DNA of 64,000 bases from Chaetoceros tenuissimus (lineage: Eukaryota; Bacillariophyta; Thalassiosirophyceae; Chaetocerotales; Chaetocerotaceae): contig BLLK01000062.1 in NCBI GenBank assembly GCA_021927905.1, positions 62,001 to 126,000 of the forward strand. The letters are read 5' to 3'. Made by a program: the position numbers and the translations under genes. The notes under the pieces were generated by a model. The model saw only the letters and a list, made by a program, of their open reading frames with translations, searched no databases and had not been told where the DNA came from. Of this stretch, positions 1-64,000 are shown one piece after another. Each line of letters opens with the position of its first letter. Positions within the stretch are counted from its first letter, which is position 1.

Positions 1-1662
1 CGTTTTCTCACAAAATTTATTCTGCTTTGCCCAAGTTCTGATTATAAATCTAACAACTTCGTCTCAGAAAGTATCAATATGTCTTTTTTCTTGATGGCAG
101 CTAGCATTTTCTTGTATTAGAACATATTTTTATTTATAGTCTTTTCATTTTGTTCTAAAAAGAGGCTGTTGATTTTAATGAGTTTTGATTTTGATTGACT
201 CTACATACCTTTTTGAAGTAATTTCGGCCGGTCTAAAATAAAAATCAGTGGCAGACCTACCTGGTAAAATATTTCTCTCAACACATGCCGCTACTTTTTA
301 CATTTCATTCATAGAATCATGAAGAAGGACAAATTTATTGAACAAATTCACTTACAATTATCTTCACTAATGAGTGTAAAGTCATCCTTTCTTAGGAATG
401 CGAGCAGCGATTTACTCGTAAAAGACGAAAATCAATTTGACGGCGCAGCTCATTTCAATAGAACCTGCTGCTGATGTATTTAGATGTATTTAGAAATAGT
501 TCAGTTCAAACAAAATATGTACGTAAGTAGACCAGTCAAGTGACAAGTGAACTTCGGAAGTGTAATACTCAATATAGTCTGTAGTCTACTATACATAACT
601 TCCCATTTACGCTAGCTTTGACTTAGTGTGCTTGAGGAGAAAGAAGCAAGTTGCTTGCGAATACACATTTTCTTTCTACTACATAGGAGCAAGAAAGAAA
701 ATGGAAATAATGGAACTTCTTCGTGTGTATGTACTACTACACATAAACATGATTGATCTAGTGGATTTGTTTTCTACTATTCTCGATAAACCTACTTCTT
801 CATGAATGTAGAATTCTTTCCTTTGTTCCCATGGACGGTCATCTTTCTATCTTTGGATTCATCGTTCAAAGTATCATCACCTTTTTTACTGCTGCTTCAC
901 ACATTCAACGCACATTCGAGAGGCCATTTTTCAGGCTCAACGGTAGACAGAAAAGTTTGTGAAATTATGCAATTCAAATTGAAAAAAGAAATAGGAGGAG
1001 AAATAACGGTCTATCTTTTGACTTCGTCTTACTTCAGCTATGAACAAAACAATTAGAAAGGAAAAACCAGATACAGGTAATTCTAACAAAGGTCAAAAAA
1101 GTACCTGAAGCCTCCTAGCAGATATGATTGTAAGAGAAAGGGAAAAATAACTCAGGATCGACTATCACAGATTGCAGTAGCCATTACAGGTAGAAAAAGA
1201 ATAAGTATGAACAAAGTAGACATAAACAAAAACAATGAACAGAGACGAGTGAGCTAAGAAAATAGTGTAGATTTAAGTGCCAACTGTAATACTGCGTGAA
1301 TGTACGTATAACCAATTATTTTGCGAAGGCAACGTATACTGAAGAAATGACCATTAATCATCAAGATAAATAAACTTTCAAATCATATGCTCTACGAAAT
1401 TTGCGAAGGCAATGCATACTGAAGAAATGAACATTAATATATATGTAATTAAATAAAAAAAACATACAAAAACAATTCATGAAAGTAAGGTACGTACTAC
1501 CATAGTATCAATTCTTTCCAATCCGATCCCCACGCACCATTCGTTTGCGAATGTTTTCCTTCATACTTCTCAAATAGGAACCCAATAGGTCCATTTCCAT
1601 CAACTATCAGCTCCAACGCACCCATAACAAGTTTATAAAATAGATACTTTTCAGATTAAACC
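1..1662. other. AT-rich intergenic region
   Basis: No reading frame here has recognisable protein similarity, and an 84-codon frame at 802-1056 looks random. The stretch has short A/T runs, a TACGTA-type palindrome near 1494 and the direct repeat listed separately. The last 100 bases are the SKP1 promoter, with a TATA-like TTTATAAAA about 30 bases before the SKP1 ATG. Confidence 0.6.
1321..1438. repeat. 38-nt direct repeat pair
   Basis: Two copies, at 1321-1358 and 1401-1438, match at about 35 of 38 positions and are offset by 80 bases. Both contain TTGCGAAGGCAA followed by ATACTGAAGAAATGA. No gene or known element is evident. They could be upstream regulatory repeats of SKP1 or a decayed tandem duplication. 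Confidence 0.7.
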
Positions 1663-2255
1663 ATGGCTGAACAAACAATGACACTGGTAAGTGAATCGAT
1701 TTTGAATCCCATGCACTAGAAAAATCAAATGTCCATGACGCTCAATCTTACCGCTGCCTCAACCCCCAGATCTCCAATGATGCAACCAGCATTGAGGTCC
1801 CTCTATCCGTTGCTAAAATGTCAGCAGTAATCGCTACTCAAATTGGAGAGAACGAAGACGAAGACGACGAAATCGACACTCAATTCCCCTGTCCAAAAGT
1901 TTCCGGAGATATTTTGCAAAAAGTAGTGGATTACTGCTCCCACTATCAAACTGAACCAATGGTGGACATCGAAACACCTTTACAGGGTGAAACTATTGAA
2001 GAAATTGTCAAGCCTGCTTGGTATGTTGAATACTGCAATGTGGATAGAGAAGTCATGTTTCAGCTCGTTGCCGCGGCTAATTTTTTGAATATTAAGCCTT
2101 TGCTTGATTTGACTTGTTTGGCTGTCAGTGTTAGTATCAAGGGTAAGAGCGTTGAAGAGTTGCGTGCTATTTTCAACTTGCCTGCTCCTGCTAGTGCTGC
2201 TGCTTCTGAGGATCCTATTGACGAGAAAGACTCTGATGAGGACATGGAGCCGTAG
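1663..2255 (+). CDS. SKP1: SKP1, SCF ubiquitin ligase adaptor
   Basis: SKP1 links cullin-1 to F-box proteins in SCF ubiquitin ligases, in nucleus and cytosol. Two exons: 1663-1686 encodes the first eight residues (MAEQTMTL), intron 1687-1769 (83 nt, GTAAGT...CAG), then 1770-2255; phase is kept and the product is 169 aa. The N-terminal BTB/POZ half carries VPLSVAKMS and an acidic loop (ENEDEDDE). The C-terminal half has the family hallmark LLDLTCLAVSVSIKGKSVEE followed by LRAIFN, the region that binds F-box proteins. The usual C-terminal WCFE is absent and the protein ends in an acidic tail, DSDEDMEP. The start is fixed by the short first exon; the ATG at 1818 is internal. Confidence 0.95.
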
Positions 2256-2540
2256 ACTTTTTAGAAATTGGAGGACTATTCGTATTTACGGAATGCTTTA
2301 GCTACGATTAGTTGAGAAGTAGCGTATTCATTACTGAATATAGCCAGTCTGGCTAGAATTCTCAAGTAGTAATGTGATTAGGACTCCTCGATTTGAAATT
2401 GTATACCATAGGCTCAACAGGAAATAATATTTGTAAAACAGGATTTTACCATGACTAATTAGTTTTAGAAAAATATTTCTGCATGCGGTTTGACTTTAGA
2501 TCTACTTCTGTTGCTTATTTCTATCCATTGAGACCTAATA

Positions 2541-3148
2541 TTAAAGAATACCGGACTTGTAAAGATGAGATGCATACTGCGTTTCAGGACAACTCTTGCG
2601 TGCATGAATTTCCCTTGGATACATGGTCATACCATCACATTCGTTAGATTTCCATCCATATTCTTGACTACTAATCAATGGCTTTTCTAGAACTTCATTT
2701 GGACTTTTAATAGTTCTAATGTGCCTTTTCTGGGCATCTTTAAATTCATTGAATGATGAGAATTGACAATCTTGACTGCATTTGAATTGAGAATCATGAG
2801 CCAAGGCAGACTTTACAGCATCTTCGAGGAAATTTTCAATGTCTTTCTATCAAACTAGATTTAGAAATAATGATTATCTTGGAAGAGAATACAACAGTTG
2901 AAGCTACTTACAAACGCTATATTCTTCTTGTCTGCAAATGCATCCCATTCTTCAAAATCTTTTGGAGGAAGAGTGCCTTTGTACATATCTTCCAATACCA
3001 AGAACAAATCTTCTTTCTTTTTTACTTCATCTAGACCAAGCCTTTCTAATGAATCTTGTACATCCTTCGCAGTGAATAAATGAATAAATGTCTTTTGCTG
3101 ATGGAAGATATTATCAGATCCAAGAGCTGTTAAGTTGAAGAAGCTCAT
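2541..3148 (-). CDS. candidate ciliary microtubule inner protein
   Basis: Two exons on the minus strand, 3148-2912 and 2846-2541, are joined across a 65-nt intron (GTAAGT...TAG, phase 0) to give 180 aa. The start MSFFNLTALG and the late segment SSQEYGWKS followed by RKSCPETQYAS recall small axonemal microtubule inner proteins (TEX49/SPMIP11 begins with a similar FFNL-LG; FAM183/CFAP144 and CFAP68 have similar GW boxes). The middle is charged and helical, with no signal peptide or membrane span. Such proteins sit inside doublet microtubules; in a centric diatom they would be needed only in flagellated male gametes. This assignment rests on short motif resemblance; the gene model is firmer than the function. 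Confidence 0.5.
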
Positions 3149-3694
3149 GATTATTATTTGAGACAAGAGGTGTGATTGACAAATCACAATGACTTTGGAA
3201 GTTTCACATCCTTTCAAAATCATTTATCATATACTAGACTTTACTGTATTTTGATCAAAATTCCATTGAATGATTACTTTCTACCTAGCATACTGTATTT
3301 TTGTACTTTTATAATAGTTTTAGTTGTATCGTTTCTCCTAACTGTACTTCAACAATCTACTTTGAGTAATGTCACATCATCTTAAAATATATTGGAAACA
3401 AGTACTGTAAGCATCTAGAAGAAGAAATGCTGAAAGAGTGAGACGATTCTTCTTTCTTTCGAATTTATTCCAATGACGACAGACACAACGTCATTGTGAA
3501 AATTTAAACTAAGGAAAAGAAAGAGAGAGGGAAGAAAGAAAAAGAGAACCCTAGCAAAATTGCAACGGAATTATTCTCGCACAAACAAAAAGGCACTTTG
3601 CCATCTTTTTCAATACAATCAAACTTTTTAGCTTTACTATCTTCGCAAGTGAATTGATCCAAGCAGTAGTCATAGTACATCCATTACTTGCATC
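3149..3694. other. divergent promoter region
   Basis: It lies between the minus-strand gene ending its 5' side at 3148 and TM9SF starting at 3695. A purine-rich run (AAAGAGAGAGGGAAGAAAG) lies at about 3518-3545. I see no RNA gene or supported coding frame; the 69-codon frame at 3176-3385 looks random. Confidence 0.5.
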
Positions 3695-5748
3695 ATGAAG
3701 ACCATCACATCGCTCTTAATAGCGGCTATATTGTGCTTGTCGAGTAATTTGGCAAATGCAAAGAAGCTAGCAAAGGTCAAGGCTGGTCTTGACTACAAAC
3801 CAAATGACGATGTACAAATCATTGTAAACACTGTAGGGTACGTTGTGGAGTGTTCCTCTGTATTCTAACAAAGTTTAGATGTGTACACGCATATAAAATA
3901 TTTCCTTGTCTTCTTTTCCATCATTTTCAATTTACACATCATATATCTTTCTGACAAATTGTTTCAAACTAAAACAAAAGGCCATTTAATAACCCCGTTG
4001 TAAAATACCGCTATTATTCTCTACCATTCTGTACCGATCACGACGATCACGAGAAGAAGGGAGCTTTAAAACATAAACAGCGCCTCCGTGAAAAGCTTGG
4101 AGGAGATCGTCGTGAATCATCCCCATATGTGGCTAAATTCGGATCCGATGAGGACTACCATACCCTCTGTAAAAAGAGTCTATCGACAGAGGACATGCAA
4201 ACTCTCAAAGACGCAATTGAAAACTCCTACTTCTTTGAATTGTTTGTAGAAGATTTGCCAATGTATGGATTCATTGGTGATATTGAAAATGAAGATTACA
4301 TCCAAAAGGACATCACCGGATCGGATCAAGGAAAGTTTTTGTTATTTACCCACTTGGATTTTCATTTTGGTATGAATAAGGGAAAGATCGTTTCTGCAGC
4401 AATTTACACTGACAAGTCCAGAGCTGTAGATATCACAGATACAAAGATCCCAAAGGAGATTGAGTTCACTTATTCTATTCAATGGACCGAGGAGGCTTTG
4501 GAGTGGAAGCATAGAATGAAGAATTATGCAAATAACGCTTTTTCACAGCCAAGATCTACTGAAATTCATTGGTTGTCCATCATCAACTCCTGTGTTCTTG
4601 TAGTGCTTTTGATGGCTTTCTTGGCTATCATCTTTATGAGAGTATTGAAGAATGACTTTGCAAGATACATTGACATTGAAGAAGATACTATTGAAGAGGA
4701 GGAGGTGAGTTTTGTGCATGAAGAATCTATAGTTATGATTTTGAAATCTTGTTCTTCTAACGATATTCTATTCTGTACATAGTCCGGATGGAAACTAATC
4801 AGCGGTGATGTATTCAGAAATCCAGAGAATCCTACCCTCTTTTGTGCAGCGATTGGAACCGGAACTCAGCTCATGGCAACTTGTTTCATTGTTTTGTTTT
4901 TGGCATTGGGAGGATATGTTTCCACTACTAGACGTGGATCTATTTTGGCATGCGGAGTCATCACCTACACTCTCATGTCTGTGATTGGAGGATTTATTTC
5001 GACCAGACTATACTTCCAAATGAATGGAAAGGCATGGGCAAGAGCTGTAGTTGTAACTGCCATGTTGTTCCCTGCACCAGTTGCTCTTGTATTTGCTTGG
5101 GCCAACTCTGTAGCAATGGCACATGGATCCATCAGTGCACTTCCTTTCGGAACTATTGTCACCATCATTTGTCTCTATGCATTTTTATGTCTTCCATTGA
5201 CTCTATTCGGAGGTATACTAGCAAAGCAATATGGGTCCAAGGATTTGGAAGCACCTACTAGAACTACCAAGGTAGCTCGTGAAATCCCATCCGAGATTCC
5301 ATTTTACGCAAGCCGTCCAGTCTTTCTCGCTGTGGCTGGATTCCTTCCATTCACTGCAATCTATGTGGAACTTCATTACATTTTCACCTCCATGTGGGGA
5401 CACCACATTTACACAATGTTTGGAGTGCTCTTTTGTGCATTTTCACTATTGGTGATTGTAACATCATGCATCACCGTCTCATTGATTTACTTCCAACTAT
5501 CACGGGAAGACCATCGTTGGTGGTGGAGTGCTCTTTTGAATGGAGGAATGACGGGTATCTTTATCTACATTTATTCCTTCTATTTCTACTTTTTCAACAG
5601 TGGCATGTCTGGATTCTTGCAAGCTAGTTTTTACTTTGGATACATGACCATCATTTGTTTCGCAGTCTTTTTAATGTTGGGAAGTGGAGGATTCCGTCTC
5701 AGTCTCTTGTTTGTCAAGTACATTTACGGAAGAGTCAAGTGCGATTAA
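3695..5748 (+). CDS. nonaspanin, TM9 superfamily member
   Basis: TM9SF proteins are nine-span endomembrane proteins of Golgi and endosomes, implicated in sorting membrane proteins with Gly-rich transmembrane segments. Three exons, 3695-3837, 3981-4704 and 4783-5748, join in frame to 610 aa, the usual family length. A signal peptide (MKTITSLLIAAILCLSSNLA) is followed by the family opening YKPNDDVQIIVNTVGPFNNP and then YRYYSLPFC. The lumenal domain ends before TM1 near IHWLSIINSCVLVVLLMAF; the other eight spans are in exon 3, including the hallmark LLNGGMTGIFIYIYSFYFY. The C-terminus YGRVKCD resembles the KxD/E COPI-binding tail of plant and animal members. The gene runs convergent to the TGA-containing glutaredoxin, with 277 bp between stops. 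Confidence 0.95.
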
Positions 5749-6025
5749 AAAGCAATCAATAGACAATATGATGTTGGAATGCATCAGGTAGTAATGACTT
5801 TAAAAGAAAAAACACTTGCACAGTATTATTGAAAAAAATAAAATAAAAATAATTTTAGTATCAAAATATAATGATTTGTAATTGGGAAGGAATATATTGC
5901 AGTACATTGAATGATATCAAGTCATAATTCCATGATTCAAGTCATGATCCGTCATTCCATTCGAAAGCACAGCTTATTCATTTCTTCCCATATTCCTACA
6001 TTTTCTTAGAGAGGTTGACGTGTGC
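5749..6025. other. shared 3' region of two convergent genes
   Basis: This is the 3' UTR space of TM9SF (plus) and the probable selenoprotein glutaredoxin (minus). A SECIS element for the latter should lie here on the minus strand. Several ATGA motifs and short inverted repeats occur between about 5900 and 5985 in minus-strand sense, but by eye none makes a convincing SECIS core with a GA quartet and an apical AA at the right spacing. Confidence 0.4.
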
Positions 6026-6556
6026 TTACATGGCACCAACAGCCTTCAACATCTCATCTAGTTTGCCACTCTCTGACATGTTTGCGATGCCACCATAAGG
6101 ACCGCCCTCATTACATCCTCCGCAAAATTCTCCCTTGATCCAGAGAGCAGGAACAGATGATCTACCAATCATCTCCATCATTTCCGCTCTAATAGCCTTT
6201 CCCTCTGGATCCGTATCCAATTCCACCACAGTATACTTTGCTTTCTTTGCATCAAGGATTCCTTTTGCCTTGATGCAATAAGGTCATGTAGTGAAGGAAT
6301 ACATGAGCACAGGATTGTCAGTCATATCATTCTCCATTCTGTTTCGAACTGAGACACTGTCATATTCACCAGCTAATGATTTGACAAGACCCTTTTTACC
6401 ATCTTTGAGAAGAGTGAAAATGTTTTGGAGTGGATTGTTCATGGCTAGAGAAGAATTGGATCTGTTGAGGTTGAAATTTGGACGAGGTGCAAAGCCCTGC
6501 ACTGCTCCAGGTCCAATGGATACAAGGAAGAGAAGAACACTTGATAGGGTCTTCAT
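6026..6556 (-). CDS. probable selenocysteine glutaredoxin (UPYC)
   Basis: Dithiol-type glutaredoxin that reduces disulfides with glutathione. Reading from ATG at 6556, an in-frame TGA at 6286-6284 (codon 91) falls exactly on the first catalytic Cys of the CPYC motif. The frame then continues unbroken to TAA at 6026, with PYCIKAKGILDAKKAKY, the VELDTDPEG block, the cis-Pro segment GRSSVPALWIKG and the glutathione-binding GGC. The product is 176 aa if TGA is read as Sec. The N-terminus is a signal peptide with AVQGFAP, matching the diatom ASAFAP plastid motif, so a plastid location is likely. It is divergent from mitochondrial GRX5 (356 bp apart). No convincing SECIS was found by eye, so a Cys-to-stop mutation stays possible, though damage at just this codon with an intact remainder would be a coincidence. 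Confidence 0.75.
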
Positions 6557-6912
6557 TGTTTGTAGTTTAGGTTAGAGTGGAACCAATAGGAATACTTTTG
6601 ACCTCTAAATGAATTGAAGAACAACATTACACTGTTCAACACACTGCACACTGTCGCATCAGTGCTTTCGTTGTTACATGTTATCTTACAATACTAATCT
6701 AAGTACGTACGAGACAAGTTACACCCTTTCTTTTCTCTTCCCTTTTCTTTCTTCTTTGTTATTCTAAAGATGATCACAAAAAATATCGACCATCTTCCAT
6801 CTTCCATCTGAATCTTCCATCTTTCACACAACAAAGAATAAAAGGTTAGGTACCATACTGCACCTCTCTATTGTATCACACAAAAGCTCCAATAAACCAA
6901 TCTCAAGCAAAT
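6557..6912. other. divergent promoter between two glutaredoxins
   Basis: This 356-bp intergenic region separates two glutaredoxin start codons on opposite strands. It contains an AAGTACGTACGAG palindromic stretch near 6701, a long pyrimidine run (about 6727-6760) and three successive ATCTTCCATCT-like repeats at about 6790-6825. These could be shared regulatory sites, but no known factor site is certain. Confidence 0.45.
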
Positions 6913-7371
6913 ATGATGTCCTTAAACCTTCTTTCCCGCGCAGCAGCTAGAAGCGCAAGAATTTCAACAGCAAGAGTTGGACCAGTATCATTCTTCTCAG
7001 ACGACTCTCATTCCGACTTTGCACCAAAGCGTAAAGTAGTAGCAGATGACGATGAAGCACAAAAGATGATCCATGAACACGTAAACAATAACCGAATCAT
7101 GCTTTACATGAAGGGAAATCCAAGTATGCCAATGTGTGGATTTAGCGCTACTGTTGTCAAAGTTTTGCAAGATCAGGGGGTTGACTTTTCTTCTGTGAAT
7201 GTACTTGATTATCCTGCGATTAGGGAGGGAGTCAAGAAGTATTCGGATTGGCCTACTATTCCTCAATTATATGTTGATGGAGAGTTTATTGGAGGATGTG
7301 ATATTATTACTGGTATGCAAGAATCTGGTGAACTCACTGAACTTCTTCAAGAGGAAGAAAAGAAGGAGTAG
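6913..7371 (+). CDS. GRX5: monothiol glutaredoxin GRX5, mitochondrial
   Basis: Monothiol glutaredoxins of the GRX5 type pass [2Fe-2S] clusters to acceptor proteins in mitochondria. The 152-aa product begins MMSLNLLSRAAARSARISTA, an amphipathic Arg/Ser-rich presequence suited to mitochondrial import. The domain shows ILYMKGNP-like strand (MLYMKGNPSMPMCGFS) with the CGFS active site, then WPTIPQLYVDGEFIGGCDI, which holds the cis-Pro and the GGCD glutathione-binding motif. The start at 6913 (second of several upstream codons) is chosen because it begins the presequence; an in-frame ATG at 6871 would precede it. It shares a promoter region with the minus-strand TGA-containing glutaredoxin. Confidence 0.95.
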   Translation: MMSLNLLSRAAARSARISTARVGPVSFFSDDSHSDFAPKRKVVADDDEAQKMIHEHVNNNRIMLYMKGNPSMPMCGFSATVVKVLQDQGVDFSSVNVLDYPAIREGVKKYSDWPTIPQLYVDGEFIGGCDIITGMQESGELTELLQEEEKKE

Positions 7372-7491
7372 AAATTTTGATGGACAAATGCATAGTATAT
7401 TGCCTTTCTGTTTTCTGCTTTGCTTAAAAGTATGCAAAAAGATATAACTCTCAGAATAATGATTTTTAAGTAACATAAGTTTTTACTACTC

Positions 7492-9108
7492 TCATTTCCG
7501 AATTTCCATTTCCAACACCACTGGACAATGATCACTTCCTTCCTGCTCTGGAATCATGTAGCTATCTCTTACAAATACCTTTTGATCCGTATCATATTCA
7601 AACAATGACTTGGAGCAAATGAAGTAGTCCAGACGCAGTCCCTTGTTTGGAGCCCTGTTACCGGCGCGTTGAGACCAGTAACTGTAGTGACCTTTTGCCT
7701 CTGGATACAAGTGTCGAAAAGCATCCACATAGTCACCTCCATTGGTATCCAGTTGACTTTGGAATGAATCTCTTTCTTGCTGCGTAAGACCTGCCTGCTT
7801 TGCAAGATGCTTTGCTCCAAAATTCCAGCAATCATACTCTTTATGAGCAACATTCAAATCTCCAAACCAAATCACAGGAACACCGCGTTCCTTCTCTTTG
7901 TTTTGCATAAATTTCAATAGGTCCATATCCCATTCTTCAGTTCTATAATCCAAACGTTCGAGTTTCTGTCCACTGTTTGGAACGTAGAGATTCACAATAG
8001 AAAACAAAGGAAAGTCCATACAAATGATTCTTCCTTCTTGGTCATGTTTCTCATTCCCAATAGAAAAGGAAACATTCTCTGGGATCAAATTTTGAACATC
8101 AATCCCTCCAATGACATCATTGGATGTAGAAGTAGATTTCGCAGAAGTAACATTCTTTGCAAAAAATGAACCAATGGTGGCCTGTTTCTTTTTCGATTTC
8201 TTTTCACCAGCATCATCATTCCCTTCTCTCTTTTTGATAAATGCAACTGTACCTGAGTATCCTTTTTTGGTCTTACAACAATTCCAATGAGAATCATATC
8301 CCTCATTTTCTAAAACAAAACCCTTTAATTTCAATTTAGGATCTGTAACATGTTCCTCTTGCAGTTTAGACTCTTGCAAACATAAAACATCAATTTGATG
8401 ATCCATTGCCAACTTTGCAAGTGCCTCTGGTTGTTTTCGCACGAGTGCTCTCATACCTGCTACATTCCACGATAAGATTTTGAATGTATACGACCCCTTC
8501 TCTTCCAGTGCTGTATCTGCATCCCATAATTTTTCCAATTCATCCCGATCAGTGATTCGTTGTGGTTCCACTTTCTTTGTCGTTTTCTTTTTCGCTGCTG
8601 CTCGTTTCTTGGTTGGAGATTTAGAAGATGTGGTGGAAGATACACTTTCTTCATCGGATTTTACAGTTTTCTTCTTTTTGGTCGGTGTTTTCTTTGTAGT
8701 TGATTCTGTAGATGAAATAGAATCATCATCGGATGTTTTCTTTGCAATCTTTCTCTTGACTTTGATCTTTCTCTTGACTTTTTTGGTCGGTGGTGATGTT
8801 TCATTGGTTGTAGCATCAGTCGTTACCTTTCTACGAGTAGATCTTCTTGGCTCATCGTCGTTTGTCATTTGTAAAGTAGTAGTAGTAAGTGTCTGTGACT
8901 GATGCAAATGTCTGCTTTGGTTGTACGGCAATGATGTTGATCGAGATGGAAGATATGCACGTTTTGGAACTGCTAGGCTGACTTGTGTTGTTCCTTGCAG
9001 AGTGAATTTAGTTGCTATTTGGAAGCAACGGACGGTGCGAGAAGAAAACAGAATAATGATGAGACTGGCGTATAAGAAGGTATGATAATTTGCTCCCTTC
9101 ATACCCAA
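7492..9108 (-). CDS. AP endonuclease, ExoIII/APE1 family
   Basis: Base-excision repair enzyme that cuts DNA 5' of abasic sites. The 538-aa product has an endonuclease/exonuclease/phosphatase domain from about residue 205: ILSWNVAGMRA (metal-binding Asn), LCLQESKLQ (catalytic Glu), YVPNSG (Tyr), WFGDLNVAHKEYD (Asp/Asn), GLRLDYFICS and a final GSDHCPVVLEM (Asp-His). The N-terminus is hydrophobic (FLYASLIIILFSS) and followed by RCFQIATKF, resembling a signal peptide plus plastid transit Phe. A long Lys/Ser/Thr-rich linker with basic nuclear-localisation-like clusters follows. A second in-frame Met at residue 81 (MTNDDEPRRSTRRK) would give a form without the signal. It ends 121 bp beyond the GRX5 stop, in convergent orientation. 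Confidence 0.93.
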   Translation of the reverse strand: MGMKGANYHTFLYASLIIILFSSRTVRCFQIATKFTLQGTTQVSLAVPKRAYLPSRSTSLPYNQSRHLHQSQTLTTTTLQMTNDDEPRRSTRRKVTTDATTNETSPPTKKVKRKIKVKRKIAKKTSDDDSISSTESTTKKTPTKKKKTVKSDEESVSSTTSSKSPTKKRAAAKKKTTKKVEPQRITDRDELEKLWDADTALEEKGSYTFKILSWNVAGMRALVRKQPEALAKLAMDHQIDVLCLQESKLQEEHVTDPKLKLKGFVLENEGYDSHWNCCKTKKGYSGTVAFIKKREGNDDAGEKKSKKKQATIGSFFAKNVTSAKSTSTSNDVIGGIDVQNLIPENVSFSIGNEKHDQEGRIICMDFPLFSIVNLYVPNSGQKLERLDYRTEEWDMDLLKFMQNKEKERGVPVIWFGDLNVAHKEYDCWNFGAKHLAKQAGLTQQERDSFQSQLDTNGGDYVDAFRHLYPEAKGHYSYWSQRAGNRAPNKGLRLDYFICSKSLFEYDTDQKVFVRDSYMIPEQEGSDHCPVVLEMEIRK

Positions 9109-9387
9109 CTCACTTGCTTAATTTTTTGTGCATAGGTTCATTAACTCACACAGTGTAGTCATCTCTCTCTCTTATCTCTCTTTCTCATCTCTTCTCATCT
9201 CTCTCTGACGTGTCTGACACAAAGTTTGCGCGCGTTTTTGACAATGACATAGGGGTCAAGACACGTGTCATTCATTCGTCATTGGACACTATTATCCACC
9301 TCTCATTTTTACATTCTTACCTCCTATCTTCACCACTTCTTACTCTATTTACTCATCGCATCATACCACACGTTCAACACCAATCAA

Positions 9388-10849
9388 ATGAAAAGATTAC
9401 TCACAACATCAGCTACATCAAATGGCTTGAGGCGTGTCGTAGTCACTGGAATAGGAGCACAAACTCCTCTCGGAAATACATTTGACTCGACATGGAATAC
9501 ACTTGTTTCTACAGACATTACACCTGAAAAAGGTATCACAACATTAGAAGAAGCTTTACTGATTCAAAACCTACCACAGGATGTATTGGATAGAGATTTG
9601 AAAAATGCAAAACTTATTCCTAGTCAAGTGGCAGCACCCGTTCGAGATGTTCCGTATGATGTACGAACAAGTAGATTTGTACAGTTTGCATTACATGCTG
9701 CAAGAGAAGCTATTGAAGCATCAAATTTGTCAGATCATCTCGGTTTAAATAGCCAAGAAGACATTAGTGATGATGTTTTATACAATAGAACAAGAACGGG
9801 AACATGTATAGCAAGTGGAATGTCTTCTATTCGTGAAGTTGTATCGAATCAAGATATTATGGAAAGTAAGAATTCAATTCGAAGAATAAGCCCTCATTTC
9901 GTTCCCAAAATTTTGTGCAATGCTCCTTCATCTCGGGTTAGTCTTGATCTTCATTTACATGGTCCGAATTTAGCACCATCTACTGCTTGTGCAGCAGGAG
10001 CTCATGCTATTGGTGAAGCATTTCGAAGTATACAATATGGTGATGCAGATGTTATGATTGCAGGTGGTACTGAAGCATGTATTGATCCATTATCTATGGC
10101 GGGATTTTGTCGATTAAAGGCTCTTTCTACAAAATATAATGATAATCCCATAGCTTCATCACGGCCGTTTGATAAAGATCGTGATGGCTTTGTCATGGGG
10201 GAAGGATGTGCCATCATCATTTTGGAAGAATTAGATCATGCCCTTGAACGAGGTGCGCCCATTCTTTGTGAGATTAGTGGTTATGGTGTTAGCGGTGATG
10301 CATATCACGTCACATCACCTGATCCTGATGGAAAAGGTGCCGAAAGAGCCATGCAAATGGCATTGCAAAGGGCGCGTGTGAAGCCCAGCCAAGTTGATTA
10401 TCTTAACGCAGTAAGTATGATCATGTGAATTATACTTTGCATCACTATGCGCCAATCACTAATACAATTCAACTTTCTTCATCTAGCATGCCACATCAAC
10501 ACCTATGGGCGATGAGATTGAAGAAAGAGTAGTGAAACGATTATTATGTGACAAGGCTGTTGATCGAGAAAGTGCCTTACATATTAGCTCTACAAAGGGG
10601 GCAACTGGTCATTTATTGGGTGCAGCTGGTGCTCTAGAATCAGCTTTTACAATCAATGCTTTAGCTACAAATTTAGTGCCCCATACTCGCAACCTTTATC
10701 TGGATGATCCAAATGCGCAGGAAAACTTTCATCATGTAGTAGATGCACCTTTTGAAAAGCAGATTGATGTGGCTATCAATAACAGTTTTGGATTTGGAGG
10801 AACAAATGCATCATTGGTATTTTCTAGATTTAATAGTAAAAGTCTTTAA
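9388..10849 (+). CDS. 3-oxoacyl-ACP synthase (KAS), mitochondrial type
   Basis: Condensing enzyme of type II fatty acid synthesis (FabF/OXSM family). Exon 1 is 9388-10410; a roughly 77-nt intron (GTAAGT...CTAG) ends at about 10487, and exon 2 runs to 10849, giving about 461 aa. The Cys-His-His triad is visible: Cys in APSTACAAGAHAIGEAF, His in NAHATSTPMGDEIE (spanning the splice junction) and His in STKGATGHLLGAAGA. The C-terminal NNSFGFGGTNASLVF is also typical. The start MKRLLTTSATSNGLRR resembles a mitochondrial presequence and there is no signal peptide, so a mitochondrial KAS (lipoate precursor supply) is more likely than the plastid isoform. The frame is open further upstream to 9265. 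Its stop lies only 2 bp from the stop of the convergent PsuG-PsuK gene. Confidence 0.92.
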
Positions 10850-10851
10850 CT

Positions 10852-12979
10852 TTATAAGTTGGGTGATATTGTACTTTCTTCACACTGCAAACTGATTAGT
10901 GCCTTCTCCATCCCAATTTGAATTGATTCCTCTTCACTTTTTCCGTTTAGAAGCCCGTATATGAAGCCTCCAGTTAAAGTATCGCCCGCACCAGTGCAAT
11001 TTGCAACATTTTCAATTGGTGATACATCAAACATTTTGTAGCTAATTGGTTTATTCTCGTACTTGGAAGCCAAAATTGCACCCCTTGACCCCATGGTGAT
11101 AACGAGATGAGATTCCGTGAAGTTCATTGTATTTAGAACAGTTTTTGTTGCCACTTTGATATCTTCCTCATTATCAGATCTTTCTGAACCGGCCATGGCA
11201 TACAGCTCGTCCAAATTCGGGAAGGCATAAGTTAAAGCTGACATAAATTGTTTGTTTTTGCTCACTTCAATCGCTTTCGGGACGCTTGTTGGCTCAAAGC
11301 AAACCTTTACAGATGCCCATCGAGCATTTTGTGCAGCTTGGAGAAGACTGGATATTGGTGCATTTGCATCCACAACTAAATAGTCTGCACCAGACAAATC
11401 CTACAAAAAAGCAAATATGAATAATATGCGACAGATAAAGTAGTGAACAACAAGGAAAAGAATTATGAAGGAATCTTACCTCTTCACTTGGGATTTTAAT
11501 TCTACGAAGAACATCCATATCTGCTATCGCAGTATGTAAATCTCCATTAGAGTCTAATAGCGCAAGATACGTTGCAGTATTGGCATCTTCAACTACATCA
11601 ATTCTAGTCGCTATCCCAAGATCGTTCGTGAGACGCTGAACCAAAGACGAACCTCGCGCATCACTTCCAACCGCGGACATCAAGGCTGGTTTAACACCCA
11701 GGCGTGAAAGAACTTCTGCTATGTTTCTACCTACTCCACCATCACATTCCTTACAAATCCCTGGATTTGATGTCCCTAATATCAATGATGAACCTGTTTT
11801 TGGCTTGGCCACTAAATCTATAACAGCTCCACCCATTACTATGACACGATTCTGTATGACACTCTCCCTTTCACTTTTGGTATTCGCTGTAGCTGAGATA
11901 TCTCGTTGTTTAATTTCTGCAGATGGAAATATATTTTTGTCATTATTCCTTCCTGATCGTGCTTTTGCAATAGCGACAGCAATGTCTGCTCCAACATTTG
12001 CATTGCCTTTCACCAAAGCTGTATTTGATTTGAGACTATCCCCTTTAGTCTTTTCCGAAACTCTTTTCAAAATAAATGGTGTCACATCTCGCCCAGAAAT
12101 ATTGAGTTCATCAGCTTCTTTCAACACTTCTTGAATTGCATCCTCGACACTTGCACCAGCTGGATGATTATTTGGCACACCAATCAACATACCATTTTTC
12201 AAACCTAAATCTAGACTAGACAAGTATGCCATAGCAACTTCTTCGGCACTATCTATCCGAGCTGGAGCTCGAATACCAGACGATGGAGAAAAGAAAGCAG
12301 GAAATTCATCAGCTTGAAATGCAGCTGCTGGAACACCATTAGTTTCCAGTACTTCCAAAGTTCGACTTATATCCAGAATAGATTTCACACCAGCTGAAAC
12401 AACAACAACTGGAGTCCGTGCTAATTCTAATAAATCAGCAGATACATCCATTGTGTCTTCACCACCTCGATGAACACCACCAGTACCACCGGTGACAAAA
12501 GTAGTAATGTTTGCCAAATGTGCAAGATGCATTGTACTCGCCACAGTAGTAGCACCCCATTGAACAGGTCCTGTATAATTTTGCTGTTGCAATATATTTT
12601 GCTTGCCTAGAAACAACGGCAAATCTTTTGTCGAACATTTCGCTGCTCTCTTTTCAACACCTGAAATAGCCAAATCTTCCAATTCATCTTGTGTCAGTCC
12701 AACTCGACACTTGTTATTCTTGACAGCAATGGTGCATGGGATTGCACCTTTGCCTCTAATTATTTCAGATAATTCTTTTGCTAATTCAATATTTTTAGGG
12801 TATGGTAATCCATGAGCTAGGATTGTTGATTCTAATGCTACCACTGGTTTGTTATTTGCTATAGCATCTGATACTTCTGGTAATATTTGAAGAATGGAGG
12901 ATGATAATTTCGTACTGAACTTCTTTGTATATTGCCTGCAAATGCTAGTCGCTTGTTTCAGCCTTTGGAATGGAAACAT
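10852..12979 (-). CDS. pseudouridine-5'-P glycosidase/kinase fusion
   Basis: Bifunctional enzyme of pseudouridine breakdown: a PfkB-family kinase makes pseudouridine 5'-phosphate and the glycosidase splits it to uracil and ribose 5-phosphate. Exons 12979-11480 and 11400-10852 (79-nt intron, GTAAGA...TAG, phase 0) encode 682 aa. The N-terminal PsuG domain (about residues 30-340) includes KPVVALESTILAHGLPYP, FVTGGTGGVHRG and the SGIRAPARIDSAEE region. The C-terminal PfkB domain (from about 375) opens VIVMGGAVIDLVAKP, has GGVGRNIAEVLSRLG, and ends with the ATP/anion-hole motif NCTGAGDTLTGGF. This domain order is known in fungal and animal fusions. The start MFPFQRLKQATSICRQYTKK suggests mitochondrial targeting. 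The 3' end abuts the KAS gene. Confidence 0.93.
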
Positions 12980-13359
12980 GCTTTCTTTTGTGTGTATGAC
13001 AAGTGAAAGTTTATGAGATACTATCTTTTAGATGGGAGTACATTGATGAAATATAATGATGGAAGCATTATTGTTCCAGAATTTATATCTTTGTGTGCGT
13101 ACTACTTGATGTACGTAGGTACTTACTTCAACAACACCAAAAAGAATCCATGTTTAGTAAACATGGATGACACATTTCATAGTTTCATAGTATGTAGGAG
13201 CCTACATCCAAAGGAGGCCACAGTTCTTTTACCGTTATTGTTCGTCATTGAACGAAATTTTAGAAGTGCAAACATCAATGCGATTTGAATTTACATTGTA
13301 TGTAAAATACATACCTAGCATCTGATTTACTACTTCACACTACCTTAGAATACACAATC
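12980..13359. other. intergenic region with perfect inverted repeat
   Basis: Divergent promoter space between PsuG-PsuK and the glycosyltransferase at 13360. It contains a perfect 10-bp inverted repeat with a 1-nt centre at 13147-13167 (TCCATGTTTA / TAAACATGGA) and TACGTA-type steps near 13096. The plus-strand frame at 13013-13288 has no recognisable similarity. Confidence 0.5.
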
Positions 13360-14943
13360 ATGGCTCGGATATCTCAAAAACGTATTGGTAGGCGTCGTGG
13401 ACAAACGTCATCAGGAGGGACTCCAATACTACTGTGGACATTCATAGCAATGGCTCTATTCATAGCATGTGTATTCATGTTTGCTTCTTCTGCAATAGAT
13501 GCTGCTGCTGGAAACAATGATGAAGTAAAACTTCAAATACATCCTTTTATTTCAGACCATAACGATGTTGAAAACACAGAACAAAAGCAGGGAGAACATA
13601 CAATTCATCAAAATATGCCACCCACAAATCAAGTTCATGAAATACATGATGGGAAAGAAATGGGAAAGGAGGAACCACTAGCCTCGGATATATTAGACGC
13701 ATCACTTGAGCATAGAATGAACAATGACGGAGAGCCTTATTATCATATTGTATTCAGTACAGATTGTAGTTCGTTTCAGAAATGGCAATCCTATCTTTTA
13801 TTCTACAGTGCAATGAAAGCCAAACAACCAGGGTCAGTCACACGTATTGCATCGGGATGTACCGACGAAGAAGAGCAAGCAGAACAAAAGTTTCAAGACA
13901 TGATTTCACAAACAATGTCCCCTCATTTCAAAGTGCACTTTACTCCACATTTCAGTAAAGTCAAGGATGACAAAGGTAATGAGACTGGAAAAGATTACAA
14001 GTTTTTCAATAAACCCTTTGGACTCTTGCATTGGTTAGAGCATTCAGAAGAAACTTTGAACAATTCCGACATTGTTATATTATTGGATCCAGATCAAATC
14101 CTAACAAGACCCATTACAAATGATTTTAGCGATTTACAGGCAAATGTATTACCAGACAAGGAGCCAAAAACCAAAGTACAACATGGATCGCCATTTGCAC
14201 AAAAGTATGGGTTTGGAGCATCGTGGCTTAAATTGGATGTTGAAACAATTACACAGGATCCTAAAACACCTGCTAGGATTTCAAACGGAGAAGCAGGAAA
14301 GCATTTTCCTGCGGGACCACCCTATTTAGCCACAGTCAAGGATTTCCATCTTATTGCGAAGCATTGGGCTGAATTTGTTCCTCGAGTCCATAAAGAGCAT
14401 CCACATCTTATGGCAGAAATGTATGCTTTTTGTATTGCTGCAGCACATGTCAAATTACCATTTCAAATGGTGGCTTCTTTAATGGTTTCGAATACAGGCA
14501 TGGGACCAAGAGACGAAGGTTGGGGTTTGTTAACAAACGTTCCTGATGAAGATATTTGCAGTAAAGATATCATGTCAAAGTATCCTTTGCCTTCAGTTTT
14601 ACACTATTGTCAACGATATATTGTTGGAAAACACTTTTATGGCAAGAGAAGAATGCCAAAGGATATCTTTACTTGTGAGTCTCCTTTACTGATGGAACCG
14701 CCAAATGATATTCACGAAAAATATGACTATTTTGTTCCGCCTCATGGTACCCACGGTCAAGATGAAAATAAGAGCTTGAGCAAGGAAGGTGCTAGAAGAA
14801 ATGCCTTCATGGTATGCGCACTTACAAGAATGACAAACGAGGCCGCCCTCTTTTATCAACAACATCACTGTGAAACGAAAAAGGATGAAAACATTGCATT
14901 GGATATGTGGAGCCTCAATAAAATCATGACATCTAGTCTTTAA
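13360..14943 (+). CDS. GT95/GT96-like type II glycosyltransferase
   Basis: A 527-aa type II membrane protein: short basic cytosolic tail (RIGRRRGQ), one membrane span near residues 21-46 (ILLWTFIAMALFIACVFMF), an acidic stem and a large lumenal domain. HIVFSTDCSSFQKWQSYLLF, then QPGSVTRIASG, NKPFGLLHWLEH and IVILLDPDQI (a DxD-type metal site) match the pattern of plant hydroxyproline O-arabinosyltransferases and peptidyl-serine alpha-galactosyltransferases (GT95/GT96). It probably acts in the Golgi on Hyp- or Ser-rich secreted proteins, but donor and acceptor cannot be told from sequence. No introns are seen. Confidence 0.8.
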   Translation: MARISQKRIGRRRGQTSSGGTPILLWTFIAMALFIACVFMFASSAIDAAAGNNDEVKLQIHPFISDHNDVENTEQKQGEHTIHQNMPPTNQVHEIHDGKEMGKEEPLASDILDASLEHRMNNDGEPYYHIVFSTDCSSFQKWQSYLLFYSAMKAKQPGSVTRIASGCTDEEEQAEQKFQDMISQTMSPHFKVHFTPHFSKVKDDKGNETGKDYKFFNKPFGLLHWLEHSEETLNNSDIVILLDPDQILTRPITNDFSDLQANVLPDKEPKTKVQHGSPFAQKYGFGASWLKLDVETITQDPKTPARISNGEAGKHFPAGPPYLATVKDFHLIAKHWAEFVPRVHKEHPHLMAEMYAFCIAAAHVKLPFQMVASLMVSNTGMGPRDEGWGLLTNVPDEDICSKDIMSKYPLPSVLHYCQRYIVGKHFYGKRRMPKDIFTCESPLLMEPPNDIHEKYDYFVPPHGTHGQDENKSLSKEGARRNAFMVCALTRMTNEAALFYQQHHCETKKDENIALDMWSLNKIMTSSL

Positions 14944-15032
14944 TTATAATATGATTTTTGAAAATTACAGATTCTAGATAGTATATTCAAAGTCTTGATA
15001 TTCAATATATCAATTACAAAAATCCAACATTT

Positions 15033-16264
15033 CTATGCTGCGATCTTTCTGAAAGTGGTACGGTCAACAGCAGCAATAACATCCTCAAGCTGTGGCAATG
15101 CTGCATTCTCAAGGTCAGTTGCATATGGCATAGGAACATCTGCTCCAGTTACTCTCTCAAATGGTGCATCCAAATAGTTGAAAGCATCAGTCTCCATAAG
15201 AATTGCAGCAATCTCTGATCCAATTCCACATTGTGGCCATCCAGTCTCAATTGAAACAACACGTCCAGTCTTCTTTGCAGAGTTGATGATTGCATCACGA
15301 TCCAACGGACGAATAGACAAAAGATTAATAACCTCAGCTGAAACTCCCTTTGCTGCCAAAGCATCTGCAGCCTCAAGTGCTAAACCAACCATTTTAGAAA
15401 ATGCAATAATGGTAACATCAGTTCCCTCCTTCTCAATCTTTGCCTTTCCAAACGGTATAACCCAATCTTTACTCTGTGCTTCATCACTCATTGGAAATGC
15501 AGTTCCATAAAGAAGCTCGTGCTCCAAAACAACAACAGGGTTAGGATCACGAATAGCGGCCTTAATCAATCCCTTCGCATCTTCCGAAGAATAAGGAGCA
15601 ACTACCTTAAGTCCCGGGCATTGCGAGTACCAAGCTGCAAAACACTGGGAATGCTGCGCAGAAGTTCCTGCAGCATTACCGTTAGGTCCACGGAAAACAA
15701 TAGGACAAGCAATGTTTCCTGCACTCATGTAATATTGCTTCGCCGCCGAGTTAATGACTTGATCAATAGCCTGCATCGAAAAGTTCATAGTCATGAACTC
15801 AACAATAGGCTTCAAGTCCTTGTAGGCTGCTCCGATTGCGAGACCAGCGAATCCCATTTCAGTAATTGGGGTATCGATGACACGTTTATCTCCATATTTC
15901 TGGTACAAGCCCTTTGTCACTTTGTATGCTCCCTGATATTGAGCTACTTCTTCTCCTAGAATAAATACTCCCTCGTCTCTCTCCATCTCTTCGTCAATTC
16001 CCTGATTGATAGCTTCACGTACAGTCATGTCGATAGTAGCAAAGGATCTGGATGCGGTAGAAGAAGATACTCTCCCTGCCATCTATAATTTCAAAAGGAA
16101 GAAAAGATATATATAAATTAGCGAAAAATCTTGTGATGGAAAAGATACATGTGTTGGTTCATGGGAAGTAATCAAGTCTGGAACGAGATTTCGCCGCCCC
16201 TTGTGAGAGCAGAGTATAAACTTACAGCAGGGAGCTTTTTGCTCATTGATCGTAGAGCAAACAT
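15033..16264 (-). CDS. PDHB: pyruvate dehydrogenase E1 beta subunit
   Basis: Beta subunit of the thiamine-dependent E1 of the pyruvate dehydrogenase complex, converting pyruvate to acetyl-CoA. Exon 1 (16264-16226) encodes [13 protein letters not shown]; after a 143-nt intron the second exon runs 16082-15033, total 362 aa. [54 protein letters not shown] and [18 protein letters not shown] are all hallmark blocks, with the second transketolase domain ending [16 protein letters not shown]. The Arg/Ser-rich start ([18 protein letters not shown]) fits a mitochondrial presequence. An ATG also opens exon 2, so a shorter product is possible. It is divergent from the gene at 16643. Confidence 0.95.
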
Positions 16265-16642
16265 TGTTTTCAATTGATTAGAATTGTATATTGTAGAATT
16301 AGCTTCCGATGCTGTTGTATCTGCCTGCACACCACTTTGTTCTTTTGTTGGCTTGCAAAGTTCTCAACCTATCCTCTGCATTTTATATGCGAAAAAAGAG
16401 AAAGGAAAGAGAAGAAAGAAAGTAGAGTTATAGACACACGAGCTAAATAAGGGACAGACATATCTAGCTACACAAGACAGCAAAAATGGGATGAATGTGT
16501 GATGCGTGATGCGACGATCATCATCAATGTAATAACGATGTACTCGTACCTTCCTTTTATTGTTAGGTTCCAATATATAAAGATTTCTCAAAACCAAGAA
16601 AGTCTATCATATGACGAATATATAAATAGAATTAGATAGGAA
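16265..16642. other. divergent promoter region
   Basis: Between PDHB (minus) and the unknown gene at 16643. A purine-rich run (about 16393-16420, GAAAAAAGAGAAAGGAAAG) and a TGATGCGTGATGCGACGATC repeat near 16500 are present. No coding frame or RNA gene is supported. Confidence 0.4.
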
Positions 16643-18606
16643 ATGATAGAAGTAAAAGGAGCAGAGGACGCCTCTACGACTTCCTCTTCTCAGTCCACAA
16701 ATAATGAGACCTATGAAGAAGATGCACAAAATTCGCTGAATAGTAGTACTAGTACTGAACTTCATGTTACATCATCAGACCCGACATCTCAAAGTTCCTT
16801 CGAATTGGCAGCTTCGGCGAAACGTTTAGATCAGAGAATACATAATTCTACACATGAATCCATTCCTGAAGAAGAGGAAGAAGGAGAATCTTCATCGGGA
16901 GAAGAGTTACAAGAACTCCAATCTCCGAAAGCAACTCGAAGTAGTAAATTCTCTCAAACACTTCCTACATCATACAAAACGTCTTGTCCAAAATAGACAT
17001 TGGCAAGAAAATACCAAGAGGTTGGAGAAATCAACAATTTCTTCATCACGATATTCTTCCTGCTTGGCTTGAAACATTCAAACCAATTCCACCCAAACAG
17101 CGACGTGTGGTATGGCCTCTCCTGAAGGAAGGCTCTATTGTTGCAACTCTAGATGATGAATTGTCTATGGGTAGTGCAGGAACAAATTGGAGCACTAGTA
17201 GTCCGGAGAGACGGAGCAGACTTGAGGACAGAATTGCTCATCTAGAATTAGATCCAGATACAAGAGTTGAAACCTGCAAGCTTGTTACTTTTTATTTCTC
17301 AAGGAAAATTGTTGGCTCGATAAAGACGTTGCGAAGGAGAAACCTCGACGAAAACAGCACAAATGATATTCTAATCAAAGAAGCAGAAGAAGAAGGGATA
17401 CAATTTATACAGTCATATGGATCTTATCTCGATATTTTCGAATCGTTGGTGGCAGCAGCAGACTCATTGTCAGCAAGACTGATAGATGAACTTCTGAATG
17501 TCGCAAACTATGATCCAACACATATTGATTGCATGAAAATGCTCAAGAGAAATTCTGCAATAGTGTTGTATGAGCAAAAGTTTCTTTCTGCAATTTTGTC
17601 TCGTGTACATGAAATCTTCAAGAATCCTAATGCCTCCGTTCCAGAAAATCTACTACCTTTACTCGCTGCAGCTTATCCAGATCTCAAGCCTTGGCAAATA
17701 CGATCTTCCTTGCAATCTTTTACCGGCACTCCTGAAGTTATCATAAATGATGACTTTTTGATTCAAATGGAAACAAAAGAAGCCATTTTATATTATATTT
17801 ATCTATCGCTACTAATGGAAAGTAATCACATGGCCCGTATGGATGAGTACTTGGTCAAAGAATGGTGCGTAATGTCAATATCAGAGAACTTCAAAAGCGA
17901 TAATGAGGCCCGTATAGAGAATTTTATGAAAGTTGCGAATGCTGATAGTACCTCTGAAAATGAATATTATCGAGATTTATCTTCACTCCTTGATATGTCA
18001 GCCCAAATAAAAAACAGCTCGCTTTCAATGCAATTATGCGAAGAAGTAATAACATCAGCAAGCAACGAGAAAAACTCATTTGTAATCACGAAATGTGTAA
18101 CTATGCTAAGCCAAATAGCATTTGAAAAGATAAAAAGCATGAAAGATATGAAAGAAGAAGAATTTGATTTCAACAATATATTACATAATATTTTGGAGCT
18201 CTTCGAAAAGCTTGCATCAATCAACGAAATAGCGGCCTCTCAAGTACTCAACTTACCTGAAGAACTTTCAAAAATGTTACAAGCATGCACTGAAATTGAA
18301 AGCCTAGAAAATGAATTCGCGCAACTTATCGCTGATAAAATTTCGCCTTATGCTTGCTTAGACGCTATTTCAATGTGGTCACCAACTAGTAAAGTTTCGA
18401 CGGTTTCAATGATCTCTGTGCTTCAAAAATGTCTGACTCGCAGCCTAGTCCCCAATGGTGAAAAGTCTAACGAAATATCTTTTGCTCTTTCCAACATCCG
18501 CAAGGCGAATGAACGTGTTAGCGAGAATGACCAAAACAAAAGAATGAAAGAGCCAACATCTATATGGGAGCAGATGGAACAGGGCGATGTAATGATTCGA
18601 AAATAA
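16643..18606 (+). CDS. unrecognised alpha-helical protein
   Basis: I do not recognise this family. Two overlapping frames (16643-16996 and 16984-18606) are best joined by a 56-nt intron at 16941-16996 (GTAGTA...ATAG) with a pyrimidine-rich interior, giving about 635 aa. The N-terminal 100 residues are Ser/Thr/Glu-rich and probably disordered (EEEEEGESSSGEE). The rest is Leu-rich and helical without a signal peptide or membrane span, beginning GWRNQQFLHHDILPAWLETF, and may fold as helical repeats. The intron is unusually short; the alternative is that translation starts inside the second frame. No catalytic motif was seen. Confidence 0.6.
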
Positions 18607-18953
18607 GATTTAAAATGTGAAAGCAATGTCGACATCAATATAAACATTTTTGTAGTGGATCGGCGACAGTATAACATTCATATTATGTACTCGAGGTGTA
18701 GATTCAAATAAAATCTTCATACCTAGATTTGATTTTATCAATAACCTCAGCAAATACCCAGATTATGTAAACTTCTCTATGAAAGCATACATTCCAAGTG
18801 TTGTCATTCGTTTCTTAAAAGTATCATGGCAATCGGTAATGAGATGCTTTTACAAATGCACTAATTTATTAGCATTTCCTCCAACAAAGCAGTAATTTGC
18901 ATCGTCGGCGTTGGGATAACACAGTAAAGTAATGAAGCAACAGGTCAAATATA
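18607..18953. other. intergenic, convergent 3' ends
   Basis: AT-rich 3' flanking DNA between two convergent genes. I see no gene, RNA or repeat here. Confidence 0.5.
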
Positions 18954-19718
18954 TCATAGCTTTTTATCGATACCATGTCTCGTTGTAATAAAGGTTTTGT
19001 TCATGAAACCAGTCATGTTGAGCCCCTGAATTTGATTACCAATAGCATACGAGTGCACCAAAGAAGAGTTTCCCAACAAGCCAGCCCAAATGAAAAATGT
19101 TGATCGTGTACTTCCTACAATCTTTTGCTTTGATTTGAGAAGAAAGCAGAAGTCCTGTTCACCACTTTGTCCACTAATAATACGGACTCTCAATCCATTA
19201 GATTTCAAGACATTTGCAATATTTTTGGTCTCTTCGTCATTGTCAAATCTCGTGATGATTGCAACATTATCCCCAATTTTTGCATCACTAAAAAGTTCAG
19301 TATAAGTTTCATTTGCTCCCATTTCAGTAAAACCCTGTGGCATTTCTCTTTTGAAATTTCGGAAATGAAAGACTGTTTCGTTTGCATATGGTGATATTTG
19401 TGGATTGCAGCATTTAGGATTATCCATGTCAAACTGGAATAAATTCCGAAACCGCATAATCTGAGCTTTCTCAAATGAGGAAACCATTGCATTATTTAGA
19501 TAAATAAATGGAGAAGAAGGATGAGTCCCATTGGACAATCTGAATGTTGAGGAATTATTCAAAGCAAATCTGACAATTTCATCTGGATCCTCCATTGGTG
19601 ATACAGGCTGAGAATCCATCAATGGTTTAAAATTTGGAGAATTGAAGAAAGAAAAATCAACTCCTCTAAACTTTGCTTCATTATAGTATTCCAGAGTCTT
19701 CCATTTGGATCTTTTCAT
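18954..19718 (-). pseudogene. 5'-truncated glycosyltransferase-like gene
   Basis: The frame encodes up to 254 aa. Its C-terminal part (DNVAIITRFDNDEETKNIAN, then RIISGQSGEQDFCFLLKSK and VGSTRSTFFIWAGLLGN) looks like the donor-binding half of a GT-B glycosyltransferase-like family common in diatoms, related in layout to fucosyltransferases. There is no signal anchor, and the first residues (MKRSKWKTLEYYN) are encoded by the repeated sequence at 19684-19725, shared with the end of the neighbouring repeat-borne gene in another frame. The real N-terminal half therefore appears to have been lost or displaced at about 19684. It is probably non-functional, although expression as a short protein cannot be excluded. 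Confidence 0.6.
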
Positions 19719-20794
19719 TCACCTCCATCTCTGAGCCTCCAACACGAAAGCTGTCAAATAGGGATGTGCCAGTTGAAGATGAAGCAGTACGGTTTGCATT
19801 AGCCAATTCCAGCTTACTGACTCTGTCGGTGATGCTCTCAACCGCATCCTTGGTGGTCTTGAGATAATGTCTGAAACCTTGGTTATGAAATACTGCTTCC
19901 TGCAGGTCCTTGAGCTTGGAAGGATCTTGTACAGCCTTCATGAGGTCCGGAGCACTCGTATCTTCGATTGCTTCCCAAATAGACTGCCCTGCTCTCGCGA
20001 GGCGAACACTTGGACTTCCCACCTGGGTAAGAAGCATCTGATACTTGGTTGTCAGATCATTGATCTCTTCCTTGAGCTTTTGATCAGCAGCACCCATCCA
20101 CTCTACAATCCGCTTGTCTACCAAAGACAACCATCCTTCTCCCTCGGGCTTGATAGCAGCTGGCTTCTGATTGTTCATTCTTTCAGGAGAGTTAAGAGCA
20201 GCACTTTGGAACATGTCAGCCCCAGGGCAACATCGTCCACCTCTTCATCATCTTCCATCTTGTTGAACACGGACGGTTTCTTGACGGTAGATCTAGCCTG
20301 TGCCAGAGGAACATTACGCAATAGAGCTTCATTCCTGGATTCCACCTCATGTATCCAATCTCCATGATCCCTGAAGTTTGTCTGAAGAAGGCCCTCAATC
20401 TCCACAGTATCCAAATCTGCGACATCCAGCATCAGGTCAACAGAAAGCTTGATCTTAGCAGAAGATCTGGTCATGTAGTACAGGACAGCAGCACCTGTCA
20501 CTTTGCGGGCAACAAGCACTGACACCTTGTTCTCATGACTTGATGGGCATCCCTTAGAGCTGAGCGCTCCACAGAAGACATTCCCATTGTTGCCAATTTT
20601 CCCACAGCACAAGGCTCCGAGATCATTGACTAGTATCTGACTGGAGGGGCAGTGTTTGCAGACCCTGCCTCCGTCCAAGAATCAGAGAAAGGACTGACAT
20701 TATCATCATCATCATCATTATCTCTTCCCCCACGTACTTTAGCAGGTTGCTTACCTGGAGCGGTTGGAATGAAATCGCCAAAAAGAGATGACAT
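19681..20794 (-). other. repeat-borne gene of unknown family, broken
   Basis: On the minus strand from an ATG at about 20794, a discontinuous coding region shows an N-terminal MSSLFGDFIPTAPGK, an Asp run, a Cys/His cluster (CKHC, then CCGK and CPSSH) that may bind zinc, and a helical Gln/Lys/Asp-rich C-terminal part with coiled-coil character. The frame appears broken in about two places. Base composition looks more GC-rich than its neighbours, and its last about 40 nt recur at 23614-23655, so it seems to belong to a dispersed repeat. The Cys/His cluster could be gag-like, but I see no polymerase, integrase or long terminal repeats. A multi-copy host gene is the alternative. Confidence 0.4.
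19684..19725. repeat. 42-nt dispersed repeat, copy A
   Basis: It matches 23614-23655 at 40 of 42 positions, in the same orientation and 3,930 bp apart. It starts TAGTATTCCAGAGTCTTCC. This copy lies at the junction between the truncated glycosyltransferase-like gene and the broken repeat-borne gene. Confidence 0.85.
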
Positions 20795-21469
20795 GGTGTA
20801 GCAAAGAAGTATGAATTAGATTAGATTGAGTAAAGTTGAAGAATTTTCTTTCCAGTTCCAGTACAAGATAGCTATTCTTCCACACAACTGAATTTCAACT
20901 TTCTATGAGCACACTGCTGAAGTAAAGTAAAGACCTTCTAACTGACACCTCTTTCTGACACCTTACAATTTCAATGGCTCTGCTTGCAGCACGTCATTCG
21001 TTTCAATTCTTTCTCTCGTCTGTCAGCTATTTCACTTGTTTCAAGTCCAGGACTTCCAATCATATCTCTTGGATCTTCTCTGTAGGTAGTAGATGTATCA
21101 GAGTATGATTTGTGCGTCATTTTTTTTAACTTTCAAAAGCTGACATCTTGACGTTAGCAGAGCGTTTCAAAAGATATTCTTTACCTCCTTCGCTTCTCTT
21201 TCTTTTCCCTGTTGAACTGTGTGTGCAAGATGGGTAATATTTTCATCTACATGGAGGGTTCTCAAAAATGAGCTAAAAGAATCGTAAGATGAAAATCAAT
21301 CGTCATTGTACCATACCTTTTTGCATGAGCTTCTCTTCAGCGGATTGTATTCTGAAAAAGATCGTGGGAATATCTGAACGACATCATTATATCTAAATCT
21401 AGATAGTGGCCATCATTGGTAACATTAATTTCAACCATGGTTAGCTCTACTATATACATCTACCTTACT
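20795..21469. other. intergenic region
   Basis: 5' flank of the repeat-borne gene up to the MITE-like element. It is pyrimidine-rich around 21000-21040. No coding frame or RNA gene is supported. Confidence 0.4.
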
Positions 21470-21738
21470 GTTAGGGTTTCGTATTACGTGCCGGCACCAA
21501 ACTGCCAAAATTGGAAGGGGTCGGTGCCAGGCACCGACTGGCACCAAGAGAGCCAATGACGTCTCACGGGCTCGAAAATGTATACTCTTTCTCTCCTTTT
21601 TACACCCCAACATCACTTAAAGGGGTTGTAAGTGATGTATACTAGTAATAGTATATGATAGAAATTAAAGGTATTGAGCCTTGGCACCGACTGCGGCACC
21701 ACACCTGAAAATTTTGGCACCAAATAATACGACCCCCT
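21470..21738. mobile_element. MITE-like element with terminal inverted repeats
   Basis: A 269-bp element without coding capacity. Its ends are imperfect inverted repeats: TCGTATTA ... TGCCAAAATT is found at the left end and, inverted, at the right end, the left copy having an extra GGCACC-containing insert. It is flanked by an 8-bp direct repeat, ACCTTACT, at 21462-21469 and 21739-21746, the size made by hAT-type transposases. Inside, GGCACC occurs six times, including a perfect 9-bp inverted repeat with a 1-nt centre (GTCGGTGCC A GGCACCGAC). It is non-autonomous; the parent transposon is not in this window. It ends 34 bp before the next gene's ATG. Confidence 0.65.
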
Positions 21739-21772
21739 ACCTTACTTACTGTTACATTTCCCTCTACGTAGT

Positions 21773-23347
21773 GTGCTGCTACTGCAAAGCAGAAAATATT
21801 TTAGAATGTTTCAGTTCAGGAATCTCAAAATAATTCTTGTTGTGGTGTATGTTTCAGCCTTACTCCAGGTGGTCCATCTTTCTAATGTAATTTCATTACA
21901 GGGGGAGATAGTTTCAGAAGAAATATTTTATTCTTTGTCAATAGAATTAAGTCCAGGGAAAGAAGTTAACGTCTTGAACTCTGCCTTTCATAACTTCAAT
22001 CTCCTTGGTATCAACAAAACAACAGAGTCCATATCCAATGATCAAATTCAAATAGAAAGTAAATTTCTTTCCTCTGACCAAAGAAAGCTGGAGCCCGACA
22101 AGGACGATCGGGTTCTAGCACTATTGTACCCGCAAGGCTTTGGAACTGGTGGATATAGAAATCAAATCATCAAATTTTTAAGCTTCATCACGTATGCAGT
22201 GGAGCAAAAGTTTGAATATATCCTACATGATAGTTTGCAGTTTGAAACCAAAATAAATGGGCAAAGGACTCCTATTCCTTTTGAACTCTTATTTGATGTT
22301 GGATTTTGGAACGCTTACAATGGTACAGATGAAAGGTCACAACGTGTGCCCAAACTTGTAGGTTATAGTGAGGATGGAAATTATACTTGCTGGCTTCGTC
22401 AAAATTATACTCAAAAGAATACAAATCAAGAGAAAATTCCAATTCTTGAACAAGCTATTTCACGAGGGTTTTCTAAATTAGTATATGATAAGGCAGTTGG
22501 CATTGCAACACAAAAAGACCATTCTAAATTTAGAGCACTTGATGTTTTGGAACAAGCGCAGAATTGTGTTGGGAGACCAAATGTATATGGGGGAGGAAGA
22601 CAAGGAGGTAGGCTTTGGAAATCATACATGGAAACAATTAGGCTTATTCATAAAAAGAAGCGACAAGGGCAAAATATTGAATATCCCTATAGACTCGATG
22701 AAGAAGTTACAAAAGCATTAATACCTCGAAAGGAATGGAGAGATCTGGCAATGACTTGTATTCCTTCCAAAAATTACATGTCAATACACGTCCGAATGGA
22801 GATGGACATGATTAGTCATAAATGCGGAAAGACCATGTCGAAGAATCTAACAAAGCTTTTTCATCAAGTGGAAGATTTACTTGACTCTGAGGCTGTTAAG
22901 GATAGGATAAAGGTTGATTATGTATCCTTGGCTCTTCATCGAAAAGAAATGGAGTCAAAAAGAGGAGAAGGTTATAATACATACAAAGAATATGCAATTG
23001 AAAACTTGGCTGTTTTGAATCATTATACTCAGAATGGATCTACGGCCAATGGTATAAATACTCTTAGCAACAGAGCAGTAATTGAATGTGGTCACGAACT
23101 AGTTCAAAAATACTATCTTCAAAATCCTAACATTGCAGACCATGGTGATATTCTTGATTCAATCATTAATTTTTACATTCTTGTCCACTCCAATGTATTT
23201 ATTGGTGTCCGAAATTCTTCCTTTTCAGCTGGTGTATGGATGGCAAGGTTTCTTTTAGGCAAAGGATCAACAAATTATGAATATACTTCAGATGGTATAA
23301 TGCCTCTTGAGAATGGTGGGAGGCCTCCGGAACATCAGGCATGTTAA
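21773..23347 (+). CDS. O-fucosyltransferase-like type II membrane protein
   Basis: A 524-aa protein with one N-terminal membrane anchor (LKIILVVVYVSALLQVVHLS) and a lumenal domain with several N-glycosylation sites. The blocks GTGGYRNQIIKFLSFITYA, MSIHVRMEMDM and FIGVRNSSFSAGVWMARFLL are arranged like those in GDP-fucose-dependent protein O-fucosyltransferases, where an early Gly/Arg block and a late Ser-rich block bind the nucleotide sugar. Diatoms carry many such proteins of unknown substrate. The fold assignment is moderately secure, the substrate unknown. The MITE-like element ends 34 bp before this ATG and so forms part of its promoter or 5' UTR. A second Met at codon 12 (MFQFRNLKI) may be the true start. 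Confidence 0.65.
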   Translation: MLLLQSRKYFRMFQFRNLKIILVVVYVSALLQVVHLSNVISLQGEIVSEEIFYSLSIELSPGKEVNVLNSAFHNFNLLGINKTTESISNDQIQIESKFLSSDQRKLEPDKDDRVLALLYPQGFGTGGYRNQIIKFLSFITYAVEQKFEYILHDSLQFETKINGQRTPIPFELLFDVGFWNAYNGTDERSQRVPKLVGYSEDGNYTCWLRQNYTQKNTNQEKIPILEQAISRGFSKLVYDKAVGIATQKDHSKFRALDVLEQAQNCVGRPNVYGGGRQGGRLWKSYMETIRLIHKKKRQGQNIEYPYRLDEEVTKALIPRKEWRDLAMTCIPSKNYMSIHVRMEMDMISHKCGKTMSKNLTKLFHQVEDLLDSEAVKDRIKVDYVSLALHRKEMESKRGEGYNTYKEYAIENLAVLNHYTQNGSTANGINTLSNRAVIECGHELVQKYYLQNPNIADHGDILDSIINFYILVHSNVFIGVRNSSFSAGVWMARFLLGKGSTNYEYTSDGIMPLENGGRPPEHQAC

Positions 23348-23708
23348 AATAACTCACTCGACTCGTATTATAAAGTTATAAAAAGTGTAGTAATAGACAT
23401 TCTTTAGTTTATAACAAACGCTCGGAAAAATTGAAACATGATACTAATAATACATCCAAGGTATTTATCTAAGTACGTACATTGCATACATCAAAATCAT
23501 TCTTCGTCCTCTTTCGTCTGTTCTTTGTCAGAAGTCGGGATAGCGTAAAGCGGGCATACCGCGTAAGGCGATGATTCCTTTTCTCTTCTATTGATTCAAT
23601 CTTGTACCTTCATTAGTATTCCAGAGTCTTCCATTTGGATCTTTTTATTCATCTCATCACCTTATTTCTACAACCATAACCCATTTAGCGATCTTTAGTT
23701 TTTCAAAA
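23348..23708. other. intergenic region upstream of CCR4-like gene
   Basis: It holds copy B of the 42-nt repeat at 23614-23655 and an AAGTACGTACATTG palindromic stretch near 23471. Otherwise no feature is supported. Confidence 0.4.
23614..23655. repeat. 42-nt dispersed repeat, copy B
   Basis: It matches 19684-19725 at 40 of 42 positions. Similarity stops at both edges. This copy lies about 55 bp upstream of the first codons of the CCR4-like gene, which lacks an ATG at its 5' end. Confidence 0.85.
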
Positions 23709-25157
23709 GTGAACACATCAAAGAATCATAATCGTTCAGCTCTGCGACTGTTTTTCTCATTTTTGTTGCTGTCATACGCACGAGCTTTCATTCATTTACC
23801 CATCGCTTCATTTCCATCTAATCACAAGCACAGTAAAACAATAGAGCGACACACGTCAACATTCAAAAGTTCAATATCACGCTTCCTATTCAGCTCTCAA
23901 ACCAGATTAGCAAGCGGAGAAAGCCAGGAAGACACAAAAAGAAACATGACTATCAACATACAAGAATCACCCGATAAAGAAGTACAGGGGATTTCATCAA
24001 TAAAAGATATATACGAAAAGATAAAACATACCGAGAGCATTCAAAGCCAATACACTGATGCAGATCTATACGAACGGAAATGGATTTCAAGACTCCAAGG
24101 GGACCAGTCTGAAACGAGTTCGACATTATCGAAAGGAACATTTAGTGCTTTGCAATTCAACACATTGGCTCAAGGTCTATCTTTACCGCCTGATCATAGT
24201 CCTCCATTTAAACTATTGAATCCATCTGCGGTTGATACTACAAAATCCATATATGGTGGCTTCACTGAGATTCCACATCCTGAAATATCACTAGATTTCC
24301 AGCTGCGAAAGTGGAGACTATTGGAAGTTCTCTTATCGCATCCCTCCAATACAAAAGCATCCAATACACCACAACAGAATTTATTTGATATAATTTCATT
24401 GCAAGAAGTAGATCATTTCCATGACTTTTTCCAACCGATTTTGAAAATATTAGGATATCAAGGCATATTTGTACCAAAGCCTAATTCACCATGTGCAAAT
24501 TCTGGATGGTATTCAGATGGTTGTGCTTTCTTTTGGAATGAGAGAGAATTTGAGCTACTACATCAAGATTTGTTCACGTATAAAGACCCAGATGGTAATA
24601 ATTACAACCAAGTTTGTATTGTTGCCACCATGAAGCATAGAAAAAGCGATGAGATTGTTGTATTTGCTGTGACACATTTAAAGTCAGGGAAAGGGACAAA
24701 ACAAGAAGTTACCAGAACAAAACAAGTACAACAATTATTAGAAAAACTTGAATCAATACATAGACTTGACAATGACTCAATTCAGCAAGGTTCCAAGGAG
24801 AATATCCCAATCATCATTATGGGCGACTTCAATTCTGATATTCGTGAGGAGGAATCTTGTGTTCAACACATTACTTTTCACAAGGAATACAATAAGAACA
24901 GTCAGTCTTGGAAGTCCGCATATCAAATCACTCCACCAGATGATTCGTTTTATACAACATGGAAAACAAGAGGTCCAAAGACACAAAAACGAGTGATTGA
25001 TTATATTTTCCATAATGGTGGAGATAATGGTTCAAATATATCTTGCACTCACGTGATGGATGTCCCACCGGAAGAAAGTTTAGAACCTACAAAACTTCCA
25101 GGTTTCAAATATCCCAGCGATCATCTTTCTATTGGAGCGATTTTCGAGATAAAATAG
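23709..25157 (+). CDS. CCR4/nocturnin-type EEP phosphatase-nuclease
   Basis: An endonuclease/exonuclease/phosphatase protein of the CCR4-nocturnin-ANGEL branch, which removes poly(A) or acts on nucleotide cofactors. About 480 aa. Motifs in order: LQFNTLAQGLS (Asn), DIISLQEVDHFHDF (catalytic Glu), DGCAFFWNE, VTHLKSGKG, IIMGDFNSD (Asp/Asn) and YPSDHLSIGAIFE (Asp-His). The N-terminus (ALRLFFSFLLLSYARAFIHL) is a signal peptide followed by an Ala-x-Ala/Phe plastid-type cleavage site. There is no ATG at the 5' end: the frame can begin at GTG 23709 or continues open upstream without ATG, and the first in-frame ATG is near 23945, which would remove the signal. The true start may lie in an unseen exon or be non-AUG. 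Confidence 0.88.
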   Translation: MNTSKNHNRSALRLFFSFLLLSYARAFIHLPIASFPSNHKHSKTIERHTSTFKSSISRFLFSSQTRLASGESQEDTKRNMTINIQESPDKEVQGISSIKDIYEKIKHTESIQSQYTDADLYERKWISRLQGDQSETSSTLSKGTFSALQFNTLAQGLSLPPDHSPPFKLLNPSAVDTTKSIYGGFTEIPHPEISLDFQLRKWRLLEVLLSHPSNTKASNTPQQNLFDIISLQEVDHFHDFFQPILKILGYQGIFVPKPNSPCANSGWYSDGCAFFWNEREFELLHQDLFTYKDPDGNNYNQVCIVATMKHRKSDEIVVFAVTHLKSGKGTKQEVTRTKQVQQLLEKLESIHRLDNDSIQQGSKENIPIIIMGDFNSDIREEESCVQHITFHKEYNKNSQSWKSAYQITPPDDSFYTTWKTRGPKTQKRVIDYIFHNGGDNGSNISCTHVMDVPPEESLEPTKLPGFKYPSDHLSIGAIFEIK

Positions 25158-25964
25158 GAATTTGTATTTCGAGTTCCTTGATTTCTGCATCAAATATTCA
25201 TTACACAGATGGGAGGTAGCAAACTGATGTACTATCTGCTTATAATAAGAAGAATTAACGACCACAGAGAATGTAAACAGTGTCTACAAGAGAAGTAGAA
25301 GTTTGAACTTTTGACGGCACGAGTCACTTTGAAGTAAAGGTATCACCCAAACGCAACTGTACTGTACAAATATAGAAACATAGACAACGATATAGCGTTT
25401 AGAAACATTTAGATATAGCCTCTTTTTACTTGTAAATTAAAGAACGACATGAGTAGGTAATCTAAAGAGGTGGAAGTGTCATTTATTGTTATTATCACGA
25501 GTAATAGGAAAAACTGAGAGTCCCTGGACATCCGCAACCTATATCTTTACAAGCTTTGTGGTTCGATGCTTCTTTAGTCGTTCTTGCAGACTTACGCTTT
25601 TTCAGTGCTTCATTACATAGAGTAACTTAATCATTGAGTATTATTATTATTAATTACCAATGTCGCCAGAGCATTTTACTAAATAGGTTATACGACATCT
25701 TTTGAGTCCCATCTTCCAACTTGAAAAGCATCAAAAGCCCATCCATCTCATCAAAAGCATTTCTACTGATGGTACCTACTACTGGTGGATGTTGTTATTT
25801 ATGAGTATTGAAAATCTCATTAGAAAGCCTAAACAAATCTGAGTTTAATGCAGAACTTGGCTTTGTAGAAAGAAGCAGAGATAGGGATGTATTAGAGACA
25901 TATTCATCCATCTAATTTTTTTTGCCAATTTCCCACCCATCCCAGCAGATTCAATTTAACAAAA
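25158..25964. other. intergenic region
   Basis: 807 bp without a supported gene. There is a short ATT microsatellite at about 25640 (ATTATTATTATT) and a minus-strand stretch near 25520-25600 that is open for about 30 codons but has no recognisable similarity. Confidence 0.45.
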
Positions 25965-27200
25965 ATGTTTCTCTATCTCGATACAATTACATCAAGCAGG
26001 AATGAATTTCTCTGTACTATTCTAGTTGCTATCATTTTAGCAATTTACTTTATGAAATCAATTCGTATCAATAATGATCAAGATTCACTACAATTGCGAC
26101 GTTGTCCAAACCCGAACTGTATACGATGTCAGAAGTATGAAATTGTACAACAATCAGCGAAGAAAAGGCTACCTCATTTGATTCGACATATTGATGTATC
26201 CGAAGACACATACGAAGTAGGAGGAAAAGGAGCTGATAAAGTGCGCAGAACTAATAAAACTGAGGTAGCTACTAGAGTGATGAAAGGTGTCCAACTTGGA
26301 CCACCGCCTTTACCATCTTCAATTTCAAAAATGTTTTACTATCCTCTGCTGAGGTTTCTTCCTACTTCATATACAAAGAATAGGATTTTATCAACAGAAG
26401 AAATTGAAAAGAATTGGAGCAATAGCTCGAACCAATATCCAACTGTGCTATTTATTCCTGAGCTCCTTGTTGCAAAGTCATCTAAGCTAACTATCATACA
26501 CGAGGAAGCCTGCGCCATTCTAAAAACAAACTCCATCATAAATAGGAAAGAAAGAGCCAATGTTGAAATACTAATGGATGAATATGTTGATTCACAATTT
26601 AATGGAGGTGAATGGCATTCAAATGATTCCTCGCCTTCAGTATCTACGAAAGAAGAAAAGTTACAAGCAAACCAAAAAGGTTCAGAGGGTTCATCTGCTA
26701 TGCCTCAATGGGAAGTACTTTACCTCATGAATCAAGGACAATGGATAGATTCAAATATAAAACGTTGTCCTCAAACATATCAACTTCTCCAAAAGATACC
26801 TTCACATGATCTAATGGCTGGGTGTATGTTTGGCAATATTTTCTTTTCTGTTTTATATCCAGGAACGAAAATAGATATTCATTGCGGACCAACAAATGTT
26901 AGACATCGGCTTCATTTCCCATTGGTTGTACCACAGAAGAAAGAAAGCAAGCGAACGAAGAATCAAACAGACTGTTCCAAAAGTATTCCTTTCTTAAAGG
27001 TTGACGATGAAACTTTACATTGGGTTGAAGGTGAACCTTTTGTATTTGATGACTCTTTGGCTCACAGCGCTGAGTATCCAGATAGTGATGATCAATCTGT
27101 TCGAGTTGTCCTTGTAGTTGATCTATGGCACAAGGATCTTACGAAAAAGGAGGGAGAACTCCTTCAAAATTTGTATCCATCAACTTTGCCAATATCGTAA
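25965..27200 (+). CDS. aspartyl/asparaginyl beta-hydroxylase family
   Basis: Fe(II)/2-oxoglutarate dioxygenase of the AspH family, which hydroxylates Asp/Asn in EGF-like domains in animals; algal substrates are unknown. 411 aa with an N-terminal membrane anchor (FLCTILVAIILAIYFM), placing the catalytic domain in the ER or Golgi lumen. The catalytic region from about residue 245 has the family series KRCPQTYQLLQKIPSH, FFSVLYPGTKIDIHCGPTN (first iron His), VRHRLHFPLVV and FVFDDSLAHSAEYPD (second His), ending VRVVLVVDLWHKDL. A Cys pair motif (CPNPNCIRCQ) follows the anchor. Single exon. Confidence 0.9.
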   Translation: MFLYLDTITSSRNEFLCTILVAIILAIYFMKSIRINNDQDSLQLRRCPNPNCIRCQKYEIVQQSAKKRLPHLIRHIDVSEDTYEVGGKGADKVRRTNKTEVATRVMKGVQLGPPPLPSSISKMFYYPLLRFLPTSYTKNRILSTEEIEKNWSNSSNQYPTVLFIPELLVAKSSKLTIIHEEACAILKTNSIINRKERANVEILMDEYVDSQFNGGEWHSNDSSPSVSTKEEKLQANQKGSEGSSAMPQWEVLYLMNQGQWIDSNIKRCPQTYQLLQKIPSHDLMAGCMFGNIFFSVLYPGTKIDIHCGPTNVRHRLHFPLVVPQKKESKRTKNQTDCSKSIPFLKVDDETLHWVEGEPFVFDDSLAHSAEYPDSDDQSVRVVLVVDLWHKDLTKKEGELLQNLYPSTLPIS

Positions 27201-27340
27201 ATAGTACTTGGAGAATACTTTTTGCATCCACTGGGGTAACAAGAAGTACAAAGCTAAGTAACTAAACACATTCATTACAAGAGTTCAAATACAGTAGCGA
27301 ATAAATATATTCTAGTATTTTGTTTAAAGTCGTACAAAAC

Positions 27341-27544
27341 TTAACGGAGACGTCTTGCCTCACGCTCCCACTCAAGCAAGCACAAAATATCTCCCTCTCT
27401 GACTGGTCCCTTTACGTTACGTACGATGGAACGTCCTGCTTGTCCCTCGGTCTCAACGAATTCAACACGAACTTGGGTTACGTTACCGGTGTTTCCGGTA
27501 CGTCCAAGAACCTTATTTACTTTTGCGAGCTTTACTGGTTGATC
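27341..27544 (-). CDS. RPS28: ribosomal protein S28e (main exon)
   Basis: Small-subunit ribosomal protein of the S28e family. The exon encodes [17 protein letters not shown] through the invariant [20 protein letters not shown] and the C-terminus EREARRLR, 67 codons plus stop. It starts after a CAG acceptor, so the start codon must be in an upstream exon. A good candidate is a lone ATG at 28023-28021 directly followed by GTGCGT, which would give phase 0, a 476-nt intron and the 68-aa protein M-DQPVKL, of normal family length. Other first exons cannot be excluded. Confidence 0.9.
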
Positions 27545-28067
27545 CTGTTTGGAGAAAAGAATGTGAGTGAAAACTGTACACGGAAATATAAACAAGTTAA
27601 ACTGTATTCCAATTTGCATGCAGAGTTGTTTGATGATTTTTGTGTTGCTCTGGATTCCATGTGCATAGTGTCCCTTGACAAAATGGGCGCATGGATGGGT
27701 AGTGTAGCATAGCAGGCTTAGAGATAAACCAACAATTCGATATCTATCTTCGCTACGACCGTCAAGAAGTATTACCCATGATCATCTCCTGAATATTGAA
27801 ATATATTATCGTAGTAGCCTTTGATATTGTTACATCTCAGAGCTCAAAGCTTGGGTCTTGTATCACCCTCTTTGTGTTAACTCTTTTCGCCTCGAGGATG
27901 ACATGTTCATCTCATCTCAAAATTGCCTCTAGAAAGTTGCATCCTTCGCCTCCAGCACATCATCATTTTTCAACATGCATATGATTTATATTTTCCAGTG
28001 ATACAGCTTGCTTAACGCACCATTTTGTATTGCTTATAGTGTTATTGACTCAAAAGAAGTACAAAGA
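27545..28067. other. probable RPS28 first intron and 5' region
   Basis: If the candidate first exon at 28021-28023 is right, most of this is an intron. On the minus strand a GAGATGA (about 27915) and a CTGA (about 27840) lie some 75 nt apart, loosely like C/D snoRNA boxes, but the C box is imperfect and no terminal stem was seen, so no snoRNA is called. Confidence 0.35.
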
Positions 28068-28200
28068 GAGGAGCTCCTCGTGCAAAAGTCGAGGTTGTTG
28101 TTAGCTCGAGGCTATTTTGAAATAGTAGTAAAAGGGTAAGAGGTACACCGACAGGGATTACTTTTTGAGTAGAATGTCTCTTTTAGAGACACTCTTTTTT
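28068..28200 (+). ncRNA. candidate structured RNA ending in T run
   Basis: A run of inverted repeats: a perfect palindrome GAGGAGCTCCTC (28068-28079), TCGAG/CTCGA (28089-28093 with 28105-28109), CTATT/AATAG with loop TTGA (28112-28125) and TGTCTC/GAGACA with loop TTTTA (28175-28191), followed at once by CTCTTTTTT. The closing hairpin and T6 resemble a Pol III-terminated small RNA. No known RNA family is recognised, and it sits in the divergent promoter of RPS28 and the esterase gene, so promoter elements are the alternative. Confidence 0.3.
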
Positions 28201-28386
28201 GAAATGGGTGGATTGTGTTTTACCCCTTCTTTAGTCCCATCTTTCATATCTCACATTTTATGTATTGAAAATATAAAGGAAAGAGATATGGTACCGTCTA
28301 GTTTTATATGATCAAATACTGCATCAAGTAAAGAGCATACGAGTGTTGAATATCAAAGTGCAAACACAAAAGACAGAGAAAAGAAT

Positions 28387-29454
28387 ATGACCAATTCAAC
28401 ATTGGAAGTCGAATCAAAGGATAGAGATGGAAATTCAACCTGGAAACCTGTTGCCAACTTGGGCAATACTGTCTCATCTTCTGTATCTTCCAATCAACAA
28501 GAACCCCTAACAGCAGATAATGCAGATAAGACAAAAGAGAAATATCCACATCGAAAAAATCTTCCCATGAGAGTTAAGCATTTCCTTTCACCTAATGCAA
28601 CTATCAAAGTACACCGCAAAGCAAATTATCTATATCGGCATTCATCTGATAAAATTGATACAAATCTATTGATATTACTACATGGGGCAGGTGATTCTCA
28701 TCAAGCATATCATGCTTTTGCAAAGAAAATGAATTTGCCTCAATGCGCAACTCTAAGTTTGCATGCAAGTTCTATCAATAAAGGCTTTGTAACATTACCG
28801 TTCGACCTTGGATACACTTGGTTTGAAGAAATGGACTATACTACTGGTGAAGACTTGAAGAAAGGAGATGATAGAATATTTTCATCGTTGGATAAAGCAA
28901 TTCATCACCTTGATACATTGATTGATTTGTTGTCAGGAATAGAGAAAGCAGATGACGATGATAGTGACTACTGGATTCCTGAACGAATATTTCTGTTCGG
29001 TTTCAGCGCTGGAGCATCATTAGCTATGGAAACATGTCTTTATCGCTTCATACATGGAAAGCAAGCTCTCGGAGGGGCATTATGTGTTTGTGGTGGATTA
29101 CAGCATGGTCGAAATGAGCAAGAAATATGTCACGACGATGGAGCAATATGTGCAACACCTGTGAAAATAATGGTTGGTGGCGATGATACAAAGTTTTCTG
29201 TTGAGGATAGCCGAGTCTCTATTGCAAACTATAATCACTATGCATTTTGTGAAAATGCCCAAAGGATGACAAATGCTGGACAATTAACTGGAGCTACTTC
29301 TTTTGTAAAGCCTTTCAAAGGCCACAGTATGATTCAAGATGAAGAGGAAACAAGAGTTTTGATGGGATTCTTTGCAGAGTATATGGTTCGAAGGATGACA
29401 GCCATGGAAGGATTTTGTGAGATACCCAGTGAGCAGTTTCAAACCTCTAAATGA
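28387..29454 (+). CDS. alpha/beta hydrolase, carboxylesterase-like
   Basis: A 355-aa esterase or phospholipase of the alpha/beta-hydrolase fold. LLILLHGAGDSHQAYHAFA is the oxyanion strand-loop, IFLFGFSAGASLAME carries the nucleophile Ser in GFSAG, VKIMVGGDDTKF supplies the acid and KGHSMIQDEEE the His. The layout resembles acyl-protein thioesterase/lysophospholipase (LYPLA) proteins, but with a longer N-terminus and an insert (GIEKADDDDSDYW). No signal peptide is seen, so it is probably cytosolic. Single exon. Confidence 0.85.
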   Translation: MTNSTLEVESKDRDGNSTWKPVANLGNTVSSSVSSNQQEPLTADNADKTKEKYPHRKNLPMRVKHFLSPNATIKVHRKANYLYRHSSDKIDTNLLILLHGAGDSHQAYHAFAKKMNLPQCATLSLHASSINKGFVTLPFDLGYTWFEEMDYTTGEDLKKGDDRIFSSLDKAIHHLDTLIDLLSGIEKADDDDSDYWIPERIFLFGFSAGASLAMETCLYRFIHGKQALGGALCVCGGLQHGRNEQEICHDDGAICATPVKIMVGGDDTKFSVEDSRVSIANYNHYAFCENAQRMTNAGQLTGATSFVKPFKGHSMIQDEEETRVLMGFFAEYMVRRMTAMEGFCEIPSEQFQTSK

Positions 29455-30043
29455 AACTACGTCAAATGAAAATAGAGTATTAGTGGAATAAGAAGTATTT
29501 TTTTAATAAGTTGTGGTTCTGAGTAGAGGATCCAGTCTACAGATATATCAATTGCCATCATTTGGTGAAATGTACGAGTTACTGAGTATGTCGGACACAT
29601 GAAATATTAGAGCGGTGGTATGGGTTTTCTTACTGCATTTCAAGCTTCACTTCCATTCTATTCATTTCATATTTTTGTTTTACCTTATTGGATAATGATT
29701 GAATTTCGAAATGAATATATCTAATTTCAAAATGAAACGTTCTACCTTACCCTGTGCACATTTTAGGTACATACGTACTTGTGAGTACGTCAAAAAATGA
29801 TCTAAATTTTTCATGCGTTGACAGGCCTTTTCTCATTTATTTCGCCTTTTTAAAAGATTCGGTTCTCATTTTTAGGTGCACATCAAGAGACACTTCATTC
29901 CTCATTCCCTTTACAACAACAACACTGCAACCAAACTAGTGTACCAATAAATATCTAATACACAGTTACACGAGGAAAACACTACTACACCAGTGCACTT
30001 CCAACTTCATATACATTCTAAAATTTCGAGCATTATCTCAATC
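29455..30043. other. intergenic region
   Basis: 589 bp with a GTACATACGTACTTGTGAGTACG stretch near 29769-29791 (nested near-palindromes) and an ACAACAACA run just before the next gene. No gene is supported; the 61-codon frame at 29754-29939 looks random. Confidence 0.4.
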
Positions 30044-31167
30044 ATGAGGAACGGAATCCATTTACTACAACTGTACATTCTCTGTTATGGCATCGTGCAC
30101 AGAGCAAATGGACATCGACATGATACACCTATAGCATCAAAAACAAAAAAGCAAGTATATCGGCGAAACGAAGCAACAAATAGTAACGTGCAACTACGTC
30201 ATAAGTCTCCACTTGTTCGAAGGCATCCATATTCAGGAAATAAGTTGAAGAAAGAGGGGCAAAGAGTACGAAGGAGAGGATTAGAAGAAGATTATTACTA
30301 CATCGAATACTACTATGACTATGACTATGACTACGAATACTACATGAAAGATGATGAACCCAGTGAATCAGATGAAACGGAGACACAATCCCAAACAAGT
30401 ACCGAAGTAATTGATACATCGTTAGATGAAATACCAAGACCTTTGGTTGAGGAGACTAGTGATGAAAGTCAGCCAGAAATCGAAGAAAGAACTTCAATAG
30501 AAGGAGGAGAAGAGAATGATTTCTACTACGTTCAAACTAATACTTACTACTATGAGGGTGAAAATGGGGAAGAAATGGCGAATGAAATTACTACAAGACA
30601 CTATCCTGGGGACAAAGAGTAAGTTTGACATGATCCATTCAGCAGCAAATTGAATATCTAATTTCATCTTCTGACTCTCTTTCTTCTTCCAAAATTCCCA
30701 GTTGGCATCCTTTACCTCCCGCACCAGCACCAAGACCTTCTTCCAAAATGGGCAAGAAATGTAAATATGGATATTCAAGAAAGAAATCTAAAGATGGTTA
30801 TTCAAAGAATAGTAAGAGCGACAAATATAATGAATATGATGAGTCATGTGCACCTTCTATCTCGCCTTCTCCGACAATGTCGAATAAACCTTCAAGATCT
30901 CCATCTTACACTACTTCAAAGAAAACGCACTCACCACACGTCAGCCCATCTACTCCAACTAGAAGTCCGACTAGAAGCCCGTCAATAAAACCAACGGAGG
31001 CGTGTGAATTCCTTGATTGCGACCGAGATAGAGACTCAATTCCCGTAGTGAATAGAAAGCGTCAAAACCCTATAGCTCCTGTCCCTGTAGTAGTGACAAC
31101 AGTAACATCCCCTACAGTATCACCAGTTACATGTATTGAGGGATTAAACTGTGATAGAGATACATAA
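30044..31167 (+). CDS. secreted low-complexity, silaffin/cingulin-like
   Basis: Exons 30044-30618 and 30702-31167 (83-nt intron, GTAAGT...CAG) give 346 aa. After a signal peptide (MRNGIHLLQLYILCYGIVH) and a basic region with dibasic sites comes a Tyr/Asp-rich tract (about residues 85-105: DYYYIEYYYDYDYDYEYY), an acidic Glu/Ser/Thr segment, a second Tyr-rich patch (DFYYVQTNTYYYEG), then a Lys/Tyr/Ser block (KKCKYGYSRKKSKDGYSK) and a Ser/Pro/Thr-rich tail. Two related Cys motifs close it: CEFLDCDRDRDS and CIEGLNCDRDT. Alternating Lys/Ser-rich and Tyr-rich blocks behind a signal peptide are the pattern of diatom silica-associated silaffins and cingulins. It has no catalytic domain. A cell-wall role is inferred from composition only. 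Confidence 0.7.
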
Positions 31168-32140
31168 TGATCTAATAAACAATCATTATTTCTTCAAAAT
31201 TTTTATTGTTGAATCTTCTCTCCTACTACTTTGTACCAACACCTAGTGTAGTTAATATAAAGTGTAAAACTCATGCCTCACCTGAAAGCCTGAAAGGCAT
31301 GATTTGGTTTGTTTTGGGGAATCTGATTCCTTGATTTGAGATTGATTATTAGAATTGTTTATTTTGCTGATTCAGTATAAAGAATGATCTTCATATTCAT
31401 TCTTACAGCTATTGATATTGCTCATTGCACCACAAGTCAAAACTGCGAAGTAGGATAATGTATATGCTACTTCCGAATATATTTCCGTGTACGAGTAAGT
31501 TCAATTCGCTGTTCTTCATTACAGCTATTGCACCACAAGCCAAAAGTGCGAAGTATGAGTAAGATAGCTAATGGGTTTCCGAAAGGCTTGCGAGTTATTA
31601 TTTATCCGATTAACAAAAGAAGAAAGAAGGAGGGAAGATGATGAGAACACTGATGAAGAAAAACATCATTTCCGACCGATCTGTTGACGGTCTGTCCGTA
31701 TGTACGATACAGCACACTCTAATAGTGTACTCAAGTATATTACTCTTATCTACACCAAGAAGTCTATGAGTCCTCTGATTAGACGGCTATTCAATTCATT
31801 GCTACCAATACGATCATTAATCAATTGAAATTGTGAATTTTACTCGTATCACAGTGTTTTTTTCCACACAAGGAAGGGCACTTTGAACTTTCCTTGAAGT
31901 TTTTCTATTTTGCGACATTTCTGGTTATTTGAGCTTCCCAATTTATCGAGAAGGCCTGGTACTTCTTTTTGTTAGGTGGCACATGAATGTGAAGAGTGTT
32001 AGAGTGTTGATCTAATACTATATCTCGCACACTCTAAATGGCTGAAGTATAAACGCAACTGACCCTTCCTATTCATCAGAACTACAGAACATATCTTCAC
32101 ACTCCTGCTAGTACTACACTACTTTACAAAGAACACCGAG
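31168..32140. other. intergenic region with imperfect repeat
   Basis: 973 bp without a supported gene. A sequence beginning TTACAGCTATTG and ending TGCGAAGTA occurs at 31403-31452 and, with a 13-nt deletion, at 31520-31556. Promoter of the 7TM receptor occupies the 3' part. Confidence 0.5.
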
Positions 32141-34014
32141 ATGGCGGACTATTTTGAAACTGTTGCATCCGAAGACGGCTTGGCCAGAGTCAATTATGGA
32201 ATGATGATGACTTCAGCTTCCATGTCTATAATTTGCTCTTCAACCCTTGCTTTCTTTATTTGGAAAACTACAGGAGAGAATGGATTTGACACGCCCTACA
32301 AAAGGTATCTTTTGGCTATTTGTTTATCTGACATCCTCCAATCATCAGCTCTTCTTCTTGGTCCACTGGCAGTCCCTAAAGATGCTTCTCCAGACTTTTT
32401 CATGGCCAAAGGTAACATCTATACTTGTACTCTAGATGGCATCGTTTTCCTAAGTGGAGCCTACGGTGTTCCGTTCTATATGTTAGCTTTATGCTTCTCG
32501 TTCCTCTTCAAAATCAAGCACAATATGAAGGATAAGGATTTCCTCAAGAAATACGACAAGAAAATTCACATCTTTGTTGCGGTATGGACAATTGTCATAT
32601 GCACTGGCTCTGCTTGGAGCAAAAACATATACGCAACCCAATCAGGATCCTTCTGTTATCCTCAACGCCCGTACCCATATGGCTGCGAAGAGGACCCTCT
32701 CAAGTATGGAGAGTGTACTCATAATAAGCAAGGTCTCCTTATTTCATTCGTGACTATATTTCTTGTGACAATAAGCACGTTCATTTGCATAATAGTGATT
32801 ATGGTGAAGCTAGTGAAACATGTCGTGAGCATCGGAGACACAACTCGTAGAAGATTTCGACAGAGTCTGTACTTGCCGAGTTCTAGTCCACAAAATAGTC
32901 CTTCTAGAAGAGCACTAGCTAATGCAAATCAAGCAGTGCTTGAGCTGAACAATTCATCTTCTAATAGAGGCAATTTCTCAAGGGGTCTGGATAGTATTAG
33001 CTCCTCTGCACAATCTTCAGGTGCTGACAGTGTCCGTATGCAAAATCCAACAGATGAAGGCACGAGTAAAAAGTCAAATTTGAAGAAAATTCTTTTGTTT
33101 TTCAAAGAAAGTTCAACTTTATCAAACGACGACGCTAGGGAACCACATTCAAACTTCATGACAAAAACCCAGCAGAAGGTAAGTTTCTAATGTGTAATCA
33201 GTTGTGCATTATCATTGATACTGTTTTAATAATTGAACATCTATTTTTCTCATTTGGTCAATAGACTAAAGAGCGCGAGAGAGATATTACCATCCAGGCA
33301 CTTTTGTACGCTGGCTCATTTCTATTCGTATACATGTGGCCATTGATTGGTTCAATTCTTCTATTGTTTGGAGCACTCGAAAACCCTGTGGCTTACTTTA
33401 GTTTCATGATCGTTGGTTTCACTATTTATCCCATGGGAGGTTGCTTTAATGTATGGGTGTATACTCGACAGAAATCCCTCATTGTCATGAAGCGACGTTC
33501 ATGTTCAAGACTATCTGCTTTCTTGGCAGTCATTGCACATGGTGGAGATTTGCCAGAAGACTGTAAGAAAACGACAAGAAGAAACAGGGCTAACGGTCTA
33601 CAAGCAGAGAAAAGTAGATCTCCTCTTGGCCAGCAAATTTCCATGAGATTCAAGAAATGGAAAGAGAAGAGACAAGCTAATAGAGCTAATAGAAAAGAAG
33701 CTACTTCCAATAAACAAGCTTGCTCTCAACACCAGGAACAAGTGAATGATGTAAAGCTCGAGAAGCCTCCACCAAAAGAGGAGGATGCTGGACTTGTTGA
33801 TGTACCATTGGAAAGTGCTGTCATCTCAAATGGTGGTGATGATCTAAGTGTCGATGAAGATAACTTTGGGCGTCTTGAATCGGGGATGTCTTTGGAGAAG
33901 AGCTCTGTCTATGATCACCAATCAAATGAAAGAAGTAGTAGTAGGGCCAAACCTTCCTTTGTTTCGCTCGTCTCAATGGCGGTCGTCTATTCCAGAGAGC
34001 TTTGCAGACGATGA
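32141..34014 (+). CDS. 7TM G-protein-coupled-receptor-like protein
   Basis: Exons 32141-33178 and 33265-34014 (86-nt intron, phase 0) give 595 aa. Five membrane spans lie in exon 1 (TM1 around SMSIICSSTLAFFIWK), then a long Ser-rich third intracellular loop (about residues 230-355), then TM6 (LLYAGSFLFVYMWPLIGSILL) and TM7 (YFSFMIVGFTIYPMGGCFNVW), and a charged C-terminal tail. The second extracellular loop has FCYPQRPYPYGCEEDP and a third Cys before NK, a pattern shared with the receptor at 40608-42383. It lacks clear DRY and NPxxY motifs. Most likely a stramenopile receptor family of the rhodopsin/cAMP-receptor type; ligand unknown. Confidence 0.75.
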
Positions 34015-34448
34015 TTTGAGTGTAGTGACGCAAACAGAATCCCGTGGCTTGGTCGATGAACACGATTGCTGAACATCTTTCCACTTTTTATTCATTTATT
34101 TGTACATTCTACACATTGTATATTTATATAAATTCAAACATTTTTACTAGACTATGGAGACTTCCTCTAATGTTTTGGCCTTTTTCCGTATGTACATGGG
34201 CATAGTGAAGGAAAGGCAACCTACGACGCGGGCGCTGTGTTTGTCTAGACCATCTTTTATCTATGTAGATATAGTATTAGAATCTAATCTCAGATCTAAA
34301 ACACAGTAACTTCCATGTTCATAAGCAAACAGATAGGAAGAATTCAACGAATATAGAATCTTGTTTTTGCTATTCTGATTTGGACCCTCTTTTGTCACTA
34401 CAACACTACTACCTTGCAACCTTTGCTGCTCACTGATAGCCACTTGCA
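34015..34448. other. intergenic region
   Basis: 3' flank of the receptor gene and 5' flank of the gene at 34449. No gene, RNA or clear repeat is seen. Confidence 0.45.
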
Positions 34449-35312
34449 ATGAAATTTGGATTCACTCCAACAACAATAGCAGTGTTATTCCATACTCACC
34501 AACATGATTTGAACACAAACAACGGGACTCTTGGAAAATTTGATGCTTGGTTCAGTGGGAATGTTCATGTTATGATCGATAAATTCTTACAGAGAATCCC
34601 CGAAAAAATGAACTACAATATAACCGCGCAAGGTTCATCAACTTTGCGAAATCTAACAGATACTGAATATCAAATTATTGAAAAATTCAATAATGCTGAC
34701 GAACAAATCAACGCGAGTAAAATTTTAGTACCATTACTGATTTTACTGAATGGTGAGATTTCGGCAATGGATAAATGTCATGAAATGATACTCGGAGTAA
34801 ATACGACAAACATTATAGATGCAGAATTTGCTGCTACGCATCCACCAACTTCATGGTCAAAAGATCATCCTCTTGATTCAGATCAAGATATACTCCACGC
34901 GTTTCTACATAGGATAGAAGGAAATTTTGTAGGAGAAGGGGGATATAGAGGTTATGAAAATGCAATGTATTGGCTTGCTGGAGGATCGAAAAAATTAGAC
35001 TCGTACACAAGTCATTTCATTTGGGACGAATTGAAAAGATATATCGAGAATGACAACAGATTCGGCGGTTTAAATCTAATCGCAGAAGATGTTAGAAACT
35101 ATGAGATCATCAGCGGCAGTGGGAAAACAAGAGTGATTTCTGTTCTCAAGAACAACTTCGATGCTTTTCGATATTTCATGCTTTGTGAGAAAAGATATGG
35201 AGATGAATCTGCAGAAGATAGCAGCTCGCAATTAATATTGACTGAAAATGAAAAAGATTTGATTGATGACTTGCAACGGAAGGAGATTGAAATAATGCTG
35301 AATATTCTTTGA
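34449..35312 (+). CDS. conserved algal protein of unknown function
   Basis: A 287-aa single-exon protein with no signal peptide, membrane span or known catalytic motif that I recognise. The central segment DILHAFLHRIEGNFVGEGGY followed by RGYENAMYWLAGG reads like a conserved core and resembles a short domain I associate with uncharacterised stramenopile and haptophyte proteins. The His and Glu in HRIEG and GEGG could be functional, but this is speculation. Start chosen at the first ATG; a Met lies again at codon 42. Confidence 0.6.
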   Translation: MKFGFTPTTIAVLFHTHQHDLNTNNGTLGKFDAWFSGNVHVMIDKFLQRIPEKMNYNITAQGSSTLRNLTDTEYQIIEKFNNADEQINASKILVPLLILLNGEISAMDKCHEMILGVNTTNIIDAEFAATHPPTSWSKDHPLDSDQDILHAFLHRIEGNFVGEGGYRGYENAMYWLAGGSKKLDSYTSHFIWDELKRYIENDNRFGGLNLIAEDVRNYEIISGSGKTRVISVLKNNFDAFRYFMLCEKRYGDESAEDSSSQLILTENEKDLIDDLQRKEIEIMLNIL

Positions 35313-35553
35313 CAACCTGAAACTGTTCAAAAAGATGGGTAAAGACACCCTACTTTTAAAATAGGGTTCTCATTATGAGAAGCATCTTTAGTCTTATACT
35401 ACAAGTAAATGACACAATCTATCAAATTCCACACCTTTTGTGTTTGTGCTGCTGTGGGCTGTGGGGTCGTGTACTGCAAAATTCAAGATACACACTGCTC
35501 TTTAGACTGATGCACATAGATATAAAATATTGATTTGAAATCGAAAACGAACA

Positions 35554-37480
35554 ATGAAAATGAGGATCAGATCAAATATGTTTTTATGGGTTATATTCTT
35601 TCTTCTTGGAACATTCCCTACTAGCGTGGTGATAGCAAAAAGAGTAGATGACGATGTTGAGCTTTTAGAATCTTTGAAAACTTTGGAAGGAATTAAAGTC
35701 AACGAATCCCCTCACTCATCATTTCAACATGGTTACACAAACTTAGAAGGGCGCATGCTTGATAGCTTTGATTGCAATACAGCTCTTGGTCCTCCAAACA
35801 CGTTGCAACAGATTCAAGCGGGATTATCAAGTGTTCTTGATTTCGATGATGGCAATTCAACCCTTGTACCAATGGAAGTCAATATGGCGATCAAAGGTAA
35901 AGTTATGAATTTGCAGTATGGGGTCCAGCTTTGGAAGGTGTGTATTTTCAATTATATCCTATAATGCTTTTTCTCTTGTTCACTCTAATTTATTGGTGAC
36001 TTTCATAGGTCTGTGCATCTTGTTTGTCAGAAAGCTTGACTGGATATGGCTGTGAGAGTAGTGATGTAAGTTTTGGTTTCCTTTCTCGTATGAACCGTTC
36101 GTGTTTTTGTATTCCTTCTCAATGTTACTCTTTTCTATATATAGTATGGTTTTGATGTTTTGCATTCTGGTCTTTTAATGATCCCTGTAAAGCTAGGGGA
36201 AAATGGTGAATACTCCATTATCAAAACTAGAAAGAAACTTCAGACATGGGTACAGTCAAGAACGATAGCGATTTCTCAATTGGATAGTGACTTTATTATC
36301 TATAATCCACAGAGTCCATCACATTACTTTCCGCTGCTTGCAGCCTCAATGGGAATGGTTAGTATTATTCCTCATAAGACTGGGTTTGATACATCAAACT
36401 CCCTAACGCCATCAATAGTAGTGAAAAAATCATACTCTACTTCCACCGTACCACTTTATTACAAATCAGCACAAATACTCAACGGGATGTCCGATGGAAA
36501 AGCTAGTTTGGGAAAAGATATTTACTGTATGGGGTAAGTACGCAACATTGGTCTATCTTCTACTAAAACTATTTTCTCAGCATTCTTCCTTTAATTTGTA
36601 GTTATTCGGAAGGTGGGTATGGGTCTCTTGCAACAGCAGACGCATTTGATCAACATGGCTTCAACATTGTAAAAGCAATGTCTGGAGGTGCGCCGCTAAA
36701 GGTTAGAAGTTTGGCAGTGTTTGGTTCTTTCAAAACTTTACTATCTGCGGACAGCTTTCCTTTCTACCAAGTGCTCTATTTAGCGTTGGCGTCCATCGCT
36801 TTTACAAATACTAGGTGAGAAATAAATTTGAAATGTCGGGTGGAGGATTATGTTATGTAACTTACTAACGATTATGATTGTCCTTTTGTTAAAGGCCTGA
36901 TGTACCAAATAATTCCAACGGTTTCTCTCAGCCATTTTTAAATCCAGACTTGAGGGATGATTTTCTAGATCTCTTTTCTGGTTCGACTGGTTTAGCTAGT
37001 TGTTCTAACACCGATGAGTGCAGCTTTGACCCTGTTGGATTGCTGTTTTACTTGAATCAAAATTATCCACACCTTTTAGTTGGACCTGAGATCTTCAATC
37101 CATCTTTTTTATCATTTGCAGTATCTTCAATAAACAAAGGAATTGGTGATCCATGCATTGTCGTACCAAAGAGTGATCAGATAGCTTTTGGAGTTGACAA
37201 AATATGTGAAGCTTTAGATGAAAACGATCTTTCGAAAATTGTAACAAATGCAGACTACGAAATTGAGCTTTGCTACGGTGAACTCGATGAACTAACCCCA
37301 GTCGAAAATGCAATCCCATCTAGGTTGAAGTATACTTTTAGGGCTAAGCATGACGAGGCAATGATTCCATGCTCCATGAGCTTTTTGGCGAATCTGGATA
37401 CTGAGACAACTGGTAAAATGAGAAAGAAATCAAAAACAAAGAAATCTTGGAGTTACCGTACCAAGTCTCATAAGAACTAG
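35554..37480 (+). CDS. secreted lipase-like alpha/beta hydrolase
   Basis: Five exons (35554-35937, 36009-36065, 36145-36533, 36602-36814, 36895-37480) join in frame at GT-AG sites to 542 aa. A signal peptide (FLWVIFFLLGTFPTSVVIA) is followed by a prodomain-like region. IIYNPQSPSHYFPLLAASMG resembles the strand before the nucleophile elbow, and the Ser is in GYSEGGYGSLATADAF, formed across the exon 3/4 junction. This GYSxGG elbow is used by fungal secretory lipases and related esterases. The acid Asp is probably in ELCYGELDELTPVENA and the His in RAKHDEAM. The C-terminus is strongly basic (GKMRKKSKTKKSW). Substrate unknown. Confidence 0.75.
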
Positions 37481-37629
37481 AAGTGATGTTGTTGCTTTTT
37501 ATTGCCTTGAGACACCGGTGCTAACCAAATCAATATACTCGATTAAGACAACCTCAACCAAATCTCTAAATAATATATGGCGAACTCGAAATGTTCCATA
37601 AGTTACACCTCAGTAAAAATGTGATAGTA

Positions 37630-39120
37630 TCAACTGGGTATTGACAGTCTTCTTTCCATACGTAGATTTTGTTCCAACTGCAATTTATACCTATTAAACA
37701 AATTGAAGTCACTTTCAATTTGATCCAAGCCTTGAACTGTTTCCTTGGTTTTATTAAATACACCATGCTCGGGTTTCTTGTAGTGATTTATTCTAGCGAT
37801 ACTCGGCAACTCCCGGTAGGTTGGACATACTTTATTTCTGAACCCTTTATGACATCCATGATGTGTCAACCCTTGTAATTGATCGGATTCAATGTTGGCA
37901 ATCATTTTTAATCTATCCCACTGAACACGTCTATCATCTATCTTTTGTCGAAAGACATTATCAAGAATTGTACAATTTTCACGGGGAACGTATTGGTCGT
38001 AATCTATTGACCTATTTGCTCCATAAGCAATTGAATTGAGATGTATACCAACTTTTGATGAGTTTTGGAATGCATGTAAATAGGATTTCACCGGGTTAGT
38101 AGCATTGTCATATTTGAAATCAAACCAAAAGTATTCATCAATGTCAATATTCAAAAGCCATTTCATTCCCAGGAAACGAGCATTCCAAAACATATCCATC
38201 ATTCCGGCAATACGAAATATTCCCCATGAAAGCCCACCATTTATAACTTTTGCTGCAAAAGGCACCCACGTAATATAATCCCTTTTGTATTCATCCATTC
38301 CATTTGGCCAAGGTTCATTGAAATACAAGAATATGTGATCAAAGCCGACAAGGTTGTGGTATGTAGCCCATTCAAGAGCTCTTTCTCGGTTTTCATAACC
38401 ATTAAACACAGCAATGACCCCATTCGTAATGTTTCTTTTGTTTCTCAAAGCATCAAGATACATTTGCTCTTGGTCATGGCAGTCCAAAAGATTTGTGACA
38501 TCATACGAATAGGAAATATTAGATTCTTCTTTCATCTCTGTAACAGAAAAAATAAGATTGTCTCCTTTGTTGACCAAGCCTTGCTGACATTTGAAAATCG
38601 AGACTTGATTTGTTGCATAGACTTTGGTATGTAAAATCGGTTGGGCGGAAAAAGAATTGCAATAAAAACTGACTGAATCATTATTTTCCTCTATATCAAT
38701 CGGTACTATTGCAAAAATGTAAATGCTGTTTTCTCTGACTTTGACAGAAAATGGTACAACTTGATTGTTGTCAACAAAATTGCTGGTAATATTTTTCAAG
38801 AATCCGGACTCGTGAATATTAACCATGCATTCCATATATCCATCTTGTATAGATGTTACAGTAGTCTGGGGTGCCTTGTACTCTAATTTGAATCGGAAAT
38901 GTTTGTATTGTTTTTGAAATACGAAGAGGAAACATAATGACCACGAGCAAAAGAAATAAAGTAGGAATTGAATCGGTCGACGCATCTTTTCCCACCACTG
39001 GAAAGTATTCTTCCCATGTGTAGAGTGAGATTTTGTTGTGTTTATCTTATCTAACTTACGAGGAGTACATCTATGCCTTCTCATACTCGCATGCATGAAA
39101 TGGCATGCCATATGTAGCAT
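37630..39120 (-). CDS. GT92-family glycosyltransferase (DUF23)
   Basis: A 496-aa type II membrane protein with its anchor near residues 48-68 (PIQFLLYFFCSWSLCFLFVF). The GT92 core is clear: ENRERALEWATYHNLVGFDH then IFLYFNEPW, the metal site in WLLNIDIDEYFWFD (DxDE-like), and a C-terminal HHGCHKGFRNK and RINHYKKPEH. GT92 enzymes add beta-linked galactose to fucose or related acceptors in animals and make galactan in plants; the diatom acceptor is unknown. The start at 39120 gives a 47-residue basic cytosolic tail; a Met at residue 46 (MRRPIQFLL) directly before the anchor is an alternative. It is divergent from histone H4, 190 bp apart. Confidence 0.88.
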   Translation of the reverse strand: MLHMACHFMHASMRRHRCTPRKLDKINTTKSHSTHGKNTFQWWEKMRRPIQFLLYFFCSWSLCFLFVFQKQYKHFRFKLEYKAPQTTVTSIQDGYMECMVNIHESGFLKNITSNFVDNNQVVPFSVKVRENSIYIFAIVPIDIEENNDSVSFYCNSFSAQPILHTKVYATNQVSIFKCQQGLVNKGDNLIFSVTEMKEESNISYSYDVTNLLDCHDQEQMYLDALRNKRNITNGVIAVFNGYENRERALEWATYHNLVGFDHIFLYFNEPWPNGMDEYKRDYITWVPFAAKVINGGLSWGIFRIAGMMDMFWNARFLGMKWLLNIDIDEYFWFDFKYDNATNPVKSYLHAFQNSSKVGIHLNSIAYGANRSIDYDQYVPRENCTILDNVFRQKIDDRRVQWDRLKMIANIESDQLQGLTHHGCHKGFRNKVCPTYRELPSIARINHYKKPEHGVFNKTKETVQGLDQIESDFNLFNRYKLQLEQNLRMERRLSIPS

Positions 39121-39622
<502 letters not shown>

Positions 39623-39694
39623 GCATCTCCAGCAACAGAGAGAGTTGGAAGGGAGGCAGTAATGTGTCCCTTACTTCTCTCCACAAACAAAACA

Positions 39695-39710
39695 GGAAGT
39701 TTTTACTTCC
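39695..39710 (+). promoter_or_regulatory. histone 3' UTR stem-loop candidate
   Basis: GGAAGT TTTT ACTTCC: a 6-bp stem with a 4-nt T-rich loop, beginning GG and ending CC, preceded by ACAAAACA and starting 73 nt after the H4 stop. Size, loop and terminal bases match the replication-dependent histone mRNA hairpin bound by SLBP; the stem interior differs from the animal sequence but pairs perfectly. Confidence 0.65.
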
Positions 39711-40048
39711 GTTTCACATATACGAAGCATTCTTTTCTCATTCACAATCTAGATAAGGCCTCTACCAAGAAATATTTATTTCAAAATCTTCTCTTCTCAG
39801 GATTCAAATGGAGATTCTTCATAAAAACGATTCCTATCTAAAAAAATTTAGTCCCATAGACCCATTGTCTTCTTCTTTCAGTTCTTAGAGATCCGAATTT
39901 CTGAAATTTGTTTTTATTTTATATTCTAGATTTGAAATCTTTCCCAGCCTAGATTTCCTCTGACTGTAAAGATAATAATTTCATAATAGAATCTATCCTA
40001 ATTCTTTCGATTTTCTCCCCCCTGAATCGCCTTCTCTCCTCTTGGTTC
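39711..40048. other. intergenic region
   Basis: AT-rich 3' flank of H4. No supported gene or repeat; pyrimidine-rich near 40010-40040. Confidence 0.4.
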
Positions 40049-40552
40049 TCATCCAGATCTTCGTCCCCTCTTCAGTTTCCAAACAAACTCTACTTTGTTT
40101 AGTTTCTTGATTCTTCCTTCTGCCTTTAGTGCCCACTCTTTCTTTGGCCCCCCTTCGTGGAACTTTTTGTACATACCCCTTTGTTTATCCACCCACCCCC
40201 CAAGCGCTTTATTCTTTTTAGGGACAAGACAGTGACCGTATTTCTTCTCATATGCAACTAAAGCATTGTAGTTCATCTCCCAAGAGTCTTCCTTTACATC
40301 CCAAACAAATCCCAATTCGTTCAGTTTCTCGAATCTAGCTTTTATCATTCGTGATGACCATTCTATCACTGTCTTCCCATTTCCAATGCTCTTTCGAAGC
40401 TCCTTGTACGCAACCCGTTGCGAAAACACCCAATTCCCTAATATTGGATTCTCAGAAAAACCTTGAGGGACTAGACAGTGACCGTATTTCTTCTTATATG
40501 CAACTAAAGCATTGTAGTTCATCTCCGATTGGCACTTCTTTCTTCTTGACAA
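40049..40552 (-). pseudogene. helicase-associated (HA) domain fragment
   Basis: Two HA domains in tandem, each starting with NYNALVAYxKKYGHCLVP and ending in a W (FVWDVKED, FVWKLKRG). HA domains are about 65-residue helical repeats, strongly expanded in diatoms, thought to bind nucleic acid. The frame has no upstream ATG: a stop lies a few codons before 40552 and the first Met is inside domain 1 (SEMNYNAL). No further HA repeats or helicase were found. It is either a fragment of a decayed gene or an exon of a gene I cannot complete. The two domains share a 60-nt block at 58/60 identity, so one arose by recent duplication. Confidence 0.65.
40221..40526. repeat. 60-nt direct repeat inside HA-domain frame
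   Basis: 40221-40280 and 40467-40526 match at 58 of 60 positions (minus-strand sense NYNALVAYKKKYGHCLVP). The spacing, 246 nt, equals 82 codons, so the repeat keeps frame and marks a duplication of one HA unit. Confidence 0.9.
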
Positions 40553-40607
40553 CTCTCTTCATGGATTTTCTATTTTTACCAAATGAAGATTAACTACGGT
40601 TCTTTTC

Positions 40608-42383
40608 CTACAAAGATTTCCAGGAAGCTTTTGACTGTTTCGAATATGATCCAACACCAGTAACAATCGTTGAAGCATTTGAATCTACACCATCATCTAG
40701 CTCTTCAACAATGTTCGAGTCATTCTCTCTTTCCCCTAAATCACGGGAGGAGTGTTTCTCATCTAGATATGGGCTAAGGAAACTCCCAGTAGAAGACATG
40801 ATATGATCGCAATATCTAGATATGTTTTCGTTCGGTACCAAGTCCTCTTGTTCAGTCCTATTTCTTTCTTTTGAATATAAATCCGTAGGAGAGTTATAAT
40901 AAGTCACTTTTGACTCGCAACGAAGTGTTGTGAGACCCTTGGGGAATTCATTGCTTGTTATTGATTGTTCTCGGCAACATGTTTTTGCCACTTCCCCTTG
41001 CATCTCATCTGCAGCTTCCAAGTACTCTTGATCTTGTTCTATGGGATAGTTGTAGTAAGAAGAACCTGTATTTAAGCTTTGAATCGACTCTACTTTGCAT
41101 TCGTCTTGGTCTCTATTGTCAATATCATCCTTTCTTATTTGGAGTGGCGAATGCTGCATAGCCTCTAGGTCGTCATATAATTGCTCCTTGGAATCAGTTA
41201 CTGAATTTTCCATTGCTAGGGGATTCTTTCTCTTCCTTAAATTTCTTTTGACTTCGTCGGCTGAAAGCTTTGTAATCTTTTTCCCTCGAAAGTTGGCAAG
41301 GAAATCAATATTGAGCACCAGAGTTTTATCAACCATTAAGCTTGGTGACAAGATGCATAATTTCAAAGTTTCATGCAATGTCAAATCTCCTCCTTTCTGA
41401 CTATTTGTGCAAGTATATAACTTCTGGAAAATAAATATAAAGAGGTTGAAGAAGCCTTGCAGAGGTGTGAAGATGTACTTGAGAGTTGCGACAGTCTTTG
41501 ATTCGTCAACAAAAATAGAGACGACTGTAAAAACCCACGCTAAGAAGCATGCTAATATGTACATACAAGCTTGAATTGCAATGATTCTTTTTTGCTTTTG
41601 AGAAATACCTCTGGCTAATTCTTCTTGTGGATTGCAAACAGTGTATACAACCAAAATCATGGACAGTATCAAAATAATGAAGTTCGTCCCAATACCTGCA
41701 ATGGGATAAAAGTAATAAAAGGTTAATGTTTCATCCCAATCTTCAGCTTTTCCATGGATACATTCGATAGATGGATCATCTAGACAACTTCTTGGATAGA
41801 CATCGACGGCACAGAATGTATCGACCGGTGTTGGATTAAACGCATCTCTACTCAAAAAGTAAATTGGCGAGGCGAGTGATAGGGCTGAACTTGTAATTGC
41901 AAAAACTGGTTCGGCAACTTTGCGAAATGTCTCTTCTGTAACATTGTACCTTATACTACAGAGATAGTATATATTTAGTAATGCATTGGAATTGCAAACA
42001 TATCCCCAACCTAAAAATATAAGAAAGGCTTGGAATTCACAAGTGCGAGTTGTTCCGTAGGATGGCCCTTTGTAATCGTATACTACATCACTAGGCATGG
42101 GAAGCGTCGACAAAGATATGCAGAACGAGACAATAGCATCCCAAAAGCTGAGGCAAAAGAGAATCCGATGATACTGCGTATTTTGTCTCGATCTCAATAT
42201 TGTAATCATGATAAACGTAGAAGAGATGAAAGACAGAGATCCTGTCAAAGATGGTATCACCACTCCTGCCAAGGTTGAGGCGAAGGCTTCTTCTTCGTCT
42301 CCTGCAGACGTCAAATTCATATCTTTCTCATTAAGAGATGGAGAGTATCCTATTGAAAAGATTGTAGTCAAGATAACAGTCAA
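40608..42383 (-). CDS. 7TM G-protein-coupled-receptor-like protein
   Basis: A 591-aa single-exon protein with seven membrane spans in the first 330 residues: TM1 near VVIPSLTGSLSFISSTFIMI, TM3 near FLIFLGWGYVCNSNALLNIY, TM5 near NFIILILSMILVVYTV and TM7 near YIFTPLQGFFNLFIFIFQ. The second extracellular loop reads FCAVDVYPRSCLDDP with a further Cys before GK, the same Cys pattern as in the receptor at 32141-34014. The 260-residue tail is Ser/Glu-rich and probably phosphorylated. The third intracellular loop is short here, unlike the other receptor. TM7 ends FNLFIFIFQK, recalling the class A NPxxY region only loosely. Ligand unknown. Confidence 0.75.
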   Translation of the reverse strand: MTVILTTIFSIGYSPSLNEKDMNLTSAGDEEEAFASTLAGVVIPSLTGSLSFISSTFIMITILRSRQNTQYHRILFCLSFWDAIVSFCISLSTLPMPSDVVYDYKGPSYGTTRTCEFQAFLIFLGWGYVCNSNALLNIYYLCSIRYNVTEETFRKVAEPVFAITSSALSLASPIYFLSRDAFNPTPVDTFCAVDVYPRSCLDDPSIECIHGKAEDWDETLTFYYFYPIAGIGTNFIILILSMILVVYTVCNPQEELARGISQKQKRIIAIQACMYILACFLAWVFTVVSIFVDESKTVATLKYIFTPLQGFFNLFIFIFQKLYTCTNSQKGGDLTLHETLKLCILSPSLMVDKTLVLNIDFLANFRGKKITKLSADEVKRNLRKRKNPLAMENSVTDSKEQLYDDLEAMQHSPLQIRKDDIDNRDQDECKVESIQSLNTGSSYYNYPIEQDQEYLEAADEMQGEVAKTCCREQSITSNEFPKGLTTLRCESKVTYYNSPTDLYSKERNRTEQEDLVPNENISRYCDHIMSSTGSFLSPYLDEKHSSRDLGERENDSNIVEELDDGVDSNASTIVTGVGSYSKQSKASWKSL

Positions 42384-42847
42384 TAGTTTTCGTTGGGGTT
42401 TTGTTTAGTTAAAAGTGCTGGCACTAGCTCTCATCTAGGCTCTAGAGGTTCCTGGACTGCTGGCAGTCTGTGATGTCGTACTTCGTCGTATGCAACACGT
42501 ATTTGAAGACATTCAGTCACGTACTTTAACTTAGTACGTATCCAAAGGCGACATAGGAGGACTTCGAACCAGAAACCGTTCCTTCAACCGTCACAAAGAA
42601 CCCCATACTACAGCTGAACACCTATGAACAGAACAGCAAGAACATCTGCCATCAGCCGGAATACCAATGAACAACCAGAACATCTGATTTGTTCTCTGTA
42701 AAAGCAACATGGATGTGTAACGAAATAAATATACTTGCTATATTCATTATATTTTTAACTGTTTCCACAAAAAGTTGAAGCAAGTTCGAATCCTCATTAG
42801 TATTTTCATTACAGACATCTTTTACATCTTCATCAAAGAACATCATA
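42384..42847. other. divergent promoter region
   Basis: Between the receptor (minus) and the TatD gene (plus). It contains GTACTTTAACTTAGTAC near 42522, an imperfect palindrome. A 163-codon minus-strand frame at 42652-43143 mostly opposes the TatD exons and is not supported. Confidence 0.4.
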
Positions 42848-43720
42848 ATGTCAAACAAAGCAAAAACCACCAGTCCACCAGACGCCAAAGTTATTGATAT
42901 AGGTATAAATTTCACAAATAGAGCGTTTAGATCATCTTGGAAGGAGGTTGTGCCATATGACCCTCCCGCCCAAAAGTTCTCATCATACTTACAATGAAAA
43001 ATATAACAGGTTGAGAAGGTTCTCCTTACTGGAACAAGTGTGAGGGGATCTAAAGAAAGTTTAAAACTTGCAAAGCTATGGCAAGAGGAGAATAATGACA
43101 ACAATTTATTAAGCACAGTAGGAGTCCATCCCCACGATGCCAAAACTTACACACCTGAAACGACATCCATCTTACGAAAAATGATCAAAGAAAACCCTCT
43201 AGTAGTCTCTGTCGGTGAATGTGGACTGGACTACAATCGCAATTTTAGTACCAAAAAACAGCAGCGTTATGCATTTCGAGAGCAAGTCAAGTTGGCGTGT
43301 GAATTACAAATGCCTTTATTTCTTCATGAACGCGAAGCCCACAAAGACCTTCTGGAAATTTTGGACGATGTGACAGCTGAAAACTTAACACTTCCACCAA
43401 TTGTTGTACATTGCTTTACAGGGACAGAGGAAGAGGCTTTAACATATATCAGTAGGGGGTATTTTATTGGATTTACCGGAACAATTTGCAAAAGAGACCG
43501 AGGAGCTCATCTACGAGATCTTCTCCCGAAAATTCCCTTGGAAAGAATAATGATTGAGACCGACGCTCCATTTATGAATTTCAAGAAGGGGAGGAAATCA
43601 AGTGAGCCCATTGATGTTGTAGATGTTGCAAGAAAAATTGGTCAAGTTTTAGCTATCCCTTTCGAGGAAGTAGCCGGAACTACTTTCAAGACTACTTCAT
43701 CTTTCTTCCGATTAGACTAA
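42848..43720 (+). CDS. TatD family metal-dependent DNase
   Basis: TatD enzymes are metal-dependent 3'-5' exonucleases linked to DNA repair and DNA fragmentation. Exon 1 (42848-42946) holds KVIDIGINFTNRAF, the first metal site in the TatD style (D-x-G-x-N). A 63-nt intron (GTTGTG...CAG, phase 0) leads to exon 2 (43010-43720), which starts VEKVLLTGTSVRGSKESLKL. Later motifs are STVGVHPHDA, VSVGECGLDYNR, PLFLHEREA, VVHCFTGTEEE and IMIETDAPF, all metal or phosphate ligands. Total 269 aa. The helix after the first strand is a few residues shorter than usual, and the donor GTTGTG is non-consensus, so the exon 1 boundary may be slightly off. Confidence 0.88.
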
Positions 43721-43839
43721 TTTTCAATATATAACTCTGTCAAACATGTTTAGGTACATACGAAAATGTTAATATGCATTAAATTTAAAATTGTACATGT
43801 ACAAAAAGTAGAAAGCTAGCTAAGGCCTGTAAAAGAAAA

Positions 43840-45781
43840 TTATTCAAATCGATCGGTATTGTCGTAATCAGGTTCATACTCCATAGACTGTGTTTTGCGT
43901 TGCATGCGAGCAGTTTCACTCTGCCTTTTCTTGTGGTATTGCTGAAGCTCTTCCACATTAAAATTTTCACTTAGATCGTAATGTTTGCGCAAACTCTGTG
44001 CACTTACACCTTGACTTGGTTGAAAATTCGAGTATCCGTGATAAGACACATCAAGTCCAACCAATTCTTCAAGTCCATCAGATCTCAGCATACCGAAGTA
44101 GTACAGCGTAAAGAAGAAAGGAACCATGATCAAAGCAGTCCAAGCAAGAATACAAAGTAATCCTACAAGCTGGCAGCTCATTAAAGTAAAATCACCAGAC
44201 CCTTGCCCCCATGCATAAAACCAACCATAATGGTTGAAGTCATCGTCTCCAAAGTAGTTTTTCAATCCACGTGGGCTCGAAAACAAACCTACAGCAAGTA
44301 CTCCCCACATCCCTCCACAGAGATGAACAGGAATAGCATCTACAGCATCATCAAGACAAAGAATCTCAAGTAGGCGTTCCGAGCCAAGATAAATCAATCC
44401 GGAGATAGCTCCAATAACGATTGCAGCCCAAGGTTCGACAAATCCACAGCTTCCTGTGATTGAAGCTAATCCTGTCAAGGCGCCATTCATTGCAGCGGAT
44501 AGTTTGTAAACAGGTTCTCCTGTTTGACGTTCAATAAGGAACAAATGGAACAGTAAAGCTACGATCCCAGAAGTTGAGGCCGAAAGAGTAGTATTGACAG
44601 TAGCTTTTGCAATGATGACCGGATTCATATTGGAGTCTGCATCTACGCTTACTGCAGATCCCGCATTGAAGCCAAACCATCCAAACCAAAGAAGGAGTGT
44701 TCCAAGCATCTAGTAGGGAACATGTGAGTAAAGATTTAACTGATTGAAAGCAGATAAATGCGCTATCTAAGTTCTTACCTGCAACGACTTGGAATGACCA
44801 GGAAAAGCCTCTGGAGTCTCAAGTTTTACTCCACGTTCATCATAAAATCTACCTTTTCTCGGACCAAGCATATAAGTTGCAATCAATGCTGTAATACCTC
44901 CAGTGACATGAACTACGCCGCTTCCAGCAAAGTCAATCATTCCCACTCCAAACTACATTGTAAATCCAAAGAGCTCGTGTTAAAAATCAATTCAAAAATA
45001 ATTCCAAATACTTGATATTATTTCTAAATAGCTACTCACCAAGGGATTTTGATTCGAGATGGATAGAAATCCGCTTGGACTCCAAATGTTGTGTACAATA
45101 ACAGGATATACTTTCAGTATTCAACCATGTTAGAAAACCGAGAAAAAGTATCCAAATAATGTGATTAAGCTTGAAGTTTACTTACCGAAGCCAGTTAGCA
45201 GCATACTATACATTAAGTAGGTCCTCATTTGACATCTTTCTGCAAGAGTTCCAGCAACAATGGTAGCTTGGTAATCGTAAAAGTCAGCGAGATATATAGA
45301 TAGCATGATTGAAAAAGAAGCCAACGAATCAGAACTCACCTGCAGTAGCTGCGAAAGCAAATTGGAATAACCAATGGGCATAATCAACCCCAAGGGCATT
45401 GTAGTCCATCTCGGACAGCAAAAAGTTTGTAGTTCCAATAAATGAAGTCTTCTCTGGATCACCTCCAAAGGCAAAGGAATACCCTACGAAGAAGAAGGCT
45501 ATGCTACTCCCCAACACATCAATAAAATTCTTTAGAATCGTATTCTGCACATTCTTCTTTCGGACACAACCAGAACAGACCATTGCGAATCCGGCCTGCA
45601 TAAGGAAAACTAAGGAAGAGCAGAAGATGATGAAGAGTACCTTGTGCAGACTTTGGTTGGATTCCTCCATTTCAATGTTAGTATTCGCAAAACATCTAAA
45701 TGTATTTTCAAGGGATTCCTGTGTTTCCCCTGCTTCCATGTATTGCGCGATGCAATTGCTGTAGCTATCCTCCAAAGACAT
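43840..45781 (-). CDS. AMT1: ammonium transporter, AMT1 type
   Basis: Ammonium channel/transporter of the plasma membrane. Five minus-strand exons (45781-45340, 45266-45186, 45110-45040, 44952-44779, 44709-43840) join in frame to 545 aa. The family signature FAGSGVVHVTGGITALI carries the first pore His; the second pore His is in PVHLCGGMWGVL. Other conserved blocks are MQAGFAMVCSGCVRKKN, TIVAGTLAERCQMRTYLMYS and LLWFGWFGFNAGSA. About eleven spans are visible, with an extracellular Cys-containing N-terminus. The C-terminal tail has GLDVSYHGYSNFQ, close to the plant segment whose Thr is phosphorylated to shut the channel; here the position is Ser/Tyr-rich. Diatoms usually carry several AMT1 copies. 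Confidence 0.95.
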
Positions 45782-46278
45782 GTTGAGATAAGGATCAAAG
45801 TACAGTTATTTGTTGTACCGAATGAATTATAATCAATCAGAAGAGTGTCAACGCAAGATTGTAGTTCTAGCTAGGGTACTTCTTGTGTGTAAGATTGTAA
45901 TGTATGGTACTAATGAGATGTCGATGTCAGGAGTGTTCTAAAGGAAGGTTGGAGAAGTTGAAGTTTGATTTCTTCTGAAAATAATTTTGAAGTTTGAGCA
46001 GGACTGCTATTTGTTATTTATTGGGTGACGACAAAAACAGATGTTTCTAAGCTATTTTCATAATGGCTTTAGATTTTTAGATGTTGTTGTTTGGACGGAA
46101 AACGAACGGAATATTTGCATTCATTTCTACTACGAGTACCCTCTGCGAATGAATTTGGATTTGTGATTGTGCGACCGTGATGTTGTAAGTGATGCGTCAG
46201 GATGACTCTTACCAAATCGCAAAAAATCGAAAGCTTTTTTCTAAATTGAGGTTATTTGTGTAGTATAGCCTTAACAAG
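45782..46278. other. intergenic region
   Basis: AMT promoter side and flank of the decayed LRR gene. No gene, RNA or notable repeat is seen. Confidence 0.45.
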
Positions 46279-46640
46279 ATGAGGGTTCAGACGGAAGAGT
46301 GGCGGAGATTCATTCCTGAAGTGCGGACTCTCTTTTACAACGGAGAGCTCCCTACATGCGCTAGGAGGGTCCTTACATGGACATCTTGTGTACAATGAAG
46401 AAGAGAGACACACTTGGCAAGTATTAATCATCGTTCTTCCAGGAGTTGAAAGTTGAAATCATTCCTGGACGTACCTTTGTTTTTTGTGAGAGTATCGAGG
46501 CAGTTATCATGGCCGATACAGTACGAAGAATTGAAAGTTCAGCTTTCTCTAATTGTAAAAAGGTTGCTTTCGTCAAGCTTTCAACAAGCCTTGAATACAT
46601 TTTGCGAAATACCAATGTAAAATATAAATCTAATTTAAAT
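46279..46640 (+). pseudogene. BspA-type LRR (LRR_5) gene remnant
   Basis: Starts MRVQTEEWRRFIPEVRTLFY, the N-terminal cap typical of the large diatom BspA-like LRR family. A stop follows at about codon 40 and the reading then resumes in another frame with IIVLPGVE, VEIIPGRTFVFCESIEAVIM and ADTVRRIESSAFSNCKKVAF, clear LRR_5 repeats. The gene ends after about two repeats, where full members have many. It is therefore a truncated, frameshifted copy of a surface or intracellular recognition-type LRR gene. Confidence 0.75.
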
Positions 46641-46944
46641 ATCGATCTATCTTTAGACTAAAATTATTGTAAAGTGAATGTTGCATTTGAAATACGTCCA
46701 CCTGCAATAACAACAATACCAATGAAGTATATCTTTCAATCTATCCTAGCATTCTTCCAAAAAGCAACAAATCACAGTCCAAAAGAGTCGTCGAGTCATA
46801 TCATGTTGAGCCAGCTAAAAGGTAAGTCTCCTGTCAATCTGCATCTCATGGATATGAACGAAAATAGAAGACAGATCTCCATTTTAGGATATGAACGAGA
46901 ATAGAAGTGACAGATCTCTATTCATAAAATAGCATTTCATGCAA

Positions 46945-47000
46945 ATGAGGGTTTATGGCGGCGATTCAAACCTGGTGTGCGAATGTATCAAGGTTGATAA
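46945..47000 (+). pseudogene. second BspA-LRR N-terminal fragment
   Basis: ATGAGGGTT at 46945, then in a shifted frame LWRRFKPGVRMYQG, matching the family cap (EEWxxFIPGVRMYxGK). Nothing of the repeat region follows before the P5CS 3' end. With the remnant at 46279 it suggests a former tandem pair. Confidence 0.6.
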
Positions 47001-47077
47001 TTTGCTGGAAGGAAATAGAAAATGATCAAATATATTATGTTATTTTTAGCTATCAAGGAATAGTAGTACCAATGAAA

Positions 47078-49542
47078 TTACATAAGTTCCTTATGCGTGT
47101 ATGATTTTGTTGGATTCTCTCCTCCGAATTCACCAACATAATTCAAACCCTCTGATCTTAATTGCCACTTAGTTGTAAGGAGTCCCTCAACACCGACAGG
47201 TCCACGGGCATGGATTCTTCCAGTTGAAATACCTACTTCTGCACCAAGTCCAAAGCGGAACCCATCTGCAAATCTTGTAGAAGCATTCTTGAATACACAA
47301 GCAGCGTCAACATTCTTCAAGAATAGCTCTCCCTCTGGATCTTCGTCAGAGCATACAATTGCTTCGGTGTGGCCACTTCCATATTTATGAATCCAGTCGA
47401 TAGCTACATTGATATCATCAACAATCTCTACCATACAAGTAAGGTCTCCATATTCACACTTTAACTCTTTTGAAGGAGTATCACAAAGACCAGTTTTCAT
47501 TGCAGCTGGACCTCCAAGACACTTAACTCCAGCTGCACGAAGAGCCATGAGACAAGCAACAGCTACGCCATTCTCGAGAGTTTCTTTGTGAAGAAGAAGA
47601 GTCTCCATAGCATTACATGCAGATGGGTAATCAGTCTTCGCATCAACAACTAGTTTCGCTGCGTGATTTTTGTTTGCGGAAGGAGCAACATATACATGAC
47701 ATACTCCATCTGCATGACCAAGAACAGGGATTCTGGTGTTCTTCTTAATGTACTGAACAAGAGCGTTTCCTCCTCTTGGAATAACGAGATCAATGACATC
47801 ATCAAGACCCAACATATCCTTAATTTGATCACGACTTGTAACCAAACCAATGATATGTCTTTTAATCTTTCCACCACTTCCCATTTCTACAGCATCTCCA
47901 ATGACTTTGTGAATAGTAGCATTGGAGTGAGTTGCCTCTTTACCTCCCTTAAGCAAGAGTCCATTTCCAGAAGCAAGAGCTAGTGCTGAAATTTGAGGCA
48001 TGGAATCTGGACGAGATTCGAAGATAATCATCAACACACCAATTGGTACAGTAATCTGGGAAAGTTCAAGTCCATCTGCTAATTCTCTCTTTGCTTTCAC
48101 TACTCCAAGAGGATCCTTTTGATCAGCAATTTGACGAATACCCGATGCAAGAGTGTTCAACTTCTCGTCATTAAGTTTTAAACGTCTTACTAATTGTACC
48201 GCTGTTCCATCTTTATTTGCAGCTTGTAGATCTTTTGCATTAGCTGCAAGGATTTCCTCCTTATTTTGAAGAAGAGCATCAGCGACGGTGTAAAGAATTG
48301 CTCTTCTCTCTTCGTATGGAAGCGTTTGCAATTTTCTAGCTTCATTTCTTGCTTTTGTAGCCATAGTTCTCGCTTCATGTGGAACTTCTCTCCCTTCAAT
48401 CCTTGCCTATTTACAAATTAAGCAATAGAATAAGTATATAAAGTCATTAGCTATATAAAAAACCTATACCAAACTTTAAAACTTACCACCAATGTATCAA
48501 CCTCCTTTGCAGCAAGATCATAGAGTTGGGTACCTGGTGTTACAAACAATGTACCCTTTGGCTGTGGACAAACCATAGTTCCTACAGTAGAACGAATCGC
48601 GTCCAAATCATGTCCACCTACAACAATACATGCGTTACATTTGCTTCCAGGTTTGACAGCTCCAAGCGCAGCATCGATCTTTGCTCCCATACCACCACGT
48701 CCATGAGTACTTTTTTCACCAATCTGAACTTTATCCACATCTTCCATGAAGAATTGAATTAACTTTGATCCAGCTTCCTTTGGAGGGCGGTCATACACAC
48801 CAGGAACATCAGTCAACATTACCAATACTTCGGCATTAAAACTTCTAGCACAAAGAGCAGCAAGTGAGTCGTTATCCGAGAAGACATCTTCAGCAGTATA
48901 TCCCTTGTTTCCACTGACAGCATCATTCTCATTGATAATAGGTACAATACCAAGACTTAACAATCTCTCAATGGTGTAACTCAAGTTAGTCAATCTATCC
49001 TTGTCCTGGAAATCATGTTGAGTCAATAGAATTTGAGATGGAGTAATTTCCATCTGAGTAAACAAAGAAGAATACAAATTCATCAATTCAAACTGTCCAG
49101 CAGCCGCACAAGCACTATCATAATGCTTCTTCTTTTGCTCATGATGATAACTTGCATCCAAAAGATTTGCAAAAGATTGCGATGGTGCAAAACTATTTTC
49201 ACTAGATCTATTCAAAAGAGATCCACGAAGCCCTCCTCCCATAGCGAGAGATTGGTCAATAGATCTATTGGATCCTTCATCGATGGAAAGTTCATTGAGT
49301 GAAAGGTTCTTTCTTCCTTCTTTGCGGAGTACACGTCTTCCCATTCCTGTTGCTCCACTGGATACGAAAATGACTTCAATACCACTCTTGACCAATTCAG
49401 AAATCTGCTCAGTAATTGCACCAATACGTGAAAGAGATACTTGACCATTTTCATTGGTAAGTACTGATGTACCCGCTTTTACTATAACGCGGCGTGCTGT
49501 ACGAAGTACTGCTCTAGATGTTGGTTCTTGTGTCGATGACAT
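47078..49542 (-). CDS. P5CS: delta-1-pyrroline-5-carboxylate synthase
   Basis: Bifunctional first enzyme of proline synthesis from glutamate. Exons 49542-48487 and 48406-47078 (80-nt intron, GTAAGT...TAG) encode 794 aa. The N-terminal glutamate 5-kinase (ProB-like) shows RRVIVKAGTSVLTNENGQ, IFVSSGATGMGRR, IINENDAVSG, DNDSLAALCA and GRGGMGAKIDAA. It contains a Ser/Asn-rich insert of about 50 residues (about 75-130) absent from bacterial ProB. The C-terminal gamma-glutamyl phosphate reductase (ProA-like) has MIIFESRPDSMPQISALA, HADGVCHVYV and the catalytic Cys in DYPSACNAMETLLLH. The fused order is that of plants and animals. No clear organelle signal. The kinase part has no PUA domain, as expected for P5CS. 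Confidence 0.95.
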
Positions 49543-50074
49543 GTTTTGTGTTTAAATTAGAATATATATGAAATGGTGCGTTTGAGGTAGCCGATTTCAA
49601 TTTCAACTATGATAGTGTTTTTCTTTTCCCTAATTTTTCAGCCACAATTACGGTCTTTATGCAGACAGTGTGTGAATATCTTATGAATGGAAGGTTCAGA
49701 TTATTTGTGGAACAATACTTTCAAGAGGAACTTGTCTTCGTGCGCATGCTGTTCGTATTGTTGCTTTGTCTTTGTGATGGCAGATTTCTCTATGATTTTT
49801 ATTCATCTTATGGCTCTCAGATTCCCTAGCCATTTGTTTTCATATCTTGATAGCCGCAAAAATCCCCCTAGTCTTTACGGTTAGTAAACGAAAGTGCACT
49901 ATTTTCGCGCATTTCTTGGCCAATCAGAGCTATCTATGACAATTTGTTCGCGCAAAGAAGGTTCAATAACGAATCTCGAAGGTGTCTTTCCGCTTCCTAT
50001 TTCAATTCAATTCCTTCTTCACAACATTTTTTCAAATAAAATTTAATACATCAACACCCAGTCAAGCAACAAAC
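49543..50074. other. divergent P5CS / GDPD promoter
   Basis: 532 bp between two start codons on opposite strands. It contains a CCAAT box and TTTTCGCGC (listed below) and a second TTCGCGCAA at about 49949. The 65-codon frame at 49687-49884 has no recognisable similarity. Confidence 0.45.
49902..49927. promoter_or_regulatory. E2F-like site and CCAAT box
   Basis: TTTTCGCGC at about 49903-49911 fits the E2F consensus TTTSSCGC, and TTGGCCAATCAG (CCAAT at 49920-49924) matches an NF-Y CCAAT box. They lie about 150 bp upstream of the GDPD ATG and about 370 bp from the P5CS ATG. Function is inferred from consensus only. Confidence 0.4.
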
Positions 50075-50947
50075 ATGAATACCATCTCACAGAAACCTAG
50101 AGTAGTTGGACATAGAGGATCTCTTTATCGCTCCCTCGAGAATACTCGCCATAGCCTGAAAATAGCTTCCGAACACTGCTCAGATGTAGAGTGCGATGTA
50201 TTCCTTCTAAAATGTAACACCTTGGTTGTGTTCCATGGATCTGGTGGAGATGTTTCACCTGGATCTCTCAAGCAATATTGCAACTTGGATGCTTCAATTT
50301 TAGACCTTACTTATGAAGAAGTGAAGAACCTAAAATTTAACCCAGAGCACAAAGAATTTGGCTGTGGAAAAGAATTCATTGAAGAGATGGAACATGAATG
50401 CTACATCCCAACACTTGAAGAAGTTCTACTTGATGCCCAAGAAACTGGAGTCATTGTCAAAATCGAGCTCAAAGGACCAAATACTGAAGTGCCAGTGTTG
50501 CAATTAGTCGAGAAAATGGGCATGGTGGATAGAGTTACATTTGCTTCCTTCAAACATGATAGAATTAAACGAATCAGAGAACTCCGTCCTCATTTGAATG
50601 ATGATGGCACCCATCGCTATAAAACTGGAGCTTTGTTCAGCGAACTCCCAGAGAATTTTATTGACAAGGCTAAAGGTGCTGGTGCAACCGAGGTTCATCT
50701 CAAGTACTCCACGTGTACAAAGAAAAGAGTAGATATGATTCACAAAGCTGGAATGCGAAGTATGACATGGATGCGAGGACCTATTGGTATGAGGCAAGAC
50801 ATAAAAGAAAAGAATGTGGGAGTTGAAAATGAGGAAATGTACTTGAGGCTGATGAAAACTGGTGTTATGGCAATGTGCGTGAATCGTCCAGATGTCTTGG
50901 CCAATCTTTTATCAAGACTGTCAAAACATGCAGTTGCTACAAATTGA
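50075..50947 (+). CDS. glycerophosphodiester phosphodiesterase family
   Basis: GDPD enzymes split glycerophosphodiesters to glycerol 3-phosphate and an alcohol, often under phosphate stress. The 290-aa product starts MNTISQKPRVVGHRGSLYRS; GHRG supplies the catalytic His, LENTRHSLKIA the Glu, DVECDVFLLKCNTLVVFHGS the next metal Glu/Asp and second His, and VIVKIELKGPN a further Glu. C-terminal MTWMRGP is typical of the last strand. No signal peptide from this ATG. The frame is open upstream from GTG at 49982 with a hydrophobic stretch, but without ATG, so 50075 is preferred. Confidence 0.88.
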   Translation: MNTISQKPRVVGHRGSLYRSLENTRHSLKIASEHCSDVECDVFLLKCNTLVVFHGSGGDVSPGSLKQYCNLDASILDLTYEEVKNLKFNPEHKEFGCGKEFIEEMEHECYIPTLEEVLLDAQETGVIVKIELKGPNTEVPVLQLVEKMGMVDRVTFASFKHDRIKRIRELRPHLNDDGTHRYKTGALFSELPENFIDKAKGAGATEVHLKYSTCTKKRVDMIHKAGMRSMTWMRGPIGMRQDIKEKNVGVENEEMYLRLMKTGVMAMCVNRPDVLANLLSRLSKHAVATN

Positions 50948-51270
50948 AGTTTTAGGTATTTTTATTTAGGTCACGATTTCCCCATTTTAAAATTAGTGTT
51001 TTAGTTAGAATTTTGAGATAATACTCTTCTATCCGTATTTGTATTGCGTGTATATTAGACTCTAAGTATACGTATTTGTACATTCGATATCGTATCTATT
51101 CAAGAGATAACCTAGCTAGAACAAAAGAAGTATTATTTGTCATCTTGGTTACAATCTACAATATCCATTGAGTATTATTGTTATGCATTTATACAAATGC
51201 ATTGACTATCGCTCAGAACCGAAAAGTCCAAACCTCTTGCTGCATAAAATAGCAACTAGCAACAAGAAAC
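50948..51270. other. intergenic, convergent 3' ends
   Basis: AT-rich 3' flanks of the GDPD and RuvBL2 genes. I see nothing else in it. Confidence 0.5.
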
Positions 51271-55248
<3,978 letters not shown>

Positions 55249-56535
55249 TTAGTATTCACAAGAGAAGCATTTATTCTTCAAGCCTAATCCATACTCGAGA
55301 AACTTTACACATTCTCTATCTAAGCGTCTTTGCATCTTTGATTCTTTCTCTTCATCTCTGTCTTGACTTACTTTCTCAAGTTTATACTTTCGGAAGGCCT
55401 TGTAGAGAGGACAGAGAATCTCATGACCAATACGTGTTCCCTTTACTGCCTCCTTTTTCCAAGTTGCTCGCTGATGGTCGATGCTACAGTAGCAAGCTAC
55501 CCGGCAGCCACTGCAAACAAATTGTACCTCATCGGGGGTGACTGCTTGATAACATGTGTAGCATCTATCCTGTACTATTTTGCCTTCTCGTACAGGGAGA
55601 AGGCGTTTCACACATTTCAAAGCTTTGGCAATGCTCTCTTCTTCTTGAACACTGTTAGAGTTTCGAGTAAGATAGTAAAACTGCGCAAGTACTAAGCAGT
55701 ATTCAACGTCAGCAAAGTCAACAAAGTCAGCAAGGTCAGTGCGACCCTCAGATGGTGGATACTCCGTCACTAGTGAGTCCACGAGGCTAGTGATTCTCGG
55801 AATATCTCCCTTTCTCATTTGGGATCTCTGACGGAATTCTACTCTATACTGCTCGAGACATGTCAACGCCAGAGAAATCTTGCTCTTGAATGGAGTCAGG
55901 ATTAGAGACCCACGCGCCACTTCCAGTCTAATTGCAAAATCATATTGTTTATGAGCTCTAAATGCGAATACAGCTGCCATAAAAATATTCTCAGGACATG
56001 TGATTGGTATGGTATCATCTTTTGGTGGTGTGATGTAATTAATGAAATCCGAAACTTGGCACTCTTTACTGTGTAGTCTCAATATGATCAGCTGATAGTA
56101 AAGCGAGCCAATACTTCTCAAGTATGGACTGATGTCTTCAGGGTGTGCCATGAAGTTGTTGTAGCAATCAATCGCTTCCTTGTAATGATGTCTTTGGTAC
56201 TCATAATACATGAGAAGAAAATATGTAATGAAGTGCATCCTACCAAAAGTGTAGTCGTCACTATTGTATACTTTCATCAGTTCCTTCTTTGATTCTACAA
56301 GTCGAACGACCGCTCTAAACTGACTAATACCTTTTGAATACAAATGCTCGTTTATGTAATCGAATGCACCGCACATGAGCTTATCACACTCCCTGAGAAC
56401 TGAGGGAAAAGTTGAGTGTTTTGAAAAGATACGAATCAATGCACGCTATCCAGTAAATGAAAGATCATCCGAGACCTGAGACTTACTCTTTCCTCTCTCA
56501 TCCTTCTTTTTACTTCGCTTTCCTTTCTTGCCCAT
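55249..56535 (-). CDS. MYND zinc-finger protein with in-frame TAG
   Basis: From ATG 56535 the frame reads MGKKGKRSKKKDERGKSKSQ and 29 codons in total, then TAG at 56448-56446, and continues unbroken for about 398 codons to 55249. The long part has a helical TPR-like region and a C-terminal MYND finger: CYTCYQAV, CSGCRVACYCSIDHQRATWK and a final His/Cys pair (IGHEILCP). MYND fingers bind Pro-rich peptides; diatoms hold many such proteins. The basic N-terminus is a family-typical start, so the TAG looks like a nonsense mutation or polymorphism rather than an artefact of start choice. No GT-AG intron of reasonable size removes it (the only in-frame one would be 30 nt). It may be a recent pseudogene or depend on readthrough. 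Confidence 0.75.
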
Positions 56536-57076
56536 GGTGCTACGTTTGATATCTATGCAGTAGATGCTGTTAGTTGTACGCAATTGTAGCTCGCTCAAAT
56601 GTATCCGTTTGTCAGCTTTCCAGAAGTTATGTGGGTAGATGGTGCTGTTGTTGCCAAAGGAACAAATAGAAGCAAAAAGAACAGTGATCCCATTTCATCT
56701 TCAACTTGCAAGACTGAAAATGGCCTAGATCAATATGGGCTTGAAATCATTTTATTTATGTTTCGTTATTAATCTATGATTTTTGTTACTACATTCACTT
56801 CTCTTGATTTTGAAGTATTGACCATAGAAATTGTGGTACTATGGACATAGTTTGAAGTATATAATACTCTTCTGCTCTTATACAAAATCTTGCAACCAAA
56901 TTCTTACTGATAGTTCACTTTTAATCTTATTTCTCCATCTTGGCTTTTTAGTCTATCCTACATATTTTTCAGATGTAGTTTATTATCGGAATATTTTACT
57001 ATTGAAAGTACACGTTTCTAATTTAAATTCGATGTACTACTTAGATATACTTATCGCTCTGTTATCACTTATCCAT
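56536..57076. other. intergenic region
   Basis: MYND gene promoter and PI4K 3' flank. AT-rich, with no supported gene; the 121-codon plus-strand frame at 56831-57196 runs into the PI4K C-terminus on the other strand and is not credible. Confidence 0.45.
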
Positions 57077-60000
57077 TTACATGACACCCGTAAACCACCT
57101 CTGATAACGGTCGTAGCAAGTTGTTGTCCAATTACCAACACTATTGTCAATCAGTGTGTTTACATATTCTTGACATGCACGGTCATTCAGGTCTAGACGG
57201 AATCTTTGTTGCATTTCCTCTATAGCATCATGTGGGCGCCCTCGGAAACAATCCAGGTCTTCGTTCCCTTCAGCAAGCATTTGTACCAGTAGTGTGATCT
57301 GAAAACAATTTCTTCTTAGCTCGATGAAAGTTTTGTAACATAATTCACGGAATTTGTTGAAAGTATGACTATTGACACCATCCATCACCTCGATAAATTC
57401 CGAGGTGAGCTTGAATGGAGCGCTTTCGAAACCTGAATTTTTACCAGGTGAAGACAAGAAGTAAAATCCAAAGTCGATATGAATTATATGTCCCTTGTTA
57501 TCAAGAAGAATATTTCCATTGTGCCTATCTTTGATTTGGAGAAGAAAGCAAATCATTGAATATGCCGCTAGACTTTCTACAAAGTTTGCCTTCGCATTTT
57601 CGTAAGAGTCCGATCCTGGTTTTCCAAAGTGCTCTTCGAAGAAATGCTTCATATTTGTAAAGTGTGGATGATTCTTTCGTAAAGAGTCAATAGAAATTGT
57701 ATCTGGAATGGCTTCCATTATTCCTCCTCGAAAGGATAGTGCCACAATGTCGTAAGGATAAAGCCACACAGGGACGCGGCCATTCGCCAAAATAGTTGCC
57801 ATGCATTTGATTAATTGTGATGCAAGTTGCTCCTGACGAAGGTCATCGTTCGATTTGATGAGAATTGGGAGTAGACGCCAGTTTGGATTCTTCCCCTGTG
57901 CAGACTTGAGACGAAGTCTTTGCTCTTTTTGAGCCCAATCTTCTTTGAAGACAACCAGTGGTGAGCGTCTGCTCGATGAATCTCCACTGGAATTAGTCTC
58001 AATGTCACTGCTTTCACCGTCAAGAGTTGAAGTAAGAGAAGGAAGTTCTGTAGCTCCATATTCCGATGGAGAGTCTCGGCGATCCAACTTTTTCCCAGGC
58101 GATGGTGACAACCATTGTCCAAGTTTAGCAGTTGGACTTGATCTATCTGAGGACGGTGACATCTCATGTAGACTTGACGAAGGACTTTCATATCTACCTG
58201 GAGAATGGACGTCTACATTGTGAGGATTATCACTTTCAAGAAGACTGTCAACAATTACTTCTTCGTCCATCGAACGAGTTAATGATCCATTCATCCTATT
58301 GAAAATCTTTTCTTGATTTTCTTCAAATTCATCTTTCAGCTTCTTCAATCCAAGTCTTGCTCGCTTCTCAACCTTGGAAAAAAGTGTATTGAGACGCTGC
58401 GGTTGTCTCTTGGCAGTGTACCAATTGCGTAGTACGTCATCTCCTGCATTTGTCGTCCCTCGGGAATGGTCAATGACCTCTAGATAGATAATACAAGGAA
58501 CTCTTTCTTTCGTAGATAGAGCAATACTCTCCGATGATAAGATTCTCCATACACGGTGTAGATACCCATTCACAGGAACGTAGATTGAGTTGGATGGTAA
58601 CATTGAAAACTCCAATTCCTTCAATCGCTTGCGTAGCTCTGTTGTTCTATTACTATTTGGTTGCAATAGCAAATCGTCAGCAATATTTATTAGACTATCC
58701 AAGAAATCGGTTCCTCTGAAGAAATAACTGCGAACTGGCTGCCCTTGGTGGTCTAACCTAAGACTTGACTTCGAATGAGGGAGGAAACCGTGCCCGCCTG
58801 TTTCATTCATCGCATTGATATGGCCTATAGTTGGATATTCTTGAGAAGGATCTACTGGTATAAAAGATGATCCTAGAGGTGAAGACTCTCGCTGCCCTGC
58901 ATCTATATGCTTCAAATCATTCTTTTGCAGGCCAAATTCAAGTTCACGAGCAGCCAGCTCTCCATGAGCTATGATTTTCCTAAGCAATGTCTCAAGAGCA
59001 TCTCTTTCCTCCGGTGAAAATTTAATGCCATTGGATTTTTCCAAGTCTTTTGTTGATGGTGCTTTGATCAGATTTTTCACATTTGTAAAATCGGGTTCTG
59101 AATGTGAGCGCTCTTGTCCGTTTATTGAAAGTCCCATAAACTCAGCAGAGGATGGAAGGCTGTCGCTTCGTTTAACTGGACTGTCGTGTAGATCCTGTTC
59201 CTCAATAAATATTCCTCCCTGTAGACACCATGCTCTCAAGAACCAAAAACACCTATGAGCAAAATGAACATCTGTTTTACACCTATCCAATATCCACTTC
59301 TCCAATTTTCCAGTCAACCAGAATGCATTATGCAAAAGAAAACATAGTAATTGTGGTGCATAAAATGAGAGTTCCATAGAATCTCCCTTCGGAAATGCCA
59401 TATCAAGTCTATGATTCATAAAAATTTCTTCGTGTGCATACATTTGAAGCAAGGCTCGAAATGGTGTATTTTGCTTGAACTTGATCAGTAGATTATTAGC
59501 ATTGGTATTTGTAGACCCATCTTCGTTTTGTCTCATTCTATTTGTGAATGCATCTAGCCTCGACGACCACGTCCTTCTAGCTTCTTTGAATCTCCCTCTG
59601 ATTTCACCCATGAAATCTTAAATCAACAAGTGTTAACAATTGTTATATTTGCAAATACAGAAATGAATATTGAGAAGAATGCAATCAAAAATGTACATAC
59701 CATCATACCCCGTTGAGAAGCATTCATGAATACCGATCAAGCCGCTCAAGCTATTTCTAATACCACTACTGGAAGTTCTTGCCCGGTTTCTTCGACGTCT
59801 TGGTGTAGGTCTAAAGATATCACCTCTGTCTCCATCATCAAACATATCGTGCGTTATGAAAGCATCCATTTCTCCATCATTCTCACTATCACTATTTTCA
59901 TATTCACGAGCAAACAATGGCCCTCTCTCGTTACCATCAATAGATGACGCCTCACTTAATCCCGATTCCAAGTCCGATTCAGAATCACTAGCAATACTAA

Positions 60001-60811
60001 TACCATCCGTAGCATTCCTCTCACGGTCTCTTTTCCTGTATTGACTATAAATCCAATATCCCAACCTCTTTGATTTATCATGACTTGCTTCATTTGACTC
60101 TTGCAATTGACGCTTTATATCATTACTCGTCGGTGCACTACTCCTCACATGAAGTAAAATCATGACGTGCAATCCGATACTCACCAAAGAAAGAGTCAAT
60201 AAAATCCAAATAATATCATATTCCTTGATTTCATCTGAAACTTTTTGTTCCAAAATTTCATCTAATTTGTCATTGCCGTAATTTGCATCTTCTCCACCGT
60301 CTAATGAAGCCTTGACTTCATTTTCACTTTTTGGAAATGTAGGTACATAAAAGTTGGAAAAGTTTTCGCTTGCCAAGATGCTAAATGCGAAAAAGTGACA
60401 TAAAACTGCGATAGCTGAAATGGTGTGTAAGAACCCATATAAATATGGAAACCTAAGTCTTGTTCCAGAATAGACGTGGTAATTGAGTGGAAGTAGAAGA
60501 AGGAGACGAATAATTGAAAGCGGTGGGAGATAAGAGGTGTTCTGAATTGACCAAAGTCCTACATTGAGACAAATAAGAGAGTTAGTGTTGAAGATACATT
60601 CCGTGTGTCAATTCATACGAAAAAGATTGAGTTGAATAATTACAGCTGCTGAAATTTTAAAACAGCAGATTCATGATTGAAGAATCTATGGAATCAAACG
60701 AACGGCATTTTCACTCTTACCTTCTGGTTCTAGCAAGTCATTGTATTTTGAATGCACAAAGACTACAAGGGCGTCAGCTGCAAAACTTCCGAGAGCAGGT
60801 AATAGAAACAT
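57077..60811 (-). CDS. PI 4-kinase beta-like with membrane N-terminus
   Basis: Lipid kinase making PI4P at Golgi-type membranes. Three exons (60811-60721, 60558-59701, 59616-57077) join in phase to 1162 aa. The kinase domain (C-terminal about 300 residues) shows NWRLLPILIKSNDDLRQEQL, VWLYPYDIVAL, the catalytic loop FLLQIKDRHNGNILLD and activation loop IIHIDFGF. Ahead lies a PIK-type helical region (APQLLCFLLHNAFWLTGKLE) and a Ser-rich linker, as in PI4KB. Unlike known PI4KB, the first 330 residues contain three or four likely membrane spans (FLLPALGSFAADALVVFV, PPLSIIRLLLLLPLNYHVY, GFLHTISAIAVLCHFFAF, IIWILLTLSLVSIGLHVMIL). A separate upstream gene is unlikely because both splice joins keep frame. 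Confidence 0.88.
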
Positions 60812-61161
60812 GTTGACCTTATTTGAATACTATTTAGCAAATATAAAATATATATATATTAGCGCATAAAATGATTGAACAGGTAGATTGTCAATATGTA
60901 TTTACTATAATTAACTATGGTAGCTGAGAAAACAAAACTGTCACGTCATGATGAGCCGTTGAAACTTGGTTGAAACGTCCGAAACCCCCAAGCCAAGAGG
61001 TTGAACGTTCGGTAAAAAGCGGTTTACCGTTTCTTTTCAAAATTACAGCTGGTTTTTGATGGAAATAGACAGACACAAAACCGAGGCGAACATAAATGAA
61101 ATACATAAACTTCGATCTTGCTTGATTACAGTAACCTTTAGAATTCATACTTACTCCCAAA
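60812..61161. other. divergent promoter region with hairpin
   Basis: Between PI4K (minus) and the FG/zinc-finger gene (plus). It holds a 7-bp inverted repeat CGGTAAA AAGCGG TTTACCG at 61010-61029 and a short TA run near 60848. No gene is supported. Confidence 0.45.
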
Positions 61162-62094
61162 ATGCAAGATGCAAAACGTCCTACACCGCCAAAGGCGAGT
61201 GATGATTTCTACCCTCCTGCGAAGAGAGCAAGGGCTGAAAGAACTAGTCAATTGACACCACTCAAGAATCATGGACAAGAAATGACAGGCAAGAAGGATG
61301 AGCAAAAGGTTGATAGAAAGTCCACTGCGTTCACAGTAAATCAAAAGGAGAACAGATGGATGAATACAAGTGAAGGAAGAAACTACCTTAGAGATGAAAA
61401 GGGTAGAATCAATCATGGGTCTATAAAGATGTACGGAAATGCAATTAAATTGGGACTTGGTGCAAGCGGACTGAAAGAAAACAAAAGATCCAAGACTGCT
61501 CTAAAGGAACTTAGAGATGAAAAATACAATGGTGTTCACTTTGTTTTTTCAAAGAATGATAGAACAGAAGGAGAGACTGAGGCTCGCAATGCAATCGTGT
61601 CCGTGGCGTTGAAAAAGCATAAGAGTGAACAAGTGTCGAAGCCAGCTGCAAATGTTGCAAACACTCCAAATGCTACTGCTGAAGTGAGTTTATGTCATTT
61701 GCTCAAAAAAGAAGACGGTTCTTGGCAATGCTCTGGCTGTACAACACCAAATCCCAAAACTGCAAGTGATTGTCTTTCTTGTGAGGCTCCGAAGCCTGCG
61801 ACTGTTGGTTTTACTTTTGGAGCTGCCGAGGCTACCACGGCTCAAGTAGATAGTGATTCTACACCAATCGTGTCTGTGGCGTTGAAAAAGCAGTCAATGA
61901 GTCATCAAGTGCCAAAGGCAGCTGCAAATACTTCAAATGATACTGCTGCAGTGAGTTTACCTCCACCTTCTCAAGGATGGGGAGATTTGTTCAAAAAAGA
62001 AGAAGGCACTTGGCAATGCTCTGGCTGTACAACACCAAATCCCAAAACTGCAAGTAACTGTCTTTCTTGTCATGCTGAGGCTGTCGATGCTTGA
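61162..62094 (+). CDS. RanBP2-finger, FG-type nucleoporin-like protein
   Basis: A 310-aa basic protein. Two RanBP2-type zinc fingers (W-x-C-x2-C-x10-C-x2-C) are visible: WQCSGCTTPNPKTASDCLSC and WQCSGCTTPNPKTASNCLSC. They are separated by a phenylalanine-glycine segment (GFTFGAAEA) like Nup153-type nucleoporins, which bind Ran and transport receptors. The N-terminus has TPPKASDDFYPPAKRARAE, a nuclear-localisation-like cluster. The protein ends at TGA 62092-62094, exactly where the preceding repeat unit has CAA (Gln), and similarity to the repeat continues in frame beyond, so the stop is a recent truncation of a longer protein. The remaining product may still function. Confidence 0.75.
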   Translation: MQDAKRPTPPKASDDFYPPAKRARAERTSQLTPLKNHGQEMTGKKDEQKVDRKSTAFTVNQKENRWMNTSEGRNYLRDEKGRINHGSIKMYGNAIKLGLGASGLKENKRSKTALKELRDEKYNGVHFVFSKNDRTEGETEARNAIVSVALKKHKSEQVSKPAANVANTPNATAEVSLCHLLKKEDGSWQCSGCTTPNPKTASDCLSCEAPKPATVGFTFGAAEATTAQVDSDSTPIVSVALKKQSMSHQVPKAAANTSNDTAAVSLPPPSQGWGDLFKKEEGTWQCSGCTTPNPKTASNCLSCHAEAVDA

Positions 62095-62611
62095 GTGGAT
62101 ATTGATTCTACACAAAAGTTGAAGTTATTCGCAAATTTGTAGGTGATAGCATTTGGTTTTCAGTAAAATGCCTGTCGGTCACCAACAGTATAGTTAGGGG
62201 AAAATTGTTGCTTAGATTTGTATAAGTATTCCTATGTGTTCATTATTGCAAGAATACCTTATGTCGTATGAAAATAATTAGATTCACAAATAATATGTTT
62301 AGTAATGGTTTTTATTCTCCTCTTCAATGACTTCGTAGTATAGTTGCCTCGATGGAAATCCTGAGCGCACCATTTTCTATATTCGTCCTCATCATTCTTT
62401 AGACAGAGAAACTCTAAAATATACAAACAACAACAAATGTAGCGGTTGGCAACAACAAAGAAACGCCTCAGGATTGCTTGCAAAAGCGACATATCTTAAT
62501 TCGAAACAATCATCAAGATACTTTGGTTTCCATAATGATTTGCGACTTGTGTATTAGACTCGTTCATAAAATTCGATTGAATGGTGACAGAATCAGAGAC
62601 TAAAGCTCGGA
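62095..62611. other. spacer of tandem duplication
   Basis: It contains the continuation of the truncated repeat unit, a 3' UTR-like segment (62210-62294) closely similar to 63297-63380, and a kinase 3' remnant on the minus strand. It corresponds to the 3' part of a duplicated block. Confidence 0.6.
62283..62430 (-). pseudogene. protein kinase C-terminal remnant
   Basis: In minus-strand sense the frame GFPSRQLYYEVIEEENKNHY followed by a stop aligns with the C-terminus of the kinase at 63405 (FYYEVIKQEYKKHS). Only this end is recognisable; the kinase domain upstream is missing. It marks the 3' part of a second kinase copy created by the tandem duplication. Confidence 0.6.
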
Positions 62612-63301
62612 ATGAAAATCGTGTCCTTGGCATTGAAAAAGCAGTCAATGAGTCATCAAGTGCCAAAGGCAGCTGCAAATACTTCAAATGATACTGCTGC
62701 AGTGAGTTTACCTCCACCTTCGCAAGGATGGGGAAACTTGTTCAAAAAAGAAGAGGGCACTTGGGCATGCCTTATTTGTAGATCATCAAATCCCAAAACT
62801 GCAAGTAGTTGTTTGGCTTGTAAAACTGCAAAGGGGAAAAAATCTGTTGGCGAGAAGCCATCAGAAGAAGATGCTGGGAATGATAAGAAAGACGATGATT
62901 CAAAAGGACCAACTTTTTGTTTTGATAACAAAGACTCTGGTAATACGTTCACATTCTCATATGGCGCACCAGCATCTGATGCAGCTAATTCAAATGCATC
63001 AGGGGGGTTCACATTTGGAGCAGCGAATACAGAAAACTCTAAGGGTGATACTCTGAAGCCTGCGACTGGTGGTTTTACTTTTGAAACAGCGAAGAAAAAA
63101 GACTCTAAGGGTAATACTCCGAAGCCTGCAACTAGTGGTTTTACTTTTGTAGCTACATCTACAGCAGCAACAGAGAAGAAGGATGATACTCCGAAGCCTA
63201 CATTCTAATTCGGCGCGCCAGCACCTGTAGCAGCAACAGAGAAGAAGGATGATGCTCCGAAGCCAGAACTCTCGTCTGGAGCCGCAGCACCGCCTGTTTA
63301 G
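62612..63301 (+). pseudogene. duplicated FG/RanBP2-finger copy, truncated
   Basis: A partial copy of the locus at 61162. It starts with the KIVSLALKKQSMSHQVPK unit, nearly identical to 61869-62020, then one RanBP2 finger (WACLICRSSNPKTASSCLAC) and four FG-type segments (FTFSYGAPAS, GGFTFGAAN, GGFTFETAK, SGFTFVATS). A TAA at 63206-63208 interrupts PKPTF-FGAPAP and the same frame runs on to TAG at 63299. The N-terminal half of the protein is absent; the ATG at 62612 is accidental to the duplication. It may be a pseudogene or the displaced C-terminal part of the original FG gene. Confidence 0.65.
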
Positions 63302-63404
63302 ATTTGTATAAAATATTTCTTGTTGTGTTCATTTTTGCAAGAATATCGTATGTACAAAATTAGATTCAATTCACAAATAATTTCAATTGATAGAATAATT
63401 TATT

Positions 63405-64000
63405 TTAGGAATGTTTTTTATACTCCTGCTTGATGACTTCGTAGTAGAAATCTATCTTTGGCCTTTTACTGGCGTCTCTATGCCATCCTTTGGATAAAAT
63501 CTTTTTTATCTTCCCAGGCCAGAATAATTTTAGTTTTGGTCGGACTCCTTTTTCGTGTACGCAATTGGAGAAACTATTACGACCTGCAAGATTCCAGAAA
63601 GGTGTCTTCATAGTTAGTACTTGCCAAAAGATCAATGTGAAGGAGTAAATGTCCGCAGGAAGTCCATAAACATCTGAAAGCACCTCAGGAGCCATATATC
63701 TAGGTGACCCGGTCTCTGCTGTGTTTTTATATTGGTCTTCTCCAATTTTGGAGTCAGGTTTCAGTTCCTTGGCTGTTCCAAAGTCAAAAATTTTCACATT
63801 GTCGAATTCATCAATACCAATGTTTTGCGGTTTCAAATCTCGATGCATAATACTTTAGTGGAATGATGGTCAATAATTGTTGCAATGCGATTTGAATAGA
63901 TAGGTAAGAAATATAAAAACAAGATACGAACTTACTTTTTGGAATGAAGATAATCTAGGGCAGATCCTATTTGTTGTACTATCGTGTATTGCTTTCGAAC
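63405..64000 (-). CDS. protein kinase, TKL-like, 5' end outside window
   Basis: The C-terminal lobe of a Ser/Thr or tyrosine-kinase-like kinase. Exon 63852-63405 has IMHRDLKPQNIGI (catalytic loop), VKIFDFGTAKEL (DFG), GSPRYMAPEVL (APE), DIYSFTLIFWQVLT and the final conserved Arg in DASKRPKIDFYYEVI. Exon 64000-63936 continues upstream as QYTIVQQIGSALDYLHSK; the two are joined across an 83-nt intron (GTAAGT...AAAG) to read LHSKNIMHRDLKPQN. The N-lobe and start codon lie beyond the window edge. It is convergent with the FG-type copy, and its C-terminus is duplicated near 62283-62430. Confidence 0.9.

Follow-up and report, generated by a model that had tools for sequence, protein, structure and literature searches.

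We conclude that a glutaredoxin gene in the window (the whole 64-kb stretch of DNA analyzed here) very probably encodes a selenoprotein, with the UGA at codon 91 recoded through a SECIS element that lies about 69 nt past the TAA stop codon and with the help of the cell's own tRNA-Sec. The earlier note had called this gene a likely selenoprotein, and that judgment is now supported by the selenocysteine (Sec) machinery of the genome, by ten other Sec genes, and by a SECIS-like element in the matching place. Gene finders would truncate the protein (Grx) at residue 90, whereas the full frame probably specifies a selenoenzyme, and one that probably belongs to the plastid. As we picture it, the gene lies in the nucleus of an alga, probably a diatom, that makes selenoproteins; it would encode a glutaredoxin with selenocysteine as its nucleophile (U91-P-Y-C94), selenocysteine would actually be incorporated at codon 91, and the product would act as an oxidoreductase that depends on GSH and attacks through a selenolate. 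As a glutaredoxin of the UxxC type, it should attack disulfides or GSH mixed disulfides through the selenolate, with resolution by the second active-site residue, here Cys94, or by GSH. The features on which this reading is built are listed in Table 1.

Table 1. Features of the proposed Sec-glutaredoxin gene and its candidate SECIS element, in window coordinates
Feature	Position	Strand	Remark
Sec-glutaredoxin CDS	6026..6556	-	176 codons + TAA; no intron required
Signal-peptide-like start, 21 residues to VQG, then FAP: plastid-type presequence	6494..6556	-	judged by eye from the translation
PF00462 glutaredoxin domain, residues 83-144	6125..6310	-	profile match
Proposed Sec codon 91 (TGA), in place of the catalytic Cys of CPYC	6284..6286	-	context TGAC
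Candidate SECIS, 3' of the stop	5907..5966	-	core 69 nt past TAA
Helix I 5' arm GAATGG	5957..5962	-	pairs with 5914-5909 (TCATTC)
Quartet of the candidate SECIS, 5' strand: AATGAC	5951..5956	-	
Quartet of the candidate SECIS, 3' strand: TGA (as Y-GA)	5917..5919	-	
Helix I 3' arm TCATTC	5909..5914	-	

Translation of the coding sequence bears out what had been claimed of it: its single in-frame stop is a TGA in place of the first Cys of CPYC, giving U-P-Y-C, and with this TGA read through both VPALWIKG and GGC are present. The read-through protein matches PF00462 at 67.3 bits (cut-off, 22.9) and 52 distinct chain sequences in the PDB at E <= 0.001, with a CPYC-type glutaredoxin at the top, and it has the marks of a glutaredoxin, namely the PF00462 domain, [C/U]xxC, the cis-Pro, and the GG motif. 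Among its relatives in the same genome, the residue aligned with the TGA is Cys in L002, L004, and L008 and Ser in L003; L002 (FTTCPFC), at 39% identity, is the closest Cys relative that we found. The Ser-containing L003 (ESSPSC; G000:C16:3471172-3471549) is itself a plastid-type relative, and an AGE(Y/F) segment ahead of the domain is common to L003, Sec-Grx, and L002. On viral contigs, the catalytic site holds Cys in 15 of 15 loci, although one of the query peptides, CPYCIKAK, favors Cys. The window also contains a CGFS-type monothiol glutaredoxin at 6913-7371 on the plus strand (PF00462, 74.1 bits), which stands head to head with Sec-Grx, their start codons 356 nt apart, and the two genes may have a common promoter region.

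The position of the TGA is difficult to attribute to chance, since 22 other codons of Grx are also one step from TGA and the sole TGA is the catalytic one, and since the 85 codons that follow it are without a stop, a run equalled by only 10 of 5,000 single-base shuffles of that part. It is also unlikely that the TGA belongs to an intron, because it lies within the active-site motif and the homology to L002 and L003 runs through it without a break. These same properties bear on the possibility that we are dealing with a pseudogene, or with an allele in which a recent nonsense mutation landed on the catalytic Cys. The weakness of the SECIS hairpin, described below, and the reliance on one assembly only would fit such a history, but the precise placement on the nucleophile among 23 possible one-step codons, the open frame beyond it, and a SECIS core in the right place all argue against decay, and we consider it very unlikely.

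Searches of the genome itself (41.0 Mb in 68 contigs, within which the window is C48:62001-126000) indicated that the machinery for selenocysteine is at hand. Five matches to tRNA-Sec exceeded the Rfam cut-off, of which ARAGORN called three as tRNA-Sec(tca) and placed no call at the other two; SepSecS was found with an E value of 5.6e-113; and L046 contains AIRS and AIRS_C by Pfam and looks like SPS/SelD. Ten other genes have a TGA at a Sec site: SelT (CTSU), three GPx (SKUG, SRUG, and SEUG), SelM (CSGU), two MsrA (GUFW), and three SelU-like genes (SLGUPFC, RRPGUVLC, and RHFGUFLC). In the three SelU-like genes, the Sec site falls outside the Pfam match. Across 86 protein matches within the genome, an internal TGA occurred once each in 10, a TAG in 1, and a TAA in none, and 8 of the 10 TGAs were at catalytic sites (Grx, SelT, the three GPx, SelM, and the two MsrA). 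The other two internal TGAs, in L075 and L094, lie inside the domain match and were judged intronic. By all signs in its sequence, this genome makes selenoproteins.

Five tRNA-Sec-like genes above the cut-off seem many for one genome, and two of them are unusual. One (L012:1501-1586, or G000:C34:1126986-1127071; 69.6 bits, above the Rfam cut-off) has, by eye, the anticodon loop CCTTAAA, which would give the anticodon TTA (codon UAA) in place of TCA. It drew no ARAGORN call, is separated by 2.8 kb from a normal tRNA-Sec gene, and may be a pseudogene or an odd suppressor. Another (L013:1501-1598, or G000:C54:1808110-1808207) has a 12-nt insert that appears by eye to lie at the canonical tRNA intron place, 37/38.

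The earlier note had seen no clear SECIS, and on this point our analysis departs from it, as a candidate element that matches the signature of the ten other Sec genes was found downstream of the stop (Table 1), where it could act if, as we infer, the 3' UTR of the Grx mRNA extends that far. Six 3' regions compared side by side, that of Grx included, each contained AATGAC 45 to 70 nt past the stop, and the motif was present also in five genes added later (GPx3, MsrA1, MsrA2, SelUb, and SelUc). In its fuller form, [GT]AATGAC[AG] within 130 nt past the stop, the signature occurred in 10 of 10 other Sec genes (at 39 to 87 nt) and in Grx, versus 0 of 21 controls, and the odds of such a split between the other Sec genes and the controls are 1/C(31,10), or 2e-8. 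Among the controls, L045 does contain AATGAC, at 92 nt, but the bases on either side of it do not fit the pattern. The 21 controls include L094, and some of their ends are the ends of longest frames, at which a last exon was possibly missed; they leave aside L004 to L006, whose frames are unclear, as well as L092, L093, L098, and most of the Trx-domain loci L047 to L076. No AATGAC was present within 200 nt past the frames of L092, L093, and L098. An ordinary Cys glutaredoxin in which a sequencing or assembly error had turned TGC or TGT into TGA would require a single wrong base, and the sequence analyzed is that of an assembly, yet nothing would lead such a gene to possess a SECIS-like element that none of the controls has, and we regard an error as extremely improbable.

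The resemblance among these elements extends to their structure. Each of the eleven pairs the base that follows AATGAC with the one that precedes Y-GA, which sets UGAC opposite YGA as in a SECIS quartet. A hairpin in exact register with Y-GA was found in 10 of 10 other Sec genes, with scores of -8.8 to -17.8 kcal/mol, and in Grx, with a score of -8.3 kcal/mol. Among 44 other core sites, in 713,030 bases read on both strands, 6 had any exact-register hairpin and none scored as well as Grx, and among 4,000 randomly planted cores 58 (1.45%) did so. With 44 cores per 713,030 bases, the joint chance of finding both the core and such a hairpin within 130 nt is about 1.2e-4, which is an estimate and not a blind test, since Grx was in the set in which the motif first came to notice and its own score served as the threshold. 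The core rate itself is slightly low because the own-genome loci partly overlap, although none of the odds is sensitive to its fine value. Under an earlier, loose-register scoring, in which Grx likewise reached -8.3, there were 46 other core sites and at least 10 of them were as good; two of these proved to be the elements of the SelU-like genes L025 and L026, in which the TGA is visible, and were moved to the positive set. Exact register separated the two sets. Aligned with MAFFT, the ten elements left too many gaps for a covariance model.

Within the window, 1 of 12 strict cores passes, and it is the Grx site. Relaxing the core to AATGA gives 346 sites, of which 3 pass: Grx, 33745 (+), and 48346 (-). 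The latter two hairpins, at -12.8 and -9.0 kcal/mol, both score better than Grx; they lie inside long ORFs on the same strand (33304-34014 and 47078-48364) and for this reason are probably due to chance.

Folded without constraints, the Grx element arranges helix I, the quartet region, and helix II as in the SelM element, and this fold is retained when the 149 nt from the stop onward are folded together. Helix I (GAATGG/TCATTC) is well paired. Helix II consists of eight pairs with a bulged A, a mismatch, and two further pairs, and at -2.9 kcal/mol it is the weakest among the eleven elements, versus -6.3 to -17.4 kcal/mol for the others. Compared with shuffled sequences, the Grx element is of ordinary stability (z of 0.13, with 104 of 200 shuffles as good), and the ten other elements range in z from -0.06 to -5.46, with 6 of the 10 above -1.3. 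The default SECISearch pattern expects an unpaired AA or CC 10 to 13 nt after the quartet, as the relevant passage of PMC2375036 has it. The unpaired AA of Grx lies outside this range, at 14 nt. Of the 10 other Sec genes, 3 have an AA or CC at 10 to 13 nt and 7 do not, so this spacing is no marker of selenoproteins in this genome.

When a strict SECISearch-type pattern was combined with an energy filter, the AATGAC elements of Grx, SelT, GPx1, and GPx2 all escaped it, and a first scan for RTGA...GA hairpins listed the elements of SelT, GPx1, and GPx2 and missed that of Grx. The Rfam model RF00031 (SECIS_1) gave no match in the Grx region, at SelT, or at the three GPx loci (E <= 10), and none in a genome-wide search that scored 133 of its 890 first-look candidates; in the window, no Rfam family reached its gathering score. 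The Rfam SECIS model is silent at the four of those Sec genes tested and across the genome, and [GT]AATGAC[AG], followed in exact register by a hairpin and Y-GA and common to the ten other Sec genes, can serve as a working SECIS signature here. To decoding of the TGA as another amino acid, through a variant code or SECIS-free readthrough, we give next to no credence, for although TGAC is a leaky stop context, the relative L003 terminates at a TGA with apparently unrelated residues beyond it, and internal TGAs in this genome gather, as noted above, on catalytic sites.

As to where Grx might act, the signal-peptide-like start followed by Phe at +1 (VQG-FAP, of the ASAFAP type), as judged by eye, suggests that Grx may be imported into the plastid. 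Similar presequences (ANA-FVP and TNA-FIH, again by eye) are found elsewhere in the genome, and presequences of this kind hint at a diatom or another stramenopile alga. A search of the literature for exact phrases on selenoproteins of plastids or chloroplasts returned no paper, which says little.

A possible partner for Grx is found among the other Sec genes. The two Sec-MsrA genes, L095 and L096, lack the C-terminal resolving Cys that is present in L091, which is of the Cys type (RCYG): after U, L095 has no Cys and L096 has one, in KCQYR. L096 also has a plastid-type presequence by eye (AHA-FVS). The core strands of its SECIS (GAATGACGGA...ATGACTYGA) resemble those of Grx. By its title, a study by Kim from 2011 is said to concern a selenoprotein glutaredoxin adapted for the Sec-MsrA of Clostridium oremlandii. 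According to PMC4333827, that Sec-MsrA, which is without Cys, is recycled by glutaredoxin and not by thioredoxin. Given Sec-MsrAs without a resolving Cys, the C. oremlandii case, and the presequence of L096, a "tandem selenium" relay for repair in the plastid of a eukaryote, with Sec-Grx as the dedicated reductase of the same genome's Sec-MsrAs, is conceivable, and we offer it as a speculation that is more doubtful than probable. If the MsrA link were true, it would tie the need for selenium to the repair of oxidized plastid proteins.

Sec-Grx as a kind of protein is already known, having been published from algae and bacteria, which agrees with the earlier remark that selenocysteine glutaredoxins occur in a few of each. 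PMC7539508 reports Sec-GRX from a number of SAR algae, the diatom Fragilariopsis cylindrus among them, and from haptophytes, and it gives 20 to 44 selenoprotein genes for diatoms. Grx resembles these algal proteins in its exchange of Sec for Cys, in belonging to a selenoprotein-rich photosynthetic eukaryote, and in having Cys relatives in the genome. F. cylindrus has a Sec/Cys GRX pair that is a recent duplicate (PMC7539508), whereas the closest Cys relative found here is considerably more distant, as given above.

Bacterial SECIS elements sit within the coding region, and Grx differs from the bacterial Sec-glutaredoxins in its eukaryotic-type element 3' of the stop and its plastid-type presequence. 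PMC13188914 describes Sec-Grx from a limited number of bacteria, with UxxC in a PF00462 domain as in Grx, and in C. oremlandii a Sec-MsrA without a resolving Cys occurs alongside Sec-Grx, as it does in this genome. With CPYC dithiol glutaredoxins (PDB 7ncv and 4i2t), Grx shares the domain, the place of CxxC, the cis-Pro, and the GG motif, and it departs from them in its proposed Sec nucleophile and in an extra Cys (GEFCGGC). Three residues before U, Grx has Phe where many of its relatives have Lys.
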